A stretch of DNA of 64,000 nt, taken from the NCBI RefSeq assembly GCF_000597725.1, contig NZ_JFBL01000001.1:62001-126000 (forward strand). Direction: 5' to 3'. Below are positions 1-64,000 of the stretch, one piece after another. This stretch comes from Sulfurospirillum arcachonense DSM 9755. GTDB lineage: Bacteria > Campylobacterota > Campylobacteria > Campylobacterales > Sulfurospirillaceae. Position 1 is the first letter of the stretch, and each line of letters opens with the position of its first letter. A program made the translations under genes and the position numbers. The notes under the pieces are model-generated. The model saw only the letters and a list, made by a program, of their open reading frames with translations, had not been told where the DNA came from and made no database searches.

Positions 1-349
1 TTCCATACATATTTCCAAACTCATCTTCTTCATCAAAAAAGAGTTCAAACTTTTTAAGTTTTTGTATTAGATTTAGGCTTTTTTCATCGTACTTATTAAA
101 AATTAAATAGCAATTTATATCTACTTGTATATCAAACATAAACTCATCAATATAAAGTATCTCATCTTCAAACTCACAAGAAGGAAAAGAGATAAACATC
201 GTCATAGCTTTATTAGCGTGACTTCTTTTTAACTCTTTTTTTTGCTTACATGTAGAAAGAACTTCTACATTTTCAGCCATATAACCAATATCCATAAAGT
301 CATCAACTAAAACTTGTTCTTCGTCCTTATATGTGTATTTAGAGTCCAT
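1..349 (-). CDS. Partial protein of unknown function downstream of nifA (possibly thioredoxin-fold)
   Basis: An open frame starts with ATG at 349 and runs off the left edge, so only the first 116 residues are visible. The start overlaps the last bases of nifA, so the two are probably translated together. The middle of the protein (a run resembling TMFISFPSCEFEDE) looks faintly like the core of thiol-specific peroxiredoxins, where a beta strand leads into a cysteine loop, but I cannot confirm a peroxidatic cysteine in the usual place. The protein is acidic and has no signal peptide. I regard the redoxin idea as a weak guess; the reality of the gene is better supported, by the overlap and the intact frame. 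Confidence 0.6.
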   Translation of the reverse strand, partial: MDSKYTYKDEEQVLVDDFMDIGYMAENVEVLSTCKQKKELKRSHANKAMTMFISFPSCEFEDEILYIDEFMFDIQVDINCYLIFNKYDEKSLNLIQKLKKFELFFDEEDEFGNMYG

Positions 350-1868
350 ATTTTTTCACTTTATATCTTAACTGTCTTGGTGTAATTGCTAAAAGCTCCG
401 CTGCTTCAACTTGATTATCCTTGCACATCTTAAGAGCTGCAACTAATGCATCTTTTTCCAACTCTTCTAAAGTCTTATTCGCAAGTGTTATCTCTTTATA
501 CTCTTCTTCAATTTTTTCTGCTTTAAGAGCAGGTAACATCAAAAACATATCTTTAGCACTTATACCTTCTTCATGTCCCATAAGAACAATTCTTTCTAAG
601 GTATTTTCCAGCTCTCTTACATTTCCAGGCCATGGATAGCCCATTAGTTTATCCATAGCTTCATCTAAAATCTTTACATTTTTTTTGTGATTTTTCATAG
701 ATTTTTCTAAGAAAAAATTCACCAACAATCGTATGTCTTCTCCACGTTCCCTTAGTGGTGGCAAATCTATAGGAATAACATTGAGTCTATAATATAAATC
801 TTCTCTAAACTCTCCATCTTTTACCATCTGTTCTAAGTTTCTATTGGTTGCTGCGACTAGACGAACATTGACCTTTATGGTTTTACTTCCACCTACTCTT
901 TCAAACTCCCTCTCTTGTAAAACACGAAGAAGTTTCACTTGTGCAGAAGCTGAGATATCGCCTATCTCATCTAAGAAAAGTGTTCCACCATCTGCTAACT
1001 CAAAACGACCTTTTCTTGTCTCTTTCGCATCCGTAAAAGCACCCTTTTCATGCCCAAAAAGTTCACTTTCAAGTAAAGTATCTGTAATAGCAGCACAGTT
1101 TAGTTTTATAAAAGCACCCTCTTTTCTTTTACTTCTTTTATGTATCGAGGAAGCTACTAACTCTTTTCCTGTTCCTGTTTCTCCACGAACTAAAATTGTA
1201 ACATCACTAGGAGCAATTCTTTCTATGATGTTATAAACACCCTTCATTTTTTCACTCTCACCTATAATGTCACCAAAATTATGTGCTTTAGAGTCCCACT
1301 CCATTTTATAATACAGTTTTAAATCATTGAGTTTTTCTTTTTCACTCTCAACAATATTGTGTGAATGCATTGCTTGTGCAAAAAATGAGCTTACGATAGA
1401 TAAAATCCTTACAGTTTCATCAAAACCTATCTCTGTTGATTTTGTAAGATTTGTTGCAAGTACTCCTATGACTTCATTTTCTACTATCATAGGAACAGCT
1501 ACATAAGAGATCGTATCACTTGTTATATTGCCCGTTTTATTTAAAAACAAAACATCATTGTGAACATTTTCAATAACGATAGGTTGCATACTTTCGATAG
1601 CTTGTCCGGTTGCCCCTTCTCCTAAACGATAACTTGCAACATTTTTTTGATGTCGAGAGAGATTTATAGAAGCATATACTTTTAGTATATTGTCTTCTTC
1701 TAACTTGTAAATAGCACAATTTTCTAGATTTAAAGATTTTTTCAAAGCATGCAGAGACTTTTCTAATGACTTAACAATATCACCTCTAGAATCTGCAATA
1801 AAATTTGCTATATCAAATAAAACAGCAAGTTCTCTTTTTGTTAGACAGGCTTCACATAAATTATTCAT
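339..1868 (-). CDS. nifA: NifA, sigma-54-dependent activator of nif genes
   Basis: This 509-residue protein is the enhancer-binding activator of nitrogen-fixation promoters. A GAF-type sensory domain spans about 25-165. An AAA+ domain spans about 200-430 with Walker A at 229-236, Walker B near 294-301 and the sigma-54 contact loop at 276-281. A Fis-type helix-turn-helix occupies the last 45 residues. The contact loop reads GAFTDA instead of the common GAFTGA. The linker between the AAA+ domain and the helix-turn-helix lacks the cysteine cluster of oxygen-sensitive rhizobial NifA, although C5 and C8 form a CxxC pair at the N-terminus. The gene lies 126 bases behind nifT. An A+T-rich sequence there (around 1937-1950) could be its own vegetative promoter. 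The nif context makes NifA the best name among related activators. Confidence 0.9.
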   Translation of the reverse strand: MNNLCEACLTKRELAVLFDIANFIADSRGDIVKSLEKSLHALKKSLNLENCAIYKLEEDNILKVYASINLSRHQKNVASYRLGEGATGQAIESMQPIVIENVHNDVLFLNKTGNITSDTISYVAVPMIVENEVIGVLATNLTKSTEIGFDETVRILSIVSSFFAQAMHSHNIVESEKEKLNDLKLYYKMEWDSKAHNFGDIIGESEKMKGVYNIIERIAPSDVTILVRGETGTGKELVASSIHKRSKRKEGAFIKLNCAAITDTLLESELFGHEKGAFTDAKETRKGRFELADGGTLFLDEIGDISASAQVKLLRVLQEREFERVGGSKTIKVNVRLVAATNRNLEQMVKDGEFREDLYYRLNVIPIDLPPLRERGEDIRLLVNFFLEKSMKNHKKNVKILDEAMDKLMGYPWPGNVRELENTLERIVLMGHEEGISAKDMFLMLPALKAEKIEEEYKEITLANKTLEELEKDALVAALKMCKDNQVEAAELLAITPRQLRYKVKKYGL

Positions 1869-1994
1869 CGTAACTTCTTTTTTAATTAGTTTGTATTTAG
1901 ACTACCGTAGTACTCCACCCCTATGAAAACTACTAAGGTCTATAATATACTATATATATATTAAAAAATATACATTTTCGTGAATAATTTTTAA

Positions 1995-2204
1995 TCAATC
2001 AGCAAGTTTTTTGCACACTTCTTCTTTAGGAAGTTTTTTTGCATCTGGTTTTATCCACCATGTTTCGCCATTGCTAAGCTCTACTTCGCCACCCCATTTC
2101 TCTTCACTATCAAACTCTATAGTCTCTATAGTCTCTTCCATATCTTTTTTTGCTATATAAAAATATATCTCGCCACCATTTTCTCTTAACATTACTTTTG
2201 CCAT
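1995..2204 (-). CDS. nifT: NifT/FixU family protein
   Basis: This 69-residue protein has the hallmarks of NifT/FixU: it begins with a KVMxRxxG strand, continues with a short KKDxEE turn and has the WGGxVxLxNGxxW core. NifT is commonly found beside nitrogenase genes, but its role is not essential in the species tested and remains unclear. It sits nine bases behind the FAD protein gene and is probably the last member of the RpoN-driven operon that starts at 5061. No cysteine motif suggestive of a metal site is evident. Length and sequence match the family well. Confidence 0.85.
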   Translation of the reverse strand: MAKVMLRENGGEIYFYIAKKDMEETIETIEFDSEEKWGGEVELSNGETWWIKPDAKKLPKEEVCKKLAD

Positions 2205-2213
2205 TTTTTCCCT

Positions 2214-3860
2214 TTATGTTACGTTTGTAAAAGTTTTTTTAAATTTACTCATAAAATTGCTATCTTCATACCAAATTTTATATTGCGACCTTCTTATCTC
2301 ATTGGTCAGAATAGATTTTTTTAATTTTGGATTACTTACTGGGTAATCAACTCTCGAATGAGCTCCTCGACTCTCTTTTCTTTTTAAAGCACTCAGCACG
2401 ACAGCCTCACTAACTTCTAAAGCATTTTTCAACTCTAAGATTGAGACAAGTTCAACATTATTTCTTCTATCTTTATCTATACAGTGAAGGGTACTTGCTT
2501 CTCCTCGTAAATAACGCACATAATCATAAGCTTTTTCCAATCGCTTTTGATCCCTATAAATCCCAGCGTACTCAAACATAGTATTCCCTAGGTTTACTCT
2601 CATGGCATTGAAATTTTTTGTAGTTTCTCCTTGAAAGATATAATCTACAAGTTTTACATTTTGAACTACGATATTATAATCTATAGGCAAAAACTCTTTA
2701 TGTTGAGAAAACTTTACAGCTTCTTTTCCTGCAAGCTCACCAAAAACCACTCCTTCTAAAAGAGAGTTTCCTCCAAGTCTATTGGCCCCATGTACTCCAG
2801 TAGTAGAACACTCACCACAAACAAAAAGACCTTTAAGTCCCGTTTTACAAAGATTTGCATCAATCCCACCCATACTGTAGTGTGCAACTGGTTTTATAGG
2901 AAGTAACTCTTTACTTACATCAACTCCAGCTTGCATAAGAGCTGCTTTTTGCAAGGAAGGAAGTTTTGTCTCTATCTGTTTGAGTGGTAAGTGTCTAAGG
3001 TCTATAAAAACTTCTTGACCTGCAGCAATCTGTTTGGCAATAGCACAACTTACTATGTCTCTTCTTTCTAACTCATTGATAAATCTCTCACCATCACTAT
3101 TGATAAGATAACCACCCTCTCCACGAGCCGCTTCACTTACAAGATAACTGGTCTTTTTAAATCCAGTTGGATGAAACTGTACAAACTCCATATCTTTGAG
3201 GTTAAGCCCTGCTCGAAGTGCTATTGCGTGCATATCTCCTGTATAATCCCCAGCATTTGTACTATATCCTCTATAGATTCCTGCATATCCTCCACCAGCT
3301 AGAACAATAGACTTTGCAGGATAAACAACCACAGAAGAATCAAACCGCCTTAAAGCTACAACTCCACTTACTCTGCCATTGAGTTTTGTAAGGTTCATAA
3401 TGAAAGTATTTACTAAAAAAGTAACCCCTTCACTTTTTGCTTTTTTAATAAGTACTTGCATAATAGCTGAGCCTGTTTTGTCTTCTACATAACAAGTTCG
3501 TTTTATACTTCCTCCGCCAAAACTTCTTTGGGCTATCTTCTCATCTTCATCTTTATCAAACTCTACTCCATAAGATTCAAGCTTTTTTATAACCTTATTT
3601 GCACGATTACACATGTAAAATATAGCTTTTTTATCACCTAACCCATATGTTCCTTTTATAGTGTCCTTTACATGTTGGTCTATACCTACTTTATCTTTTG
3701 GGTCTAGTACAGCATTTATACCTCCACTAGCAAGTGCAGAGTTTGAACGAAAAAGATTTCCTTTGGTAATAACCGCTACTTTATTTGTTTTTGTTTTAGC
3801 TTCAATAGCTGCCATAAGACCTGAGATACCACCACCTACTACAATAACATCATATATCAT
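2214..3860 (-). CDS. FAD-dependent oxidoreductase of the L-aspartate oxidase/fumarate reductase family
   Basis: The 548-residue protein opens with a dinucleotide-binding GGGISGLMAA loop. It carries the family's flavin and substrate motifs: SGGINA near 65, FHPTG and ARGEGG near 230-245, AHYSMGGI near 330, and HGANRLGGNSLLEG near 365. This is the fold and active-site layout of NadB (L-aspartate oxidase, first step of NAD synthesis) and of fumarate reductase flavoproteins. Length favours NadB. It has no signal peptide or haem motif. It sits two bases from the aldo/keto reductase gene and nine from nifT in an RpoN-driven operon, which points to a role during nitrogen fixation, such as NAD supply or electron disposal; that role is inference. 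Confidence 0.75.
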   Translation of the reverse strand: MIYDVIVVGGGISGLMAAIEAKTKTNKVAVITKGNLFRSNSALASGGINAVLDPKDKVGIDQHVKDTIKGTYGLGDKKAIFYMCNRANKVIKKLESYGVEFDKDEDEKIAQRSFGGGSIKRTCYVEDKTGSAIMQVLIKKAKSEGVTFLVNTFIMNLTKLNGRVSGVVALRRFDSSVVVYPAKSIVLAGGGYAGIYRGYSTNAGDYTGDMHAIALRAGLNLKDMEFVQFHPTGFKKTSYLVSEAARGEGGYLINSDGERFINELERRDIVSCAIAKQIAAGQEVFIDLRHLPLKQIETKLPSLQKAALMQAGVDVSKELLPIKPVAHYSMGGIDANLCKTGLKGLFVCGECSTTGVHGANRLGGNSLLEGVVFGELAGKEAVKFSQHKEFLPIDYNIVVQNVKLVDYIFQGETTKNFNAMRVNLGNTMFEYAGIYRDQKRLEKAYDYVRYLRGEASTLHCIDKDRRNNVELVSILELKNALEVSEAVVLSALKRKESRGAHSRVDYPVSNPKLKKSILTNEIRRSQYKIWYEDSNFMSKFKKTFTNVT

Positions 3861-3862
3861 GA

Positions 3863-4969
3863 TTACAACCTATAGAGCAAATCATACTTTGCCCTTGAAA
3901 CTGATTTTACTTTAGAAATCTCAACATTTTGCTTTACATGTAAAGGTTTAATCGAACCAAAAAGAGAACTAATAATACCAGGTGTTGAGCGCACAAACTG
4001 AAGTGCGAGTTGTATGTCACTCTCCAGCGTCATACTCTCATCTAAGATAACTCCACTCTCAGGTGAAAATGACTTTTTAAAAAGATTCATTTGTAAAAGT
4101 GAAGATGAGCTAATAACCCCAATGCCTAATCTATGAGCAGCTTGAAGAAGCGTACAAGAAGCACCATCTACACTTTGAGTTTCTTGCGTGTATATATTTG
4201 TTTTTCCCATGTTAAACGGCGTTTGAATGTACTTAAATCTGTGATTGTCTCCACCCACTTTTTGAGCAATCTTCACGAGTTTTTCTAAGCTTATCAGCTC
4301 TGAGCTTTGTGAAGTAAAACCGTTCCAAACAGCAACCCCATAAAAAGAAAAAAGTCCTTCGTCTGCTAGTTTTTCAAATCTTTTAAATATATTTTCAATC
4401 TGTTTGTAAAACTTTTTTTCACCAAGCTTTAAAAACTGCATCTCTGGATTGTGTAAAAAGTAAATATCAAGAGCTTTAACACCAAGGTTATCCAAACTTC
4501 TTCTACAAGACCACTCCAAAAAATCAGGAGTCATGCAGTGCTGGTCTAACTCAATGTCCTCTTTTGAAGCTAAATTTTTATCAAGGATATTTTGTTCTAT
4601 CCACTCATATGGATTAGAAGGAAACGGAAAATCTAACTGGATAAACCCGCCTTTTGAGCAGACGACAAGCTCTTCTCTTTTGATCTCTTCATCACTCATC
4701 ATTTCATACAGTGCTATACCTATCTCTCTTTCACTTTGCCCATAACGATAGTTACTCGCAGTATCTATAAAGTTAATCCCACTTCTAATGGCTTCTTTTA
4801 CACTCTCTATATAGTGAAAAACATAGTTTTCTTCTTTGTAAGGCTCAGGATTAAAAGTACCAAGTCCAAGTTTTGAGAAAATCAAATCATTGTGTTTGAT
4901 GTAAAAGTCTTTATAGTGTGAAAACTTTTTGGCATAAGAGAGAGTCCCTTGCAACGATGCAATACTCAT
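3863..4969 (-). CDS. Aldo/keto reductase family protein, nif-linked
   Basis: The 368-residue protein shows the aldo/keto reductase barrel signature. The catalytic aspartate and tyrosine lie in FIDTASNYRYGQSE, the lysine in VCSKGG and the active-site histidine in FLHNPE. The C-terminal LLQ...FVRSTPGIISSLFGS segment resembles the NADP-binding end of the family. The N-terminus is about 30 residues longer than minimal members. The start codon overlaps the stop of the upstream 31-residue gene by four bases (ATGA), implying translational coupling, and the FAD protein follows two bases later. Its substrate cannot be read from sequence. Control by the RpoN-type promoter at 5098-5112 ties it to nitrogen fixation. 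Confidence 0.8.
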   Translation of the reverse strand: MSIASLQGTLSYAKKFSHYKDFYIKHNDLIFSKLGLGTFNPEPYKEENYVFHYIESVKEAIRSGINFIDTASNYRYGQSEREIGIALYEMMSDEEIKREELVVCSKGGFIQLDFPFPSNPYEWIEQNILDKNLASKEDIELDQHCMTPDFLEWSCRRSLDNLGVKALDIYFLHNPEMQFLKLGEKKFYKQIENIFKRFEKLADEGLFSFYGVAVWNGFTSQSSELISLEKLVKIAQKVGGDNHRFKYIQTPFNMGKTNIYTQETQSVDGASCTLLQAAHRLGIGVISSSSLLQMNLFKKSFSPESGVILDESMTLESDIQLALQFVRSTPGIISSLFGSIKPLHVKQNVEISKVKSVSRAKYDLLYRL

Positions 4970-5061
4970 CTTTTATCTTTTACTTCATATTTTTTAACTT
5001 GAATATAAATAACTGATACATAAAGTACCAAGAAACTTGCAATTGCAAAATATGTCTCCAT
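4966..5061 (-). CDS. Small single-pass membrane protein (31 residues), first gene of an RpoN-driven operon
   Basis: A short frame begins with ATG at 5061 and ends at 4966, overlapping the aldo/keto reductase start by four bases. The product has a short N-terminus, a hydrophobic stretch of about 17 residues (roughly 4-21) that could cross the membrane once, and a lysine-rich tail, as expected for an inside-anchored microprotein. The RpoN-type promoter lies 51 bases upstream, the same spacing as at nifH, which supports this start as the true beginning of the operon. I do not recognise a family. It may anchor or recruit the two redox enzymes encoded after it; that is speculation. Confidence 0.6.
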   Translation of the reverse strand: METYFAIASFLVLYVSVIYIQVKKYEVKDKR

Positions 5062-5097
5062 AATATAACCTTTTATTATCTTTACTAATGTTTTATA

Positions 5098-5112
5098 TAC
5101 ATGAAGTGTTCC
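5098..5112 (-). promoter_or_regulatory. RpoN (sigma-54) promoter of the microprotein/AKR/FAD/nifT operon
   Basis: Read on the minus strand the element is GGAACACTTCATGTA. It keeps the -24 GG, the AACACT block and the -12 TG of the RpoN promoters known in Campylobacter and Helicobacter. The GG is 51 bases from the ATG at 5061, which predicts a leader of roughly 25 bases. The same element occurs before nifH, nifE and nifX in this window. No convincing TGT-N10-ACA activator site was found upstream. Confidence 0.8.
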
Positions 5113-5163
5113 GTTGTTTTATTTATATAAATATACTTAATTCCTAATAATAAATGTATTTGT

Positions 5164-5169
5164 GTTATA
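5164..5169 (+). promoter_or_regulatory. -10 element of a vegetative promoter for the lipoprotein gene
   Basis: The hexamer TATAAT is preceded by TGT, an extended -10 arrangement typical of sigma-70 promoters in Campylobacterota. An AAGG ribosome-binding site near 5191 and a GTG start at 5207 follow at suitable distances. A clear -35 element is absent, as is usual in this group. Confidence 0.6.
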
Positions 5170-5206
5170 ATTCGCGCAATAAATAAAGTAAAGGTAGGTA
5201 AGTATC

Positions 5207-5683
5207 GTGAATTTAATAAAAATAGGCATATTTATTTGTGTAATGTTTTTTGTAGGTTGTGGTTCGAAGATGCACGTCCAGCAAAAATTTCATCAGGAAA
5301 ATAATCAAATATTTTCATATGAAATAAAAACTAATAATATAGTTCCTATAAAGGCTAAGTCAATCTTTGAAAATAGATTAAATGAAGAGCTTAAAAAGCT
5401 AAATAAACTCGCTAATGAAAATGTTCAGCCAAGCCATATTATTGATATTTCATTCTTAGATTACAATATGCGTAATGCAGGAGTGAGATTTGCTGTCGGT
5501 ATCTTTGCTGGTACAGATAGAATAGATACTCAAATTATTGTTAAAGATAAAGCTAGTGGTAAAATAGTTTCAAAGTTTATTGTTCAATCAAAAAACAATT
5601 CAGCTTGGGGTACTTCAGCAGGTTTAATTGAAGGACATGCAGATAAAATTGTTAAATATTTAACAGATAAGAATAATAACTAG
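5207..5683 (+). CDS. Predicted lipoprotein, DUF4410-like
   Basis: The 158-residue product has a hydrophobic signal peptide ending in a lipobox (FFVGCGSK), so it is probably lipidated at about C18 and held in a membrane. The mature part is a mixed alpha/beta domain. A strand-rich C-terminal half (DTQIIVKDKASGKIV and on) resembles DUF4410-type envelope proteins whose function is unknown. Translation starts at GTG, supported by AAGG about ten bases upstream. The gene stands alone on the plus strand between the nifT operon and mutY. Nothing links it to nitrogen fixation except position. Confidence 0.7.
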   Translation: MNLIKIGIFICVMFFVGCGSKMHVQQKFHQENNQIFSYEIKTNNIVPIKAKSIFENRLNEELKKLNKLANENVQPSHIIDISFLDYNMRNAGVRFAVGIFAGTDRIDTQIIVKDKASGKIVSKFIVQSKNNSAWGTSAGLIEGHADKIVKYLTDKNNN

Positions 5684-5719
5684 AAAAAGGATTTATAATC
5701 CATATTTTATAAACAAACA

Positions 5720-6649
5720 TTACCCAAGAAGCTTCAAAGCCTTCTTAGTCATAGAGGAGATTGGAGCTTCGTCCATCTCTTCTGCTTCTAGCCAGATACT
5801 ATTTTCATCGTAAGTTTTAGTTTTGTAGAGATTTACAGTTATGCGGTATTTTGTGTAGCTGTGTTTAAAACTTGCTATGAAGTTTTCTTCTAAAGGCTCC
5901 GTCTCAGGTAAAACTAGCAAACCTTTGTAAAGTTTTGTTTGGGATTTACTAAGCGCTATTTTGTTGTTTTGTATGCATACTCCAAGAAAAAGCTCTAGGT
6001 TTTCATACTGTGTTTTTTTCTTTTTTGTGTAGAGTTCTGGCTCATTTTTACCTTTACATGTAAAGCTTAAAGGACACTCTTTGCATTGTGGATTTGTGGG
6101 AGTACAGATAAGTGAGCCTAAGTCCATGAGTGCTAGATTGTGTTTGGTTGGCTCGTTTGGATTTAAAAACTTTTCAGCCATTTGCCATATCAACTTTTCA
6201 TCTAACAAAGCAAAGTAGCGTTTTAAAACTCTGGATATATTGGTATCGACTACGGGGACTTTTTGATGGTATCCAAAACTACATATGGCACTTGCAGTGT
6301 ATCTTCCTACTCCAAAGAGTGTTTGCAACTCTTTCATGCTTTTTGGTAACCCATCTTCTTTGCATAAGATGGCACTTTTGTGTAGGTTTCTTGCTCTACT
6401 GTAGTATCCTAGCCCACTCCAAGAAGCCAGTACATCATCAATCTTTGCACCTGCTAAAGCTTTAAGCGTGGGGTACTTTTTTAAAAACAGAGGATAAAAG
6501 TGCTCTTGAACTCGACTCACTTGAGTTTGTTGCAACATCACTTCACTTAGATAGATATGATATACATCTTTTGTATTACGCCATGGAAGCTCATGTCTAC
6601 CATAGTTTTCGTACCAATCTAAAAGTGCGATGTGAGATTTTGTTGTGAT
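5720..6649 (-). CDS. mutY: A/G-specific adenine glycosylase MutY (possible ATC start)
   Basis: MutY removes adenine mispaired with 8-oxoguanine. The protein shows the helix-hairpin-helix region (LFGVGRYTASAI), the catalytic aspartate in VVDTNISRV, the iron-sulfur ligands in the order C-x6-C-x2-C-x5-C and a NUDIX-like C-terminal domain. The first ATG is at 6541, but beginning there would remove the LPWR and SEVMLQQTQ segments, the latter holding the catalytic glutamate. The same frame continues upstream through a good MutY N-terminus to a stop with no ATG, GTG or TTG. The only plausible full-length start is ATC at 6649, preceded by AAGGA, giving 309 residues. Otherwise the start codon was lost or misread. 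A shorter, probably inactive form could start at 6541 or 6544. Confidence 0.85.
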   Translation of the reverse strand: MTTKSHIALLDWYENYGRHELPWRNTKDVYHIYLSEVMLQQTQVSRVQEHFYPLFLKKYPTLKALAGAKIDDVLASWSGLGYYSRARNLHKSAILCKEDGLPKSMKELQTLFGVGRYTASAICSFGYHQKVPVVDTNISRVLKRYFALLDEKLIWQMAEKFLNPNEPTKHNLALMDLGSLICTPTNPQCKECPLSFTCKGKNEPELYTKKKKTQYENLELFLGVCIQNNKIALSKSQTKLYKGLLVLPETEPLEENFIASFKHSYTKYRITVNLYKTKTYDENSIWLEAEEMDEAPISSMTKKALKLLG

Positions 6650-6728
6650 GTTAGGTCCTTACATGTAAATTATAAGGAGTATTTTAGCAAGTAAAAGGAG
6701 TTTTTCAAAGTTTAAATACAAAAAAAAA

Positions 6729-6748
6729 CCAGAGGACCACGCCTCTGG
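6729..6748 (-). terminator. Rho-independent terminator after nifK
   Basis: The arms CCAGAGG and CCTCTGG form a seven-pair stem with a six-base loop. On the minus strand the stem is followed by a run of T residues. It lies just behind the nifK stop codon at 6773 and closes the nifH operon. Confidence 0.85.
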
Positions 6749-6772
6749 CAAATTTTCAAAAGGATAGTTAAT

Positions 6773-8320
6773 TTATCTTACACAATCGAAGAAATAATCA
6801 GTTTCAGCAATACCTTTAGTTTCTTCATCGAGTTGATCAAGAACAGCATTTGTAATCCAAGTTAAAAGATTTAATGCGCCTTTATAACCACTGATAGAAT
6901 ATCTATGTAAGTGGTGTCTATCAAAGATAGGGAAACCTATACGGATAAGTGGAGTTCCTGTATCTCTGTAAAGCTCTTTACCATAAACATTACCAATCAT
7001 AAAATCAACTGGCTCAGTAAATAGTAAACTTCTTAGGTGCCATAAATCTTTATTTGCCCAGATTTGACACTCTTCGCTCCAAGCTGATTTTGAAAGGATT
7101 GCTTGCATATCATCTTTCCAGCCTTTTCTTGGTGCATTGTGGCAAAGTACGTGAGTTGGGATTCCACCCATCTCTACAATAAAACTCACAAGTCCAAGTA
7201 AGAAGTCAGGATCTCCAAAAAGTGCAAACTTTTTACCATGCATATAAGGATAACTATCTTGCATAGCATCAACAAGTTGTGCTCTTTGGTTTTGAAGCTC
7301 AAGAGGAACATCTTTACCAGTCAATTCACTTAGTTTCATAACAAATTCGTCAGTACCACCAAGACCTATTGGATTAGAAGTTGCATAACCTTGTTTCCAT
7401 TTATTCTTAATAGTTTTAGCAGTTTGGATAGTAGAATACTTTTGTAAAGATATTGTTGTACCAGCGTTGATTGCAGTTTTAGCATCTGCAAGCGTTGTAC
7501 CACCACTATATAGTTTGTACTCTCCAGCTCCAGTGTTCCATTGCTCTTCATGGTCACCTATCATTACAATTTTGTCACTAAACATTGCGCCGATTTCTTT
7601 TATCTCTTTTAGACTTCCAAGGTATGGTTCAAATCCTGGAATAATATTGATACGCTCAGCATCTTCTACTTTTTCTGCTCTTGGAGGATTAAGTTGCTCT
7701 AAAATCGACTTAATCATATTATCATAACCAGTTATATGACTACCAACAAAAGATGGAGTATGTGCATAAGTGATAGCTGTATTATCAAGCTCACCTTCTG
7801 CATTTTCAATAGCTCCTAAAACAAAAGCATTTAAATCATCACCGATAACTTCTGCCATACATGTAGTACTAACAGCAATCATCTCAGGCTTATAAAGAGC
7901 GTTACAGTTTCTAATACCATCTTTCATATTTGCAAGACCACCAAAAACCGCAGCTGATTCACTCATAGAATCACTTACACAAGGAGTTGGTTCTTTAAAG
8001 TGTCTTGTAAAATAACTTCTAAAGTATGCAACACAACCATGAGAGCCATGTACATAAGGCATAGTGTTTTCAAAACCAAGCCCAGCCATGATAGCTCCAA
8101 GAGGTTGACATGCTTTAGCAGGATTTACCGTGATAGCTTCTCTTTCTAAGTTCTTTTCACGATATTCCCATGACTTTGTCCACTCAGCTACTTCCTTCAC
8201 TTTTTCAGGATTAGTAGAGCCGTAGTTTCCTTCAAATTCTTTTTTATTTTTAAATACTTCTTGATATTCATCTTTTAAAAATAGTTTTTGTCCGTTTACA
8301 ATGTTTTCTACGTCTTGCAT
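6773..8320 (-). CDS. nifK: Nitrogenase molybdenum-iron protein beta chain NifK
   Basis: NifK is the beta subunit of dinitrogenase; with NifD it forms the alpha2-beta2 protein that reduces N2 and shares the P-cluster. The 515-residue chain contains the conserved NPAKACQPLGA segment, HGSHGCVAYFR and STTCMAEVIGDD, which supply the three beta-side P-cluster cysteines, and the C-terminal region containing FPIFDRHHLHR typical of molybdenum NifK. Its start is two bases from the nifD stop, so the two are coupled. Length is normal for the family. The gene is the last of the nifH-orf-nifD-nifK operon. Confidence 0.97.
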   Translation of the reverse strand: MQDVENIVNGQKLFLKDEYQEVFKNKKEFEGNYGSTNPEKVKEVAEWTKSWEYREKNLEREAITVNPAKACQPLGAIMAGLGFENTMPYVHGSHGCVAYFRSYFTRHFKEPTPCVSDSMSESAAVFGGLANMKDGIRNCNALYKPEMIAVSTTCMAEVIGDDLNAFVLGAIENAEGELDNTAITYAHTPSFVGSHITGYDNMIKSILEQLNPPRAEKVEDAERINIIPGFEPYLGSLKEIKEIGAMFSDKIVMIGDHEEQWNTGAGEYKLYSGGTTLADAKTAINAGTTISLQKYSTIQTAKTIKNKWKQGYATSNPIGLGGTDEFVMKLSELTGKDVPLELQNQRAQLVDAMQDSYPYMHGKKFALFGDPDFLLGLVSFIVEMGGIPTHVLCHNAPRKGWKDDMQAILSKSAWSEECQIWANKDLWHLRSLLFTEPVDFMIGNVYGKELYRDTGTPLIRIGFPIFDRHHLHRYSISGYKGALNLLTWITNAVLDQLDEETKGIAETDYFFDCVR

Positions 8321-8321
8321 A

Positions 8322-9791
8322 TTACGCTCCTACTTCTTCAGTTTTTTCCCATGGTGCTTTTGTATGACTCCATACAGGAGAATTTAAAGCTAAATCCATA
8401 TCTTTTGCAAAAATTGCAAATGCGTCATATCCATGATAAGGACCACTATAATCCCATGAGTGCATTTGTCTAAAAGGAAGTCCCATCTTTTGGAATACAT
8501 ACTTCTCTTTTACACCTGATGCAACTAAATCTGGCTTTAGTTTTTGAACAAACTTTTCAAGTTCATATTCATTAACATCATCATAAATAAGAGTTGAACG
8601 CTCAATTTCGTCTTTAGTTCTTTTATAATCATCACCATGACCAAATTCATATCCTGTACCGATTATTTCCATACCAAGATCTTCATAAGCACCAATAACG
8701 TGACGGGGTCTAAGTCCACCAACATAAAGCATTACTTTTTTGCCTTCTAGTTTTGACTTATACTTAGCGATTACTTCATCTGTCATTTTTGTATATTTTG
8801 CGATAACAGCTTCTGTTTTTTCTTGAATCTCTGGTCCAAAAAACTCAGCGATTTTTCTTAAACTTTCTGTTGTTTTTGAAGGTCCAAAAAAGTTATATTC
8901 CATCCAAGGCACACCAAATTCTTGTTCCATGTGTCTACTAATATAGTTCATTGAACGGTAACAGTGAAGAAGGTTAAGCTTTGCTTTAGGTGCAATTGCT
9001 AACTCTTTATAAGTAGCATCACCACTCCATTGAGCAATAACTCTAAGACCCATCTCTTCAAGTAATATTCTTGAACTCCAAGCATCACCACCGATGTTAT
9101 AATCACCAATAATAGCTACATCATACTCAGTACTATCAAAATCTTTTCTGGCACTAGCATCTGGCATAACTTCATCACGAATCATATCATTTGCAATATG
9201 GTGACCCAAAGACTGAGACACACCACGGAAACCTTCACAAGAAACAGCAATAGTTGGTTTAGAACTATCTGCTTTATGTTTTTTAGCAACAGCTTGAATA
9301 TCATCACCAATTAGACCAATCGGACATTCTGATTGAACAGATATACCATTGTTTAAAGGAAATAGCTCATCAATCTCTTCTAAAGCTTTTTTTAGTTTTT
9401 TATCTCCACCAAATACAATATCTTTTTCTCCAAAATCTGTAGAAAAGTTCATTGTTACAAAAGTGTCAATTCCTGTAGTTCCTATATAATAGTTTCTACG
9501 ACCAGCACGGCTATATTGTCCACATCCTATTGGTCCATGAGAAATATGAATCATATCTTTAATAGGACCCCAAACAACACCTTTACTTCCAGCATAGGCA
9601 CAACCACGTTGGCTCATTACCCCTGGAACTGTTTGCTTGTTACTTCTTGTAGAATCACAAGCACCTTTTACACCATCAGGAGTATCAACGCCTAAGTGTT
9701 TCGCTCTATTTTTAGCAGCTTTTGCAGGGTATGCTTTTAATACCTCTTCAATAGCTTCATTCTGTAAATTTTCTAATGTTTCTGGTCCCAT
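8322..9791 (-). CDS. nifD: Nitrogenase molybdenum-iron protein alpha chain NifD
   Basis: NifD carries the FeMo-cofactor. The cofactor ligands are present: the cysteine in [11 protein letters not shown] and the histidine in [10 protein letters not shown]. The alpha-side P-cluster cysteines appear in [18 protein letters not shown] and [11 protein letters not shown]. The valine, glutamine and histidine that shape the substrate pocket (GSKGVVWG and SQSLGHH) are also kept. These mark a molybdenum enzyme rather than the vanadium or iron-only types. At 489 residues the length is standard. It follows the unknown gene at 9820-10176 by 28 bases and overlaps nothing. Confidence 0.97.
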
Positions 9792-9819
9792 AATTTCTCC
9801 TTTAAGAAAAAAGTAGCAA

Positions 9820-10176
9820 TTAAGCTACTTTTACTCTATATAGATTCATGTCATCTAGTTTTCTACATAAATCTTTTGTTACATCACCATCAGCTACTTT
9901 TGAGATTTCACTAATTTGATATTTATTTGTAAAATAAACCATTTTAGTATCTCCTTCAATATCTGCTGTATTAAAATAATCTACAAATGCTTTATGAGCA
10001 AAAGTTCCCGCAGGTACTTCAAGTTCAACTACAACTTCACCTTTAGCAGTTTCACCTGTTAAACTTACAGTTTTACCTGCTGTATCTCCAACACTTGTTT
10101 CTACTTTTTCAATAACTTTATCAAAACTAACATCATTTCCTTCACTTGCTGGGAAGTGGTATCCACATATAAACAT
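9820..10176 (-). CDS. Unknown 118-residue protein encoded between nifH and nifD
   Basis: The frame is intact, has a ribosome-binding site (AGGAG) ahead of the ATG at 10176 and lies on the same strand inside the nifH operon, so it is very likely expressed with nitrogenase. The product is acidic and looks strand-rich, with alternating hydrophobic residues through [20 protein letters not shown] and a C-terminal helix. It contains only two cysteines (C4 near the start, and one in KDLCRK), so it is not a ferredoxin. It does not resemble the PII-like NifI proteins that occupy this position in archaea and clostridia, nor the delta subunits AnfG/VnfG. I do not recognise a family and assign no function. 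Confidence 0.75.
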
Positions 10177-10216
10177 ATTATTCTCCTACAATATTTTTCA
10201 TTTAATTATTTTCTTA

Positions 10217-10269
10217 AATTTGAACAAGTCCAAATTCAATTCATTGCACTAAAGCTTTGCCTTTGGCAA
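10217..10269 (-). other. Two hairpins in the nifH-downstream intercistronic RNA
   Basis: Two inverted repeats fall between the nifH stop (10292) and the next start (10176). One is TTGCC/GGCAA with a three-base loop (10257-10269); the other is AATTTG/CAAATT (10217-10236). Neither is followed by a T run, so they are more likely RNA processing or stabilising structures than terminators. Such hairpins often raise nifH message over nifDK. Confidence 0.5.
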
Positions 10270-10291
10270 GAACTAAAGCATCATCTAATTT

Positions 10292-11242
<951 letters not shown>

Positions 11243-11243
11243 T

Positions 11244-11258
11244 TACATATAGTGTTCC
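11244..11258 (-). promoter_or_regulatory. RpoN (sigma-54) promoter of nifH
   Basis: On the minus strand the element reads GGAACACTATATGTA, with the -24 GG 52 bases from the nifH ATG. It matches the elements at 5098, 52809 and 55472. The predicted leader is about 28 bases, which accommodates the ribosome-binding site near 11215. Confidence 0.85.
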
Positions 11259-11293
11259 ACAGAGAATTATTAACAATAAAAAAAACTTTGTTG

Positions 11294-11395
11294 CCCTATT
11301 TTAGGGGTTTTTATGAGTATTGATATTTTTTTGATGTTTACATGTAAAGGTTTTTAAAGAGCAACAATTTTGCAAATATAACTTGCAAAATTGTT
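11294..11395 (-). terminator. Two inverted repeats between the araC-type gene and nifH
   Basis: The stronger is a perfect 13-pair repeat, AACAATTTTGCAA and TTGCAAAATTGTT (11363-11375 and 11383-11395). The weaker is CCCTA/TAGGG (11294-11306), followed on the minus strand within a few bases by a T run. Together they probably end transcription of the araC-type gene before the nifH promoter. The A+T-rich long repeat could also be a protein-binding site upstream of nifH. Confidence 0.5.
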
Positions 11396-11451
11396 AATTT
11401 ATATATTTATAGTGATTTGTTTGACAAAAAAGTACTACAATCAAAGTAAAT

Positions 11452-12378
11452 TCAATCTTTTTTTATTTTCATTACAGTTTTTTTACTATTCAACTCTAGC
11501 TTAGATCTGTATTCAGATGGAGTAACCTGTAAATATTTTTTAAAATCTCGCGAAACTAAACTTTGATGTTCTAATCCACAATCAATTAGTGCATTAGAGA
11601 TATTTTTTTTAGGATTCTTTATTAAATACACTTTTAATATATTCATTTTTAAAGCTTTTTGATATTGTTTTGGTGAAATACCAATCTGTCTAATAAAAAT
11701 ATTTCTTAATGTTCTTTCATGTATATTGAACTTTTTTGATAAAGAGATTATTTTAGGAGAATATACTATATTTTCTTTCATATATCGTGATATCTTATAA
11801 AAAGTATATAGCTCTTTATTGTCATAAAGTCTTTTATCAAAAATATCATCTTTTACATTTAAAATCATTTGCATAATTTTTTTTAATATTGCATTAACAT
11901 AATTGTTATTGATTTCTATAGTTTCATCGTTTGAACTCAATATAGAATATATTAGTTCTTTTAATTCAAACAAAATACTTTTCTTAGAAACTTTATGTAC
12001 TCCTCCTTCTAAACAAAATACTTCGTGATTTAAAAACTCTTTTTTAATTATTATTAAAATTCCTTTATATATAGATTTGATTTTTCCAAAAAATCTACAA
12101 TTAGGTTTACTCAATATAAACATATCATCATAGATATTTGTATATAATAAAGAGTGTGAATAATATTTATCTGGAATACTAAAACAGTAATAGTCTACAT
12201 CGTTTTCCATTCTATATTCTATAGTTTTATCAATTTCTATCTGATAAATTTGTATTGGACCTAAATCTTTTTTATTTAAACAGCATTTACATTTTCCTTC
12301 ACCTATTTGCAAATACTCTATCTTAAATCCATCTATATTACTAACTAACTCTTCGATACTATTATATTCCATAATCAT
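11452..12378 (-). CDS. AraC-family transcriptional regulator
   Basis: The last 100 of 308 residues form the double helix-turn-helix of AraC regulators, with ISLSKKFNIHERTLRNIF as the first unit and the CGLEHQSLVSRDFKKYLQVTPSEYR signature in the second. The N-terminal 190 residues are a variable sensing domain with two CxC-like cysteines (KCKCC near 28-32); whether these bind a ligand is unknown. It lies alone between the chemoreceptor and the nifH promoter on the same strand. A second ATG three codons in (12372) is an alternative start. Its target could be nearby nitrogen genes, but the sequence does not show this. Confidence 0.8.
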   Translation of the reverse strand: MIMEYNSIEELVSNIDGFKIEYLQIGEGKCKCCLNKKDLGPIQIYQIEIDKTIEYRMENDVDYYCFSIPDKYYSHSLLYTNIYDDMFILSKPNCRFFGKIKSIYKGILIIIKKEFLNHEVFCLEGGVHKVSKKSILFELKELIYSILSSNDETIEINNNYVNAILKKIMQMILNVKDDIFDKRLYDNKELYTFYKISRYMKENIVYSPKIISLSKKFNIHERTLRNIFIRQIGISPKQYQKALKMNILKVYLIKNPKKNISNALIDCGLEHQSLVSRDFKKYLQVTPSEYRSKLELNSKKTVMKIKKD

Positions 12379-12427
12379 TTATATATCCACGCTTTTAATA
12401 AAATAAGTGATTTGTTTCTAGTAACTT

Positions 12428-12446
12428 GGAGGATAATAAATCCTCC
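12428..12446 (-). terminator. Hairpin after the chemoreceptor gene
   Basis: GGAGGAT and ATCCTCC form a seven-pair stem with a five-base loop ten bases behind the chemoreceptor stop. The T run after it is weak, so termination may be partial. Confidence 0.5.
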
Positions 12447-12455
12447 TATATAAAA

Positions 12456-14147
12456 TTATGTTCTGAACTCACTTAGTTTATTGTTTAAAGATTCCGTCAT
12501 TTTATTCATATGTTCAGCTGCACTTGCAATCTCTTCTACACTCCGTGCATTTTGAGTAGATATACCATTCATTTCACTTACACTTGTGATCATTACTCCA
12601 ATATCATCTCCTGTTTGTATATAAGAATTTACAGTTGTATCCGCCACACTTGTTGCATTATTCATTATATTAGATAATTCATTGATTTTACTTTCGACTC
12701 CAGTAGCAGTATCACTTAATTCTTCCACTTTTTTAGAGTTGTTACCCATCTGTTCACTTGCATCCATAATAGCTTGGACAATAATACTGATAGTTGAATT
12801 TATCTCAACAAGCGACTTTTGTGTACGTTCTGCAAGTTTTCTTACCTCATCAGCGACAACAGCAAAACCACGACCATGATCACCTGCACGTGCAGCTTCA
12901 ATGGCAGCATTAAGTGCTAAAAGATTAGTTTGGTCAGCAATATCTCCTATAACTAAAAGTATGTCTTTAACTTGTTCTGTATCTAAACTTAATTCCTGAA
13001 TTCTTGTAGCCAGTGCAATTTCAGTAGCAGCACTTAATTTTATATTTTCTGTAAGATTGAGTATCTCGTTATTTGCCTCTTTTAAAAAGATATTTGCATT
13101 TTCTAAATCTTGCTTAGAAGTTTTTGCATCATTTACGCTAACACCAATATCTTCTTTCATTTCACTTGCTTGTTTTGTAGTCTCGTTAACTATTCCCATT
13201 GAATCTTCAACGAGTCTTCCTACTTCAAGAGCAGTAGTTGAGAGTTCATGAGAAATCGAAGAGTTTTCATTTGATAAGTTTTTTGCATCAGCGATCAAGA
13301 TACGTACTTTTTCTATAAAAGTATTGATTCCTTCACTTGCTTGTGCTATCTCATCTCTACCTTTTACTTCTAATTTTCTTGTTAAGTCTCCGTCTCCATG
13401 GGAAAGGTCTTTAGTTCTATTTATTAACTCATTAAGAGGTTTAGTAACTGATTGTTTAATACTTAAATAAATCAATAAAAGGCTTAATGCAATAACAATT
13501 ACCGATACTAATATAAAAAAGCTTACACTTTTAGCAATCATTTCATCACTCTTTGCTTTTTTTATTGCTAGTTCTTTTTTAACATTATCTACATAAATAC
13601 CTGTACCTAGCATCCATCCATATTTATCAAAACCAATACCATAAGAAAATTTTGGCTCAGGCTTTTCACCCTTTCTTTTTGGGTAAATATACTCAACTAT
13701 ACCACCACCATTTTTTGCTAATTGTATAAGTTCTTTTATAAAATAAACACCATTATCATCTTTTATATGATTATAATTTTCGCCTTCAGTAGACCTATTT
13801 TTGGGATTAAGTATATTCGTTCCATCATAATCATAGATAAAAACATATCCACTATTATCGTGAAAATAGGATAGATTTAAAAATGCCTTTTTGATACTAG
13901 CTTTTATAGTATCGTCATTTTTTCCTTCTAGTATCCCTTCATCATAAATAGCTTGAGCTACACCTTGTACTACTAATATTACATTTTTTAACTCATCTTT
14001 TTTAGCTTTATACTCACTATGTTCTGCTTCTTTGAAAGATGCATTCGCTTCATCTTTCATAACATTGTAGGCTAATCCTATTAATATTATACCTATAAGA
14101 AACAATGCAGTTACTGTTGATATAAGCATCCTAGTTGATATTTTCAA
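12456..14147 (-). CDS. Methyl-accepting chemotaxis protein with a Cache sensor domain
   Basis: This 563-residue transducer has an N-terminal membrane helix (about 7-29), a periplasmic single-Cache domain (about 35-195, with [16 protein letters not shown] and the typical [12 protein letters not shown] end), a second membrane helix (about 205-228), a HAMP linker and a cytoplasmic signalling domain. The hairpin tip [19 protein letters not shown] contacts CheA and CheW. Cache receptors of this type often sense small organic acids or amines. Its place between nitrogenase and urease genes makes a nitrogen compound such as urea plausible, but that is inference. It has its own hairpin terminator. Confidence 0.9.
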
Positions 14148-14333
14148 TCCAAATCCTTAATATAATTTGGATTATATTACTAAAAGGAATAATATATAGA
14201 TATAAAAAAACGGAAAAATTATTAATTATTAATTATTACAATTTATTTTATAATAAAAAGTTTGTAGAATATTTTTATTAACTAAATCTTTAAAAAATGA
14301 TAATAAAAATAATATAACTGGCTTAAGTTCAAG

Positions 14334-14921
14334 CTATAAAAGAGCTATTATCCAATCTTTGAGTTTGACAATAGTCTCTTCTTCTTGATTTGAGATAAAC
14401 AAAAAAGGTTTATTTTTTCTATTGTCTTTTACATCTGATTTCATCTGTTCTAAATTAACTCCTACATAAGGTGCCAAATCGGTTTTATTTACAACTAATA
14501 AATCAGAAAAGAGTAAACCTGCTCCTTTTTTACGAGGGATATCTCCACCTTGAGCAACATCTATAATATAAGCATAATAATCAACCAATTCATAAGAAAA
14601 TGTAGCAGACAAATTATCTCCTCCACTTTCAACAAATATAATATCAGGTTGAAATTCTTTTTCTAAATACTCACATGCTTTTAAATTCATAGATATATCA
14701 TCTCTTATAGCAGTGTGTGGGCAACCACCAGTCTCTACACCTATAATCATGTCACTATCTATATCAAGTTTTGTTTTTAGATAATTAGCATCTTCTGTTG
14801 TATATATATCATTTGTTACAATACCAATTTTGTATTCACTTTGTAACAAATTTGTTAAATACTCAATAATAGAAGTTTTTCCACTTCCCACTGGTCCTGC
14901 TATTCCTACTTTAATACTCAT
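14334..14921 (-). CDS. ureG: Urease accessory GTPase UreG
   Basis: UreG uses GTP to deliver nickel to the urease active site. The 195-residue protein shows the P-loop GPVGSGKTS, the metal-binding CPH motif in TGGCPHTAIRDD, the ESGGDNLSATFS switch region and the NKTDL specificity motif. It follows ureF by eight bases and closes the urease operon. The 190 bases downstream hold no gene. Length and motifs are typical. Confidence 0.95.
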   Translation of the reverse strand: MSIKVGIAGPVGSGKTSIIEYLTNLLQSEYKIGIVTNDIYTTEDANYLKTKLDIDSDMIIGVETGGCPHTAIRDDISMNLKACEYLEKEFQPDIIFVESGGDNLSATFSYELVDYYAYIIDVAQGGDIPRKKGAGLLFSDLLVVNKTDLAPYVGVNLEQMKSDVKDNRKNKPFLFISNQEEETIVKLKDWIIALL

Positions 14922-14929
14922 TTTGTTCC

Positions 14930-15619
14930 TTATGTCATAAAAAGTTTTGGCTCTAGATTAGTATGTTGAAATATAACCTCTTCAAAAAGAGGATTAAAAT
15001 TACTTATCCTTTTTGAGCTATCATTTATGTAGTTTTCTAAAACTTCATCAAATTCAAAGAGTAGTTGTTGAATTTCTGTTGGTTTGATTCTTGAAATTTT
15101 TAAAGAAGCAGAGGCAATATTTATCAAGCTTTTTTTGCACCATAACAGTAAAAACATAGTACAATCCAAATCTAACTCATATGTATAAACACTCAAAATA
15201 GTTAATTCATTGCCTACTGCTTTATTACTTTTAACAAACTCAAAATAGCTTTTTACTATCTCTTTTGAAATATCAAAATTTATATGTTTTAAATAGTTTT
15301 CACCCATATCTTTTGATGCTTTTGCATAATCAAAATTCAGCATAGCAGCATACTTTTCATCTTCTTTTATAATTAAATTTAACCTATTTTCTTGTAAAAG
15401 TTTGTACACTTTCTTTACATGTACAAACTCTAGTCTTTGATACTGATCAATAATCAAATTATTAAAATAATCTCTAAGAGTATTTTTATCTTGCACTTGT
15501 TCAAGAACAATATGAGGCTCTAGTCCAAAAGAGTGAACAAATGCGCCCGAAGGAAAACTCCCATCAAGAATCTGTAAAAACCTACTTAAGGCATTAATGT
15601 GAGTGATGTGCTTTTCCAT
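14930..15619 (-). CDS. ureF: Urease accessory protein UreF
   Basis: UreF, with UreD and UreG, forms the complex that activates urease. The 229-residue, largely helical protein has the family signature QILDGSFPSGAFVHSFGLE near its start and the conserved helix IASASLKISRIKPTEIQ. The gene overlaps the end of ureE by 26 bases, implying translational coupling. Its partner gene ureD is not next to it but at 26940-27692. Confidence 0.92.
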   Translation of the reverse strand: MEKHITHINALSRFLQILDGSFPSGAFVHSFGLEPHIVLEQVQDKNTLRDYFNNLIIDQYQRLEFVHVKKVYKLLQENRLNLIIKEDEKYAAMLNFDYAKASKDMGENYLKHINFDISKEIVKSYFEFVKSNKAVGNELTILSVYTYELDLDCTMFLLLWCKKSLINIASASLKISRIKPTEIQQLLFEFDEVLENYINDSSKRISNFNPLFEEVIFQHTNLEPKLFMT

Positions 15620-16031
15620 TTGGCTGAAAATATCCTCTTGTTTTTTTTACATGTACACCATTTTCTGTCTTTAATGCCACAATAATATCGGATAAAGAGA
15701 TATCATCCAAGATAGTTATTTTTTGAGTTTCTATACAAATAGGCTGATGTCTATTTCCTATCTCATAGGCATATTTTGCAAACATCAAACTCTCTTCAAA
15801 AGTTATTTCATATATCTCATCTTTATCTTTTAAAACTTCTATTTTATATCCATCTTCACATACCAACACATCTTTTTCATGAAGATGCGTAAATTTGATT
15901 TTTATTATAAACTCTTTATCATTTTGTGTTACTGCGGATAGATTTGGTTTTTGCATATCATACCAGCTAAGCTCAACTCTATCATCTGATATAACATTGT
16001 GTTGAACTTCTATAACTTTTTTAATCATCAA
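15594..16031 (-). CDS. ureE: Urease nickel chaperone UreE
   Basis: UreE binds nickel and hands it to UreG. The 145-residue protein has the N-terminal peptide-binding domain, the central metal-binding domain with the EIGNRHQPI motif (its histidine is a conserved metal ligand), and a short histidine tail ending HHSH. The tail is much shorter than the His-rich ends of Klebsiella-type UreE. The gene is five bases behind ureC and overlaps ureF. Confidence 0.93.
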   Translation of the reverse strand: MMIKKVIEVQHNVISDDRVELSWYDMQKPNLSAVTQNDKEFIIKIKFTHLHEKDVLVCEDGYKIEVLKDKDEIYEITFEESLMFAKYAYEIGNRHQPICIETQKITILDDISLSDIIVALKTENGVHVKKTRGYFQPNGKAHHSH

Positions 16032-16036
16032 ACTTC

Positions 16037-17740
16037 CTAAAACATAAAATATTTTTTTGCCATTGGCACAGTTTCAACATAGTTTGATTCTATTAGTTCA
16101 CCATTGACTGTTACATCATAAGTTTCTGCATCTACTTGAATATCACCTATAAAATCATTTAACTTCATATCTTTTTTACCAATATTTCTTGTATTTTTAA
16201 CAGCTAACATTGATTTATCAATATCTAGTTTATCTTTTATGCCACTATCTAATGCTACTTTAGAAGTAAAAATCACTGATGTTTTAGCACTTGCTTTTCC
16301 TAAACTTCCAAACATAGGTCTATACATACTAGGTTCTGGTGTTGGGATTGAAGCATTTGAATCTCCCATTAAAGAAAGAGCTATAAAACCACCTTTAATG
16401 ATAATTTCAGGTTTTACTCCAAAAAATGCTCTATTCCAAAGTACTAAATCAGCCATTTTACCAACTTCAACACTTCCAACATGCTCATCAATCCCACAAG
16501 CAATAGCTGGGTTTATAGTATATTTTGCAATATATCTTTTGATTCTATTGTTATCACTCTCTTTATCATCTTCTTTTAGCGCTCCACGTTGTTGTTTCAT
16601 AGAGTCTGCAACTTGCCAAGTTCTTATAAGAACTTCCCCTACTCTTCCCATTGCTTGTGAATCAGAACTCGTTATACTAATAGCTCCTATATCGTGAAGT
16701 ACATCTTCAGCTGCAATTGTTTTTCCTCTAATCCTACTCTCTGCAAAACTTACATCTTCAGGAATCTTTGGACTAAGGTGATGACACACCATAAGCATAT
16801 CAAGATGTTCTTCAATTGTATTTTTAGTATATGGTAAAGTTGGATTTGTACTAGACGGTAAAATATTTGCCATCCCTGCAACTTTCATAATATCAGGAGC
16901 ATGACCACCACCAGCACCTTCACTATGGAAAGTATGGATTGTTCTATTGTTAAAAGAATCCACTGTATTATCTACAAATCCTGACTCATTTAAAGTATCT
17001 GTATGAATTGCTACTTGTACATCCAACTCATCTGCAACACTCAAACATGTATCTATAGCTTTTGGTGTACTTCCCCAATCTTCATGTAGTTTAAGTCCCA
17101 TAGCTCCAGCTTTTACTTGAGACTCTAATGCCTCTTTACAAGAACTATTTCCTTTACCCATGAAACCAAAATTTAGTGGAAAGTTATCTACACTTTGTAT
17201 CATCTTAGCTATATTCCACTCTCCAGGAGTACAAGTTGTAGCATTAGTTCCAGTATTTGGTCCTGTTCCTCCACCTATCATTGTAGTGACTCCACTTGAA
17301 AGTGCTTCATCAATTTGACCAGGAGATATAAAATGGATATGTGAATCAATCCCACCTGCTGTGATTATTTTACCTTCAGCTGAAAGTATCTCTGTATTGG
17401 CTCCTATCTCTAAGCCCTCTGTAATTCCATCACATAAATTAGGATTTCCTGATTTTCCAATGGCTATAATAATCCCATCTTTAATTCCTATATCAGCCTT
17501 ATATATACCTGTATAATCAATAATAGTAGCATTGGTAATAATCAAATCAGCAACATCAACAGCTGTCGGACTTTGAGCCATACCATCACGGATGGTCTTA
17601 CCACCACCAAACTTACTCTCTTCACCATAAATTGTATAATCTTTTTCTATTTTTGCTATTAAAGATGTATCTGAGAGTCTAAATCTATCTCCTGTTGTTG
17701 GTCCATACATTGAAGCATATTTTTCTTTTGATATTTTCAT
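16037..17740 (-). CDS. ureC: Urease alpha (catalytic) subunit UreC
   Basis: UreC hydrolyses urea to ammonia and carbamate at a two-nickel site. The 567-residue protein contains all expected ligands: HIHF, the lysine to be carbamylated in GLKLHEDWG, the two histidines in AIHTDT and [15 protein letters not shown], and the aspartate in SSDSQAMGR. The mobile flap cysteine and histidine appear as MVCHHLSP. In Helicobacter the equivalent gene is called ureB. It starts one base after the fused ureAB gene and heads ureE-F-G. Confidence 0.97.
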
Positions 17741-17741
17741 A

Positions 17742-18422
17742 CTATACTCCTAAAAACTTTTCTAAATTTTTCATAGCATTTTCTTTTGTTGATGCATCAT
17801 CTAAGAATCCTTCAACCAAACCATTAAATCCACTCATATATCTTTTACCCGTAAAACTTATAAGATTGATTTCTTTAGATGACCCTGGCTCAAACCTAAC
17901 TGAAGTACCAGCTGGAATATCTAGTCTTTTACCATAAGCTTGTGCTCTATCAAAACAAAGCTCTTTATTTACTTCAAAAAAGTGATAGTGTGACCCAATT
18001 TGAACTGGTCTATCACCTCTGTTTTCAACTTCTATAGTTGTAAGTTCAATGTTTTCATTTAAAGATATTTCACCACTTGAGATAAAATATTCTCCTGGTT
18101 CAATATCTGCTTTTTTACTTAAAGTAATTGGATTGTGTACTGTTACTAACTTTGTACCATCGTTAAAAGTTGCTTCTACTTGAACCATATGCATCATTGA
18201 AGCGATTCCATCCATCACATCATTTTCACATAAAACTTTTGTAGCATCTACCATAAGTTCAGCTACACTTTTACCATCTCTAGCACCCTCAATTATATAT
18301 GAGCTTATAATTGCTGTTGCTTCTGGAAAGTTTAACTTTAACCCTCTATCTTTTCGCTCTTGGGCAAGTTTTGCAGCCGTGTAAAGCATTAACTTTTCTT
18401 GTTCACGATTAGTTAGAAACAT
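17742..18422 (-). CDS. ureA: Fused urease gamma-beta subunit (Helicobacter-type UreA)
   Basis: The 226-residue chain joins the gamma subunit (about 1-100, with [18 protein letters not shown] and [12 protein letters not shown]) to the beta subunit (about 108-226, with [21 protein letters not shown] and the [16 protein letters not shown] strand pair). Most bacteria encode these separately as ureA and ureB; the fusion is characteristic of Helicobacter and its relatives. No frameshift is involved. The operon probably starts here or reads through from malate synthase, since only 76 bases separate them and no terminator is visible. Confidence 0.95.
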
Positions 18423-18498
18423 TTAATCTCCTTAAATAATATCTGTAATTGAGTATATCAAATTCATCAAAATATTTTTTTGTTTATTTGTATAAAAA

Positions 18499-20667
18499 CT
18501 ATTCATTTATATTTTTATATTTTCTTCTATATTCATGAAGTATAGGTTCTGTATAACCTGCTGGTTGCTCTTTACCTTTAAAGATTAAATCGCACGCTGC
18601 TTTAAAAGCAATACCATCAAAAGTTGGAGCAATAGGATTGTATGTTGCATCCTTTTTATTTTGTTTATCAACCACAACTGCCATAGCTTTTAAAGAATCC
18701 ATTACTTGCTCTTTTGTACAAATACCATGTTCCAACCAATTTGCAATATGCTGCGAAGAAATTCTCAATGTTGCTCTATCTTCCATCAGTCCAATATTGT
18801 TAATATCAGGTACTTTTGAACAGCCAATCCCTGCATCAATCCACCTGACTACATATCCTAAAAGCCCTTGACAATTATTGTCTAATTCTAATTTGATTTG
18901 TTCTTTATTTAAAGTATCTTTTAAAAGTGGAAGAGTTAACAAGTCATCTAAACTTGCTCTTGATTTATTTTTAAGCTCTTCTTGTATTGCTAGTACATTT
19001 ACTTTATGATAATGAATAGAGTGTAAAACAGCACCCGTTGGTGAAGGTACCCAAGCTGTATTTGCTCCTGATTTTGGATGGGCTATTTTTTGATCTAACA
19101 TAGCAGCCATTTCATCAGGCATTGCCCACATCCCTTTTCCTATTTGTGCTTTTTGTTGTAATCCACACTTTAAGCCAATATCAACATTCCAATCTTCATA
19201 AGCTTTAATCCAAGTTTGCTGTTTCATATCTGTTTTTGGTACAAATGCACCTGCTAGCATAGAAGTATGAATCTCATCACCTGTTCTATCTAAAAATCCA
19301 GTATTTATAAATACTACTCTCTCTTTAGCTTCCCTTATACACTCTTTTAGATTTATGGTTGTTCTTCTCTCTTCATCCATAATTCCTATTTTTATTGTAT
19401 TTTTTGGTAGAGATAAAGCTTCTTCAACTCTCTCAAAAACATTTACAGCATAAGAAACCTCATCAGGTCCATGCATTTTTGGTTTTACTATATATACACT
19501 TTTTGTTTTACTATTTGACTTTATATTGGTACTATTTATATCAGTAAGAGCAGCTAAAACGGTGATCATACTATCCATAATACCTTCATAAACTTCATTT
19601 CCATCTTTATCTAAGATAGCAGGACTTGTCATAAGATGACCTACATTTCTTATAAAAAGTAAACTTCTTCCATGTAAAACTAGTTTCTTGTCATCTAAAG
19701 TTGTATATACTCTATCTTCATTTAATTTTCTTGTTATAGTTTTATCATCTTTTAAAAAGGTCTCTTTCAAATCACCTTTCATAAGACCAAACCAGTTTCT
19801 ATAAACTTCAACTTTATCTTGAGCATCAACAGCAGCAACAGAATCTTCACAATCCATAATAGTAGTAACTGCCGCTTCAACAATTATATCTGCTACTCCT
19901 GCTTTATCTTCTGCTCCAATAAAATTATTTTTATCCAATAAAACTTCTACATGTAAGTTATTGTTTTTCAATACAATAGATTTAGGATTTAGTTTATCTC
20001 CAGTAAATCCTATACATTTACTCTCATCTTCTAAGCTAGTAGCCAACCCCTTATCAAGAGTAACTTGTAACTTACCTTCAACTATTGTATACGAACTAAC
20101 ATTTTTATGTGAAGCATTTTTAAGTGGAAAAATCTCATCTAAATACTCTTTTGCGTAAGTAATTACCGCTTCACCTCTTTTTTTATTATATTCTTTTGTA
20201 ATTTGTAAACCATCTTCTTCTGCAATTGCATTTGTACCATAAAGAGCATCATATAAACTTCCCCATCTTGCATTTGCAGCATTAAGAGCAAATCTGGCAT
20301 TTTTAACAGGAACTACTAGTTGAGGGCCTGCTTGTAAAGATACCTCTTCATCTACATTTTCAGTTGCAATTTTAAAATCTTTTTTCTCCTCAACTAAATA
20401 ACCAATCTCTTTTAAAAAACTTTTATATTCTCGCAAATCATTTTCATTATAAATATTATCTTTATACCAAGCATCCATTTTTAGTTGTAACTCATCTCTT
20501 TTTTCTAAAAGTGCCTTATTTATTGGTGATAAGTCAGTAATAATATCTTCAAATTTTTTCCAAAATTGAACTACTTCAACATTTGTATTTGGAATAATCT
20601 CTTGATTAATTAGATTTAATAGTTCATTGTCAACTTGTAATGTTCCAACCTTTGTATATTTACCCAT
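18499..20667 (-). CDS. glcB: Malate synthase G
   Basis: Malate synthase G condenses glyoxylate with acetyl-CoA to give malate. The 722-residue length fits the G isoform. Active-site landmarks are visible: [15 protein letters not shown], the catalytic arginine in [14 protein letters not shown], the Mg/glyoxylate region [17 protein letters not shown] and the C-terminal [19 protein letters not shown]. It begins immediately after the ureidoglycolate lyase stop, so the glyoxylate made there is used here. Without a nearby isocitrate lyase, its role is allantoin carbon recovery rather than the glyoxylate shunt. Confidence 0.95.
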
Positions 20668-21189
20668 TTAATTATCCTTATGTAATATTATTTCTTCATT
20701 TTCAAAGTGATACTCAATACACTCTTCAAGTTTATTTTCTTCGATTTTACAATCTGTTCTGTCTACTACAATAAACTGTTCATTATCTTCTAAACTTATC
20801 AAAGGAAAATGCCAAACTCCTCTATCGTAATGAACCCCTTGATTACCATTGGTAATAAATGCTTGTAAAGTAGATAAGTCAGGTTTTTTATCTCCTAATG
20901 CAACAACAGCCAAAAAAGGTTTTGTACTTCTTGGCATAAAAGTTTGTGAAAAAAATGGATGTTTTTCTAACATAGAGATTTTCAAAGGAAATTCTCTTTT
21001 TTTTGCTTCATAGATATGAAGAGTCGATTTTCCACCTTTTTCATTTGCATCCATGATACATAGTTCATAATGTTTTTTGGCAAAACCTTCATTGATAATC
21101 TTTGAATCACTATCTTCACAAGAGATTACTTTCCCATACTTTTTAAAACTTATCTTTGTAAGAATCTCTGGTTTTATAACTTTTCTCAT
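20668..21189 (-). CDS. allA: Ureidoglycolate lyase
   Basis: This 173-residue cupin-like enzyme splits ureidoglycolate into glyoxylate and urea. Family features include the MLEKHPFFSQTFMP segment near 75-90, the GVHYDRGVWHFPL motif that forms the active site, and an EQFIVVDR strand. The gene overlaps allantoicase by four bases and abuts malate synthase, an arrangement that matches the order of the reactions. It is the third catabolic gene of the operon. Confidence 0.92.
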   Translation of the reverse strand: MRKVIKPEILTKISFKKYGKVISCEDSDSKIINEGFAKKHYELCIMDANEKGGKSTLHIYEAKKREFPLKISMLEKHPFFSQTFMPRSTKPFLAVVALGDKKPDLSTLQAFITNGNQGVHYDRGVWHFPLISLEDNEQFIVVDRTDCKIEENKLEECIEYHFENEEIILHKDN

Positions 21190-22190
21190 ACTAAATCTTT
21201 TAACTCTTCATCTTTTATAAATTTACCAAAAAGTTTGAGTCTTGATACTCCACCATCAGGAAAAATATTTATTCTTATGTGTGTAATTGGTTTATTGTGT
21301 AGTAAAACACTTTGATCATAGTAGTGTTTATTGTCCATTTCAAGTTTTTGACTTGGTATTAGCTCTTCCCAAAATATACTTTGTGTTACGATTGACTTAT
21401 CGGTTGACTCTTCTACAAAGGCACTACAAATAGAGAAAGAATCAGGAAAATTACCTTTAAAAAAGTTTGTATCTAACATAATATTATCAATAATAGCTGG
21501 TTTTGCCAACTCTATTATGCCCCAATCAAATCCAGGTTTTCTTCTTCTTCTAGTTTCCCAACCATCACCCATATTTAAGGCATCTTTCTCTTTTAATATA
21601 TTTTTGAGTTCCCCAAAAAATTCATTATTTGTGCTAACTGCTCTTGCTCCATGTAACATAGATAAGACATTGATATTTTCTTTATCATAAAGTTTTTCAT
21701 CAAAACAAATTGTTCCAAAAGCTTTAAATCTTGCAATTCCACCATCAGGAAAAATATCCATTCTTAAGTGTGTAACTTCATCTTGACATGAAGATTTAAA
21801 ATCATGTTTTGTATCTCCCTCTAAATCACTTTGCACAAGTAGTTCTTTCCACTCAAAATTTTCAGGATGCTTAGTAAGCTCTTCATCCTTTATATTTTTT
21901 GCACAACAAGCCATAATAGAAACAGCTAAAGGATAGTTTCCTTTAAAGTGAGCAGTATCAACTTCAAAAGAGTTTATTTTAGAACTTGCTCCTAGTTTAA
22001 TAATACAAAAATCATTTTTACTATCTCTTCTTCTTCTAGTTTCCCAGCCATCCATCCAGTGTCCATTCTCATCGTACTCATCTTTAAATACTGGTTGGCT
22101 TTCCTCTAACATACGCTCTGCATTTGCAAAAAAATCATCGCTTACATGTAAAACTTTTGTTCCTAAATCTAAACTTGTTACATTAATCAT
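21186..22190 (-). CDS. alc: Allantoicase
   Basis: Allantoicase hydrolyses allantoate to ureidoglycolate and urea. The 334-residue protein consists of two tandem copies of the allantoicase domain. Each begins with a DGWETRRRR signature (near residues 47 and 207), and each has a TxFKGN(Y/F)P strand and a RxxxFPDGGxxRxKxFG end. This duplicated architecture is standard. Four-base overlaps with the genes on both sides show tight translational coupling. Confidence 0.94.
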   Translation of the reverse strand: MINVTSLDLGTKVLHVSDDFFANAERMLEESQPVFKDEYDENGHWMDGWETRRRRDSKNDFCIIKLGASSKINSFEVDTAHFKGNYPLAVSIMACCAKNIKDEELTKHPENFEWKELLVQSDLEGDTKHDFKSSCQDEVTHLRMDIFPDGGIARFKAFGTICFDEKLYDKENINVLSMLHGARAVSTNNEFFGELKNILKEKDALNMGDGWETRRRRKPGFDWGIIELAKPAIIDNIMLDTNFFKGNFPDSFSICSAFVEESTDKSIVTQSIFWEELIPSQKLEMDNKHYYDQSVLLHNKPITHIRINIFPDGGVSRLKLFGKFIKDEELKDLV

Positions 22191-23113
22191 TTATTACCTT
22201 TTATATTTCCAAAATTATTTATCCAGTGCTGTGCAATATCTAATCTTGTACAAAACCAAACATCATCAAAATTTCTCACATACTCTAAAAATCTTCTCAT
22301 AGCCATTATTCTTCCAGGCTTTCCTAAAATCCTACAATGCATACCAACTGACATCATCTTAGGTGCATACGAACCTTCTAAATAGAGTGCATCGAAACTA
22401 TCTTTTAGATAATTAAAAAATTGGTCACTATTATTAAAGCCACTTGGCACAAATCTCATATCATTGTTATCCATGGTATAGGGAATTACTAAATGCTCTT
22501 TTGTTGTAATTTCCGGTGCAAAATATGGCAAGTCATCGTTATATGCATCACTGTCATATAAAAATCCCCCCTCTTCAACTACTAAGTCTCTTGTATTTTC
22601 ACTATCTCGTCCTGTATACCAACCAAGAGGACGTTTGCCTATCATCTTTTCTAAAACTTCGATACTTTTATATAAGTGGTCACGTTCAAGTTCTTTACTA
22701 ATATTTAGATAATTAATCCATCTATAGCCATGAGAACAAATGTCATAGTCATACTTTGCTAAATATTCTGCAAGTTTTGGATTTCTAGCCACTGCCATAG
22801 CCACTGCAAAAATAGTAATAGGTATATCAAATTCTTTAAAAAGTTCCAATATCCTCCAGACTCCAACTCTAGAGCCATACTCATACAGTGATTCTATTGA
22901 CTTATGTCTTTGTCCCATAAAAGCTTCTGGATTGTTCATCTCTGATAAAAATACTTCGGAAGCTTCATCTCCATGTAAGATTGAACTCTCAGCTCCCTCT
23001 TCATAATTAAGTACAAATTGTAAAGCTATTTTTGCTTTATTTGGCCACTTTGGATGAACAGGCTCATTTGCATAACCTATCATATCCCTTGGGTATTGTT
23101 CTTCAAAATTCAT
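22187..23113 (-). CDS. puuE: Allantoinase, polysaccharide-deacetylase type (PuuE)
   Basis: PuuE opens the allantoin ring to give allantoate and, unlike the amidohydrolase-type allantoinases, belongs to the NodB/polysaccharide deacetylase fold. The 308-residue protein starts with the YPRDMIGYANEPVHPKWP signature, continues with QFVLNYEEGAESSILHGD and has the SHGYRW metal motif. The GWYTGRDSENTR segment and C-terminal GMHCRILGKPGR are also diagnostic. It is the first enzyme gene after the GntR regulator, overlapping it by four bases. Confidence 0.94.
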   Translation of the reverse strand: MNFEEQYPRDMIGYANEPVHPKWPNKAKIALQFVLNYEEGAESSILHGDEASEVFLSEMNNPEAFMGQRHKSIESLYEYGSRVGVWRILELFKEFDIPITIFAVAMAVARNPKLAEYLAKYDYDICSHGYRWINYLNISKELERDHLYKSIEVLEKMIGKRPLGWYTGRDSENTRDLVVEEGGFLYDSDAYNDDLPYFAPEITTKEHLVIPYTMDNNDMRFVPSGFNNSDQFFNYLKDSFDALYLEGSYAPKMMSVGMHCRILGKPGRIMAMRRFLEYVRNFDDVWFCTRLDIAQHWINNFGNIKGNK

Positions 23114-23805
23114 GATTGTACTTTTAAATTGATTATAGATGATATTTGTTTATTGGTTTTTTCAAAGTTTAAAGCCTCTACACAATGATGTAAATGGTGA
23201 TTCATAATACTTTTTGCATATTCTATGTCATTTGATTCAATTGCTTTAATTAAATTGTTATGTTCATCATATGAGCAAAAATGAGAAGTACTATCTTCAT
23301 AAACTAGTCCCGCTAAGATACTTAGTGGTATTAGAGGAGTTAAAGCATTGATTAAAAACTCATTTCCACTTAAAAAAGCTAAGTTAAGGTGAAAATCACA
23401 TGATGTTTTTACATATTCTCCATTTTGAAAGGTAGTTTTTAGGTACTTTTCTGTTTCTACTTCATTTTTTAGTGAGGATAAGTCAATTTGTCCTAAAGAG
23501 TATTTTTGGGTTATTATAGTGATTATTCCTACTTCTATTATATTTCTTGCAGCATATACATTTTTAGTATCTTCTTGGGTCAACCATTTTAAATAAAAAC
23601 CTTGATTCTTTTTATATGTAACTATACCCATACTTTGTAATTGACTAAAAGCTTTTCTAACAGAATCTCTACTTACATTAAATGTTTGAGCAAATGCACT
23701 TTCAGGAAGTTTCATACCTGGTTGAAAATTCTTATCAAATATTTCGTCAAATATGTAATTAATAATAGTTTCTTCTATTGAAAGCTCTATAATTTCGTTT
23801 TCCAT
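23110..23805 (-). CDS. GntR-family (FadR/FCD subfamily) regulator of allantoin genes
   Basis: The N-terminal 75 residues form a winged helix-turn-helix (KLPESAFAQTFNVSRDSVRKAF), and the rest is an all-helical FCD ligand-binding domain. Its metal-site residues look present in SCDFHLNL, DEHNNL and the closing MNHHLHH helix. It heads the allantoin operon and faces the ABC transporter across a 254-base region with repeated TTGTC/GACAA sites. It most likely represses both units until an intermediate such as allantoin or glyoxylate binds. The inducer is inferred from context only. Confidence 0.85.
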   Translation of the reverse strand: MENEIIELSIEETIINYIFDEIFDKNFQPGMKLPESAFAQTFNVSRDSVRKAFSQLQSMGIVTYKKNQGFYLKWLTQEDTKNVYAARNIIEVGIITIITQKYSLGQIDLSSLKNEVETEKYLKTTFQNGEYVKTSCDFHLNLAFLSGNEFLINALTPLIPLSILAGLVYEDSTSHFCSYDEHNNLIKAIESNDIEYAKSIMNHHLHHCVEALNFEKTNKQISSIINLKVQS

Positions 23806-23839
23806 CTATACTCCTTTCAAATATATTCCGTAATTATAC

Positions 23840-23870
23840 AATATTGTCTAAAATAATTGTAGACAATATT
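23840..23870. promoter_or_regulatory. Inverted repeat, likely operator of the GntR regulator
   Basis: AATATTGTCTA (23840-23850) and TAGACAATATT (23860-23870) form a perfect 11-base inverted repeat with a nine-base centre. The TTGTC/GACAA cores resemble FadR-type half sites. The repeat lies 35 bases upstream of the regulator's start, suited to autorepression. Confidence 0.65.
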
Positions 23871-23941
23871 TGTATAGAAAATATACAATTTTAAGAAATA
23901 AAACAGTTAATTAGATGAATATGGTTATTTTTTATACAATT

Positions 23942-23970
23942 ATTGTGTTGACAATCTAGTCATTATTGTC
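23942..23970. promoter_or_regulatory. Second cluster of TTGTC/GACAA sites on the transporter side
   Basis: ATTGTGTTGACAAT (23942-23955) is a short inverted repeat, and its right half pairs again with ATTGTC at 23965-23970. These half sites match the operator at 23840-23870, which suggests that the same regulator controls the divergent transporter genes starting at 24060. Confidence 0.55.
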
Positions 23971-24059
23971 TAAAATTGTTCACACGATTGATATTTTGTA
24001 GTTTAAATCTCTAGATTATAGACTATAAGTGTCAACAATATTTTTCAAAAGGAAAAAAG

Positions 24060-24839
24060 ATGTTCAAAAATGTTTTATTCAAAGCAGTAGCTATAGGGGC
24101 ACTACTAAGTGCAAGTTTATTAAATGCAAATCAATTAGCTGATATTAAAAAATCAGGCGTAATTAAAGTTGCTGTTCCTCAAGATTTTTCACCATTTGGT
24201 TCAGTAGCAAAAGATATGAGCATTCAGGGTTATGATGTTGATATGGCACAATATATTGCTACAGATTTAGGCGTAAAACTAAAATTAGTACCAGTTACTA
24301 GTGCAAATAGAATACCTTATTTGCAAACAGGAAAAGCTGATTTAATTATTTCAAGCTTAGGTAAAAATCCAGCAAGACAAAAAGCGATTGACTTTACAGA
24401 TGCATATGCACCTTTTTTCTTAGGAGTATTTGGAACTAAAGATGTAAAAGTATCATCAGCAGCTGATTTAAAAGGTAAAACAGTAGGTGTAACTCGTGGT
24501 TCTGTAGAAGATATAGAATTAAGTAAACTAGTTGATTCATCTGTTACTATTAAAAGATTTGAAGACAATAGTATAACAATCTCAGCTTTTGTTTCTGGAC
24601 AAGTTAAGTTGATTGCAACTGGAAATATTATTGTAAGTGATATTGCTAAAAAATATCCAAATACAGCACCAGAAACAAAATTTGCAATAAAAAATTCTCC
24701 TTGTTATATTGGTCTTAAAAAGAAACAACCAGAACTAACTGCTTATTTAAATGGTTTAATTAAAGATTTAAAAGCAAATGGAAAATTAAATACAACATCT
24801 CAAAAATGGTTAAAAATAGATCTTCCAAAAGATTTATAA
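24060..24839 (+). CDS. ABC transporter substrate-binding protein, polar amino acid family
   Basis: The 259-residue protein has a signal peptide ending near LLNANQ and a type-3 solute-binding fold, with the opening strand GVIKVAVPQDFSPFG and the domain hinge around FFLGVFGTKDVKV. It captures a small solute in the periplasm for the two permeases and the ATPase that follow. The family mostly binds amino acids. Because the operon faces the allantoin-degradation genes and shares the probable GntR operator, allantoin or allantoate is a reasonable substrate guess. A GGAAAAAAG ribosome-binding site precedes the ATG. Confidence 0.85.
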   Translation: MFKNVLFKAVAIGALLSASLLNANQLADIKKSGVIKVAVPQDFSPFGSVAKDMSIQGYDVDMAQYIATDLGVKLKLVPVTSANRIPYLQTGKADLIISSLGKNPARQKAIDFTDAYAPFFLGVFGTKDVKVSSAADLKGKTVGVTRGSVEDIELSKLVDSSVTIKRFEDNSITISAFVSGQVKLIATGNIIVSDIAKKYPNTAPETKFAIKNSPCYIGLKKKQPELTAYLNGLIKDLKANGKLNTTSQKWLKIDLPKDL

Positions 24840-24855
24840 AATATAAGGAAAAGAG

Positions 24856-25536
24856 ATGGATTACCAATTAGATTTTGTGGGTTTATTCCCTTATTATAAG
24901 GATTTAGTGTCGGGTATAATATTAACTATACAAATCACTATTTTAACAACTATTTTAGGTGTTAGCTTTGGAATTATTGGAGCAGCAACTAGAGTAGGAA
25001 AAAATAAGTTCTTACAAAATTTAGTTGGTGGTTTTGTAGAAGTGGTGCGAAATACACCATTCATTGTGCAACTATTTTTTATATTCTTTGGATTACCAAC
25101 TATTGGTTTTAAATTAACAGCTTTAGAAGCTGGTATGATTGCTATGGTTATAAATCTTGGAGCATACTCCACAGAAATTATTAGAGCAGGTATTGAAGCA
25201 ACCGATAAAGGTCAATGGGAAGCTGGTAAAACTTTAGGATTAAAATGGTATCAAATTTTTATTCATATAATTTTACCACAAGCTTTTAATAAAATATCCC
25301 CAGCCCTGATTAGTCAATGTGTTATTGTGATGCTTGGATCATCAGTGTTATCTCAAATATCTGTTGAAGAGTTAACCTTTACAGCTAACTTTATACAGTC
25401 TCGTACATTTTTGAGTTTTGAATCATACTTTTTAATTACAGGAATATATTTAATTTTTGCAATTGTCTTAAGATTTGTGCTTACAGTAGTAAGTGAAAAA
25501 CTCTTTAAAACAAAAGCAATGAAAGAGGGAAATTAA
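24856..25536 (+). CDS. ABC transporter permease, polar amino acid family (first)
   Basis: The 226-residue membrane protein has the five-helix permease core of the HisM/GlnP family. It carries the VVRNTPFIVQLFFIFFGLP segment near 63-82 and the EAA loop (EAGKTLGLKWYQIFIHIILPQA, about 122-143) that docks on the ATPase. It pairs with the next permease to form the channel. Sixteen bases separate it from the binding-protein gene, and it ends right before the next start. Confidence 0.88.
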   Translation: MDYQLDFVGLFPYYKDLVSGIILTIQITILTTILGVSFGIIGAATRVGKNKFLQNLVGGFVEVVRNTPFIVQLFFIFFGLPTIGFKLTALEAGMIAMVINLGAYSTEIIRAGIEATDKGQWEAGKTLGLKWYQIFIHIILPQAFNKISPALISQCVIVMLGSSVLSQISVEELTFTANFIQSRTFLSFESYFLITGIYLIFAIVLRFVLTVVSEKLFKTKAMKEGN

Positions 25537-26187
25537 ATGAGTGATTTTACAACCTTAGATATATTTCAAAATCTATTATTAGCTGCTAGATGGACAATCT
25601 TATTATCTCTTATCGCCTTTGTAGGTGGAGGGATAGTCGCAGGGATACTTATCTTACTGCGTATGACAAAGAACTCCATTTTATCAGCATTTATAAGAAT
25701 ATATGTTGAAATTTTTCAAGGTACACCTTTACTAATGCAACTGTTCTTAGCATTTTTTGGATTGCCTTTACTTGGGATTGAAGTTGGACCATGGACAGCT
25801 GCTAGTTTAGCTCTGACTTTATTTACAAGTGCTTATCTGTGTGAAATTTGGAGTGGTTGTTTAAACTCTGTTCCAAAAGGACAATGGGAAGCTGCTAAAA
25901 CTTTGGGATTAAACTATTATCAATCAATGGTACATGTAATCATTCCTCAGTCAATAAGAGTAGCAACAGCTCCAACTATTGGTTTTTCAGTTCAAGTTGT
26001 AAAAGGTACTGCACTTGCCTCAATTATTGGATTTGTTGAGCTTACTAAAGCTGGAACGATGTTAAATAATGTAACCTTTGAGCCATTTAAAGTTTTTGCA
26101 ATGGTTGCAATTTTATATTTTGTAATTTGTTATCCTCTAACACGATATAGCAAATATTTAGAAAGGAAATTAAATGTCTCTAGTTAG
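25537..26187 (+). CDS. ABC transporter permease, polar amino acid family (second)
   Basis: This 216-residue paralog of the preceding permease has the same family features: an EIFQGTPLLMQLFLAFFGLP stretch near 52-72 and an EAA loop (EAAKTLGLNYYQSMVHVIIPQS). Heterodimeric permeases are usual in this transporter class. The start codon follows the previous stop directly, and the end overlaps the ATPase gene by 14 bases, so all three are co-translated. Confidence 0.88.
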   Translation: MSDFTTLDIFQNLLLAARWTILLSLIAFVGGGIVAGILILLRMTKNSILSAFIRIYVEIFQGTPLLMQLFLAFFGLPLLGIEVGPWTAASLALTLFTSAYLCEIWSGCLNSVPKGQWEAAKTLGLNYYQSMVHVIIPQSIRVATAPTIGFSVQVVKGTALASIIGFVELTKAGTMLNNVTFEPFKVFAMVAILYFVICYPLTRYSKYLERKLNVSS

Positions 26188-26902
26188 TATCGAGAATGTA
26201 CATAAGTATTATGGAGAAAAACATGTGCTTAAAGGAATTGATCTTAAGATAAAAAAAGGCGAAGTTGTCTCTATAATAGGAAGATCAGGTTCAGGAAAAA
26301 GTACACTTCTTCGATGTATAAATGGGTTGGAAAATCATCAAAAGGGAAATATCGTTGTATCTAATTTAGAAGTTACTACAAATGATATACAACTAAGAAG
26401 ACTCAGTAAAGAATGTGGCATGATTTTTCAAGGATTTAACCTATATCCTCATAAAACTACTGGACAAAATGTAATGCTATCTCCTAAACTAGTTTTAGGA
26501 AAAAAAGATAAAGAGTGTAGAGAACTTGCCTTAGAGTGTCTTAAAAAAGTTGGTATGGATAAAATGTTTGATCAATATCCAAATAGTCTTTCAGGTGGTC
26601 AAAAGCAACGTGTAGCAATAGCTCGTTCACTTGCAATGTCTCCTAAAATATTATTATGTGATGAGATAACATCTGCACTTGACCCTGAACTAGTTGGTGA
26701 AGTTTTAAAAGTACTAGAAGATTTAGCCAAAGAGGGTATGACCTTAGTTCTTGTAACGCATGAGATGAATTTTGCTAAGGATATTGGTGATAGAGTTGTT
26801 TTTATGCACGATGGAAAAGTTTGGGAAACTGGTCCAAGTGATGAAGTTTTTGCCAATCCTCAAACACCTGAATTACAAAACTTTTTATCTTCTGTTTTAT
26901 AA
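26174..26902 (+). CDS. ABC transporter ATP-binding protein, GlnQ-like
   Basis: The 242-residue ATPase powers the importer. Walker A is IIGRSGSGKSTLLR (about 34-47), the Q-loop is MIFQGFNLYPH, the ABC signature is NSLSGGQKQRVAIARSL and Walker B is ILLCDEITSALDPE, with the switch histidine in VLVTHEMNFA. It is the last gene of the operon and is followed at once by a hairpin terminator shared with the convergent ureD gene. Confidence 0.92.
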   Translation: MSLVSIENVHKYYGEKHVLKGIDLKIKKGEVVSIIGRSGSGKSTLLRCINGLENHQKGNIVVSNLEVTTNDIQLRRLSKECGMIFQGFNLYPHKTTGQNVMLSPKLVLGKKDKECRELALECLKKVGMDKMFDQYPNSLSGGQKQRVAIARSLAMSPKILLCDEITSALDPELVGEVLKVLEDLAKEGMTLVLVTHEMNFAKDIGDRVVFMHDGKVWETGPSDEVFANPQTPELQNFLSSVL

Positions 26903-26912
26903 TACTTATTAA

Positions 26913-26932
26913 GCCACTATTTTAGTAGTGGC
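26913..26932. terminator. Bidirectional terminator between the ABC transporter and ureD
   Basis: GCCACTA and TAGTGGC form a seven-pair stem with a six-base loop in the 37 bases between two convergent genes. T-rich flanks occur on both sides, so it can serve both operons. Confidence 0.75.
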
Positions 26933-26939
26933 ATAATAT

Positions 26940-27692
26940 TTATTGCTTGCCTAAAGAAAACTCATTTTTTCCTAAAAAGTGTCTGTATAAACCCCAAATA
27001 ACTTTTTGAACTTTTTTGATATCATTCATATTGTTTGAGCTAATAGAGCCTATGAGTAGGTCTTTTGATTTTGTATATGTAAATGAATTAAAACTATTTT
27101 GTTCTAATATATCTAAAAACTTTTTATTATCTTTTGTTGTAATATAAATTTTTAAAAATAAAAAATTATCACTATTTTTTCTAATAATATAATCTTTTAA
27201 ATCATCACCTACTACATCAAACTTTTCTAGGTATTCAAGTTTTTTGTTGAAAGAAAAAGTGTTTTTCATTAAAACATTGGAAAAATCAAAATCCTCAAAA
27301 CTTCTTCCTCTACTTAAAATATCAGAGTAAAAAAAAGTAGAATTATCATCATAATTTAAATTAAAAAATTGAATATATTTTGAGTCTTTATATAAAATAA
27401 GTTCATCATTTAAAAACTCTAAATTTGAATTATTTTCTATATTTATATCTATTTTATTTATTCCATACTCTTTTTTAGATGGATAAATCTTTGTAGCTGA
27501 TTCTGTTGTCAAAATGAGATTTGAATTATTGAGACTAATAGAAGTTCTAATTTTGTCTTGAGGGAAAATTCCTTCCCCAATATTAAGTAATTTTATATAA
27601 TTTTCTTGCTTGTTAAAATAATAGTAACGTGAGGGTAGTTTTAATTTATCTAAAAAAAAACTGTCATCTTTCAAACTAAACTTTATACTCAT
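26940..27692 (-). CDS. ureD: Urease accessory protein UreD (UreH), displaced to the urt operon
   Basis: The 250-residue protein shows the UreD pattern: a GxxPQDxIxxxIxLxNxxLILTTESATKIYPSK strand region near 38-72, then SNLEFLNDELILY near 90, and SRGRSFEDFDFSN near 127. UreD is the scaffold that binds apo-urease and recruits UreF and UreG. No copy lies in the ureABCEFG operon, so this gene completes the set. It is the last gene of the urea-transporter operon, 11 bases after urtE. Sequence similarity is diluted but the motif order is convincing. Confidence 0.85.
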   Translation of the reverse strand: MSIKFSLKDDSFFLDKLKLPSRYYYFNKQENYIKLLNIGEGIFPQDKIRTSISLNNSNLILTTESATKIYPSKKEYGINKIDINIENNSNLEFLNDELILYKDSKYIQFFNLNYDDNSTFFYSDILSRGRSFEDFDFSNVLMKNTFSFNKKLEYLEKFDVVGDDLKDYIIRKNSDNFLFLKIYITTKDNKKFLDILEQNSFNSFTYTKSKDLLIGSISSNNMNDIKKVQKVIWGLYRHFLGKNEFSLGKQ

Positions 27693-27703
27693 TTGTATCC
27701 TAA

Positions 27704-28399
27704 TTAAACTGATAAATATTGTTTAATTATATCATCACTAAGCTGTGAAATTTCTCCATTTGCAACTACACTTCCTCTATCTATAATATAAAAGTCATCC
27801 CCATGTTTTCTTGCAAATGGTAATTTTTGTTCAATCAACATAACAGTTATTTTTTCCTCTTTTGTAAGATAATCAATAACACTTCCTATTTGTTGTACAA
27901 TATTTGGCTGTATGCCTTCTGATGGCTCATCTAGTATTAAAAGTTTTGGCTCTATACACAAAGCTCTAGCAATTGCAAGTTGTTGCTGTTGCCCACCACT
28001 TAAATCTCCACCTTTTCTTTTTAACATCTCTTTTAAAACAGGAAAAAGTTCATAAATTTTTTGTGGGACACTTTTCAAGCCATTTCTATTGCCTAATAGA
28101 CCTATATCTAAATTTTCTTTTACACTAAGTTGAGAAAAAATTTCTCTACCTTGAGGAACATATCCAATTCCTATGCCAGCTCTTTTGTCAGAACTTAATT
28201 TACTTATATCCTTACCATCATATATAATTGAACCACTTTTAACAGGAAGTAACCCCATAATAGCTTTTGCTAATGTAGTTTTACCAACACCGTTTCTTCC
28301 CATCAAGCAAGTACAATTACCTGTATTTAATTCTAATGTTAAATCCCACAAAGTATGACTTTGTCCATAAAACTGGTTTAGTTTATCTATCTTAATCAT
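27704..28399 (-). CDS. urtE: Urea ABC transporter ATP-binding subunit UrtE
   Basis: One of the two ATPases of the urea importer. The 231-residue protein resembles LivF: Walker A GRNGVGKTTLAKAI, the GYVPQGREIFSQLSV Q-loop region typical of the LivF/UrtE branch, signature DLSGGQQQQLAIARAL and Walker B LLILDEPSEGIQPN. The QQQQLAIARAL and SEGIQP features are characteristic of UrtE. It starts two bases behind urtD. Confidence 0.92.
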   Translation of the reverse strand: MIKIDKLNQFYGQSHTLWDLTLELNTGNCTCLMGRNGVGKTTLAKAIMGLLPVKSGSIIYDGKDISKLSSDKRAGIGIGYVPQGREIFSQLSVKENLDIGLLGNRNGLKSVPQKIYELFPVLKEMLKRKGGDLSGGQQQQLAIARALCIEPKLLILDEPSEGIQPNIVQQIGSVIDYLTKEEKITVMLIEQKLPFARKHGDDFYIIDRGSVVANGEISQLSDDIIKQYLSV

Positions 28400-28401
28400 A
28401 A

Positions 28402-29190
28402 TTATTCACCTAAATATACTTTACGCACTTTTTCATTTTCTTGAATATTTTTTATAGAACCTTCAGCCAAAACAGAGCCCTCATGTAAGACAGTAACTTT
28501 TTTAGCAATACTTCTTATAAATTCCATATCATGTTCAACTACAACCACACTATGATTCTTTGACAAATCTGTCAAAATTTGCCCAGTTTTTTCAACTTCT
28601 CCTGGGGTCATGCCTGCAACTGGTTCATCAACCAATAACACTTTTGGATCTTGCATTAAAAGCATACCAATTTCAAGCCACTGTTTTTGTCCATGAGAAA
28701 GTATACTAGCCTCTTTTTTATAAAAATCTTTTAGCCCAATTAAAACCATAGCTTCTTCAATTTTATCTCTTTGTTCTCCACTCATACATGCAAACAGTGT
28801 TTTAAAAAATCTCTTATCACCCTTCATTGCTAACTCTAAATTTTCAAATACACTATGTCCTTCAAATACTGTAGGTTTTTGAAACTTTCTTCCTATACCA
28901 ATTTGAGCAATCGCTGGTTCATCCATCTTAAGTAAATCAACTGCTTGACCAAAAACAACGTTACCAGTATCAGGTCTTGTTTTTCCAGTGATTACATCCA
29001 TCATTGTTGATTTTCCTGCACCATTAGCACCAATAATACATCTAAGTTCCTCATATTCAATTGTTAAAGAAAGAGAATTCAATGCTTTAAAACCGTCAAA
29101 ACTAACTGTTACATCATCTAGATATAGAATCCTATTCCCTTTTTTAAGCTCACCAATATTATCTGTATTATCATGTTCAAGAAGAAGCAT
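28402..29190 (-). CDS. urtD: Urea ABC transporter ATP-binding subunit UrtD
   Basis: The second ATPase of the urea importer, LivG-like, 262 residues. Walker A is GANGAGKSTMMDVITGKTRP; the RKFQKPTVFEGHSVFENL region and ILSHGQKQWLEIGMLLMQDPK (a HGQKQWLE signature in place of SGG) are typical of UrtD. The Walker B region is LLVDEPVAGMTPGE. It overlaps the end of urtC by 14 bases. The first 18 residues before the ATPase core are not conserved, so a later start is possible. Confidence 0.92.
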   Translation of the reverse strand: MLLLEHDNTDNIGELKKGNRILYLDDVTVSFDGFKALNSLSLTIEYEELRCIIGANGAGKSTMMDVITGKTRPDTGNVVFGQAVDLLKMDEPAIAQIGIGRKFQKPTVFEGHSVFENLELAMKGDKRFFKTLFACMSGEQRDKIEEAMVLIGLKDFYKKEASILSHGQKQWLEIGMLLMQDPKVLLVDEPVAGMTPGEVEKTGQILTDLSKNHSVVVVEHDMEFIRSIAKKVTVLHEGSVLAEGSIKNIQENEKVRKVYLGE

Positions 29191-30307
29191 TGCTCACCTC
29201 AGTATATTTTTTTAAATTCAATTTTTTTATAAAACCAACAGCGCCTTTTGGCAAAAATAGTGTCACAATAACAAACAGTCCACCAAGAGCATAAAGCCAA
29301 ACTTCTGGAAGAGCAGAGGTAAAGTAAGTACTTGCGTAATTTACAATAAAGGCACCAATAATAGCTCCATATAAAGTCCCTCTTCCACCAATTGCAACCC
29401 AAATAACAAGCTCAATTGAAAACATTGGTGAGAAAACACTAGGATTTATAATCCCTACTTGAGGAACATATAATGCTCCTGCGATTCCTGCTAAGATAGC
29501 TGAGACAACAAAAATAAAAAGTTTATACTGTTCTACTTTATATCCTAAGAACCTCACTCTACTTTCAGTATCTCTAATGGCAATACAAACTCTTCCTAAC
29601 CTAGAATTGATTATATATTTACTGACAATATATCCACCCAAAAGTGCCAAAAATGACAAAACAAGTAAGCTTATTCTTGTTCCATCACTTTGTAAATCAA
29701 ATCCTAAAATATCTTTAAAATCTGTTAAGCCATTGTTACCGCCAAAACCCATGTCATTTCTAAAAAAGGCCAACATCAAAGCATAAGTTAAAGCTTGAGT
29801 GATTATAGACAAATAAACCCCTGTTACACGTGATCTAAATGCTAACCAACCAAATATAAAAGCAAGTAAAGCAGGTACAAATGCTATCATAAAAGCAGCA
29901 AAGAAAAAATTATCAAATCCACACCAAAACCATGGTAACTCTTTTAAATTCATAAAAACCATAAAATCTGGAAGTTCCGCATTTCCATAGACACCACGAT
30001 CACCAATTTGACGCATAAGGTACATTCCCATAGAATATCCACCAAGAGCAAAAAATGCTCCATGTCCTAAGCTGAGAATACCTATAAATCCCCATACTAA
30101 ATCTAACGCCAATGCTAAAAGAGCAAAAGCTAAATACTTTCCTAAAAGAGTAACAGTATATGTGGAAATATAAAAAAATGAATCTTTTGGTATTAATAAA
30201 TTTGATATAGCAACAAATACTACAACAAAAAACAACATTAATAAAACTATTTTTCCACCCTTATCTTTTTGTAATATCTGTTGTACCAATGAAATATTTG
30301 TTTTCAT
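29177..30307 (-). CDS. urtC: Urea ABC transporter permease UrtC
   Basis: This LivM-type permease of about 376 residues has around ten membrane helices, with ALDLVWGFIGILSLGHGAFFALGGYSMGMYLM as the conserved opening and the WVAIGGRGTLYGAIIGAF loop near the end. I place the start at 30307, one base after urtB, because GGAGG lies just upstream. The longer reading from 30385 would overlap urtB by 77 bases with no ribosome-binding site. It forms the pore with UrtB. Confidence 0.92.
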   Translation of the reverse strand: MKTNISLVQQILQKDKGGKIVLLMLFFVVVFVAISNLLIPKDSFFYISTYTVTLLGKYLAFALLALALDLVWGFIGILSLGHGAFFALGGYSMGMYLMRQIGDRGVYGNAELPDFMVFMNLKELPWFWCGFDNFFFAAFMIAFVPALLAFIFGWLAFRSRVTGVYLSIITQALTYALMLAFFRNDMGFGGNNGLTDFKDILGFDLQSDGTRISLLVLSFLALLGGYIVSKYIINSRLGRVCIAIRDTESRVRFLGYKVEQYKLFIFVVSAILAGIAGALYVPQVGIINPSVFSPMFSIELVIWVAIGGRGTLYGAIIGAFIVNYASTYFTSALPEVWLYALGGLFVIVTLFLPKGAVGFIKKLNLKKYTEVSNASS

Positions 30308-30308
30308 T

Positions 30309-31904
30309 TTAATCCTCCGCATCTCGACCTTTTTGAGCAAATAGCCCTCTAGGTCTTTTTTGTATAAATAAAATGATAAATACAAGTATGATTACTTTTG
30401 CTAAAACTGCCCCAGCGACTGGCTCTATAAATTTATTTATCTCTCCAAGTGTTATTGCTCCTATCAATGTGCCCCATAAATTACCAACACCACCAAAAAC
30501 AACCACCATAAATGAATCAACAATATATGCTTGGCCCAAATTTGGTCCAACATTAGTAAGTTGAGACAATGCAACACCTGCAATTCCCGCAATTCCTGAA
30601 CCAATTCCAAAAGTTAACGCATCAATCAAACCTGTTTTTATGCCCATTGCTTGTGCCATTTTTCTATTTTGTGTAACTGCTCTAACTTTTAATCCTAAAG
30701 ATGTTTTATTTAAAACTAATAAAATTCCAGCAAAAACCAATAAAGCGAATATTATGATATATAATCTATTATAAGTTAAGGATAATGCACTATTAATCTC
30801 TAATGCACCACTCATCCATTGTGGAGTTTTTACTTCTTGATTTAATGGTGAAAATATACTTCTTACCATTTGTTGTAAAATCAAACTAATTCCAAAAGTA
30901 GCTAAAAGAGTTTCTAAAGGTCTTCCATAAAGATGTCTTATAACAAGTCTTTCTATAATAATCCCTATAATACCACTAACTAAAAATGCAACAGGTATCG
31001 CTATGATTACAGAATATTCTATAAGATTTGGCATACTTTTTTGAAGTGCATATACAGTGTAAGCTCCAAGCATCATCATCTCACCATGAGCCATATTTAT
31101 CACTTTCATAACACCAAAAGTGATAGCAAGACCAATAGCTGCTAGTAAAAGAATAGATCCTAAACTCAATCCAAAAAATGCTTTTTCCACAAAAGCATAA
31201 AAATCCTTACTTCTATTTATGGAAGCTATAGATAACCTTGCCAATTCTTTTAGCTCTTTATCTTCACTAGAAGCATATATTTCTTTTAAAGCTTGAAGAG
31301 ATTGTGGAGATAAATAATCACCTAATTTAACAATAGCTTCTTGTTTATCTGTTCCAAATTTCACATTTATAATTGTATTAATTTCATTTAAAACAGATAA
31401 AACTTTGCTATCTTTTTCAATTTTTAAAGCTTTTTGAACCAACACAGATGAATTTTGGCTAACATGTTTTAACATATTTTTTGCCGAATTATATCTAATA
31501 TCTCTATCTTTAGAAAAAAGATTTAGTTCCGCTAGTTTCTCTCTTATAGTACTTCTTAATCTATTATTTGTTTTTACCTTTTTAAACATCTTTTTATTCA
31601 TAGGCTCTAACTGTTTTTGTGTTTCTAGACTTTTTGTATAGTATATTTTTCCCTCTTTTTTATATAAAACAACAAAAGTTTTATCTTGTTTTGTATAAAA
31701 AAGGTCACCTTTCATTAAAGCTTGCAAAAGAGTTTGTAACTTATCATTTTCTGAATATTTTTGAGATACTTGATTTATGACTACCTCTTTTGTTTTAAAA
31801 CTATTTTTTAATAGAGGTTTGATATCATTTTCAAATTTGCCTGAGAATACAGAAGTAATCAATAATAAATTAAGAAGAATTATTTTTATAAATATTGTTT
31901 TCAT
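30309..31904 (-). CDS. urtB: Urea ABC transporter permease UrtB with N-terminal periplasmic extension
   Basis: The 531-residue protein has a signal-like N-terminus and about 220 residues of helical repeats, and then a LivH-type permease (about 230-531) with the GMKVINMAHGEMMMLGAYTVY motif and VVFGGVGNLWGTLIGA loop. The long extramembrane N-terminal part is normal for UrtB and distinguishes it from amino acid LivH proteins. It follows urtA after a strong hairpin, so its expression is probably lower than that of the binding protein. Confidence 0.92.
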   Translation of the reverse strand: MKTIFIKIILLNLLLITSVFSGKFENDIKPLLKNSFKTKEVVINQVSQKYSENDKLQTLLQALMKGDLFYTKQDKTFVVLYKKEGKIYYTKSLETQKQLEPMNKKMFKKVKTNNRLRSTIREKLAELNLFSKDRDIRYNSAKNMLKHVSQNSSVLVQKALKIEKDSKVLSVLNEINTIINVKFGTDKQEAIVKLGDYLSPQSLQALKEIYASSEDKELKELARLSIASINRSKDFYAFVEKAFFGLSLGSILLLAAIGLAITFGVMKVINMAHGEMMMLGAYTVYALQKSMPNLIEYSVIIAIPVAFLVSGIIGIIIERLVIRHLYGRPLETLLATFGISLILQQMVRSIFSPLNQEVKTPQWMSGALEINSALSLTYNRLYIIIFALLVFAGILLVLNKTSLGLKVRAVTQNRKMAQAMGIKTGLIDALTFGIGSGIAGIAGVALSQLTNVGPNLGQAYIVDSFMVVVFGGVGNLWGTLIGAITLGEINKFIEPVAGAVLAKVIILVFIILFIQKRPRGLFAQKGRDAED

Positions 31905-31918
31905 TAAATAGCCCTGTT

Positions 31919-31950
31919 AAAAAAGGAGGAAGAAATTCTTCCTCCTTTTT
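31919..31950 (-). terminator. Attenuating hairpin between urtA and urtB
   Basis: AGGAGGAAGAA and its partner TTCTTCCTCCT form a stem of ten or more pairs with a tiny loop, followed by T runs in both directions. It sits in the 49 bases between urtA and urtB. Such intercistronic terminators let the binding protein be made in excess of the membrane parts. Confidence 0.75.
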
Positions 31951-31953
31951 GTT

Positions 31954-33234
31954 TTAGTAGTTTTGTCCTGAACATTTTCCAGTTTTAACGTTATAGTTAC
32001 CGCATTCTAATGGCTTTCTCCAATCAGAAATTAAATCTTTACTTCCTGGTAAAAAGTCACTCCATGCATCACCTACAACAGTATCAGGTGTTTCCCATAC
32101 AGTTTCAAACTGACCATTTTCTTGAATTTCACCAATTAATACTGGTTTAGTCAAATGGTGATTAGGCATCATTGTTGCAAGTCCACCTGTTAAGTTAGGA
32201 ACAGAAACACCTACCATAGCATCAATTACAGCATCACTATCAGTCGTTCCAGCTTTTTCAACTGCTTTTACCCACATATTAAAACCAATATATGTTGCTT
32301 CCATTGGATCATTTGTAACTCTCTTATCATTTTTGATAAATTTTTTCCAACTAGCAATAAATTCACTATTGATATCATCTTCTACACTTTGAAAATAATT
32401 CCAAGCTGCAAGGTGACCAACTAGAGGCTTAGTATCAAGTCCTGAAAGCTCTTCTTCTCCAACTGAAAATGCTACGACAGGAATATTCTCAGCACTTATA
32501 CCTTGATTTCCTAATTCTTTGTAAAAAGGAACATTTGCATCCCCATTGATTGTTGAAACAACAGCAGTTTTCTTTCCTGTGCTTCCAAATTTTTTGATAT
32601 TGCTAACTATACTTTGCCAATCTGAATGACCAAATGGTGTATAGTTAATCATAATGTCACTCTCTTTAACGCCTTTAGCTATTAAATACGCTTTTAAAAT
32701 TTTATTTGTAGTTCTTGGGTAAACATAATCAGTTCCAGCTAAAACCCATCTTTTTACACCAATTTCATTCATCAAATAATTAACTGCAGGAATTGCTTGT
32801 TGATTTGGTGCTGCACCTGTATAAAATACATTTTTAGAAGACTCTTCCCCTTCATATTGTACTGGGTAAAACAAAATACCATTTAACTCTTCTAATACAG
32901 GAAGTACTGATTTTCTTGATACTGATGTCCAACAACCAAATGTTACATCAACTTTATCTTTTGTTAAAAGACCTCTCATCTTCTCAGCAAACAATGGCCA
33001 ATTTGACGCAGGATCAACAACAACAGGCTCAAGTTTTTTGCCTAAAACTCCGCCTTTTTTATTTTGCTCTTCTATTAACATTAATACTGTGTCTTTTAAT
33101 GTTGTTTCTGAAATAGCCATTGTTCCAGATAATGAGTGCAAAACACCAACTTTAATTGTATCTGCAGCTTGTGCTGTAATTCCCATTGTAACTATCGCAG
33201 CGATAGTCAATGTTTTAGCTAACATCTTTTTCAT
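31954..33234 (-). CDS. urtA: Urea ABC transporter substrate-binding protein UrtA
   Basis: The 426-residue protein has a signal peptide cleaved near AQA-ADT and the conserved UrtA sequence: KVGVLHSLSGTMAISE at the start, FGCWTSVSRKSVLPVLEE, LLFYPVQYEGEE-like segment, and APNQQAIPAVNYLM. These distinguish urea-binding proteins from leucine-type ones. It is the first gene of the urea importer, with AGGAG before its ATG. It lies 114 bases behind the large sensor kinase on the same strand. Confidence 0.95.
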   Translation of the reverse strand: MKKMLAKTLTIAAIVTMGITAQAADTIKVGVLHSLSGTMAISETTLKDTVLMLIEEQNKKGGVLGKKLEPVVVDPASNWPLFAEKMRGLLTKDKVDVTFGCWTSVSRKSVLPVLEELNGILFYPVQYEGEESSKNVFYTGAAPNQQAIPAVNYLMNEIGVKRWVLAGTDYVYPRTTNKILKAYLIAKGVKESDIMINYTPFGHSDWQSIVSNIKKFGSTGKKTAVVSTINGDANVPFYKELGNQGISAENIPVVAFSVGEEELSGLDTKPLVGHLAAWNYFQSVEDDINSEFIASWKKFIKNDKRVTNDPMEATYIGFNMWVKAVEKAGTTDSDAVIDAMVGVSVPNLTGGLATMMPNHHLTKPVLIGEIQENGQFETVWETPDTVVGDAWSDFLPGSKDLISDWRKPLECGNYNVKTGKCSGQNY

Positions 33235-33348
33235 TGAGACTCCTTGAGTTTATTTTTCAATCTATACAAGAAGTATAAAAAATAAGTGTTGCTTTAGTGT
33301 TGCTTTTTCTGGAAACAATCAAAATACTATGTATAAAAAATAGGCAAT

Positions 33349-35991
33349 TTAACTTTTTTGTATAATTTTTTCACAAAGAACATCTATTTTTTCAAAATTA
33401 TATGTTTTTATGTACTTATTTATTTTTTGAGCTAAATTTATATCAAAATCATTTGAAGTTATTAATAACTCTATTGTTTTGTTATCTAATCGCCGAGAAG
33501 CTTGTTGGATTTTTATTAATACCTCAGTTGATACTTCTACAATCACTTGCTCTTTTTTATCAATTTTACTCTTATCATAAATAAACTCAATATTTAAGTA
33601 CTTTTGTAAAGTATCCATAATAGCTTTATACTCAATTGGTTTAGCAATGAAACAGTTTGCTCCAACACTAAGAGCCTTTTGTTTATCTTCTTTAAAAGCG
33701 TGTGCAGAAACAACTACTATGGGTATTTCTAGTTGCATCCGTCTAATTTTTTTAGTAGTTTCAAAGCCATCTAAATTAGGCATTAATATATCCATATATA
33801 TCAAATCGATATTTTTATCTTTTAATATTTTTATTACTTCTAATCCATCATTTGCTTCTATTACATCAAAATTAAATTGTTTTAATATCTGAACCAAAAG
33901 CATTCTATTCTCTTTTATATCATCTGCAACTAAAATTCTTTTATCATTCACTTCGTTAGTAATTCCTAAAATATCTTTTTCATTGTCTTGCTCTAAAACA
34001 TTATCTTTCGTAGAAACCACAAAATCGATAAAAAAACTAAAAACTGTTCCTTTTGATAATTTACTTTCTACTTTTATTTCTCCTCCCATTCTATTTACTA
34101 ACTCTTTTGTTATAGATAAGCCTAAGCCTGTACCTTTATTTGTATATTTACTTGATTCTAGTTGTTCAAATGGTTTAAAAATTAGCTTTTTATCACTATC
34201 ATTTATCCCTATACCAGTATCCTTAACTTCACAAAATAGTTGATTAAATTTTGTATATATTTTTAATTCAATACTTCCATTATCAGTAAAATTCAACGCA
34301 TTTGCTAAAAGATTTATCAAAATTTGTCTGAGTCTTTGTTCATCACATTTTATAAAAACAGGTACACTCTTATCTACATATATATTAAAACTTATCCCTT
34401 TTTCCTTACATCTTGAACTAAACATATCTTTTATATCTTCTATGCTAGATAATAAATTAAAATCTATAGGCTTAATATCTATCTTTCCTGCTTCTATTTT
34501 TGAGAGTTCTAAAATTTCATTAATCAGTGTTAAAAGGTGTTCACCACTACTTTTGATAGTTCTTAGATTTTCTTTTTCATCAAATGCAACTTTTTGAGAT
34601 TTTATCAATAAAGAAGTAAAACCTAATATTGCATTTAAAGGTGTTCTTAGTTCATGACTCATATTTGCTAGAAAAATTGATTTTGAATGATTTGCTGATT
34701 TTGCATCTTCAATAGCTTTTTTTAATCTATTTTCATTCTCTTTTCTACTTGTAATATCACTAAAAACAACAACCGAACCATCTATATCATAATCTTTACT
34801 ATATATTGGTGTTGAAACATAATCTATAGGAAAAAAATCTTCATCTTTTGTCTTAAAACTCATATCCTTTTTTTTCACTAAAAGTAGTTTTTCTTTTAGT
34901 GAAGATTTATTCTTTATTCTTTGTGAAGTAATCGTATTAAATATGTATTTTCCTATTAAATCTTCTTGTCTTTTATAACCCAATAATTTACATGCTGTTG
35001 GATTTAAAAAAGTAAATTTTCCATAAGAATCTAGTCCAAATATACCATCTCCAGCCAAATCTAAAAGTAATTTATTTTTCTGTTCACTATCAATAAGTTT
35101 TATAGCGTTGTCTTTAAAAATTTCAACTGAACGAACCATACTTCCAACTTCATCCTTATTTTCATATACAGGTATTGGAACTTCCATATCATTCTTGGCT
35201 AATCTCAACATTGTATTATTTAAAATTTCTAATGGATATATCATGCGTGATAAGATGATAAAAAATGAAAAAAGCACTAAGATGATTAAAAAAACAATTG
35301 CAATACTTACATATGACTCCAACTCTTTTACTTTAGCATGAGATTCTAAAACTTTAATCTTTGTTCTTTTTTCAAATGCAACATAAAATTTATCTAATGG
35401 TTTCATTATAGAAATTTTTGCTTCATGATACTCTTGTGAGTGCATTATCTCTCTAGCTAATTTAAAATTTGGTTTTCCTTTTTTTGTATATTTACCTATA
35501 CTGTCTTGAAAAACTCCTATAATTGCATTCATTGCCTTTGTTTCAAGATATGTTAAATCATCTGATTCTTGCTGAGATTTATATAAAAGTGACAGCTCAT
35601 CATTAGTAAATCCTGCCTTTTTCATTAACTCTCTTAAAGGAATTTTTTCTCCATCTAATACCTCTTTACTACCATCTATTGCTAAAAAATCCCAAAATAT
35701 TCTATTATAATTTTTTGGTCTAGGTTTAATCCCATTTCTGATATCTAATATAGTTTGAAACTGCTTTTTATACATTATATTTCCAGTGATTACATAAGTT
35801 CTAGCAACTCTTGTAAGATCATCAGAACTCTGTCTTAATTCGTCTGCGAGGACTAAAGACTTATGCTGAACAATATATGCATTTTCCAATTCTTTGATAA
35901 CATAATTATATTTACTAATGATAAATACAACTGCAATTAAAGAAATAGTATTTATAAGCAATAAAGATATAAATAGTTTTTTTAACTTCAA
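33349..35991 (-). CDS. Hybrid sensor histidine kinase
   Basis: The 880-residue protein has a membrane helix at about 7-27, a periplasmic helical domain to about 225, a second helix (about 226-248), HAMP, a PAS domain (about 305-420), a dimerisation domain with the phosphorylated histidine in NMSHELRTPLNAI, an ATPase domain ending with the GxGLGLSI box, and a receiver domain with the aspartate in YMDILMPNLDG. About 65 further residues resemble a phosphotransfer remnant. Placement directly upstream of urtA and divergent from another kinase/regulator pair suggests it responds to urea or nitrogen status, which is inference. Confidence 0.9.
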   Translation of the reverse strand: MKLKKLFISLLLINTISLIAVVFIISKYNYVIKELENAYIVQHKSLVLADELRQSSDDLTRVARTYVITGNIMYKKQFQTILDIRNGIKPRPKNYNRIFWDFLAIDGSKEVLDGEKIPLRELMKKAGFTNDELSLLYKSQQESDDLTYLETKAMNAIIGVFQDSIGKYTKKGKPNFKLAREIMHSQEYHEAKISIMKPLDKFYVAFEKRTKIKVLESHAKVKELESYVSIAIVFLIILVLFSFFIILSRMIYPLEILNNTMLRLAKNDMEVPIPVYENKDEVGSMVRSVEIFKDNAIKLIDSEQKNKLLLDLAGDGIFGLDSYGKFTFLNPTACKLLGYKRQEDLIGKYIFNTITSQRIKNKSSLKEKLLLVKKKDMSFKTKDEDFFPIDYVSTPIYSKDYDIDGSVVVFSDITSRKENENRLKKAIEDAKSANHSKSIFLANMSHELRTPLNAILGFTSLLIKSQKVAFDEKENLRTIKSSGEHLLTLINEILELSKIEAGKIDIKPIDFNLLSSIEDIKDMFSSRCKEKGISFNIYVDKSVPVFIKCDEQRLRQILINLLANALNFTDNGSIELKIYTKFNQLFCEVKDTGIGINDSDKKLIFKPFEQLESSKYTNKGTGLGLSITKELVNRMGGEIKVESKLSKGTVFSFFIDFVVSTKDNVLEQDNEKDILGITNEVNDKRILVADDIKENRMLLVQILKQFNFDVIEANDGLEVIKILKDKNIDLIYMDILMPNLDGFETTKKIRRMQLEIPIVVVSAHAFKEDKQKALSVGANCFIAKPIEYKAIMDTLQKYLNIEFIYDKSKIDKKEQVIVEVSTEVLIKIQQASRRLDNKTIELLITSNDFDINLAQKINKYIKTYNFEKIDVLCEKIIQKS

Positions 35992-36065
35992 AATTAACCT
36001 TTTTTTTCAATACCATAATATATAATGAATACTATCAGAAAAATGACCTAAAAAAGTGCAAATTA

Positions 36066-37124
36066 ATGACTAAAAAATATACTGTATTACTAATTGATGA
36101 TAAAGTTGAAAATTTAAAATATCTAAGTAACATACTTGAAAAACAGTATGACATCAGGGCATCAACAAATAGCCAATCAGCAATAAATGCGGCAAAGCTT
36201 CTCATCCCTGATATCATCTTGTTGGATATCAACATGCCCATTATTGATGGATTTGAAGTATGTAAGCTATTAAAAAATGAAAAAAAATTAAAAGAAATTC
36301 CTATTATATTTATTAGTGCTTTTGATGATATAACTCATAAAATAGAAGCTTTTGAAAATGGTGGGGTTGATTATATAACAAAACCTTTTGAACCAAAAGA
36401 AGTTTTAGCAAGAATAAAAACACAACTAGATATTTTTAATAGTCAAAGGATAATAACAAATCTTTTAAAACAACAAGATCTTTTCATAAAAAAAATTATG
36501 CATGAAATGAATACTCCTATGAGTATAATCTCTTTAAATGCAGATTCACTAGAGAGAAAAATCGGTCCAGCAATTGAATTTGAATCTATAAAAGCATCTG
36601 TAAAAACTCTCTCTTCCATATATGGAGACTTATCTTATATGATAAAAAAAGAGTCTAGAGTTTATGAGAAAAAAAATATAAATCTTTTTAACTTTATCTC
36701 TACTAGAATAATCTTTTTTGATGAAATAGCTACAATAAAAAATATCAATATTGATTATGAATTTACTCATGAATTTGATATACATGTAAACGAATATGAA
36801 CTAGAACGAATCATAGATAATGCCCTTTCAAATGCAATAAAATACTCAAAAGAAAATAGCAATATAAATATTTTTATCGGACTTGAAGAGAATAAATATG
36901 TCTTGCAAATAAAAGATACTGGTGTTGGTATAGAAAATCCTGATGAGATATTTTTGCCATACTATCAACAATCAAGTAACAATTCTGGTTTAGGTTTAGG
37001 TTTGACTATTGTAAAAGAGATATGTGATAAATACGATATTAAGATTAGTATAAATACTAAAAAAGATGTGGGAACAACGTTTATCTATGATTTTACATCC
37101 TTAGTAGAGGAAAATGAAAAATGA
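36066..37124 (+). CDS. Response-regulator/histidine kinase fusion (soluble)
   Basis: The 352-residue protein begins with a receiver domain (about 5-120, phospho-aspartate in LLDINMPIIDG, lysine in ITKPFEP). It continues with a kinase core whose H-box is IMHEMNTPMSII, with the N-box NALSNAIKYS and glycine boxes GVGIENP and GLGLGLTIV. It has no membrane segment, so it probably takes signals from the neighbouring hybrid kinase by phosphotransfer. Its stop overlaps the start of the next regulator gene by four bases. Confidence 0.88.
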   Translation: MTKKYTVLLIDDKVENLKYLSNILEKQYDIRASTNSQSAINAAKLLIPDIILLDINMPIIDGFEVCKLLKNEKKLKEIPIIFISAFDDITHKIEAFENGGVDYITKPFEPKEVLARIKTQLDIFNSQRIITNLLKQQDLFIKKIMHEMNTPMSIISLNADSLERKIGPAIEFESIKASVKTLSSIYGDLSYMIKKESRVYEKKNINLFNFISTRIIFFDEIATIKNINIDYEFTHEFDIHVNEYELERIIDNALSNAIKYSKENSNINIFIGLEENKYVLQIKDTGVGIENPDEIFLPYYQQSSNNSGLGLGLTIVKEICDKYDIKISINTKKDVGTTFIYDFTSLVEENEK

Positions 37125-37795
37125 AAATTTTTTTACTTGAAGATGATTTTGAATTAAATAAAATCATAAAAACTTCTTTAGAAAAACAAGGTTTTTTTGT
37201 AGACAGCTATACAGAAGGCTATACTGGAGTAACAAAGGCTCTAAACAATAAATACGATATATATATTTTAGATATCAATGTTCCTGGTTTTGACGGTCAT
37301 CAAATTTTAGAAATAATTAGAAAAAATCACTCAACTCTACCTGTTATAATTATAAGTGCTGCATTAGATATAGACAATATTCAAAAAGCATATGAACTTG
37401 GTTGTAATGACTATCTTAAAAAACCTTTTGTGCTTCAAGAATTATTGGTACGAATACAATATTTGATTAAAACTACTTATAAAAACGATATAGACAACAA
37501 TACTATAGACTTAGATTATGGTTTTACTTTTTGTCTAAAAGACCAAGTACTTTATAAATATAATCATGAAATACCTCTTACTTTAAAAGAAAAATTATTA
37601 TTAACTCTTTTACTCCAAAATATAGGAAAAACTGTAGAAATGAGTGCAATACATGAATATGTATGGGATGGAAAAGAAGTTGAAGCTGTAAGTATGCGCT
37701 CAGTTATTCATAAGTTACAAAAAAAATTAAAAAATGGAATGATAATAAATATTAGAGGACAAGGGTATAAACTACAAAATAAAATTAATTCTTAA
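37121..37795 (+). CDS. OmpR-family response regulator
   Basis: A receiver domain (about 1-118; phospho-aspartate in YILDINVPGFDG, lysine in YLKKPF) is followed by a winged helix DNA-binding domain (about 130-224; LTLKEKLLLTLLLQN and the closing RGQGYKL turn). It is translationally coupled to the preceding receiver-kinase protein and is its likely output. With the divergent hybrid kinase it may regulate the urea transporter or other nearby genes. No binding site could be identified. Confidence 0.9.
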   Translation: MKIFLLEDDFELNKIIKTSLEKQGFFVDSYTEGYTGVTKALNNKYDIYILDINVPGFDGHQILEIIRKNHSTLPVIIISAALDIDNIQKAYELGCNDYLKKPFVLQELLVRIQYLIKTTYKNDIDNNTIDLDYGFTFCLKDQVLYKYNHEIPLTLKEKLLLTLLLQNIGKTVEMSAIHEYVWDGKEVEAVSMRSVIHKLQKKLKNGMIINIRGQGYKLQNKINS

Positions 37796-37830
37796 AAATA
37801 TTTTATAAAATGCTGAATTCTATACTAAAA

Positions 37831-38460
37831 CTATTGATTCCATTTATATATTGGTAACCTAATCTCACACCCATTAACAGAGTATTTTATGCCATTATCC
37901 AATAAATTTTTAATAGCTAATGAAAAAAGTTCAAAATCTACATTTAATTTTTTATTGCTTAAATTTTACACTACGATTTTTTCATCTGCATTTTCAATCA
38001 TCATATCAACCGCACTATTTAAAATAGCTCTTATACTAAATTGACTTTTATTTATTTCACAATTACTTGATATAACTTGCTCAGTTTTTGCAAAATCATC
38101 GATACAAAATTAAGTTTATCAAATATAGTAAAAATTCTTTCTTTTTGGACTTCATCTTCTATAAGTGCAGAAACAATTTTTCCTTTTGCTATAGGAGTTT
38201 TAAGCTCATGCATAACAGTTCTTAAAAAAAGTTGTCTTGATTCTAGGAGTAAGGATATTTTTTTGCAGCATTATCAAATTCATTTGCAACTTCTGCTATC
38301 TCATCTTTTTTATCACTTTTACACTCGATATCTAAGTTACCATGTCACTATTTGTATTTAATAATGAATCAAGAAGATCAGATATATAAACTTCATCAGT
38401 TTCATCTGTAAATAAAGCACCCCATACAACTTGCTGTGTATTCGTAATACTTCCTAGCAT
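37831..38460 (-). pseudogene. Decayed ArsS-like sensor histidine kinase
   Basis: On the minus strand, pieces of one kinase can be read in order but in shifting frames. A start at 38460 with an AGGAG site gives about 40 residues. Next come a HAMP-like piece (KSDKKDEIAEVANEFDN), then FLRTVMHELKTPIAKGKIV, which contains the phospho-histidine, and last an N-box (LLDNGIKYS) before a stop at 37831. Several stops and frameshifts break it, and the membrane/sensor region and the ATPase glycine boxes are missing. The surviving H-box is typical of Campylobacterota ArsS-type kinases. The 800-base stretch 37796-38598 holds nothing else that I can support. Confidence 0.75.
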
Positions 38461-38561
38461 GAAAACTCCTTTTTAAGTATTTAAATATCATATCATTACA
38501 ACTTAACTCCAAATATAATCTAAAGTAAATGAAGGTAAATGAAAAGTATTTTTATTTTTGG

Positions 38562-38567
38562 TATAAT
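38562..38567 (+). promoter_or_regulatory. -10 element before the lipocalin gene
   Basis: TATAAT lies 32 bases upstream of the ATG at 38599, preceded by a T-rich stretch as is typical for vegetative promoters in this group. It probably drives the lipocalin and SRPBCC genes together. Confidence 0.55.
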
Positions 38568-38598
38568 TTTTTACAAATAAAATAATAAAAGAGTTGGA

Positions 38599-39111
38599 AT
38601 GTTCAAACTTATCATATCACTTATCTGTAGTTTTGTTTTTATTGGATGTTCAAAAGACACTCTTCCTCTGAACACTGTAGGAAAAGTAAACATCAATAAA
38701 TACCTTGGAACTTGGTATGAAATAGCTAGATATGATCACTCTTTTGAGAAAGGTTGTACTAACGTATCTGCTTTTTATTCTTTACGAAAAGATGGAAGCA
38801 TCAATGTAATCAATAGTTGCACAAAAGAAGATGGAACAAAAAAAGAAGCCACGGGTGTAGCATATGCCACCAATAAAAATAATACAAAATTAAAAGTTAG
38901 TTTTTTTAGACCATTTTATGGGGACTATTGGATACTTATGTTGGATAAAGATTATACATATGCTCTTATAGGAGAACCTAATCGTGAGTACCTTTGGATA
39001 CTCTCTCGCACTAAAACTTTAAATGCAAACATAAAAAATAAAATTTTACAAAAAATAGAAGAAAATAAATTTGATGAAACAAAACTAATCTGGACTAAAC
39101 AAAGTATGTAA
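38599..39111 (+). CDS. blc: Bacterial lipocalin (Blc-like) lipoprotein
   Basis: The 170-residue protein has a lipoprotein signal ending in FIGCSKD and the lipocalin signature YLGTWYEIARYDHSFEKGC (GxW motif). Beta-barrel strands follow, including FFRPFYGDYWILMLDKDYTYALIGEP, and the conserved YLWILSR end. Blc proteins sit in the outer membrane and bind lipids during envelope stress. The gene is followed nine bases later by an SRPBCC-domain gene, a plausible partner in handling hydrophobic ligands. Confidence 0.9.
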   Translation: MFKLIISLICSFVFIGCSKDTLPLNTVGKVNINKYLGTWYEIARYDHSFEKGCTNVSAFYSLRKDGSINVINSCTKEDGTKKEATGVAYATNKNNTKLKVSFFRPFYGDYWILMLDKDYTYALIGEPNREYLWILSRTKTLNANIKNKILQKIEENKFDETKLIWTKQSM

Positions 39112-39120
39112 GGATGTGCA

Positions 39121-39570
39121 ATGAAGTCATTTGAAAAATCTGTAGCCATTAATTGTTCTGTTGAAGAGCTTTTCAACTTTCACCTCGATACAAATAACCT
39201 AAAGCATATCACACCTCCTGATACAAAAGTAGAACTTCTGACTCCAAATCTGGATATAAAAGAAGGAGCGGTTTTAAAGCTAAAAACTACCAAACATTTT
39301 ATTAGTACAATCTGGGAGATACAGATTCAAAAACTTATATCACCTTCTTTACTCATAGATGTTTCCCTTAAATCTCCTTTTACGTATTGGGAACACTCTC
39401 ATATATTTGAAAAACGTGAAGAAGGTTGCTTGATGAGAGATGTTGTAAACTATACTTTGCCTTTTGGATTTATCGGTAATAGTTTTGATTTTTTAATACA
39501 AAAAGAGTTAAAAAATATGTTTGAGTTTAGACATAATGTAACCAAAACTATGCTAGAAGAAAAATCATAA
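39121..39570 (+). CDS. SRPBCC (START-like) ligand-binding domain protein
   Basis: The 149-residue protein is one helix-grip domain: FEKSVAINCSVEELFNFHLDTNNLKHITPP at the start, the strand pair around WEHSHIFEKREEGCLMRDVVNYTLPFG and a long C-terminal helix. Similar proteins bind lipids or other hydrophobic compounds; some are annotated as cell-division inhibitors or coenzyme Q-binding proteins. It is co-transcribed with the lipocalin. No catalytic residues are identifiable. Confidence 0.8.
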   Translation: MKSFEKSVAINCSVEELFNFHLDTNNLKHITPPDTKVELLTPNLDIKEGAVLKLKTTKHFISTIWEIQIQKLISPSLLIDVSLKSPFTYWEHSHIFEKREEGCLMRDVVNYTLPFGFIGNSFDFLIQKELKNMFEFRHNVTKTMLEEKS

Positions 39571-39677
39571 AGCTAGGTATCTTAGCTTGCCTTTTAGGGG
39601 CAAACTGTAGATATAATAAGGCTCATCTAAAAGACAGATAAGTAGACTACAAACCATATAAGCTTTTTAATTTTAAT

Positions 39678-39707
39678 AGGTGTAGCAAAAAAGTATCTGC
39701 TACACCT
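39678..39707. terminator. Terminator between the SRPBCC gene and the flavin reductase gene
   Basis: AGGTGTAGCA and TGCTACACCT form a perfect ten-pair stem with a ten-base loop. T-rich sequence follows on the minus strand, right behind the 39714 stop. It can also stop plus-strand transcription. Confidence 0.8.
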
Positions 39708-39713
39708 TAAAAT

Positions 39714-40298
39714 TTAGAAATGTTTATTTATCGTCTGCTCAACAATATCGAGCATCTCTTTACGTTTTGCATCATCAACAGTTGGGACTTCACCAAAGAA
39801 AACATGTTCTTTAACCTCTGCTCCTACAAAACCAAAAATACCAACATCAGTTGTATTTTTAAAAGCTTCAGTCATTCCAGTTGCATCATAGTAAGTATTT
39901 GGTGCACCTTGAGTACTGAACAATAAAGCTTTTTTATCACTCAACAATCCTTCTATATTGCCATCTTGTGTATACTTAAATGCAAAACCGTAAGAGAAGA
40001 TACGGTCAAAGTATCCCTTTAAGATAGCAGGCATACTTGTCCACCAAATAGGATATAAAACTGTAATTGCATCTGCATCAGTTATGTAACCCTGCTCTGT
40101 TGCAATATCTTGAGGTACCTCTCCAGCACCTATCTCTTTCATATCATTTGCACTAAGTACTGGGTTAAATCCAAGAGCATATAAATCTCTTACTACAACA
40201 CTATCTCCTTTGTCTTCAAGTATTTTGATAGTTCTTTCTAAAATCGCATGGTTAAAGCTATCCTCTTTTGGATGTGCATAAACTATAAGATGTTTCAT
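39714..40298 (-). CDS. NAD(P)H-dependent flavin oxidoreductase (quinone reductase/KefF-like)
   Basis: The 194-residue flavodoxin-fold enzyme has the MKHLIVYAHPKEDSFNHAI opening, the FMN/FAD contact loop PIWWTSMPAILKGYFDRIFSYGFAF and the STQGAPNTYYD turn seen in NQO1/KefF/YwrO proteins. It probably reduces quinones or other electrophiles. The start at 40298 is chosen because GGAA precedes it and the MKHLIVYAHP strand is the true N-terminus; an upstream ATG at 40388 would add 30 unrelated residues inside marR. It is controlled by the MarR protein encoded just upstream through the operator at 40313-40330. Confidence 0.88.
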   Translation of the reverse strand: MKHLIVYAHPKEDSFNHAILERTIKILEDKGDSVVVRDLYALGFNPVLSANDMKEIGAGEVPQDIATEQGYITDADAITVLYPIWWTSMPAILKGYFDRIFSYGFAFKYTQDGNIEGLLSDKKALLFSTQGAPNTYYDATGMTEAFKNTTDVGIFGFVGAEVKEHVFFGEVPTVDDAKRKEMLDIVEQTINKHF

Positions 40299-40312
40299 TG
40301 TATTTCCTTTTT

Positions 40313-40330
40313 TAGTTAGATATCTAACTA
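40313..40330. promoter_or_regulatory. MarR operator before the flavin reductase gene
   Basis: TAGTTAGATATCTAACTA is a perfect 18-base palindrome 15 bases upstream of the reductase start. An identical copy lies at the marR promoter (40784-40801). Two identical copies flanking one regulator gene strongly imply its binding site. Confidence 0.85.
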
Positions 40331-40347
40331 TATTTCGTTTAAAAAAA

Positions 40348-40773
40348 TTAGAGCAAGTTATGTAGAAATTTTTCCAATAACGGCTCAACTACATTTATCT
40401 CTTCTTCTGATATACCTTGAAAAATCTGAGCATTTAGACTCTGAGAAATCTCTTCAAAATCCTTTTTAAAAGACTTTCCTTTTTCACTCAAAGTGATATA
40501 AGTCACACGACAATCGACATCACATTTGCCTTTATAGACATACCCCAAAGTAACAAGCTTATCCACAAGCACCGTTACTGTTGGTTTTGTTTTATGTATC
40601 TTTGTAGCAAGTTCTTTCATTGTCATCTTCTCTTGTAGTGAAAGAAAATACAAAATACCACCATGTGATGGAACGATACCGTGTATCCCTCTTTTTTCAA
40701 GCTCTTGAACAATAAAACGATTTGCTTTGACTGATATCTGGCTAATAATAGCTACTGTTTTTCTAGGTTTCAT
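40348..40773 (-). CDS. MarR-family transcriptional regulator
   Basis: The 141-residue protein has the winged-helix core of MarR repressors: MTMKELATKIHKTKPTVTVLVDKLVTLGYV as the recognition unit and the wing DCRVTYITLSEKG, with dimerisation helices at both ends. Cysteines in KGKCDVDCR near the wing could make it redox-sensitive, fitting a quinone or electrophile response. Its ATG comes six bases after a TATAAT box, so the message is probably leaderless. It represses itself and the flavin reductase through two identical palindromes. Confidence 0.9.
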   Translation of the reverse strand: MKPRKTVAIISQISVKANRFIVQELEKRGIHGIVPSHGGILYFLSLQEKMTMKELATKIHKTKPTVTVLVDKLVTLGYVYKGKCDVDCRVTYITLSEKGKSFKKDFEEISQSLNAQIFQGISEEEINVVEPLLEKFLHNLL

Positions 40774-40779
40774 AAAAGT

Positions 40780-40808
40780 ATTATAGTTAGATATCTAACT
40801 AATGTCAA
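40780..40808 (-). promoter_or_regulatory. marR promoter with operator as spacer
   Basis: On the minus strand TTGACA (40808-40803) and TATAAT (40785-40780) are separated by exactly 17 bases. The 18-base palindrome TAGTTAGATATCTAACTA at 40784-40801 fills that spacer and runs into the -10 box. The ATG follows six bases after TATAAT. Confidence 0.85.
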
Positions 40809-40813
40809 GAGGG

Positions 40814-40847
40814 TTTACATGTAAAGGAAAATTTCTTTACATGTAAG
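40814..40847. repeat. Paired TTTACATGTAAA palindromes forming a hairpin
   Basis: Two copies of the window-wide palindrome (40814-40825 and 40836-40846) lie in inverted order around GAAAATTT. TTACATGTAAAG and CTTTACATGTAA can therefore pair as a 12-base stem. The pair sits between the marR promoter and the end of the restriction-like operon and may stop transcription of that operon. Confidence 0.6.
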
Positions 40848-40849
40848 AA

Positions 40850-41539
40850 TTAATATACTGCTTTTAATCGACTAAGTAAGTTATCTAAAATATTTTCATC
40901 TAATGACAACTTCATTTCCTTTGCTACTAACTCTTGTAATTCTATACACTTCTTAATGTAAATTATTTGTTCATCAATAGTAAATCTTTGCCAATTACTG
41001 TTTGATTTTTTCCCATTGTGATATTTAAGAATAAATTGGAAATTATCAGGATGATGTTTTCCTGCATCTTCTTTATTTAAAAGTGCCTTTGCATGGTCTA
41101 ATTCAAAGTCTAGGTTAAAAAACATTTTAAAAGATTTTTGGATATTTCTAAACTCATCCAAACGATAGAGTTCTTTGAGTGCGAATTTATCCTCTGCTTT
41201 TTTTTCTATCTCTCTTCGATTAATAGGTTCTAAATCTTCTTCTATATCTTGATTTTCTTTTTCTTTAAATTCATCTTCCGAGATGTATTTAACTTTTCGT
41301 GGTTTTTCAGAATCATCTATTTTAACAAATCCATCAAAACGCCCTTTAGAAAGTCTAGCACTAAGCCTAGCTCCAATTGCACGTAATCCTGTAGTTTCAT
41401 TTTGATGATTTTCAACTTGAGACTCCGCATTTCTCAACAACTCAGGATACTTTTCACTAACTCCAATTGCCCATTCTGAAACAGTGACATAATCATCAAA
41501 ACTTTTTAATGTTTCTAAATACTTTTCATGGATTTTCAT
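40850..41539 (-). CDS. HNH-type endonuclease domain protein, last gene of the restriction-like module
   Basis: The 229-residue protein has a C-terminal segment with the HNH pattern: LDHAKALLN, then HHPDNFQFILKYHNGKK, supplying the D-H, H-x-x-N and H-N-x-K residues. The N-terminal 100 residues are helical and basic and could bind DNA (the stretch GLRAIGARLSARLSKGRFDG may be a helix-turn-helix). A charged linker joins the halves. The start overlaps the preceding gene by four bases. It is probably a nuclease effector or partner of the module; this is inferred from motif and linkage. Confidence 0.7.
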   Translation of the reverse strand: MKIHEKYLETLKSFDDYVTVSEWAIGVSEKYPELLRNAESQVENHQNETTGLRAIGARLSARLSKGRFDGFVKIDDSEKPRKVKYISEDEFKEKENQDIEEDLEPINRREIEKKAEDKFALKELYRLDEFRNIQKSFKMFFNLDFELDHAKALLNKEDAGKHHPDNFQFILKYHNGKKSNSNWQRFTIDEQIIYIKKCIELQELVAKEMKLSLDENILDNLLSRLKAVY

Positions 41540-42978
41540 GTTAAGAACCTTTTATAATATTCAAGTAATTGAGCTTCTAACTGATCCCTTAAGTCCCCTG
41601 TGTCACCATAGTCATATCTATTTTGTTGATAACTTTGCAAATCAAAGCCAACATCAGCACTTCCACTATCACTTTTTTCTACAAAAAACATAATTTGATT
41701 TTCCATCCCTTTTGCCTTTGCTAATCCCATAGCAAAACCAACTTCTAAATATACATTTGCATTTTTATTTGTAATATCTGCTAATAATAATCCATTTCGT
41801 TGAATTTGATGTAAAATTTCATCCATTATCTGATAAGTATGTCCCTTTTGTAAGTTATCAATTCTAATACACTCTAATGGAAGTTTTGTTTCTTTTTTAA
41901 CCTTCTCTATTGTTTTTTCTATCGCTTTGAAATATTTATCTCTTTTGTAAAACTCCATAGCAACAAATATTTTAAAATCTCTAGGTACATAAGTTTCTTT
42001 GTATGTTTTATATAGATTTTCAAAATCCTCAAAATCCTCTAGTTTTGCTTCATTTTTTAACCAATCATAAAAATAGATAAATTCATTTTGCATTTTATCT
42101 ATATCATCAATAACCCTATCAAGGTAAAAAAGAATATTAATAAAGTTATATAACTTATCTTGATCTATGAACCTTTGTAATAAAGGGATTATTTCCTCCT
42201 CTCTTGATAGTGTTCTCATCCTATCAAAAAAGTTATCTAAAATACCCTCATTATCGTTTATAGGTATCTTCTTAGCTAAATAATCACATGATATACTAAT
42301 ATTATTTTTTAGTTTATTTATATCGATATAATAGTCTTTGAACATATCTGTAAACTTTACATTTGAGATTTTAAATACATACATCCACCAATCAATACTT
42401 TTAGCTTTTTCATCACTTAAATTTTCTGTTGCTTCATTTAAATAATCATGTGGTAAAAGTGGTTTTGCTTTTGAGTTGAGATAATAAAAAAGTGCCAACT
42501 CATCTTCGTAGTCACCTTCTCTATCTTGTGTTAAAACAAAAGTTACACCAATTTTAAGATTTGATAAATCACTATTTGGAGTTTCAGTAAGAAATTGTTT
42601 AATAGCTGATATTCTATGATTACCATCAATTATTTTTAAATTTTCAAATGCTTCTGTTTTTTTAATTTGTATTCTTAATATCTCATATCCAGTAATAGTT
42701 GATAAGTAAAAGTTTTCATTACTTAATAAAATTTTATTTCCAAAATCAATATCTTGATGCCTTAAAGAAACAATAATATCAGGTAAGTATCTATTGGAAC
42801 TATTTTTTAGATATTCAATTATTTTAGCTTCATGTTCTAAATCTCGCTCTCTTTGATATCCTTCATCGTATGTTTTAAATTGGGCAATTTCTTGTAGAGT
42901 CAAAAATGTTTTAGCAACAGTGTGATTAAAAACTCTATCTTTTACACCTATTGTATAAATTTGAAATTCAAGATTCAT
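41536..42978 (-). CDS. DGQHR/ParB-like protein fused to a nucleoside deoxyribosyltransferase/TIR-like domain
   Basis: The first about 300 of 480 residues resemble the DGQHR/DndB group: GYQRERDLEHEAKIIEYL, then LPDIIVSL and the IDGNHRISAIKQF signature, followed by YLNSKAKPLLPHDYLN. A separate C-terminal domain (about 335-480) starts FKIFVAMEFYKRDKYFKAIEKTIE and has LLADITNKNANVYLEVGFAMGLAK, the pattern of nucleoside 2-deoxyribosyltransferase- and TIR-like nucleotide-cleaving proteins. DGQHR proteins occur with DNA-modification defence systems. The gene overlaps the specificity subunit by 11 bases and the HNH gene by four. A defence role is inference. Confidence 0.75.
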   Translation of the reverse strand: MNLEFQIYTIGVKDRVFNHTVAKTFLTLQEIAQFKTYDEGYQRERDLEHEAKIIEYLKNSSNRYLPDIIVSLRHQDIDFGNKILLSNENFYLSTITGYEILRIQIKKTEAFENLKIIDGNHRISAIKQFLTETPNSDLSNLKIGVTFVLTQDREGDYEDELALFYYLNSKAKPLLPHDYLNEATENLSDEKAKSIDWWMYVFKISNVKFTDMFKDYYIDINKLKNNISISCDYLAKKIPINDNEGILDNFFDRMRTLSREEEIIPLLQRFIDQDKLYNFINILFYLDRVIDDIDKMQNEFIYFYDWLKNEAKLEDFEDFENLYKTYKETYVPRDFKIFVAMEFYKRDKYFKAIEKTIEKVKKETKLPLECIRIDNLQKGHTYQIMDEILHQIQRNGLLLADITNKNANVYLEVGFAMGLAKAKGMENQIMFFVEKSDSGSADVGFDLQSYQQNRYDYGDTGDLRDQLEAQLLEYYKRFLT

Positions 42979-44380
42979 ATTTATCTCCTAATATAATTTT
43001 TTCAACCTCTTCTTTTGCATCATCAAGTAAACTATTAGCTTCCTCTTGTAAGCTTTTAGCCTTTTCTCTACTTTGTTGTATCTCTTTTACTATTTCATCT
43101 TGAATATTTAGATCAGGTAAAGGTATTTTATAATTTTTAATCATATTAAAATTAAGATTATTTATATTTGTACCTCCTAATATTCTCATTAATAGTTGTC
43201 TAAACAAATTACTTTGTAAATAACAAAATAAAAAATATGGGTTTACATCTTTATTATAAACCCTTAAAACCATCATAAACGCACCAAAATAATAATCTAA
43301 ATCTTTTTCAATAAATGCCACTTTCCCGACATGTGATTTACTTCCACTGGCTGCACTCATTAAAATGTCATTTGTAACTAATTTTTGTTTTTCATCCATT
43401 TCAATAAAATTCTTTAAATATCTTATCTCTGTTAAATCTAATTCATTAGTTTTTAAATCAATATTATTTCCTCTTAAGATTCCTATTCCATCTTTAGATT
43501 CATCTTCTGATGAGTATGTTACTCCACGAATGCCTATACACAATTCTTTTAAACTAACTAAATCAAATTTTGTCTTATATAATTGCTCTTCAACCTCAAT
43601 ATAGTAAGGTTTATTATAAAACCCATCATACCTACTATTGAAGATATCATCAAATCCAACTTTAAAAGTTCTATTTTCTATATTATTCTCTGGTTCTTCT
43701 GGAAGTTCTATACCTAGTTTATCAAGTAAATAGTTATCTATGCTTGCAAGTATACTTTTAGCTTCTTTCTCTTTCTCTTTTTTAAGTTTATACGCATTAT
43801 CTATAATATCAATAATATTTTGTTGTATAATCTTATTTGGTATAGGTATAATAATATTTTCAATATCAAAAGTTTGTAACCTTGGTAATGTATTACCTGT
43901 CATCATATATTTTGTTTGATTTACTACACAATCTAAAAGTAGAAAAATAGATAAAAACTTATTAGATATTACACTTTCATATATAGTGTCCATAACAATA
44001 AATTCAGTTGTACATCCACCATCAAACTCTGCTAAATATACTTTATTTAAATATGGTCTTAATTTGCCAAAAAGAACATTACCTTTTGAAAATATAGAAC
44101 AATCTCCTTTTCCTTTTTCATTTTCACTTAGCAAATATAATCCCGTATTTGATTCAATATTAGCCATACCTATATATTTATTAACTTGTGATGCTGTTGA
44201 CTTTTTATTACTAATATTGAATAAATATTTTAGTTTATTAATTTCAAATGAATATTTTTCATCTAAAAATATATCCAAATACTTTAATCTTTCAGGATGA
44301 TAAAATATTGGTGACCATTGAGTACTTAGTTCGCCCCGATCTATTAAGAATATTTTATTCTTATCTAAATCGGGGCTCAA
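42968..44380 (-). CDS. hsdS: Type I-like restriction specificity subunit HsdS
   Basis: The 470-residue protein consists of two target-recognition domains. Each is followed by a conserved helical segment: IPIPNKIIQQNIIDIIDNAYKLKKEKE near 200 and IPLPDLNIQDEIVKEIQQSREKAKS near the end. The first domain is unusually short in its N-terminal part but both halves are intact. It should choose the DNA sequence that the methylase modifies. It starts inside the end of the methylase gene with a four-base overlap. Confidence 0.9.
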   Translation of the reverse strand: MSPDLDKNKIFLIDRGELSTQWSPIFYHPERLKYLDIFLDEKYSFEINKLKYLFNISNKKSTASQVNKYIGMANIESNTGLYLLSENEKGKGDCSIFSKGNVLFGKLRPYLNKVYLAEFDGGCTTEFIVMDTIYESVISNKFLSIFLLLDCVVNQTKYMMTGNTLPRLQTFDIENIIIPIPNKIIQQNIIDIIDNAYKLKKEKEKEAKSILASIDNYLLDKLGIELPEEPENNIENRTFKVGFDDIFNSRYDGFYNKPYYIEVEEQLYKTKFDLVSLKELCIGIRGVTYSSEDESKDGIGILRGNNIDLKTNELDLTEIRYLKNFIEMDEKQKLVTNDILMSAASGSKSHVGKVAFIEKDLDYYFGAFMMVLRVYNKDVNPYFLFCYLQSNLFRQLLMRILGGTNINNLNFNMIKNYKIPLPDLNIQDEIVKEIQQSREKAKSLQEEANSLLDDAKEEVEKIILGDKYES

Positions 44381-46629
44381 GTAAAATTTACATTTCCCTT
44401 TTTATATACTTCTTCATAAAAAGTTTTAAACTCATTGCCTACTGTAGATAATTCTGATTCTTCATATTTACAAGTATCATTACCTTTTGAGTCATATCCA
44501 ATTTCATCAATAATAGACATAAATATAGGATATTTATCAAACTTTGACATCTCAGTGTTTACAGCTTCATAAATTTTATCTCTTACAATTTCCTCTTTTA
44601 GTTTATATTCTTCTTTTAATTCGGCTACTTTTTCTTGATCTCCTTCAATTTCTTCTTCACTTTTTTCAATTTGATGTTTTAATACCTCAATTTGTTCATT
44701 GATCTCTTGAAGTAAGTTACTCTCTGGCTCTTCTCCTAAGTCATATTTTTTAACTCTTAAGTCCTGTAATTCATCATCATGTTTTTTTGACTCTTTTTTC
44801 AGTTCTTTTATTTTTTCATTATAAGGAGCTAGTTTTTCTTTTAGCTCTTTTCTTATAGATAGTATTTCAGGTTTGTGTTTATTTGTATGTCTTTCTCTTA
44901 TGCTATCCTGCTTATCTAAAAACTCTTTCTCTTCAATTTTACTCTTTTTCTTTAAAACTAATATAGATGACTTTACTCCTGCACCATAGTTACTAAAAGT
45001 ATGTTGAGGAAGAGAAAAAGAAGCCAATAGTTTAAATCTTTCTATTAGATAATTTCTTACATGCTGCATGGTTGAATTTGTAAGTATCCCATCAGGTAGT
45101 ACCATGGCTACTATTCCACTACTTGGTTTAAGAAGTTCATAATATCTTTCTAAAAAAAGTATTTCACTTTTTTGCTGTTTTAAATCTTTTCTATATTTAT
45201 TATCTATAATTTTATCTATAAAATCAACATAAGAATTTGCAAAATTATCAAAGGTACTAAAATATGTTTTATCATCTTTTATAATTGAGCCAAAAGGTGG
45301 ATTTGTAAATATATAATCAAAACTCTCTTTTTTAAACTCATTATTTTGTTTCTGAAAACTATCGAAAGTAGCAAGTCCATCACTTGTGATAACATTTGTA
45401 TGACCATCATCATGGATAATCATATTCATTTTAGCTGTACGACTTATACCTCCACTTATCTCTATACCATATAGTTTCTTTTCGGCAAAGTTATGCCAAA
45501 AGGCTTTTGCTCTTTCTTTATCTTTATCTGTCGGATTTTCTTTTTTCTTTAGAAATTCTTTTGATTTATTTTGCATTTGAGCTAATGACTGAAGTAAAAA
45601 GCCACCACTCCCACAACTAGGATCAATAACTCTATCATTTTCTTTTAAATCAAATAGATCAACTATAAATTTAACTACATTTGGTGGTGTAAAATATTGT
45701 CCAGCATCACCTTTAAAGAACTTTGCAAAAAAATCTTGAAATATTTTACCTTTAATATCAAGCTCTGTCTCATTTAAACTATAGGATTCAAGTTTCTCAA
45801 CTAAAAAAGTAATCTCATCTGCTTCTAATATCAAAGTATCATCAAAGACATTTGAATCTTTCTTTTTATGTTTATCATAAAGATTTTTTATTCTAATTTC
45901 TCTTTGTTTTTTTGTCTCATCTCTGTCTTTTTGAAACTCATAATACTCTGTATATTCCTCTGATAATTCATCAACCTTTTCATCCATAATTTTTGTAAAT
46001 ACTATTTTACTAAATTCATTAAAAGCTTCAGCAGGATTTCTTTTACCACCATTCCAAAGATAGTCATGTATTTCTTTTAATATACTGTTTAATTTCTCTG
46101 TATCAAGTGGCTTTATATCATTATCTTTTGAACCTCTTTTATATTTCCATTTTGGAACACTTCCACCAAAATCAGGGAAATCATCTATTTTTCTACTTTC
46201 ATTATCCCCAATATGCACTTTCCAAAATTCACTACCATTTGTAGCTATTGCATACTCAGCACCTGCTGCATGAGCATAACTTATAGCTTGGTCTTTTGCA
46301 GTTTTTAAATCTTTTTGTTTTTTATCTTTTACCTCTACAATCATATAGGCTTTATTTGTTTTTTTGGTATTTTTAACTTTATAGGCAATTATATCTGCAT
46401 ACTTGGTTTCTCTACCCATTGGCACTTTTACTTCTATTGCTAAACTATAAATAGGATATTGGTGTTCAATAACAAGCTTAGCAACCATGTAAGCTCGTAC
46501 TTTTTCCTCTGTCTCATTCCAAGATTTCGTTGAGCCTTGTTTTTGTCCTGTATGATAGGTTATCTTTGTTCTTTCATCGTTTAAACTAAATAGCTTTTTA
46601 TCAAAACCTTGTTGTATTAAATCATCCAT
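44377..46629 (-). CDS. hsdM: N6-adenine DNA methylase with an N-terminal restriction-endonuclease-like domain
   Basis: The 750-residue protein joins an N-terminal HsdR_N-like nuclease fold (about 25-150: the YADIIAY aspartate and IVEVKDKK, a PD-ExK pattern, then AIATNGSEFWKVH) to an N6 methylase (about 275-580: motif I DPSCGSGGFLLQSL and catalytic TNPPFGS). A long charged coiled coil (about 585-695) follows. There is no separate HsdR or helicase gene nearby. With the separate HsdS, this resembles BcgI-type enzymes in which one chain both cuts and methylates. Whether the nuclease domain cuts DNA is untested. An extended -10 (TGCTATAAT, near 46684-46692) lies upstream. Confidence 0.88.
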   Translation of the reverse strand: MDDLIQQGFDKKLFSLNDERTKITYHTGQKQGSTKSWNETEEKVRAYMVAKLVIEHQYPIYSLAIEVKVPMGRETKYADIIAYKVKNTKKTNKAYMIVEVKDKKQKDLKTAKDQAISYAHAAGAEYAIATNGSEFWKVHIGDNESRKIDDFPDFGGSVPKWKYKRGSKDNDIKPLDTEKLNSILKEIHDYLWNGGKRNPAEAFNEFSKIVFTKIMDEKVDELSEEYTEYYEFQKDRDETKKQREIRIKNLYDKHKKKDSNVFDDTLILEADEITFLVEKLESYSLNETELDIKGKIFQDFFAKFFKGDAGQYFTPPNVVKFIVDLFDLKENDRVIDPSCGSGGFLLQSLAQMQNKSKEFLKKKENPTDKDKERAKAFWHNFAEKKLYGIEISGGISRTAKMNMIIHDDGHTNVITSDGLATFDSFQKQNNEFKKESFDYIFTNPPFGSIIKDDKTYFSTFDNFANSYVDFIDKIIDNKYRKDLKQQKSEILFLERYYELLKPSSGIVAMVLPDGILTNSTMQHVRNYLIERFKLLASFSLPQHTFSNYGAGVKSSILVLKKKSKIEEKEFLDKQDSIRERHTNKHKPEILSIRKELKEKLAPYNEKIKELKKESKKHDDELQDLRVKKYDLGEEPESNLLQEINEQIEVLKHQIEKSEEEIEGDQEKVAELKEEYKLKEEIVRDKIYEAVNTEMSKFDKYPIFMSIIDEIGYDSKGNDTCKYEESELSTVGNEFKTFYEEVYKKGNVNFT

Positions 46630-46721
46630 TATTTTTAATCCTATTGGTTGTTTTGTAAAGTAAAATATTTTTTATAACAAATGATTATAGCAATATAACC
46701 TTTTAAGTTTTCTCAACTAAC

Positions 46722-46743
46722 CCCAACAACCCTCTTTGTTGGG
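46722..46743. terminator. Hairpin in the divergent region upstream of hsdM
   Basis: CCCAACAA and TTGTTGGG form a perfect eight-pair stem with a six-base loop. It lies between two divergent genes, so it is not an obvious terminator for either; it could be a leftover of a lost gene or a regulator site. Confidence 0.4.
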
Positions 46744-46826
46744 TAGAAAGTTTGTCATAGATAATCACATATTAGTCTTCAAAAGGAAATAACAATAAAA
46801 ACTTGCTCTTTATTTACATATTTCAT

Positions 46827-46832
46827 TATAAT
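46827..46832 (+). promoter_or_regulatory. Vegetative promoter of the sensor/HD-GYP pair
   Basis: TATAAT here is preceded 18 bases upstream by TTGCTC (46803-46808). The implied RNA start (about 46839) is downstream of the ATG at 46803, which supports the later start at 46854 for the following gene. Confidence 0.6.
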
Positions 46833-46853
46833 ATCCTCAAAGAGGATTCTAGT

Positions 46854-47729
46854 ATGTCAAAAATATATCTATTATTGTTTGTACTGTTTATTCACCAAGA
46901 GTTATTTGCACAAACTCTTTTTACGTATAATAATAATTATTCAAAAAAAGAACTTCTCAATAAAAAAGAAAATTATACATATAAAATACTACAATTAGCT
47001 TTAGAAAAAACCAAACAAAAGTATGGGGAGTATGAACTTAAACCCTCTGAAAAGATGAACAATAAAAGAGCTCTCTACATAGCTAAAAACAACAAAATTA
47101 AAAACTTTATACTCAATGCTTCCATAACAAAAGAACTTCTCTCTGAATTTTCATACGCTAAGTTTCCAACTCATAGAGGTATTATAGGATATAGAGTTGC
47201 CTTTATATCACCTAAGCTACAACAAGACAAAGCGCTCTATAACACTTTAAAAAAAATTAACAAATTAAAAACAGTCCAAGGAACGGGGTGGCTAGATATA
47301 AAAATACTAAAAGAAAATCATTTCAATATACACTCTCATCCAGATATGAAAGGTCTTGCACGGATGACTGCTACAGGAAGAGCAGATTTATACTTTAGAG
47401 GGATAACTGAAATAAGAGAAGAACTTCATAAATATAACGATATTAAAGATTTAGTTTTTGACAAAACATTTTTACTCTATTATGATTTACCAAAACTATT
47501 TTTTACAAATAATGCAAATAAAAAAGCTATCCAAAGGATAGAAGAAGGTCTACTTATAGCTTATAAAGATGGTTCTTTAGATAAAATTTTTAATGAATTT
47601 TATTTTGAAGATATACAAGCAATGCACATTAAAAAAAGAAAGATATATAAGCTTAAAAAACATTTTTGTCAAGAAATTGGCTTTAATTTTGAGCAGTATT
47701 ATATTGATATTTCAAAGTTGTATCAATGA
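46854..47729 (+). CDS. Periplasmic solute-binding-like protein
   Basis: From the ATG at 46854 (AGAGG upstream) the 291-residue product starts with a signal peptide cleaved near LFAQ-TLF. It continues as a type-3 solute-binding-like fold with segments such as HRGIIGYRVAFISPKLQ and GLARMTATGRADLYFRG. It has no lipobox and no transporter genes beside it. Its stop overlaps the next gene by four bases, so it probably acts as the periplasmic sensor partner of the HD-GYP membrane protein rather than as an importer part. Confidence 0.75.
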   Translation: MSKIYLLLFVLFIHQELFAQTLFTYNNNYSKKELLNKKENYTYKILQLALEKTKQKYGEYELKPSEKMNNKRALYIAKNNKIKNFILNASITKELLSEFSYAKFPTHRGIIGYRVAFISPKLQQDKALYNTLKKINKLKTVQGTGWLDIKILKENHFNIHSHPDMKGLARMTATGRADLYFRGITEIREELHKYNDIKDLVFDKTFLLYYDLPKLFFTNNANKKAIQRIEEGLLIAYKDGSLDKIFNEFYFEDIQAMHIKKRKIYKLKKHFCQEIGFNFEQYYIDISKLYQ

Positions 47730-49006
47730 AATTATTATTGAAGATTTTTATAACACTCTTTATTTCAATAACATCTTCATTTTTTATTTACTCAGTAATT
47801 ATACTCAATACTACAAAAACTGATTTGGAAGAGAAACTAATTCAAAAGATTAAAAACAATAATAAACTCTATACTATACCTATTTCTGCTTTACTATATG
47901 AGTTTAACGAAGATGTTCTAATCTCATTATTGCATTCTATTTATAACGATAAAGAAATCGTAAAAATAGAACTCATAGATTTTAGTAATAATCTAAATTT
48001 AACATTAAATAAAGGTGAATTTAATGCGGATGACATAATAAAAGATAAACTTGAATTAAAATATGCTAATGAGAAAATAGGTATTTTGAAAGTCTCTTAC
48101 ACAAAAAAATATATAAATATTTTCTTTAACCAATTTAAAAACTATGCTATTTTATTTAGTGTATTGTTAGTATTTATTCTCCTTATCTCCCTTTATTTTA
48201 TAATCAAACAAATCATAAAATCTCTCGATATTTTGTCAAAGGCAACAGAAAAAATTACTTCTGGAAACTTACATCACAAAATCAACATCAAATCAAATGA
48301 TGAAATTGGTTTATTGGCAAATAAATTTGAAACTATGAGAGAAAACTTACACAATAGAGAAGTATTAAATAAACAGCAGTCAGAAAAAATACAAGAACTC
48401 AATAAAGAGATGATTGAAACACAAGAAGTATTAATTGAGACACTAGGCGAAGTAATAGAAAAAAGATACATTGATGATCCTTATCATGTTAAAAGAGTAG
48501 CTGATATGTCTTATCTTTTAGCAAAATTATTAGGGATGAAAGAGAGTGAAGCAATAAGCTTAAAAATTGTTTCTCCTATGCATGATATTGGTAAAATTGG
48601 TATTTCAGACTCCATACTCCTTAAACCTGGAAAGTTAACCCCTGAAGAATTTGAGATTATGAAAACTCATTCTACAATAGGTTATGATATTCTAAAAGAT
48701 ACACATAAAGAAACACTTGACATTGCTTCTTTAGTCGCATATGAACACCATGAAAGATGGAATGGTACAGGATATCCTATGGGTAAAAAAGGTGAAGAAA
48801 TCTCTATCTTTGGAAGAATCACTGCTATTATAGATGTCTTTGATGCTCTTGCAAATAAAAGGTGTTATAAAGAAGCTTGGCAATATGATGAAATCATTAC
48901 GTACTTGAAAAAAGAGCGTGGAGAACAATTTGACCCAATAATTGCTCAAAAATTAATTGACAATATAGATATTTTTATAGATGTACAAAAAAAGTATTCT
49001 ACTTAG
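47726..49006 (+). CDS. Membrane-bound HD-GYP phosphodiesterase with HAMP domain
   Basis: The 426-residue protein has a membrane helix (about 7-28), a small periplasmic domain, a second helix (about 139-160), HAMP (about 160-212), a coiled coil and a C-terminal HD-GYP domain. The domain contains MHDIGKIG, KTHSTIGYDIL, YEHHERWNGTGYP and DVFDALANKRCYK. Complete HD and GYP motifs predict hydrolysis of cyclic di-GMP. It is co-translated with the solute-binding-like protein, which likely tunes its activity. Confidence 0.9.
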   Translation: MKLLLKIFITLFISITSSFFIYSVIILNTTKTDLEEKLIQKIKNNNKLYTIPISALLYEFNEDVLISLLHSIYNDKEIVKIELIDFSNNLNLTLNKGEFNADDIIKDKLELKYANEKIGILKVSYTKKYINIFFNQFKNYAILFSVLLVFILLISLYFIIKQIIKSLDILSKATEKITSGNLHHKINIKSNDEIGLLANKFETMRENLHNREVLNKQQSEKIQELNKEMIETQEVLIETLGEVIEKRYIDDPYHVKRVADMSYLLAKLLGMKESEAISLKIVSPMHDIGKIGISDSILLKPGKLTPEEFEIMKTHSTIGYDILKDTHKETLDIASLVAYEHHERWNGTGYPMGKKGEEISIFGRITAIIDVFDALANKRCYKEAWQYDEIITYLKKERGEQFDPIIAQKLIDNIDIFIDVQKKYST

Positions 49007-49350
49007 CCAAGTAATTCTCTTTGTTTTTTAGGAAGCTTATTATAGATAAGCTCATACGAATGGTCAATGAGTTCTTTTAAAAGTGAGTCAGTTACATCGG
49101 TATTTGCACTGACTGTATTCCAGTGTTTTTTGTTCATATGATATCCTGCTTTTATACCCTCATAGATTGAGCGAAGTTCTAAGGCGTAGATAGGATCACA
49201 TTTAAGATTTATATGAAGTAGCTCTTCATCTACAAAAAGAGCAAACATCTTGTTAGAAACTCTGTAAACACGTACTACCTCATCAAAAGGATAATCAAAC
49301 GTAGCTCCTTTTTTTGACAACAAGTAAACATCTACCTCTTTAAAAGTCAT
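49003..49350 (-). CDS. MmcQ/YjbR family protein
   Basis: The 115-residue protein matches the YjbR fold. It has FDYPFDEVVRVYRVSNKMFALF at the start, LHINLKCDPIYALELRSIYEGIKAGYHMNKKHWNTV in the middle and a final DHSYELIYNKLPKK helix. Members adopt a CyaY-like fold and may bind DNA, but no cellular role is settled. It ends convergently with the HD-GYP gene, overlapping four bases. A copy of CTTTACATGTAAAG (49362-49375) lies just upstream of its start. Confidence 0.85.
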   Translation of the reverse strand: MTFKEVDVYLLSKKGATFDYPFDEVVRVYRVSNKMFALFVDEELLHINLKCDPIYALELRSIYEGIKAGYHMNKKHWNTVSANTDVTDSLLKELIDHSYELIYNKLPKKQRELLG

Positions 49351-49416
49351 AACTCAATGTCCTTTACATGTAAAGTATTTTCTCTATAATATCATAAAAG
49401 AAGATATGTTTTTGAG

Positions 49417-49746
49417 TTAAACTCTACATGCCCAACAGTTATCTTGGTCATTACATGTAGCACAAGCTGGGGCAACTTCTCCTACTGAGTCATAGATAAA
49501 TTTTTTCCAAAGTTTATCAGCAGGTTTTATTTCACACAATGCTGGGAAATGCTCTTTCATAAACTTCCCCATTTGAGTTCTATTTTCAAAACCTAAATCT
49601 TCATAAAGATGATTCATCTCTAAAGAAACTTTTGAAAGATATGGTGCAACTTCATTAAAAGCTTTTTCATCTTTTGCATACTTTTGTAAAAATGAAGTTA
49701 CTTTCTCTTCTAAAATATTAAGTGGCGTTTCATTTTTTACTATCAT
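49417..49746 (-). CDS. nifQ: Short NifQ-like protein with altered cysteine motif
   Basis: NifQ supplies molybdenum for FeMo-cofactor. The 109-residue protein has the NifQ pattern MNHLYEDLGFENRTQMGKFMKEHFPAL followed by LWKKFIY and a cysteine-rich end. Classic NifQ is 160-190 residues and ends in C-x4-C-x2-C-x5-C. Here the first cysteine is missing and an extra one is added at the tail, giving C95, C98, C104 and C107 (C-x2-C-x5-C-x2-C). The N-terminal third of longer NifQ proteins is absent. It overlaps the flavodiiron gene by four bases and ends the operon that begins at 52745. The NifQ assignment is from motif memory and is fairly strong. Confidence 0.75.
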   Translation of the reverse strand: MIVKNETPLNILEEKVTSFLQKYAKDEKAFNEVAPYLSKVSLEMNHLYEDLGFENRTQMGKFMKEHFPALCEIKPADKLWKKFIYDSVGEVAPACATCNDQDNCWACRV

Positions 49747-50960
49747 AAAGTCATCTCCATCATTTTACCATTTACAATTTCGCCAAACTCTACACCAAAA
49801 TTGTAACTCTCATTGAGTTCCATTTTTGTAGGTACAAGCTTTATCTTTTGTGGTTCAAGTGGTACTCTAAACTTCAAAGCTTTCAATCTTGCTTGAATCA
49901 TATCAACAGCTTCTCCACTCCAACCAAAACTACCAAAACATGCACCTATTTTACCTTTTTTTTCTAAAAGCATCATACAACTTAACAAATCCCAGACAGG
50001 TTTAGGAGCATCTGAATTGATAGTTGGCGTTCCTATAATTATACCTGTACTTTCTTCTAAAATACTGAGCATATTTTGCTCATCTAATGCCATAAGGTCA
50101 TATATATTTGCTATGAGAGTTTCACTTGATTCTAATCCATCATAAATTCTCTCAGCCATATCTTTTGTATTTTTATAACTTGTTACATAAAAAATAGATA
50201 CTATTTTTTTACCATGCAGTCTATCTGTTTTAGTACTCCATTTTTTATACAACTCTATATATTCATGTGGATTTTTTCTTAAAACTGGTCCATGAAGTGT
50301 TGCTACGATATCAATATCTAACTTTTCATACAGTTTTATTGCATTGATAACATCACTTTTAAAAGGTCTCATTATATGCTCATAATAGTATTTAAAAGCA
50401 TATTCAAAGTCACCAACTAAATCATTAAATACCCTACTATCAAAATAGTGTGATCCAAAAACATCACCACTAAAAAGTACTTTCTCTTCTACAAGGTAGC
50501 TACTCATCGTCTCAGGCCAATGAAGATTTGGCGTACTTAAAAATTTTAGTGTTTTATCCCCAAGTTTTAACTCTTTATTGGTCCAAACATTTTCAAACTC
50601 TATATCTTCTTTTCCTGTTATTGCTTTTATCATAGGTCCAGCCATAGGCGATATAAAAACTTTTGCCTGAGGTGCTTTTTTAGTCAATTCTAAAAGTGCT
50701 CCACTATGATCAGGTTCAAGATGATGCATCACGATATATTTTATCTCTTCATACCTACAAACTGACTCTATATTTTCAAAAAACTCTTGTGAAAACTCTT
50801 CTTTCACAGTATCTAAGATAATAACTCCTTGCGTAGTCTTAACAAGATATGCATTATACGTAGTTCCATTGGCTGTTTTCATAATAATATCAAAAGTTCT
50901 GATATCAGGATCACTGACCCCTATATAATAAACATCTCTTTTGATTTTTACGGCACTCAT
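49743..50960 (-). CDS. Flavodiiron protein (A-type flavoprotein, FprA/NorV-like)
   Basis: The protein (405 residues from the ATG at 50960) has a metallo-beta-lactamase-like diiron domain with HHLEPDHSGAL, LHWPETMSSYLVEE and LFSGDVFGSHYFD, and a C-terminal flavodoxin domain (from about 255; SIFYVTSYKNTKDMAERI). Such proteins reduce O2 or NO to harmless products, so in a nif operon it may protect nitrogenase from oxygen. The start at 50960 is preferred over 50993 because AAGGA precedes it and it shares a base with the upstream stop (TGATG). Electron donors are not encoded beside it except the ferredoxins of the plus-strand nif genes. Confidence 0.9.
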   Translation of the reverse strand: MSAVKIKRDVYYIGVSDPDIRTFDIIMKTANGTTYNAYLVKTTQGVIILDTVKEEFSQEFFENIESVCRYEEIKYIVMHHLEPDHSGALLELTKKAPQAKVFISPMAGPMIKAITGKEDIEFENVWTNKELKLGDKTLKFLSTPNLHWPETMSSYLVEEKVLFSGDVFGSHYFDSRVFNDLVGDFEYAFKYYYEHIMRPFKSDVINAIKLYEKLDIDIVATLHGPVLRKNPHEYIELYKKWSTKTDRLHGKKIVSIFYVTSYKNTKDMAERIYDGLESSETLIANIYDLMALDEQNMLSILEESTGIIIGTPTINSDAPKPVWDLLSCMMLLEKKGKIGACFGSFGWSGEAVDMIQARLKALKFRVPLEPQKIKLVPTKMELNESYNFGVEFGEIVNGKMMEMTL

Positions 50961-51322
50961 CAATGTTTCCTTAAAAGAATTCTCTGCAGCCATAAAGGTG
51001 GGTTATCTTTTATCATATTTTGTAGAGATTTTAAGACACCTTCTATCGTATCATCACTTGACTTCATAGGATATATACCACATTTTTGAACTAGATTTGC
51101 TGCTTTTGGTCCTATCTGAGAGACACATACCATATCACTATTTTCAAGACAATTTATCTTATACTCTAGCTTATCTATCTCATCATCATGTTTTATAGAA
51201 GAGTCAATCTCTTTGATTAAAGAAAAATCATTTTCATTGACCTCATACATGTAAAACCTTTCACACCATCCAAAGTGTTCATTTACATTTATGCCATCAA
51301 GTGAAGCAAATGAAATTATCAT
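50960..51322 (-). CDS. NifX/NifB-C-like cofactor-binding protein (first)
   Basis: The 120-residue protein matches the dinitrogenase iron-molybdenum cofactor family: FASLDGINVNEHFGWCERFYMYEV at the start, SQIGPKAANLVQKCGIYPMK in the middle and a C-terminal NPPLWLQRIL helix. Members carry FeMo-cofactor precursors between assembly proteins. It shares its C-terminal helix (NPPxxxxxIL) with the NifX at 55519. It overlaps the Sel1/NifU-like gene by four bases. Confidence 0.85.
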   Translation of the reverse strand: MIISFASLDGINVNEHFGWCERFYMYEVNENDFSLIKEIDSSIKHDDEIDKLEYKINCLENSDMVCVSQIGPKAANLVQKCGIYPMKSSDDTIEGVLKSLQNMIKDNPPLWLQRILLRKH

Positions 51323-52056
51323 ATGATATAAACCTTGATATTTTCATCTATAACTTTAGTAAGCGTATTTTCGATAAGCTCATATGTAGAAGTAGAAGCC
51401 ATAGAACATCCCGCACAATTTCCTTGATATGCAAGTCTTATCTCAGTATCTACTCCACTTAAAAAATCAATCAACATAATATTCCCACCATCTTGAACTA
51501 AAATAGGTCTTATATATCTATCTAAGGCATCAGTCACTACTTCTTTTTTCTTTTCTAAACTCATTTTTTTAAACTCCAGATTTATATTTGGACTCTCTTT
51601 TTTTGGTCTATCCACACCACCCATCTGAATTCTAGCCATAGCATGACCACTCTTTGCAGCATTAAGCATACAGTTAAATCCTTCTTTTACTAAAACCTCA
51701 TTTGTTCTATCTTTAAGTAAAAGTAATCCCAATCTAAAATTAGCCCCTTGATGGTTTTTTTTAACAGCACGTCTAAAATATTCTATTGCTTTATTTATAT
51801 CTTCATCAACACCAATTTTACTCTGGTACATTAAAGCAAGATTATAATTAGCAGAATCATTTTCAAACTCACTCGCTTTTTCAAACCACTCTTTTGCTTT
51901 TGCATAATCTTTATCAACACCCTCACCTTTTAAGTACATAAGACCTAAATTTGCCATAGCTTGATCGCTTTTTAACTCTGCTTCTTTACTCCACAAACTA
52001 AAAGCACTTTCATAGTCTTTTGCCTTATACGCTTTTAATGCTTCTGCATGATTCAT
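51319..52056 (-). CDS. Sel1-repeat protein fused to a NifU C-terminal-like domain
   Basis: Residues from the start to about 155 form Sel1-type helical repeats (AMANLGLMYLKGEGVDKDYAKAKEWFEKA and following). The last about 75 residues form a NifU C-terminal-like scaffold domain (RPILVQDGGNIMLIDF, then YQGNCAGCSMAS with the CxxC cluster site). NifU-type domains hold iron-sulfur clusters for transfer. The repeats may dock a client. The ATG at 52056 is chosen because AGGAG precedes it. This domain pairing is unfamiliar to me and it may stand in for part of the missing NifU. Confidence 0.8.
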   Translation of the reverse strand: MNHAEALKAYKAKDYESAFSLWSKEAELKSDQAMANLGLMYLKGEGVDKDYAKAKEWFEKASEFENDSANYNLALMYQSKIGVDEDINKAIEYFRRAVKKNHQGANFRLGLLLLKDRTNEVLVKEGFNCMLNAAKSGHAMARIQMGGVDRPKKESPNINLEFKKMSLEKKKEVVTDALDRYIRPILVQDGGNIMLIDFLSGVDTEIRLAYQGNCAGCSMASTSTYELIENTLTKVIDENIKVYII

Positions 52057-52067
52057 ATTGTGCTCCT

Positions 52068-52370
52068 CTAACAACACTCTAATTCTGCTTTATCTAAAAG
52101 AGATATTCCTTTTTCAAAATCAAACTCTTCAAATAAATCAGAAATATAAAATACATTTGAGCAAACAAGATACAATATATCTTTACACCCATCCTTAATA
52201 TACTCTTTACTATAATTTTCAGGAATCTTACTTTGAAAACTTATCCAAAATTCATTCTTGCTTTCAGGCTCTAAAAGAAAAAGCTCATCCATAGCATCTA
52301 AAACTTCAACTGCATTTTTATAACAATCTATATTATCAAATGATACATATCTATCTCTTACTTCTTGCAC
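52068..52370 (-). CDS. cowN: CowN, nitrogenase-protecting protein against CO
   Basis: The 100-residue protein matches CowN: DRYVSFDNIDCYKNAVEVL near the start, NEFWISFQSKI in the middle, DLFEEFDFEKGISLLDKAE and the closing ECC. CowN lets cells fix nitrogen when carbon monoxide is present by shielding the Mo nitrogenase. Translation starts at GTG with AAGG about ten bases upstream. The gene abuts the NifX-like gene and is followed by the Sel1/NifU-like gene. Confidence 0.88.
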   Translation of the reverse strand: MQEVRDRYVSFDNIDCYKNAVEVLDAMDELFLLEPESKNEFWISFQSKIPENYSKEYIKDGCKDILYLVCSNVFYISDLFEEFDFEKGISLLDKAELECC

Positions 52371-52745
52371 CTACTCACCTTTACAAGAACAACTACACTC
52401 ATCTGTTAATTCTGTATAATTACTTTCATCAACAAGTAAAAGTGACTCACTCAAAAAATCTTTATATATAGCGTCAATAGTAGGTTTTTCATCTTTACAT
52501 GTAAAGACTTTTATACCCTCTTTTGTATAATATTTATAAAGCTTATCTCCCATATGTGAAAACACTGTTGCACTTGTACCAGATTGCTTTAAAAATGGAA
52601 CTAACTGAGGACCATTACCACACTCTTCATTTTTAATAACTTTAAAAGCACCAGATTCAATATCTAAAAGTGCAAAATACGGAGCATTACCATATAAATC
52701 AGATAAAGTTGTGGAACTTTTTGTATCTAGGGGAATTGAAATCAT
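52371..52745 (-). CDS. NifX/NifB-C-like protein (second)
   Basis: The 124-residue protein resembles the cofactor-binding NifX/NifB C-terminal family (FALLDIESGAFKVIKNEE, ATVFSHMGDKLYKYYTKEGIKVF), with a cysteine-rich end ECSCSCKGE that could bind a metal or cluster. It is the first gene of the minus-strand nif operon. It carries one copy of CTTTACATGTAAAG inside its coding sequence (52493-52506). Its exact role in cofactor handling is not known. Confidence 0.8.
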   Translation of the reverse strand: MISIPLDTKSSTTLSDLYGNAPYFALLDIESGAFKVIKNEECGNGPQLVPFLKQSGTSATVFSHMGDKLYKYYTKEGIKVFTCKDEKPTIDAIYKDFLSESLLLVDESNYTELTDECSCSCKGE

Positions 52746-52778
52746 TTATAATCCTTTTACTTTATTTATATTTATATA

Positions 52779-52793
52779 TACATAATCCATTCC
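52779..52793 (-). promoter_or_regulatory. RpoN-type promoter of the minus-strand nifX-like/cowN/nifQ operon
   Basis: On the minus strand the element is GGAATGGATTATGTA. It keeps the -24 GGAA and the -12 TATGTA but differs in the middle from the other four sites. The GG is 48 bases from the ATG at 52745, in line with the others. Confidence 0.65.
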
Positions 52794-52808
52794 TTTTACA
52801 TTTTTAAA

Positions 52809-52823
52809 GGAACACTTTATGTA
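52809..52823 (+). promoter_or_regulatory. RpoN promoter of nifE
   Basis: GGAACACTTTATGTA matches the nifH and nifX elements. The GG is 44 bases from the nifE ATG. It lies back-to-back with the promoter at 52779-52793, the two GG pairs being 16 bases apart. Confidence 0.85.
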
Positions 52824-52852
52824 AATAAATCATATATATGTAAGGAAGTACT

Positions 52853-54208
52853 ATGATGGTAAATAAAAAACAGATTAAAGAACTTTTAAACGAATCAGCT
52901 TGCTCTCATAACAGTGAGAAAAAAAGTAGTTGTGACAAACCAAAACCTGGAGCGACAAGTGGTGGTTGTGCTTTTGAAGGAGCACAAATATCTCTTTTCC
53001 CTTATGCAGATGTTATCCACTTAGTTCACGCACCTGCAACCTGTCAGGGTGCTTCTTGGGAAACTCGTGCTACTAAAACTAGTTTTAGTGGTATTGATAA
53101 CACCCCTCTTGGATACTGTACAGATGTAAGCACAAATGACATCATTTTTGGTGGAAGTCAAAAACTAGAAGATAGTATAAGCTATATTGTCAAAAATAAA
53201 AGACCAAAAGCCATTTTTGTATATGAAACCTGTGTCACTGCAATGATAGGTGATGATATGGATAGCCTTGCAAAAAGACTTCAAGAAAAGTATAAAACTA
53301 TCATAATAGTAATCCACTCTCCTGGTTTTGTAGGTAGCAAAAACTTAGGCTCACGTTTAGGGGGAGAAGCTGTACTAGACCAACTCATAGGAACAAAAGA
53401 GCCCAAAGAGATACATCCATATGGTATAAACCTTATAGGAGAATATAACGTTACAGGAGACATGTGGCAATACTCTCCAATTTTAGAAAAAATAGGTATC
53501 AAAATTATCTCTACACTTGCTGGAGATGGAAGATTAGAGCGTATCCAACAAGCACACCGAGCAAAGCTTAATGTCATAGTTTGTGCAAAATCACTCATAA
53601 CACTTTGCAGAAAAATGGAGGAAAAATATGGAATTCCTCATGTATCTGTCTCTTTTTATGGGAAACGAGATACTAGTAATGCTATTAGAACCATAGTCAA
53701 TGCTTTTAACGATAAAGAGCTAAGTGCAAAAGCTGAAATTATTATCAAAGAAGAAGAAGAAAAACTTGAATCAAAACTTGTACCATTTAGAAAAATTTTA
53801 GAAAATAAAAAAGCTATTCTTAATACTGGTGGAAACAAATCATGGTCAATAGCCTCAGCCCTTCAAGATATCGGGATAGAAGTAGTTGCAACAAGCGTAA
53901 GAAAAGCTACTTTAGAAGATATAGAAATAGCTAAAAAATATGTACCTATTTTGATGAAAGTTCCAGCAAATGAACAAGCAAAACTCATAGATGAACATGG
54001 AGTTGATATACTCTTAGCAGGAGGAAGAAGTCTCTATACTGCTATTAAAAAAAGGGTTGCCTTTGTAGATGTAAACCAAGAGAAAAAAATAAGCTATGGG
54101 GCTTACAACGGACTTGTTAACTTGGCATCCGATGTTTGTAACTCTGTAAACAATCCTGTATTTAAAGTTGTAGGAACAAAAGCACCTTGGGAGAAAGATA
54201 ATGACTAA
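52853..54208 (+). CDS. nifE: FeMo-cofactor scaffold protein NifE
   Basis: NifE forms with NifN the scaffold on which the FeMo-cofactor precursor matures. The 451-residue protein has GGCAFEGAQISLFPYADVIHLVHAPATCQGASWETRA and the VYETCVTAMIGDDMDSL segment that hold the NifD-like cluster cysteines. It lacks the cofactor histidine region of NifD. The end overlaps nifN by eight bases. The start ATG (first of two) is preceded by AAGGA. Confidence 0.95.
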   Translation: MMVNKKQIKELLNESACSHNSEKKSSCDKPKPGATSGGCAFEGAQISLFPYADVIHLVHAPATCQGASWETRATKTSFSGIDNTPLGYCTDVSTNDIIFGGSQKLEDSISYIVKNKRPKAIFVYETCVTAMIGDDMDSLAKRLQEKYKTIIIVIHSPGFVGSKNLGSRLGGEAVLDQLIGTKEPKEIHPYGINLIGEYNVTGDMWQYSPILEKIGIKIISTLAGDGRLERIQQAHRAKLNVIVCAKSLITLCRKMEEKYGIPHVSVSFYGKRDTSNAIRTIVNAFNDKELSAKAEIIIKEEEEKLESKLVPFRKILENKKAILNTGGNKSWSIASALQDIGIEVVATSVRKATLEDIEIAKKYVPILMKVPANEQAKLIDEHGVDILLAGGRSLYTAIKKRVAFVDVNQEKKISYGAYNGLVNLASDVCNSVNNPVFKVVGTKAPWEKDND

Positions 54209-55463
54209 ACCACTTCAAATAAATCCACTCAAACTTTCCCAACCTATGGGCGCATTACTTGCTTTTTTAGGCATTAAAAATACTATGCCTTTAATGCATG
54301 GGGCACAAGGTTGTGCTAGTTTTTCTAAAGTCTTTTTTACTCGACATTTTAACGACCCAATAGCAGTACAAACAACAGCAGTCAATGATATAACAGCTAT
54401 TGTTGATGGGGGTGATTACTCTATTAGTGAAGCGGTAAAAAACATAACAAAAAAAGTAAAACCTGATTTAGTTGGTCTGTTTACAACTGGACTTACTGAA
54501 ACAAAAGGCGATGATATAAAAGGTGCAGCGTATCTTTTAAAAGATACTCAAAAAATGGTTTACGTTCATACTCCTGATTTTGAAGGTGGTTTGGAAAGTG
54601 GTTTTGCAAAAGCAATCGAAGCTATCATAGAACAACTTGTTGAACCTCAAAACAATATAGATGAAAGAAAAGCTCTTCTCATACCAAATGTAAATATGAC
54701 TCCTATTGAGATTGAAAAGCTTAAAGAACAAATATCTCTTTTTGGCTTTGAGCCTTTTGCTCTTCCAGATTTAAGTGACTCACTAGATGGTCATCTAGGC
54801 TTAAAACAAGGTGCCCTATCATCTGGTGGTATAAGTATTGAAGAGATTAAAAAGTTAGCTGAGTGTGCATTAGTCATAAGTGTAGGCAACTCTGTTGAAA
54901 AATGTGCCCAAATGATGAAAGAAAAAAATCCATCTCTAACACATCTTCATTTCGATTCTCTTGGAGGACTAAGTAATAGTGATAAATTTTACAAAGCACT
55001 ATTGGAGTTCAAACATATAGATACTCCTTCTCCATCAATTGTAAGATGGAGAAAAAGGCTACAAGATGCCTTACTTGATACTCACTTTGCTATTGGCGGT
55101 GCTAATGTGATTGTTGCATTAGAACCTGATCAAATCCTTTCAGTAGTTTCTACAATAACTGAAGCTGGGGCCAATGTCAAAACTGTTATTTCTCCAACAA
55201 AAAGTAGTGCCTTAGATACTCTTACATGTAAAGTTATTATAGGTGATTTTGAGGATGTAGAAAATGAACTTGAACAAAATGACTTACTCATAAGTAATTT
55301 TCATGGTGAAAGACTTACAAAAAAACACAATAAAGCATTGATGCTAAGAGGATTTCCTAATTATGAAGGACTAGGCTACCAACTTAAAAATGACTTTTTA
55401 TATGAAGGAAGCACTTATTTGCTTTTTGAAATTGCAAATATATTAGAACATTACAAACATTAA
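54201..55463 (+). CDS. nifN: FeMo-cofactor scaffold protein NifN
   Basis: The 420-residue partner of NifE has the NPLKLSQPMGALLAFLGIKNTMPLMHGAQGCASF opening that mirrors NifK, the FFTRHFNDPI segment and a short middle. It is closer to NifK than to NifE, as is usual. It is not fused to nifB, which is missing here. It contains the palindrome TTACATGTAA at 55223-55232. The coupling with nifE ensures equal amounts. Confidence 0.95.
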   Translation: MTKPLQINPLKLSQPMGALLAFLGIKNTMPLMHGAQGCASFSKVFFTRHFNDPIAVQTTAVNDITAIVDGGDYSISEAVKNITKKVKPDLVGLFTTGLTETKGDDIKGAAYLLKDTQKMVYVHTPDFEGGLESGFAKAIEAIIEQLVEPQNNIDERKALLIPNVNMTPIEIEKLKEQISLFGFEPFALPDLSDSLDGHLGLKQGALSSGGISIEEIKKLAECALVISVGNSVEKCAQMMKEKNPSLTHLHFDSLGGLSNSDKFYKALLEFKHIDTPSPSIVRWRKRLQDALLDTHFAIGGANVIVALEPDQILSVVSTITEAGANVKTVISPTKSSALDTLTCKVIIGDFEDVENELEQNDLLISNFHGERLTKKHNKALMLRGFPNYEGLGYQLKNDFLYEGSTYLLFEIANILEHYKH

Positions 55464-55471
55464 ATCTCTAT

Positions 55472-55486
55472 GGAACACTTTATGAA
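55472..55486 (+). promoter_or_regulatory. RpoN promoter of the nifX operon
   Basis: GGAACACTTTATGAA lies eight bases after the nifN stop, with its GG 47 bases from the nifX ATG. It allows nifX-DUF269-nifF-nifW-nifZ to be expressed more strongly than nifEN. Confidence 0.82.
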
Positions 55487-55518
55487 TATTAATACTCATA
55501 TCAAATAAAAGGATAACA

Positions 55519-55917
55519 ATGAGCTCTACAATTAAAATCAACACTAACTCTTCAAATGAAGGGAGTATCAAAGTTGCTTTTGCTACAAATGACAATGAAA
55601 ACATAGACGCTCATTTTGGAAGCGCTAAACAATTTAATATCTATGAAATATCAGCTCAATCATATGAGCTTTGTGAAATCATAAAAATAGAAGAAAAAGA
55701 TACAGACAAAACTGTAGGACTACTAAAAGGTATGGATATAGTTTATTTTGTAAATATCGGTGCTGCTGCAGCTGCAAAAATCATAAACTCGGGTATATTT
55801 CCTATTAAGTATAAAGAAGTTGTAAGTATTGATGAAGAATTAAACAAACTAGTCAAGATGTTAGGACAAAACCCTCCACCTTTTATTAAAAAAATTCTAG
55901 AAAAAAGAGCTGCATAA
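55519..55917 (+). CDS. nifX: FeMo-cofactor carrier NifX
   Basis: NifX carries the cofactor precursor VK-cluster between NifB and NifEN. The 132-residue protein has KVAFATNDNENIDAHFGSAKQFNIYEIS, the strand DIVYFVNIGAAAAAKIINSGIFPIK and the final NPPPFIKKIL helix. It follows nifEN, as in many diazotrophs, and is the best candidate for the orthodox NifX among the three related proteins in this window. Its stop overlaps the next start. Confidence 0.9.
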   Translation: MSSTIKINTNSSNEGSIKVAFATNDNENIDAHFGSAKQFNIYEISAQSYELCEIIKIEEKDTDKTVGLLKGMDIVYFVNIGAAAAAKIINSGIFPIKYKEVVSIDEELNKLVKMLGQNPPPFIKKILEKRAA

Positions 55918-56339
55918 TGAAAAATTTATTTATAGAGACTCTTATCTCACAAGTAAGAGCACTTGACCAATTTGGTACATGGGCAAACAAAAGTGATGAA
56001 GAAATACTAACAGAAAAATATGTAAAATCAAAAGAAGACTTGAAAAACATTCCTGTAATCGCTGATATTGATGAGATGCAAACTCAAGACATAAGACTTA
56101 TATATCAAGCAATTGCTTTGGCATTTGAAAAACAAACGGGAATTATGTGTTCTGTAATTATGGAGATGAGTCATGAAGGATTTGGTCGAGCTGTTGTAAT
56201 AGCTGACAAAATTGTCATAACAAATAAATTTTTTAAAGATGCTCACCGTTTTTCTTTTAGAACATATGAAAAACTTATTGAAGAAGGCGATAAACTTTTA
56301 TCTAACGCTATAAAAATTTATGATGAGTATAAAAAATAA
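55917..56339 (+). CDS. NifX-associated protein, DUF269 family
   Basis: The 140-residue protein belongs to the NifX-associated DUF269 family: FIETLISQVRALDQFGTWANKSDEEILTEKYV at the start and GFGRAVVIADKIVITNKFFKDAHRFSF in the middle. It has no known enzyme motif. Members are found almost only beside nifX in diazotrophs and are thought to help cofactor assembly. It overlaps nifX by one base. Confidence 0.92.
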   Translation: MKNLFIETLISQVRALDQFGTWANKSDEEILTEKYVKSKEDLKNIPVIADIDEMQTQDIRLIYQAIALAFEKQTGIMCSVIMEMSHEGFGRAVVIADKIVITNKFFKDAHRFSFRTYEKLIEEGDKLLSNAIKIYDEYKK

Positions 56340-56351
56340 AGGGGTAACAAA

Positions 56352-56858
56352 ATGAATATTGGAATATTTTGTGGAACTGCTGGTGGAACTTCGTTAAAAG
56401 TAGCTGATGCACTTGCAGAAGCATTTGATGTAGAAGAAGTCATAAATATGGAAGAAGATTTTGATGATATAGACCAACTATTAGAATATGATGTTCTATT
56501 TTTAGGTAGTTCTACTTGGGGACAAGGTGATGTTCATCATGAATGGGTAGATCCTCTTTTTGAGATAGACTCAGATGAAATTGATTTTTCAGGTAAAAAA
56601 GTAGCATTTTTTGGAGCAGGAGACAGTGTCAAACATGGTGAACACTTCTGTAGTGCTATTGGAAAAATGTATCAAACTTTTTCAAAAGCAGGAGCAACAC
56701 CAATAGGCTTTATCCCAAAAGATGATTACTCATATGAATTTTCATTGGCTGAAATTGATGATAAATTGTGTGGTCTTGCCATAGATGAACATAATGAATC
56801 AGATAAAACTCAAACAAGAATTGAAAACTGGATTGAGACTCTAAAGTCTGAACTATAA
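56352..56858 (+). CDS. nifF: Flavodoxin, nitrogenase electron donor NifF
   Basis: NifF carries electrons to NifH. The 168-residue protein has the FMN phosphate loop FCGTAGGTSLKVADAL, the LFLGSSTWGQGDVHHEW ring contact and the KVAFFGAGDSVKHGEHFCSAIG loop, matching long-chain bacterial flavodoxins. Position in the nifX operon supports NifF. The gene is spaced 12 bases from the preceding stop. Confidence 0.92.
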   Translation: MNIGIFCGTAGGTSLKVADALAEAFDVEEVINMEEDFDDIDQLLEYDVLFLGSSTWGQGDVHHEWVDPLFEIDSDEIDFSGKKVAFFGAGDSVKHGEHFCSAIGKMYQTFSKAGATPIGFIPKDDYSYEFSLAEIDDKLCGLAIDEHNESDKTQTRIENWIETLKSEL

Positions 56859-56867
56859 GGATATAAA

Positions 56868-57206
56868 ATGAATTCTAAAGAACAATTAAATGACTTTTAC
56901 AAACTTAGTGATGCTGAAGATTATTTTGATTTTTTCAAACTTGAGTACGATGAAAAACTTGTAAATGTAAAACGTTTTCATATCTTAAGAGAATACGGAA
57001 ATCTTATAAAAACTGGATTAGAAAACTTAAAAGATCAAGAAGATAAATTACTTGATTTTTTAAAATTTTCTCTATTGCAGGTCTATGGTAACTTTAAAAA
57101 TGGTTATGCACCAAGTGCTGCAGAAGTTTGGAATATGTTTAAAGATGGAAAAGCAACAGGATGTTTAGGTTGTATCCCATCACCAGGAAATAGTTGTGGT
57201 TGTTGA
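56868..57206 (+). CDS. nifW: Nitrogenase-stabilising protein NifW with cysteine-rich tail
   Basis: NifW helps protect dinitrogenase from oxygen. The 112-residue protein has the NifW core (LSDAEDYFDFFKLEYDEKLVNVKRFHILREYG and LLQVYGNFKNGYAPSAAEVWNMFK). The end is a cysteine-rich tail, GCLGC followed after eight residues by CGC. I do not recall such a tail from classic NifW, and it may bind a metal or cluster. The stop overlaps the start of nifZ. Confidence 0.88.
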   Translation: MNSKEQLNDFYKLSDAEDYFDFFKLEYDEKLVNVKRFHILREYGNLIKTGLENLKDQEDKLLDFLKFSLLQVYGNFKNGYAPSAAEVWNMFKDGKATGCLGCIPSPGNSCGC

Positions 57207-57573
57207 TCCAAATACAAAATTGTATGACTCAGTAACAGCAACTAGGTCAGGTCGGGATGAAGATGAGCCTAAATTTAAATTAGGTCAAAAAGTAGAACTA
57301 TTAGAAAATGTTGTCAATGATGGCACCTATCCTCACTCAAAAATTGGTGAGTTAATGATGGAAAAAGGCTCCACTGGTTACATCAAAGATATGGGCGATT
57401 TTTTGCAAGTTATTAGAGTATATGAAGTACATTTTTTTGGTTGTGGAAAAGAAGTTGAAATCATAGGATGTAGAGAGCATGAACTTAAAGCATTAGAAGA
57501 TGGTGATTTAGCTGATGCAACTGAGGGTGAACTTTTTAAAAAAATTATAGAACAAAAAAGAAAAAATAAATAA
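57196..57573 (+). CDS. nifZ: NifZ, P-cluster maturation protein
   Basis: NifZ assists formation of the second P-cluster of the MoFe protein. The 125-residue protein shows the family motif FKLGQKVELLENVVNDGTYPHSKIGELMMEKGSTGYIKDMGDFLQVIRVYEVHFF. It starts with GTG at 57196, overlapping nifW by 11 bases, and has no separate ribosome-binding site, implying coupling. A C-terminal acidic helix follows. Confidence 0.9.
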   Translation: MVVDPNTKLYDSVTATRSGRDEDEPKFKLGQKVELLENVVNDGTYPHSKIGELMMEKGSTGYIKDMGDFLQVIRVYEVHFFGCGKEVEIIGCREHELKALEDGDLADATEGELFKKIIEQKRKNK

Positions 57574-57607
57574 AACGGTTACCAAAAACAAATTAAAAGG
57601 AGAAAAT

Positions 57608-57949
57608 ATGGCAAAAGTTATTTTTATGCATTTTGATGAAAATACAGATGGTATTTACGATGCAAAGATAGGAGAGCCTCTTGTAAGATTGGCTAAGGAA
57701 AAAGGAGTACCTGTAAATACTTCAAGTGCTGATAAGTATAAAAGTTGTCTTGTTAGTGTTGAGCATATCGCAGATGAAGAGCCTACAAGCTACATGGAAG
57801 ATGAAGAATTAGATTTATTGGTTGAGCTTGGTGCTATTAGTGAGGAAGATGCTGAACAGTGCCAACAATACACAATTAGTCCAAAAATTAGAATTGCTCC
57901 AATGATGCTTATCAAAGGCGATGTTCTAATAAAACCATATAAAATATAA
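57608..57949 (+). CDS. Ferredoxin-fold protein lacking two of four cluster ligands
   Basis: The 113-residue protein resembles 2Fe-2S ferredoxins in length and strand order. Cysteines C47 and C85 align with the third and fourth ligands of the next gene's ferredoxin, keeping the same 38-residue spacing. The other two ligand positions are S39 and Y44. A normal 2Fe-2S cluster is therefore unlikely. It is preceded by AAGGAG and begins the last part of the plus-strand nif run. Its place beside a true ferredoxin suggests a paralog with a new role such as a regulator or partner. Confidence 0.8.
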   Translation: MAKVIFMHFDENTDGIYDAKIGEPLVRLAKEKGVPVNTSSADKYKSCLVSVEHIADEEPTSYMEDEELDLLVELGAISEEDAEQCQQYTISPKIRIAPMMLIKGDVLIKPYKI

Positions 57950-57962
57950 TAAAAGGAATAAA

Positions 57963-58259
57963 ATGACAACTAGAGTAGAAATAGTAAATGATTTTTTAGC
58001 TATCAATGTTAAAGAAGGTGCAACAATCCAAGATATCGTTGAAGCAAGTGGTAGTGCTCTTCCTTTTGGATGTAGAGATGGTGAATGTGGTACATGTGTT
58101 GTTGAAGTAGTTCAAGGCATGGAATTTTTATCTGACAAAACAGATAAAGAAGTAAAAGTTTTAAAAGAAATCGCTGCAGGAACTTGTACTCCAAACTCAC
58201 GTCTTTCATGTCAAATGAAAATAGCTAAACCAAATGGAATAGTTAGATTAAAATACTAA
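57963..58259 (+). CDS. 2Fe-2S ferredoxin, nif-linked
   Basis: The 98-residue ferredoxin has the plant-type cluster motif C37-x4-C42-x2-C45 and C83 in RLSCQ, with the VPEGATIQD-like opening strand. It is likely an electron carrier for nitrogenase or for cofactor assembly (FdxB-like). It is 13 bases after the ligand-deficient paralog. A hairpin at 58281-58318 follows its stop. Confidence 0.9.
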   Translation: MTTRVEIVNDFLAINVKEGATIQDIVEASGSALPFGCRDGECGTCVVEVVQGMEFLSDKTDKEVKVLKEIAAGTCTPNSRLSCQMKIAKPNGIVRLKY

Positions 58260-58280
58260 AATGAGTATTTTATATACAAT

Positions 58281-58318
58281 CAAGTTCACCCAAACACATT
58301 TAAGTTTGGGTAAACTTG
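58281..58318. terminator. Strong hairpin between the ferredoxin and rpoN
   Basis: CAAGTTCACCCAAAC and GTTTGGGTAAACTTG form a 15-pair stem with a single C-A mismatch and an eight-base loop. It ends five bases before the rpoN ATG and lacks a T run. It could end the nif message, or control translation of rpoN because no free ribosome-binding site is visible. Confidence 0.65.
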
Positions 58319-58322
58319 AGAT

Positions 58323-59570
58323 ATGTTTACAAATATGAATTTACAATATAGGCAAAAACAATCATTACAACTGTCTTTAAAACTTTGGTTACCCTTACTT
58401 CAAGCACCATTACATGACCTTGAGCAAATTTTTAAAGAACACAGTTATGATAATCCTTTTTTAGATTGTAAATCCTCTTTTGAATCACACAAAAGCAGTG
58501 GTTCATCATATGCTAAAGGAACTGGAGATAAGCAAGGTTTCATAGAAAACACAAATATCAATCAAGAATCTCTCTATGATAAAGTTTCAAATCAACTCGG
58601 TGCTCCTCTATTTCCAACCCCAAAATCTCAAAATATTGCAGACGAAATACTTTTTTATATAAATAATGAAGGATATTTTGAAGGTGATATAGAAAAAATA
58701 GCGATAAAACACAAGACAACTAATGAATTTGTTGAGAGTATTAGAAAACGATTTGCACATATAGAACCTTGTGGGATAGGTGCTGTAGATTTGCAGGAGT
58801 CTTTTTTATTTCAACTTTCAAACTTAGAAGTAGATGAAGATTTATGTAGGTTTACAAAACAATTGATATTAAATATGAAAAAGATTGATAAGTTTCATGA
58901 ACATCACCTCTTTGAACGAGCAAAAGAGACAATCAAAAAATTTAATTCACCTCCTGCAATTGAATATATGAATGGATCAGAAGCAATAATACCTGATTTT
59001 TTTGTCGAAATCGATGATGATATAAAAATAAAGATAAATAGTAATTATTATCCTGATATTGTAGTAACTGACCCTTTTAAAAGTAAAAATATAGAACTAA
59101 AAGATAAACTCAAAGAAGCAAGAGATTTGGTTAATCTTCTTGAACTAAGAAAATCAACTCTGTATAAACTTATCTTGATTATTGTGGAAAAACAGATGAG
59201 TTTTTTTATAGGGAGTGAGCTTAAACCACTCACAATGGCACAAGTTGCAGATGAACTTGGTTTTGATGAGTCTACAATAAGTAGAGCCGTATCAAACAAA
59301 TATATCAAATGTAAACGTGGAGTTTTATCTTTAAAATCTCTTTTTACAAATGCTGTCTCTTCAGGAATTTCTTCTGCTGAAATTAAAAGCTACATCTCCA
59401 ATGTAATCAAAAATGAATCCAATGATAAACCACTTACTGACCAAGATTTAGTAGATATGGTAATGAAAAGATACAACATGAAAATGGTAAGACGTACTAT
59501 TACGAAGTATAGAAAAATACTAGATATCCCCTCTTCTAAAGAGAGAAAAAAAATATATAGAGTTTCTTAA
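58323..59570 (+). CDS. rpoN: Nif-linked sigma-54 factor RpoN
   Basis: This 415-residue sigma-54 has the glutamine/leucine-rich region I (LQYRQKQSLQLSLKLWLPLLQ), the core-binding middle, the helix-turn-helix around MAQVADELGFDESTISRAVSNKYI and the RpoN box VRRTITKYRK near 400. Campylobacterota normally keep a flagellar rpoN elsewhere; a copy at the end of a nif run suggests a dedicated nitrogen-fixation sigma factor that reads the GGAACAC promoters found here. The existence of a second copy cannot be checked in this window. The start is not supported by a clear ribosome-binding site. Confidence 0.93.
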   Translation: MFTNMNLQYRQKQSLQLSLKLWLPLLQAPLHDLEQIFKEHSYDNPFLDCKSSFESHKSSGSSYAKGTGDKQGFIENTNINQESLYDKVSNQLGAPLFPTPKSQNIADEILFYINNEGYFEGDIEKIAIKHKTTNEFVESIRKRFAHIEPCGIGAVDLQESFLFQLSNLEVDEDLCRFTKQLILNMKKIDKFHEHHLFERAKETIKKFNSPPAIEYMNGSEAIIPDFFVEIDDDIKIKINSNYYPDIVVTDPFKSKNIELKDKLKEARDLVNLLELRKSTLYKLILIIVEKQMSFFIGSELKPLTMAQVADELGFDESTISRAVSNKYIKCKRGVLSLKSLFTNAVSSGISSAEIKSYISNVIKNESNDKPLTDQDLVDMVMKRYNMKMVRRTITKYRKILDIPSSKERKKIYRVS

Positions 59571-59704
59571 TTTTTAAATCCAAAATAGATACTTATTGAT
59601 AATGCTAAAACAATAAAAGCCAATTTAAATGAATATGGATATGTCTTAATATTTTTATTTTCTGGCGTATCAATTTCTAAAAGTATTGGTCTTATTTGCA
59701 TCAT
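59567..59704 (-). CDS. Small single-pass membrane protein (45 residues)
   Basis: A short frame starts with ATG at 59704 (GGGAG ten bases upstream) and ends at 59567, overlapping the convergent rpoN stop by four bases. The product has a polar N-terminus (IRPILLEIDTPENKN) and a C-terminal hydrophobic stretch (FKLAFIVLALSISIYFGF) that should cross the membrane once. I do not recognise a family. The frame, site and terminator-bounded location support a real gene. The region 59705-59832 upstream holds only A+T-rich sequence. Confidence 0.6.
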   Translation of the reverse strand: MMQIRPILLEIDTPENKNIKTYPYSFKLAFIVLALSISIYFGFKN

Positions 59705-59832
59705 TCTCCCTTTAAATTAAATATAACTTTATAGTAATTTTTATTATCTATTTAAAAATATTTCAAAATGTAATGATTTCTTTAAATTCTACGATAATTA
59801 CATTTTAATAATGAGAATACTTATATAAGAAT

Positions 59833-59861
59833 AAAGATGAAACACTAAGTGTCTCATCTTT
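59833..59861. terminator. Terminator after the formate dehydrogenase gene
   Basis: AAAGATGA and TCATCTTT form an eight-pair outer stem, with ACAC/GTGT inside. It lies 15 bases behind the fdhF stop on the minus strand and is flanked by A and T runs suited to termination in either direction. Confidence 0.7.
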
Positions 59862-59875
59862 ATTTGTAATATATA

Positions 59876-62113
59876 CTAATGAAAATCAGTATAAATTATT
59901 TTTTGAGAATAAAATTTTTCTCTTTTTTCTTCACGAATAGATATAAACTCTTTTTCAGTAATTTTCTTCATTTTTACTGCCGCTTTATATGTAGGTGTTT
60001 TAGAAATTGGATCCATACCACCACTAGTAAGCTCATTTGAATGTCCTTCCCAATAATGAAAATACATTTGTATTACATTTTTTGGAACAACTTCTGTCAC
60101 AACAATACTAATAGCAACAGAACCATATCTACTATCTACTTGAACAAAATCACCTTCTTCAAGTCCATATTCTTGTGCAGTAATAGGACTTATTTCAATG
60201 GAAGATCCATTATGATCAGCTCCATTTTCTAAAGCAAATGATCTTCTTGTCATTGTACCAACAGTATATTGAGAAGCTTTTCTTGTTGTTAAAAGCTCTA
60301 TTGGATATTCCTCATCAGTATGTTCATCAACTGAACCAGCCATTAAAGGATAATCCGTAGGAAGATTTAATCTATCTGCTAATTTCTTTTCAGCCATAGG
60401 AATATCTTCTTTGTTTTTAACAAAAACAACGGGAACAAAGTGTGCCTTCCCATCTGGTGTATAGAATTTTTTATCCATATACATAGAAGGAGTCCCTAGA
60501 TGTTTTTCATCTGGACAAGGCCAATTAAGCCCACTATGTTCTATAATTCTCTTATAACTCATACCGCCATATCTATCTGGATCTGCTAATCTAACTTCTT
60601 CCCAGATATCTTCAGTACATGTATAATCAAATCCTTTAGCACCTAACCTTTTTGCGATTTCACAAGTAATTTGCCAATCTTCTTTTACATCACCTACAGG
60701 TTCAACTGCTTTATAGTTCATTTGAACTCTTCTCTCAGCATTTGCATAAAGTCCTTGTTTTTCAGGACCACAAACAGCAGGTAATACAATATCTGCTTTT
60801 ACTGCTGTTTCAGTTAAATATATGTCTTGAACAATATATAAACCGACATGCGCTATACCTTTTAAAAAGTGATTTGTATTTGGTTCAGAAATAACAGGGT
60901 TTTCACCAACTGTATAAAATACCTTTATTTTACCACTTAATATCTCATCTGGAACTTCTGTTTTATGGATACCAACTTTACTATCAAGCTTGCAGTCCCA
61001 TAATCTTTCTAAATGTTCTCTTGCTTTTTCGTCAGTAACTTGTTTATTATTAGGAAATACGTTAGGTAAAACTCCCATATCACAAGCACCTTGTACATTT
61101 TGTTGTCCACGAAGAGGATAATTACCTGCTCCAACAACACCAATATTTCCTGTTATTAAAAACAGATTAGATACTGAAAAAACATTACCAACTCCATGAT
61201 TAAAATGAGTTACACCCATACCATGAGTAAGTGCTGCTGGTTTAACAGTCGCATATAAATGCGCTGCTTTTTCTAACAATTCTTGAGGAACTCCTGTTAA
61301 TTCAGAAACATATTTTGGAGTATACTCCTTAACTGCTTCTTTAACATACTCAATTCCCGTTGTATAGTTTGCTATAAACTCATCATCACATAAATTACTC
61401 GCTATAATATGATTCAATAATGCATTAATAATAGGGATGTTATGCTCTGGTGGCAGTTGAATATGAACATCTGCTTTTTGAGCCATCTCTGTTTTAATCG
61501 GGTCAATTACAATTAATTTTGCACCACGATCTAACGCTCTTTGAATGTGCATCGCTGCAATTGGATGTCCATTTTCAGGATTTGATCCAATCATTAAAAT
61601 ACAATTACTATATTTACCAATTTCTGTAAAACTATTTGTTGCTGCGCCATTACCAATTGTTTTAGCCAGACCGGCTACTGTTGGTGCATGTCAAACGCGA
61701 GCACAATGATCTACGTTGTTGGTTCCTATAACTGCTCTCATTAATTTTTGTGCTACATAATTTTCTTCCAAGGTACTTCTTGCTGAAAAATTCCCAACAA
61801 TTGAATCTGGTCCAAAATTTTCTTTTGCTTCTTTCATTTTTAAAACTACTAAATCAAGAGCTTCATCCCATGATGCTTGAACAAGTTCCCCATCTTTTGA
61901 AAACTTGCCATCTTTTTTTCTTATTAAAGGATTAATTAGTCTATCAGTTCCACTAACATAATCAAAACCATACAAACCTTTAAGACACAATTGAGAATCA
62001 TTTACAGGATGATCTTGTGTACCTTCGGCTTTTACTATCTTATTATTTTCTATGGATAAGTCTATATTACAGCCTGTACCACAATATGGACATATCACTC
62101 TTTTTTTCTTCAT
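59876..62113 (-). CDS. fdhF: Selenocysteine formate dehydrogenase alpha subunit (FdhF type)
   Basis: The protein oxidises formate at a molybdenum/tungsten-bis-MGD site. It has a 4Fe-4S motif at the start (CPYCGTGC, and a fourth cysteine in SQLCLKG) and then the segment NVDHCARV-TGA-HAPTVAGL. The in-frame TGA is at 61691-61693, residue 141, exactly the position of selenocysteine in E. coli FdhF. A SECIS hairpin follows. The full product is 745 residues. The start is at 62113 (MKKKRVICPYCG) with AAAGGAAAAGG upstream; the ATG at 62176 would add 21 unrelated residues. The gene needs SelA/SelB/SelC from elsewhere. Neighbours identify it as the formate-hydrogenlyase form. Confidence 0.93.
61664..61676 (-). 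promoter_or_regulatory. SECIS-like hairpin for selenocysteine insertion
   Basis: On the minus strand AGCC and GGCT pair around a GGTCT loop, the apical sequence recognised by SelB in E. coli fdhF. The loop begins about 18 bases after the TGA at 61691-61693, which is the required distance. Confidence 0.8.
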
Positions 62114-62181
62114 ACCTTTTCCTTTCAAAATTTTAATCTTTTTATTAATATGCATTTTAAGCATATTAATGAGCAAAAAAA

Positions 62182-62199
62182 ACCTCCAGCTAAGGAGGT
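62182..62199 (-). terminator. Terminator between the formate channel gene and fdhF
   Basis: ACCTCC and GGAGGT form a six-pair stem with a six-base loop followed by eight T residues on the minus strand. It is a good intrinsic terminator, so fdhF is either attenuated or has its own promoter in the 70 bases before it. Confidence 0.82.
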
Positions 62200-62210
62200 C
62201 TTTTTACTTG

Positions 62211-63065
62211 TTACTTCATATCTGGTTTGTGCGACATAAATCCAATAATGCCTACAAAAAATACCCCTCCTATAATATTTCCTAATGTAACTGGCAATAA
62301 ATTTTTCAAAAAGAAGTTTTGAATATTTAGTGCCTCAAGTTTTTCTACTGGTATATGATGAACTAGTTCAGAAAGAGCATGCATATCACCACCAGCTTGT
62401 GCTAAATAATGTGCTTTTGCAAATAAACCTTCACTTATAATAAACATATTTGCCACGCAATGTTCATACCCTGAAGCTACGAATGCTCCAACAATAAAAG
62501 CAATTGCTAAAATTTTACCTGCTGTATCTTTTGCTGCTATTGCAGCCCAAACTGCCATACAAACAAAAACATTACAAAAAATTCCTCTAATAAATGCTTC
62601 TTCAAAACCCAAAGAAGTTTTACCTACACCTAATGCAACAAAATGCTTTAATATCTCACCATCATATTTTAAACCTAAATTTGATTTATAATACATGTAT
62701 GCAATAATGATTGCCCCAACAAAGTTAAAAATCCATACAATTGCCCAATAAGAAGCCATTTTTCCAAATGGTAATTTTTTGTCATAAGTACTTACCCCTG
62801 ACATTACAGAACTTGTAAATAAATGGCCACCAAAAAATACAACCATCATTAAACCTACGGAGAAAGCTATCCCTCCTAAAAAGTTTGCAACTCCAGGTGA
62901 TGAAGCTTTAGCAACGCCTACAGTAGAATGGGCCCAAAAAATATCACCTAATGCGATTGACCCACCTGCCATAATTGATAAAAAAAGAACACTAAGTAAA
63001 GGCATTGTTGCCTTATGGTTTAAACCTCCGGATACTGACTGCGCAGTTTCAGCTGGTGATAACAT
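62211..63065 (-). CDS. focA: Formate/nitrite transporter family channel (FocA-like)
   Basis: The 284-residue protein has six membrane helices and the family motifs GALGDIFW-like SIALGDIFWA, FFGGHLFTSSVMSG and the gating histidine in ASGYEHCVANMF. Placed between a formate hydrogenlyase maturation block and fdhF, it is best seen as the formate channel. It could also move nitrite in principle. It follows the protease gene by 11 bases. Confidence 0.9.
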   Translation of the reverse strand: MLSPAETAQSVSGGLNHKATMPLLSVLFLSIMAGGSIALGDIFWAHSTVGVAKASSPGVANFLGGIAFSVGLMMVVFFGGHLFTSSVMSGVSTYDKKLPFGKMASYWAIVWIFNFVGAIIIAYMYYKSNLGLKYDGEILKHFVALGVGKTSLGFEEAFIRGIFCNVFVCMAVWAAIAAKDTAGKILAIAFIVGAFVASGYEHCVANMFIISEGLFAKAHYLAQAGGDMHALSELVHHIPVEKLEALNIQNFFLKNLLPVTLGNIIGGVFFVGIIGFMSHKPDMK

Positions 63066-63076
63066 ATGTTTACCTT

Positions 63077-63538
63077 TTAACTAATTTTTTGATTATTATC
63101 GAAAATTGAATCTATTTCAAGAAGTTTTACTAAAGCTTTTTGAGCTGTTTCTTCAGCCTCTTTAGAAATTTCTGGATTTATTTCTAGTACTTTTTCGATA
63201 TCCACATTCAGTCCTAAAAAAAGGACAACTTGACAAAAACTTTTTAAATAACTAAGAAGTATTGGCGTAGGAAGATTATGAGTTGAATACATATAATCTC
63301 TATCATCACTAATATCAATCACCTCTACTGTTCCTACTTTAATACCCGTCATTGCATCAGCAACAACCATAACATCTGGTGAATACTCTCTTATCTTGTG
63401 AAATTCACTCTCAGGAGTATCTTCTCCATAAAAAACTTTCCATCCACAGTTTTCTTTCTCGATTAGTTTTCCTAAATAAGAAGTAATTCCATCATCACCT
63501 CTTAGCGTATTACCGATTACTAATATCGCTTTTTTCAT
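63077..63538 (-). CDS. hycI: Hydrogenase maturation protease, HycI family
   Basis: This endopeptidase trims the C-terminus of the hydrogenase large subunit after nickel insertion. From the ATG at 63538 (AAGGAAAAG site) it has 153 residues. The metal ligands appear as the aspartate in GNTLRGDDGI, the aspartate in VVADAM and the histidine in MYSTHNLPTPILL. An upstream ATG at 63601 would add 21 residues inside the previous gene and is not supported. It overlaps the preceding gene by four bases. Confidence 0.9.
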   Translation of the reverse strand: MKKAILVIGNTLRGDDGITSYLGKLIEKENCGWKVFYGEDTPESEFHKIREYSPDVMVVADAMTGIKVGTVEVIDISDDRDYMYSTHNLPTPILLSYLKSFCQVVLFLGLNVDIEKVLEINPEISKEAEETAQKALVKLLEIDSIFDNNQKIS

Positions 63539-63882
63539 ATACTTTTCCTTATCACAATAAAACCTTCTTGTAATTCTAAAAAGTACTCTTTCAATTTGCA
63601 ATCTGGCATTTGATGAACTAATTTTTCTGCATGTTCAGGAAATACTTCTATCTCAAAATATCTACTTAAATTTCCTAATTTAAACTTAGCATATTCACCA
63701 CAAGACTCTACAAGTTCAAGATATTCATCTTCTTCAATTTTATCTATACACTCAACAAAATCTACAGTTCCAATACCATGTCCTACTGCCATAGAAAACA
63801 CTTTAATTTGCTCCAAATGATCTGGTAATTTATTTTCATTTGGATCAACTAATCTTTTTGTTAATCTACATATCTCTATCAT
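63535..63882 (-). CDS. HycH-like formate hydrogenlyase maturation protein
   Basis: The 115-residue protein sits directly before hycI, where HycH is encoded in formate hydrogenlyase operons. Its VFSMAVGHGIGTVDFVECI stretch and overall acidic character fit the HycH group, but the similarity is weak and I rely partly on position. HycH helps mature the hydrogenase large subunit. No cysteine motif suggests nickel binding. Confidence 0.55.
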   Translation of the reverse strand: MIEICRLTKRLVDPNENKLPDHLEQIKVFSMAVGHGIGTVDFVECIDKIEEDEYLELVESCGEYAKFKLGNLSRYFEIEVFPEHAEKLVHQMPDCKLKEYFLELQEGFIVIRKSI

Positions 63883-63909
63883 TTCATTTCCTAGTTATTA
63901 CGAATTAAT

Positions 63910-64000
63910 TTATAATTCAATTTGATCCGCAATATTTATCTCTTTAAATTGCTTCATATGAGCCAAATATACGCTATTGTGTATGGTTCTCATACACTCT
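63910..64000 (-). CDS. C-terminal end of an unidentified protein (partial)
   Basis: A minus-strand frame enters from the right edge and stops at 63910. Only about 30 residues are visible, ending in KEINIADQIEL. The 27-base gap to the next gene suggests the same operon. Given the neighbours it is likely a hydrogenase or formate hydrogenlyase subunit, but the fragment is too short to identify. Confidence 0.5.
   Translation of the reverse strand, partial: ECMRTIHNSVYLAHMKQFKEINIADQIEL

Follow-up and report, generated by a model that had tools for sequence, protein, structure and literature searches.

Nitrogenase gene sets attract intensive study with a view to the engineering of nitrogen fixation, and the Campylobacterota include important diazotrophs of sediments and vents. 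In methanogens, clostridia and Desulfovibrio, the slot between nifH and nifD is occupied by the genes of NifI1 and NifI2, which belong to the PII family. The FeSII (Shethna) protein holds a [2Fe-2S] cluster through four cysteine ligands. Other auxiliary components include NafY, NifX and NifY, accessory proteins of nif clusters with a PF02579 domain, and the delta subunit AnfG/VnfG, which is encoded inside a structural operon. Precedents for small nitrogenase helpers are CowN, a CO-protection protein that interacts directly with nitrogenase (PMC8047169), and orf1 of the Paenibacillus nif cluster, which supports fixation at high O2 (PMC6429469).

The locus described here has a further gene, which we call X, between nifH and nifD. 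It lies in a stretch of 64,000 nucleotides from Sulfurospirillum arcachonense DSM 9755, which was analysed as a whole and is referred to as the window. X appears to be a gene of the structural operon itself; it is retained with essentially all Mo-nitrogenases of the X type that were surveyed in the Campylobacterota, and is unnamed in family libraries. It resembles Paenibacillus orf1 in being a lineage-restricted ORF of a nif cluster; orf1 is placed after nifENX, and the likeness is one of context. No gene in the nifH-nifD gap is mentioned in the available passages of open-access papers on Campylobacterota nif genes, the part of the literature that was covered, and X may have been noted elsewhere.

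The nifH-X-nifD-nifK locus

The gene order at the locus is nifH-X-nifD-nifK (Table 1). A reading of the DNA made from its sequence only had placed a 118-residue protein in the nifH/nifD gap, which is borne out by the ATG start, the GGAG motif ahead of it and the identification of the flanking nif genes with family models. The protein is acidic (pI 4.7, 13.0 kDa), is encoded once in the window's own genome and carries the motifs MF(I/V)(C/L)GxHFPAxxGN, TN(K/R)YQ(I/M)(S/A)E(I/L)SK and LCKxxDxM. It has two cysteines, Cys4 and Cys104, the first of which is replaced by Leu or Met in one subfamily. We infer that nifHXDK is co-transcribed as an operon. A hairpin in the nifH-X intergenic region was below significance (z −0.94), and sigma-54 sites sought by consensus showed no excess over chance.

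Table 1 Features of the window that are discussed in the text
Feature	Position	Strand	Basis or setting
nifK, MoFe protein beta chain	6773..8320	−	TIGR01286, 745 bits
nifD, MoFe protein alpha chain	8322..9791	−	TIGR01282, 823 bits (cut-off 654)
X, protein of 118 aa	9820..10176	−	ORF with ATG start; between nifH and nifD
Ribosome-binding motif GGAG	10177..10190	−	From sequence; directly upstream of X
nifH, nitrogenase Fe protein, 304 aa	10292..11206	−	TIGR01287, 426 bits (cut-off 394)
12-residue insertion in NifH (about residues 86-97)	10916..10951	−	NifH alignments
CowN, nitrogenase CO-protection protein	52068-52370	−	Second nif cluster; adjoins nifE

The slot between nifH and nifD had been described as usually empty or filled by NifI, in agreement with what we find in other genera: nothing lies there in Methylococcus, Paraburkholderia, Rahnella and Rhizobium, and Desulfovibrio has two PII genes at this place. 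In one Campylobacterota genome without X (G007, locus L083), nifD is divergent (645 bits), and the slot contains two genes matching PII models (NifI-like), as in Desulfovibrio; this genome carries a different nif lineage. No NifI gene was found near X in any of the locus records checked, and the PII copies of the window genome are located elsewhere, one of them adjoining an amtB-like gene.

This arrangement raises the alternative that X is a post-translational switch-off regulator replacing NifI1/NifI2, which, on a change in ammonium or energy status, would bind either NifDK or NifH and block electron transfer. X fills the NifI slot and is similar in size, the genome with PII-type genes in the slot has no X, and both the lack of NifI near X loci and the separate position of the PII copies fit such a role. 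However, NifI is encoded by two genes and X by one, and hhalign of X against six PII/NifI sequences gave a probability of about 0.1%. In addition, X has no Pfam or NCBIfam match to a PF00543-type PII signature, no PII structure is among its top Foldseek matches, and no effector-binding motif was seen in it. We consider a switch-off function possible but doubtful.

Distribution of X

The direct scan of GTDB used short, exact peptide patterns and one genome per species, and may miss distant relatives because of the patterns. It returned 31 loci, with 51-78% identity, nearly all in records named Campylobacterota, and in 31 of 31 X is between nifH and nifD. A profile of X was then applied to 397 genomes of the Campylobacterota, the phylum to which this survey is confined, with nifD called when its score exceeded the TIGR01282 cut-off. 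The profile matched in 74 genomes, including a hit taken as chance (G065; E 0.008, 16.7 bits, within a frame of 828 residues) and a decaying operon (G223). In the latter (locus L081) a truncated nifH frame runs into X and a partial nifD adjoins, apparently through decay of the nif operon.

X is located beside nifD in 72 of the 73 surveyed genomes with nifD above the cut-off; in the remaining one (G389) nifD is at a contig end. It is absent from the 322 Campylobacterota genomes of the survey that lack Mo-nifD. The 87 locus records, overlapping ones included, all show X in single copy and on the strand of nifD, with a median gap of 33 nt to nifD and 105 nt to nifH. Plasmids and phages were also searched for X, and none was found. 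Homologues outside nif operons, which by the sequence-only reading would have counted against a nitrogenase role, were not seen within the Campylobacterota, where relatives of X occur only beside nifD, that is, only with nitrogenase, as for accessory proteins of this enzyme. Strict co-occurrence and co-location with Mo-nitrogenase across the phylum strongly support a direct role of X with this enzyme, and X is almost certainly a helper or controller dedicated to it.

Selection and co-inheritance

The dN/dS of X has a median of 0.13 (93 pairs), compared with 0.05-0.06 for NifH, NifD and NifK. X is under purifying selection and evolves faster than the three structural proteins. Together with the relatives in 31 other genomes, this value establishes X as a genuine gene and not a chance ORF. 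The distances between X sequences correlate with those of NifD and NifK (0.89-0.90), and the partial distance correlation is highest for the X-NifH pair (0.40 versus 0.23 and 0.32), which slightly favours NifH. Two subfamilies of X can be distinguished (Cys4 versus Leu/Met4), and the NifHDK tree divides at the same deep node. The X and NifHDK trees have 16 of 45 bipartitions in common, compared with at most 2 in shuffles; both place the window with L001 and L005, with weak support at the innermost nodes.

The faster evolution of X, and an association that rests on perhaps one origin, could be read as X being a passenger gene, linked to nifHDK by common ancestry only. This reading is hard to hold, because X is kept under purifying selection only where the operon is present: it is retained in essentially all surveyed nif genomes, from several families, and in none without the operon. 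We regard a passenger as very improbable.

A NifH insertion that accompanies X

Alignments of NifH revealed an insertion of 9-12 residues in 82 of 82 NifH proteins encoded with X, and in none of the 7 encoded without it. It is placed just before Cys100, which aligns with Cys85 of Azotobacter vinelandii, and is absent from the solved NifH structures that were aligned. No other large indel in NifH, NifD or NifK separates the X-encoding from the X-less set. The length of the insertion tends to follow the subfamily of X, being 12 residues in A and 9 in B; at least two loci depart from this, L013 with 11 residues and L068 with 12. The association of X with the insertion is a suggestive lead and not proof, since each may have arisen once and shared ancestry could then account for it.

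Family identity and predicted fold

Searches of Pfam, NCBIfam and PDB sequences gave no credible match, either for X of the window or for the X profile, in keeping with the earlier view that it has no recognisable family. Weak Pfam and NCBIfam matches (TQ, Mso1 and others) were taken as chance because they were inconsistent between members and below the cut-offs, and matches to PDB sequences (protein G) were likewise attributed to chance. Two AlphaFold2 (AF2) models of X (pLDDT 83.9 and 86.0; pTM 0.78 and 0.81) predict an alpha/beta fold of the approximate order b-a-b-b-a-b-a-b. The fold prediction that had been suggested thus delivered a fold, but one that remains an orphan: Foldseek found no PDB match below E 0.001 for either model, and the viral structures of BFVD gave only weak matches, none below the same threshold. 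The N-terminal domain of DapD was matched by the second model alone (E 0.009, TM 0.48), and we did not take this as meaningful.

The N-terminal motif is the most conserved part of X and the least confidently modelled (pLDDT about 63), as it might be if it became ordered on a partner. We found no signature of catalysis, nucleotide binding or metal binding in X. A metal site formed by Cys4, His7 and Cys104 was considered but given up, as Cys4 lacks conservation and neither His7 nor Cys104 is invariant. An FeSII (Shethna) protein was also rejected, X having only two cysteines, of which Cys4 is not conserved.

Alternative nitrogenases

A second, alternative nitrogenase alpha gene is present in three sampled genomes (L100 in G205, L101 in G117 and L102 in G208). 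The family scan of L102 identified anfDGK, in which AnfG is a delta subunit of 117 aa (173 bits) unrelated to X. The X profile has no match in the three sampled alternative clusters, and the same genomes have X beside nifD. As for the Fe protein, none of the three clusters contains a gene of its own. The alternative (Fe-only) enzyme probably shares the NifH of nifHXDK, whose gene is the only one for NifH in each of these genomes.

The near-identical size of X and AnfG of L102 (118 versus 117 aa), and their positions inside structural operons, are compatible with X being a stoichiometric extra subunit of the MoFe protein, analogous to AnfG/VnfG. Yet X matches neither delta subunit model (TIGR02929, TIGR02930), is lacking from the anf clusters searched with its profile, and has a predicted alpha/beta fold, in contrast to the alpha-helical delta subunit (PMC8047169). 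Such a subunit role appears quite unlikely.

Proposed role of X

The explanation that we favour, with some confidence, is that X is a dedicated accessory protein that binds nitrogenase, with NifH as the first-choice partner, and either stabilises or protects the enzyme or gates it. X would be made from the nifHXDK operon and bind nitrogenase directly, docking at or near the lineage-specific NifH loop, an insertion that closely precedes the cluster-ligand segment. Most probably it would stabilise or protect the enzyme, or gate electron transfer reversibly, in bacteria without NifI in the nif structural operon. We infer the physical binding, the choice of NifH and the protection or gating. A direct role with nitrogenase, as a regulator, protector or assembly factor, had been anticipated; co-occurrence and co-location strongly support the direct role, for which each of the three is a candidate. 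The main rivals of our explanation are a NifI-like switch and an assembly factor. Our confidence in this general class overlaps with that in the specific modes of action, which are not mutually exclusive.

More tentatively, X and the NifH loop might form a co-evolved pair, X being a regulator or protector specific to the Campylobacterota that binds the Fe protein, takes the place of NifI-type control and may steer the single NifH in genomes with both MoFe and FeFe enzymes; we regard this as possible, not as likely. The matching loop offers an immediate, testable docking hypothesis for X, and a small protector or gater of Mo-nitrogenase, if confirmed, would be of practical use.

Other genes of the nif clusters

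X and CowN are both small auxiliary proteins dedicated to nitrogenase, but their sequences are unrelated (no PF20543 or NF033689 match in X) and both are encoded in the window genome. Of the 75 nif genomes surveyed, 49 have CowN, whereas X is present in essentially all. X is not a simple replacement of CowN or of NifW, because all occur in the same genomes (for NifW, in the window). A search for DraT in the 75 genomes gave no match, and neither did the control for this search.

An assembly or maturation factor, similar to NafY or NifW, would hold apo-NifDK or NifH during cluster insertion. X is small, acidic, strictly tied to the Mo enzyme and encoded with its would-be client, as could be expected of such a factor. 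The window, however, already encodes NifX, a NifX-associated protein, NifW and further NifX-like proteins, and X and the NifX domain have no detectable common profile: hhalign against four paralogues gave a probability of 0.2, and the five PF02579 matches of the window genome are all separate from X. An assembly function for X seems to us possible but doubtful, and an accessory protein that probably acts on NifH is the reading that we retain.

The second nif cluster of the window (49003-58259) comprises nifE, nifN, nifX, the gene of the NifX-associated protein, a flavodoxin, nifW and a ferredoxin. It also contains small unassigned ORFs, for example at 57196-57573, 57608-57949 and 49417-49746.

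Follow-up and report, generated by a model that had tools for sequence, protein, structure and literature searches.

A BcgI/BsaXI-like restriction-modification enzyme linked to a putative sensor-effector protein in Sulfurospirillum arcachonense and other bacteria

Restriction-modification (R-M) enzymes are usually viewed as acting on DNA alone. A block of four overlapping genes in Sulfurospirillum arcachonense DSM 9755 raises the question of whether such an enzyme may be part of a larger defense system that also carries a sensor and a nucleotide-cleaving effector. We analyzed this block and its relatives in other bacteria, and asked which of the four genes belong together and what the third could do.

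Results

Layout of the four-gene block

The block lies in the window, by which we mean the whole stretch of 64,000 nucleotides that was analyzed (contig NZ_JFBL01000001.1, positions 62,001 to 126,000). Gene 1 is referred to below as MT, gene 2 as S, and gene 3 as DN. The features are the following:

44377..46629, minus strand: gene 1 (MT), 750 aa, predicted fusion of a PD-(D/E)xK nuclease and an N6-adenine methylase
46174..46512, minus strand: HSDR_N_2 nuclease domain of gene 1, aa 40-152 (ADI...EVK), Pfam PF13588, E 1.6e-19
44782..45750, minus strand: N6_Mtase domain of gene 1, aa 294-616 (DPSCGSGGF, NPPF), Pfam PF02384, E 3.3e-35
42968..44380, minus strand: gene 2 (S), 470 aa, TTG start, predicted specificity subunit
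41536..42978, minus strand: gene 3 (DN), 480 aa, DGQHR domain and NDT/TIR-like domain
42418..42897, minus strand: DGQHR (ParB/sulfiredoxin-like) domain of gene 3, aa 28-187, DndB PF14072
41539..41985, minus strand: nucleotide N-glycosidase/TIR-like domain of gene 3, aa 332-480, from Foldseek and invariant residues
40850..41539, minus strand: gene 4, 229 aa, accessory HNH-motif protein
40780..40808, minus strand: perfect sigma-70-like promoter match (TTGACA-17-TATAAT), just past gene 4

By their ORF coordinates, genes 1 and 2 overlap by 4 bases, genes 2 and 3 by 11, and genes 3 and 4 by 4, exactly as given in a preliminary description of the block. Its statement that HsdR and helicase genes are lacking also held, as none was found within the four genes in the ORF list or with Pfam. 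The four-gene unit probably ends at gene 4, because a perfect promoter match stands after it; the MarR gene past this match probably starts a new transcription unit. Comparison with possible empty sites, anchored on the MarR and sensor genes that flank the block, was uninformative, these flanks not being kept in the relatives.

Genes 1 and 2 resemble a type IIB R-M enzyme

Pfam detected HSDR_N_2 and N6_Mtase in gene 1, and Methylase_S in gene 2 (E 4.7e-25) in two stretches that correspond to two target-recognition stretches. These matches bear out the earlier view of a PD-ExK-like domain joined to an adenine methylase and followed by a type I-like specificity subunit. A gene 1 profile of 25 relatives matched RM.BsaXI in the PDB with an E value of 1.3e-70, over nearly the whole length (profile positions 11-676 against chain positions 15-761) and with the nuclease domain included. 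When gene 1 was used as a single sequence against the PDB, the match to RM.BsaXI was limited to the methylase part. The nuclease residues E41 (aligned), D79, E99, and K101 were found in 28/28 relatives, and the methylase motifs NPPF (N443) and CGSGG are kept in 26/28.

Judged by architecture and homology, genes 1 and 2 are a predicted BcgI/BsaXI-like type IIB R-M enzyme. As in the BcgI-like systems, gene 1 fuses a PD-(D/E)xK nuclease to an N6-methylase, S is separate and has two target-recognition domains, and the block has no ATP-dependent translocase subunit. BsaXI is described as an RM + S architecture (PMC9159934). Unlike BsaXI and BcgI, the window adds a third gene, DN, which is linked to the enzyme across phyla and of which the consulted passages of the BsaXI paper make no mention.

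Two other assignments were rejected. A type I system would have an HsdR motor subunit, which is absent from the window block and was seen in the relatives only at L074. The methylase and specificity subunits are homologous to MAD2 (E 1.8e-92) and MAD5 (E 2.9e-24) of MADS, the methylation-associated defense system, in NCBIfam, but their scores fall far below the equivalog cut-offs (310.7 against 720 bits and 85.7 against 400 bits, respectively), and genes 3 and 4 are without a match among the MADS models of NCBIfam. The ORFs adjoining the block were read only by eye for the remaining mad genes.

Gene 3 combines a DGQHR domain with a nucleotide-cleaving-type domain

Gene 3 had been read in the preliminary description as a DGQHR domain paired with a domain of nucleotide-cleaving type, and both halves of this reading found support: the N-terminal domain matches DndB/DGQHR (PF14072) at 41.6 bits, above the gathering cut-off of 29.1, and the C-terminal domain has an NDT/TIR-type fold. 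With the NCBIfam DGQHR domain model, DN scored 48.5 bits, under the cut-off of 58.85. The motifs QR42-43, DGNHR118-122, and FxxxN164-168 correspond to QR, DGxHR, and FxxxN, described for DGQHR and GmrS domains (PMC4619093). An AlphaFold2 model of DN made with 30 sequences (pLDDT 85.6) matched the structures of DndB, GmrSD_N, and ParB-like viral proteins, and also those of NDT and hydroxymethyl-CMP hydrolase proteins. A single-sequence search of the PDB with DN gave chance matches only, and no model in PADLOC (2023) or NCBIfam (June 2026) matched DN as a whole.

DN carries the domain and the three motifs of DndB and DpdB, which belong to the DNA sulfur (phosphorothioation) and 7-deazaguanine modification systems Dnd and Dpd, but it has other partners and an extra domain of nucleotide-glycosidase type. 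Assignment to Dpd was rejected, as DN reached 23.7 of the 300 bits set for the DpdB equivalog in NCBIfam. Dnd membership was considered and not accepted; no other Dnd or Dpd genes were recognized in the block, nor were DndC, DndD, or DndE partners recognized by eye among the adjoining ORFs. The window resembles GmrSD in that a ParB/Srx-fold domain, with structural similarity to GmrSD_N, is followed by an HNH-type protein. GmrSD was nevertheless rejected, since genes 3 and 4 match neither GmrSD_N nor GmrSD_C in Pfam; a single DN member of 30 matched GmrSD_N (E 0.0023). Nor is DN a replacement of GmrSD, because whole GmrSD genes adjoin DN at other loci.

The best PDB matches of the C-terminal domain in Foldseek were DNPH1, the CMP N-glycosidases MilB and BcmB, NDT, and the TIR domain of SPARTA (E about 2e-3 to 1e-2, probability 1.0). 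Pfam NDT was matched by 11/30 DN members (best E 2.3e-6), with the window DN under the Pfam cut-off, and CAP12-TIR (Pfam) by 3/30. The PADLOC TIR effector model was matched by 27/30. Six members matched a CARF-containing PADLOC model, and DN may for this reason have a sensor role. Residues A400, D401, N408, V409, E412, and G414 are invariant (33/33), E412 being the catalytic-type glutamate in NVxxExG. NDT-type active sites have a second acid that DN keeps less strictly; a candidate for it, E387, is present in 19/33. Nucleotide cleavage by DN is plausible from the fold and the invariant residues. This fold and the catalytic-type glutamate are shared with DNPH1, NDT, and the TIR domains of CBASS, Thoeris, and SPARTA, whereas the fusion to a DGQHR domain and the tie to an R-M enzyme set DN apart from them.

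DN also has a Phe where the Tyr of NDT and DNPH1 stands. This residue, F338, assigned by profile alignment to the strand-1 Tyr of NDT (KIYIAG in 2a0k), is Phe in 31/33 members; Tyr is found only in two single-chain fusions (L015 and L017, see below). NADase TIRs have Phe or Ala at this position, and the Tyr of NDT and DNPH1 is linked to 2'-deoxy specificity (PMC11204291). Because Phe replaces the deoxy-linked Tyr in the sequence alignment, there is a hint that the substrate of DN is TIR-like (NAD-type) rather than a deoxynucleotide.

The C-terminal part of DN is exchanged between closely related loci

With L035 set aside, the MT proteins of the Firmicutes loci share 73-89% identity; for the N-terminal part of DN, the identity is mostly 50-82%. 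The last ~150 residues of DN come in two versions, with 48-80% identity within and 15-24% between versions. This part is replaced between loci with 80-89% identity in gene 1; L031 and L036, for example, share 89% identity in MT, 61% in the N-terminal part of DN, and 20% in its C-terminal part. The glutamate motif AD...NV..E.G is retained in both versions. Since the C-terminal part is swapped and the motif kept, DN would correspond to a constant sensor with an effector that can be exchanged; this swapping is the strongest sequence evidence for the predicted effector role.

The MT-S-DN order recurs across phyla

When 84,980 genomes were scanned with gene 3 as the sole seed, 67 loci were returned. 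Apart from the window, about 25 of them have the MT-S-DN order; these belong to Campylobacterota, Alpha- and Gammaproteobacteria, and Firmicutes. S lies nearby upstream at every locus with a full-length DN and enough flank, and MT does so at nearly all of them. S and DN usually overlap by 4 bases in the other loci; one or two additional genes separate them in five Firmicutes loci. The distances of MT and DN are correlated (r 0.90; 0/2000 permutations), which shared descent could also give. The observation is more than chance: across 28-33 relatives, genes 1 and 3 keep their catalytic motifs with little or no variation, and the order recurs across phyla.

The preliminary description had taken all four genes as one set, whose order was to be sought in other genomes and whose last two genes were expected to stay linked in relatives. 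It was largely right: the order of genes 1, 2, and 3 recurs, and the homology to RM.BsaXI and the tight linkage of gene 3 to genes 1 and 2 give good support to its proposal of a BcgI-like enzyme with added effectors. Its suggestion that foreign or damaged DNA triggers nucleotide cleavage is a conjecture. Gene 4 is not part of the recurring order; it is unlinked from gene 3 in the relatives and optional.

DN is not exclusive to BcgI-like enzymes, as indicated by two loci. At L074, it follows a canonical HsdM-RhuM-S-S-HsdR locus (RhuM identified by eye), and at L077, a contig from a viral collection, it occurs with an S-containing protein and an RdRP-family protein, with no methylase recognized. 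This last protein, encoded upstream of the S-DN-Mrr set on the IMG/VR contig (L077:1691-4741), has 1016 aa and matches PF05183 (E 4.8e-10). Conversely, MT-S pairs without DN exist (L087 and L101). Directly after the related MT-S pair of L101 lies a different, unrecognized third gene of 361 aa (5294-6379, minus strand), which suggests that other types of third subunit may exist.

DN is rare but widespread. It was found in 5/298 sampled genomes of the class; in two other classes (391 and 385 genomes), a full-length DN was present in the seed genome only. None was detected in phage records, and on plasmids there was only a remnant in Leisingera. In the latter (L002:8909-11152, annotated as 'N-6 DNA methylase'), the first part of MT is joined to the last part of DN, probably as the remnant of a deletion.

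Other observations concern individual loci. Frame breaks interrupt DN in two members of the Helicobacter group (L016:7968-9439 and L005:1468-2897), in which MT and S are open; phase variation of DN was considered, and no homopolymer tract was seen at the two frame breaks inspected. In an Aliarcobacter MAG (L010:2143-10568), urease-like genes recognized by eye flank MT-S-DN, as if it had been inserted into a urease cluster. At one Firmicutes locus, a gene that shares 4 bases with MT (L036:1354-3354) encodes a protein of 666 aa, which has a GHKL-type ATPase domain and weakly matches HSDR_N_2. An ORF resembling an OXA-type beta-lactamase by eye directly follows DN in Helicobacter sp. MIT 11-5569 (L012:9634-10239).

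Single-chain proteins of ~1,200 aa at two loci (L015:5922-9485 and L017:5880-9500) contain nuclease, methylase-like, S, DGQHR, and NDT domains. Their methylase motifs are destroyed (CGSGG to GFGQL and NPPF to TPPL), and their nuclease residues persist. Both sit in islands with TIR, ThsB-type TIR, TPR-S, and patatin genes.

Gene 4 occupies a variable slot

Gene 4 had no match in Pfam, PADLOC, NCBIfam, or the PDB (the last by profile search), and only weak HNH/endonuclease VII matches in PHROG (E 0.03-0.09). An AlphaFold2 model made with its relatives had a pLDDT of 45. Residues D148-H149, N166, H174-N175, and K177 are invariant in these relatives; the HNH residues noted earlier are thus present and conserved, which holds as a statement about a motif, and on these residues gene 4 is a putative nuclease. 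Its relatives (52-67% identical) sit with other R-M systems and were not seen beside gene 3 elsewhere. They follow DpnII and GmrSD at L086, MT-S lacking DN at L087, and an exonuclease III-like gene at L088; the one at L089 belongs to a type III R-M/AAA island.

Directly past DN, about half of the loci have a gene of nuclease type. This slot is filled by Mrr (L020, L054, and L077), GmrSD (L021, L022, and L028), McrB-like AAA (L019 and L024), PLD-helicase (L032), T5orf172 (L036), HEPN (L039), or Bro-N (L027), with GIY-YIG also among the gene types. Those at L022, L024, and L028 were assigned by comparison with a scanned relative equal in length and alike at the start. A fourth nuclease is missing from several loci (L010, L018, L025, and L040). 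Gene 4 is therefore an accessory, interchangeable R-M-linked gene outside the conserved core.

Discussion

We propose that genes 1-3 form one defense system, in which an R-M enzyme is combined with a sensor/N-glycosidase effector, DN, that stops the infected cell; we put the probability of this reading at roughly 0.55. As suggested by full-length homology and intact residues, MT and S would methylate a two-part site in host DNA and cut DNA without the mark. The DGQHR domain of DN, with its ParB/sulfiredoxin fold, could be the switch, sensing NTP or DNA, and the C-terminal domain would break the N-glycosidic bond of a nucleotide, NAD or a ribonucleotide being likelier than a deoxynucleotide. 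The effector would then halt an infected cell once the enzyme begins to cut or fails to do so, and gene 4 would be an interchangeable add-on nuclease. Both homology and linkage are strong, and from them we infer that the linked DN arm probably has an abortive, nucleotide-cleaving role. More tentatively, and at less than even odds, the R-M enzyme may have its own suicide arm: the type IIB complex would find its site by means of S, unmarked or blocked DNA would act through the DGQHR switch, and the exchangeable TIR/DNPH1-like domain would destroy NAD or nucleotides. If this were true, the single chains with dead methylases in the TIR/TPR-S islands would be pure DNA sensors derived from R-M enzymes.

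DN could instead be a DndB-like regulator that tunes the transcription or activity of the R-M enzyme, with the NDT/TIR-like domain as a nucleotide sensor. In favor of this reading, PMC10853773 discusses DndB as a negative regulator that depends on ATP, a CARF-containing model is matched by six DN members, and DN, encoded directly after S, could bind it. We nevertheless consider this unlikely: the Glu, AD, and N residues of the enzymatic site are invariant in 33/33, and wholesale exchange of the C-terminal domain on near-identical systems resembles the evolution of effectors, not of sensors. It is still less probable that DN acts on DNA, removing or exchanging bases at targets to which S guides it, so that gene 1 or the fourth-slot nuclease cuts the damaged site. 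DGQHR proteins do occur in DNA modification systems (DndB and DpdB, both of whose models DN matches), a DNA-directed role has been proposed for NDT domains (PMC3710099), and the fourth slot often holds a nuclease of modification-dependent type, such as Mrr or GmrSD. However, the nearest folds act on free mononucleotides or NAD, the Tyr tied to deoxy substrates is replaced by Phe, and no TGT or DpdC-type partner was recognized at the loci examined.

Two further explanations were considered. Were the PD-ExK domain not to cut, MT-S would only methylate, and DN with the fourth-slot nuclease would restrict by sensing modification. The frequency of nuclease-type genes after DN and the GmrSD-like pairing of DGQHR and HNH would fit such a scheme, which we find quite improbable given that the PD-ExK residues are invariant in 28/28, even in both fusions with dead methylases, and that several loci lack a fourth nuclease. 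An ordinary R-M system with unrelated hitchhiker genes describes gene 4 well, given the varied neighbors of its relatives at L086-L089, and the occurrence of MT-S without DN (L087 and L101) points the same way. As to gene 3, the order kept across phyla, the 4-base overlaps, and the fusions already disfavor it, leaving it with very little likelihood.

No description of the MT-S-DN core was found in the literature, with preprints and most subscription papers outside the reach of the search; it is provisionally undescribed. Variable backup effectors as a general idea appear in papers on BREX and Dnd (PMC12839542 and PMC10853773). What appears to be new is that a predicted type IIB R-M enzyme is linked to a third subunit of sensor-effector type and, optionally, to a nuclease.

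If the proposed defense system is confirmed, a site-specific R-M enzyme linked to a sensor and an exchangeable nucleotide-cleaving domain would join restriction-modification to TIR-type abortive immunity. The trigger of the suicide arm would become testable with phages differing in the number of target sites, and a tractable partner would become available for the DGQHR domain, which has an unsettled role in Dnd and Dpd.
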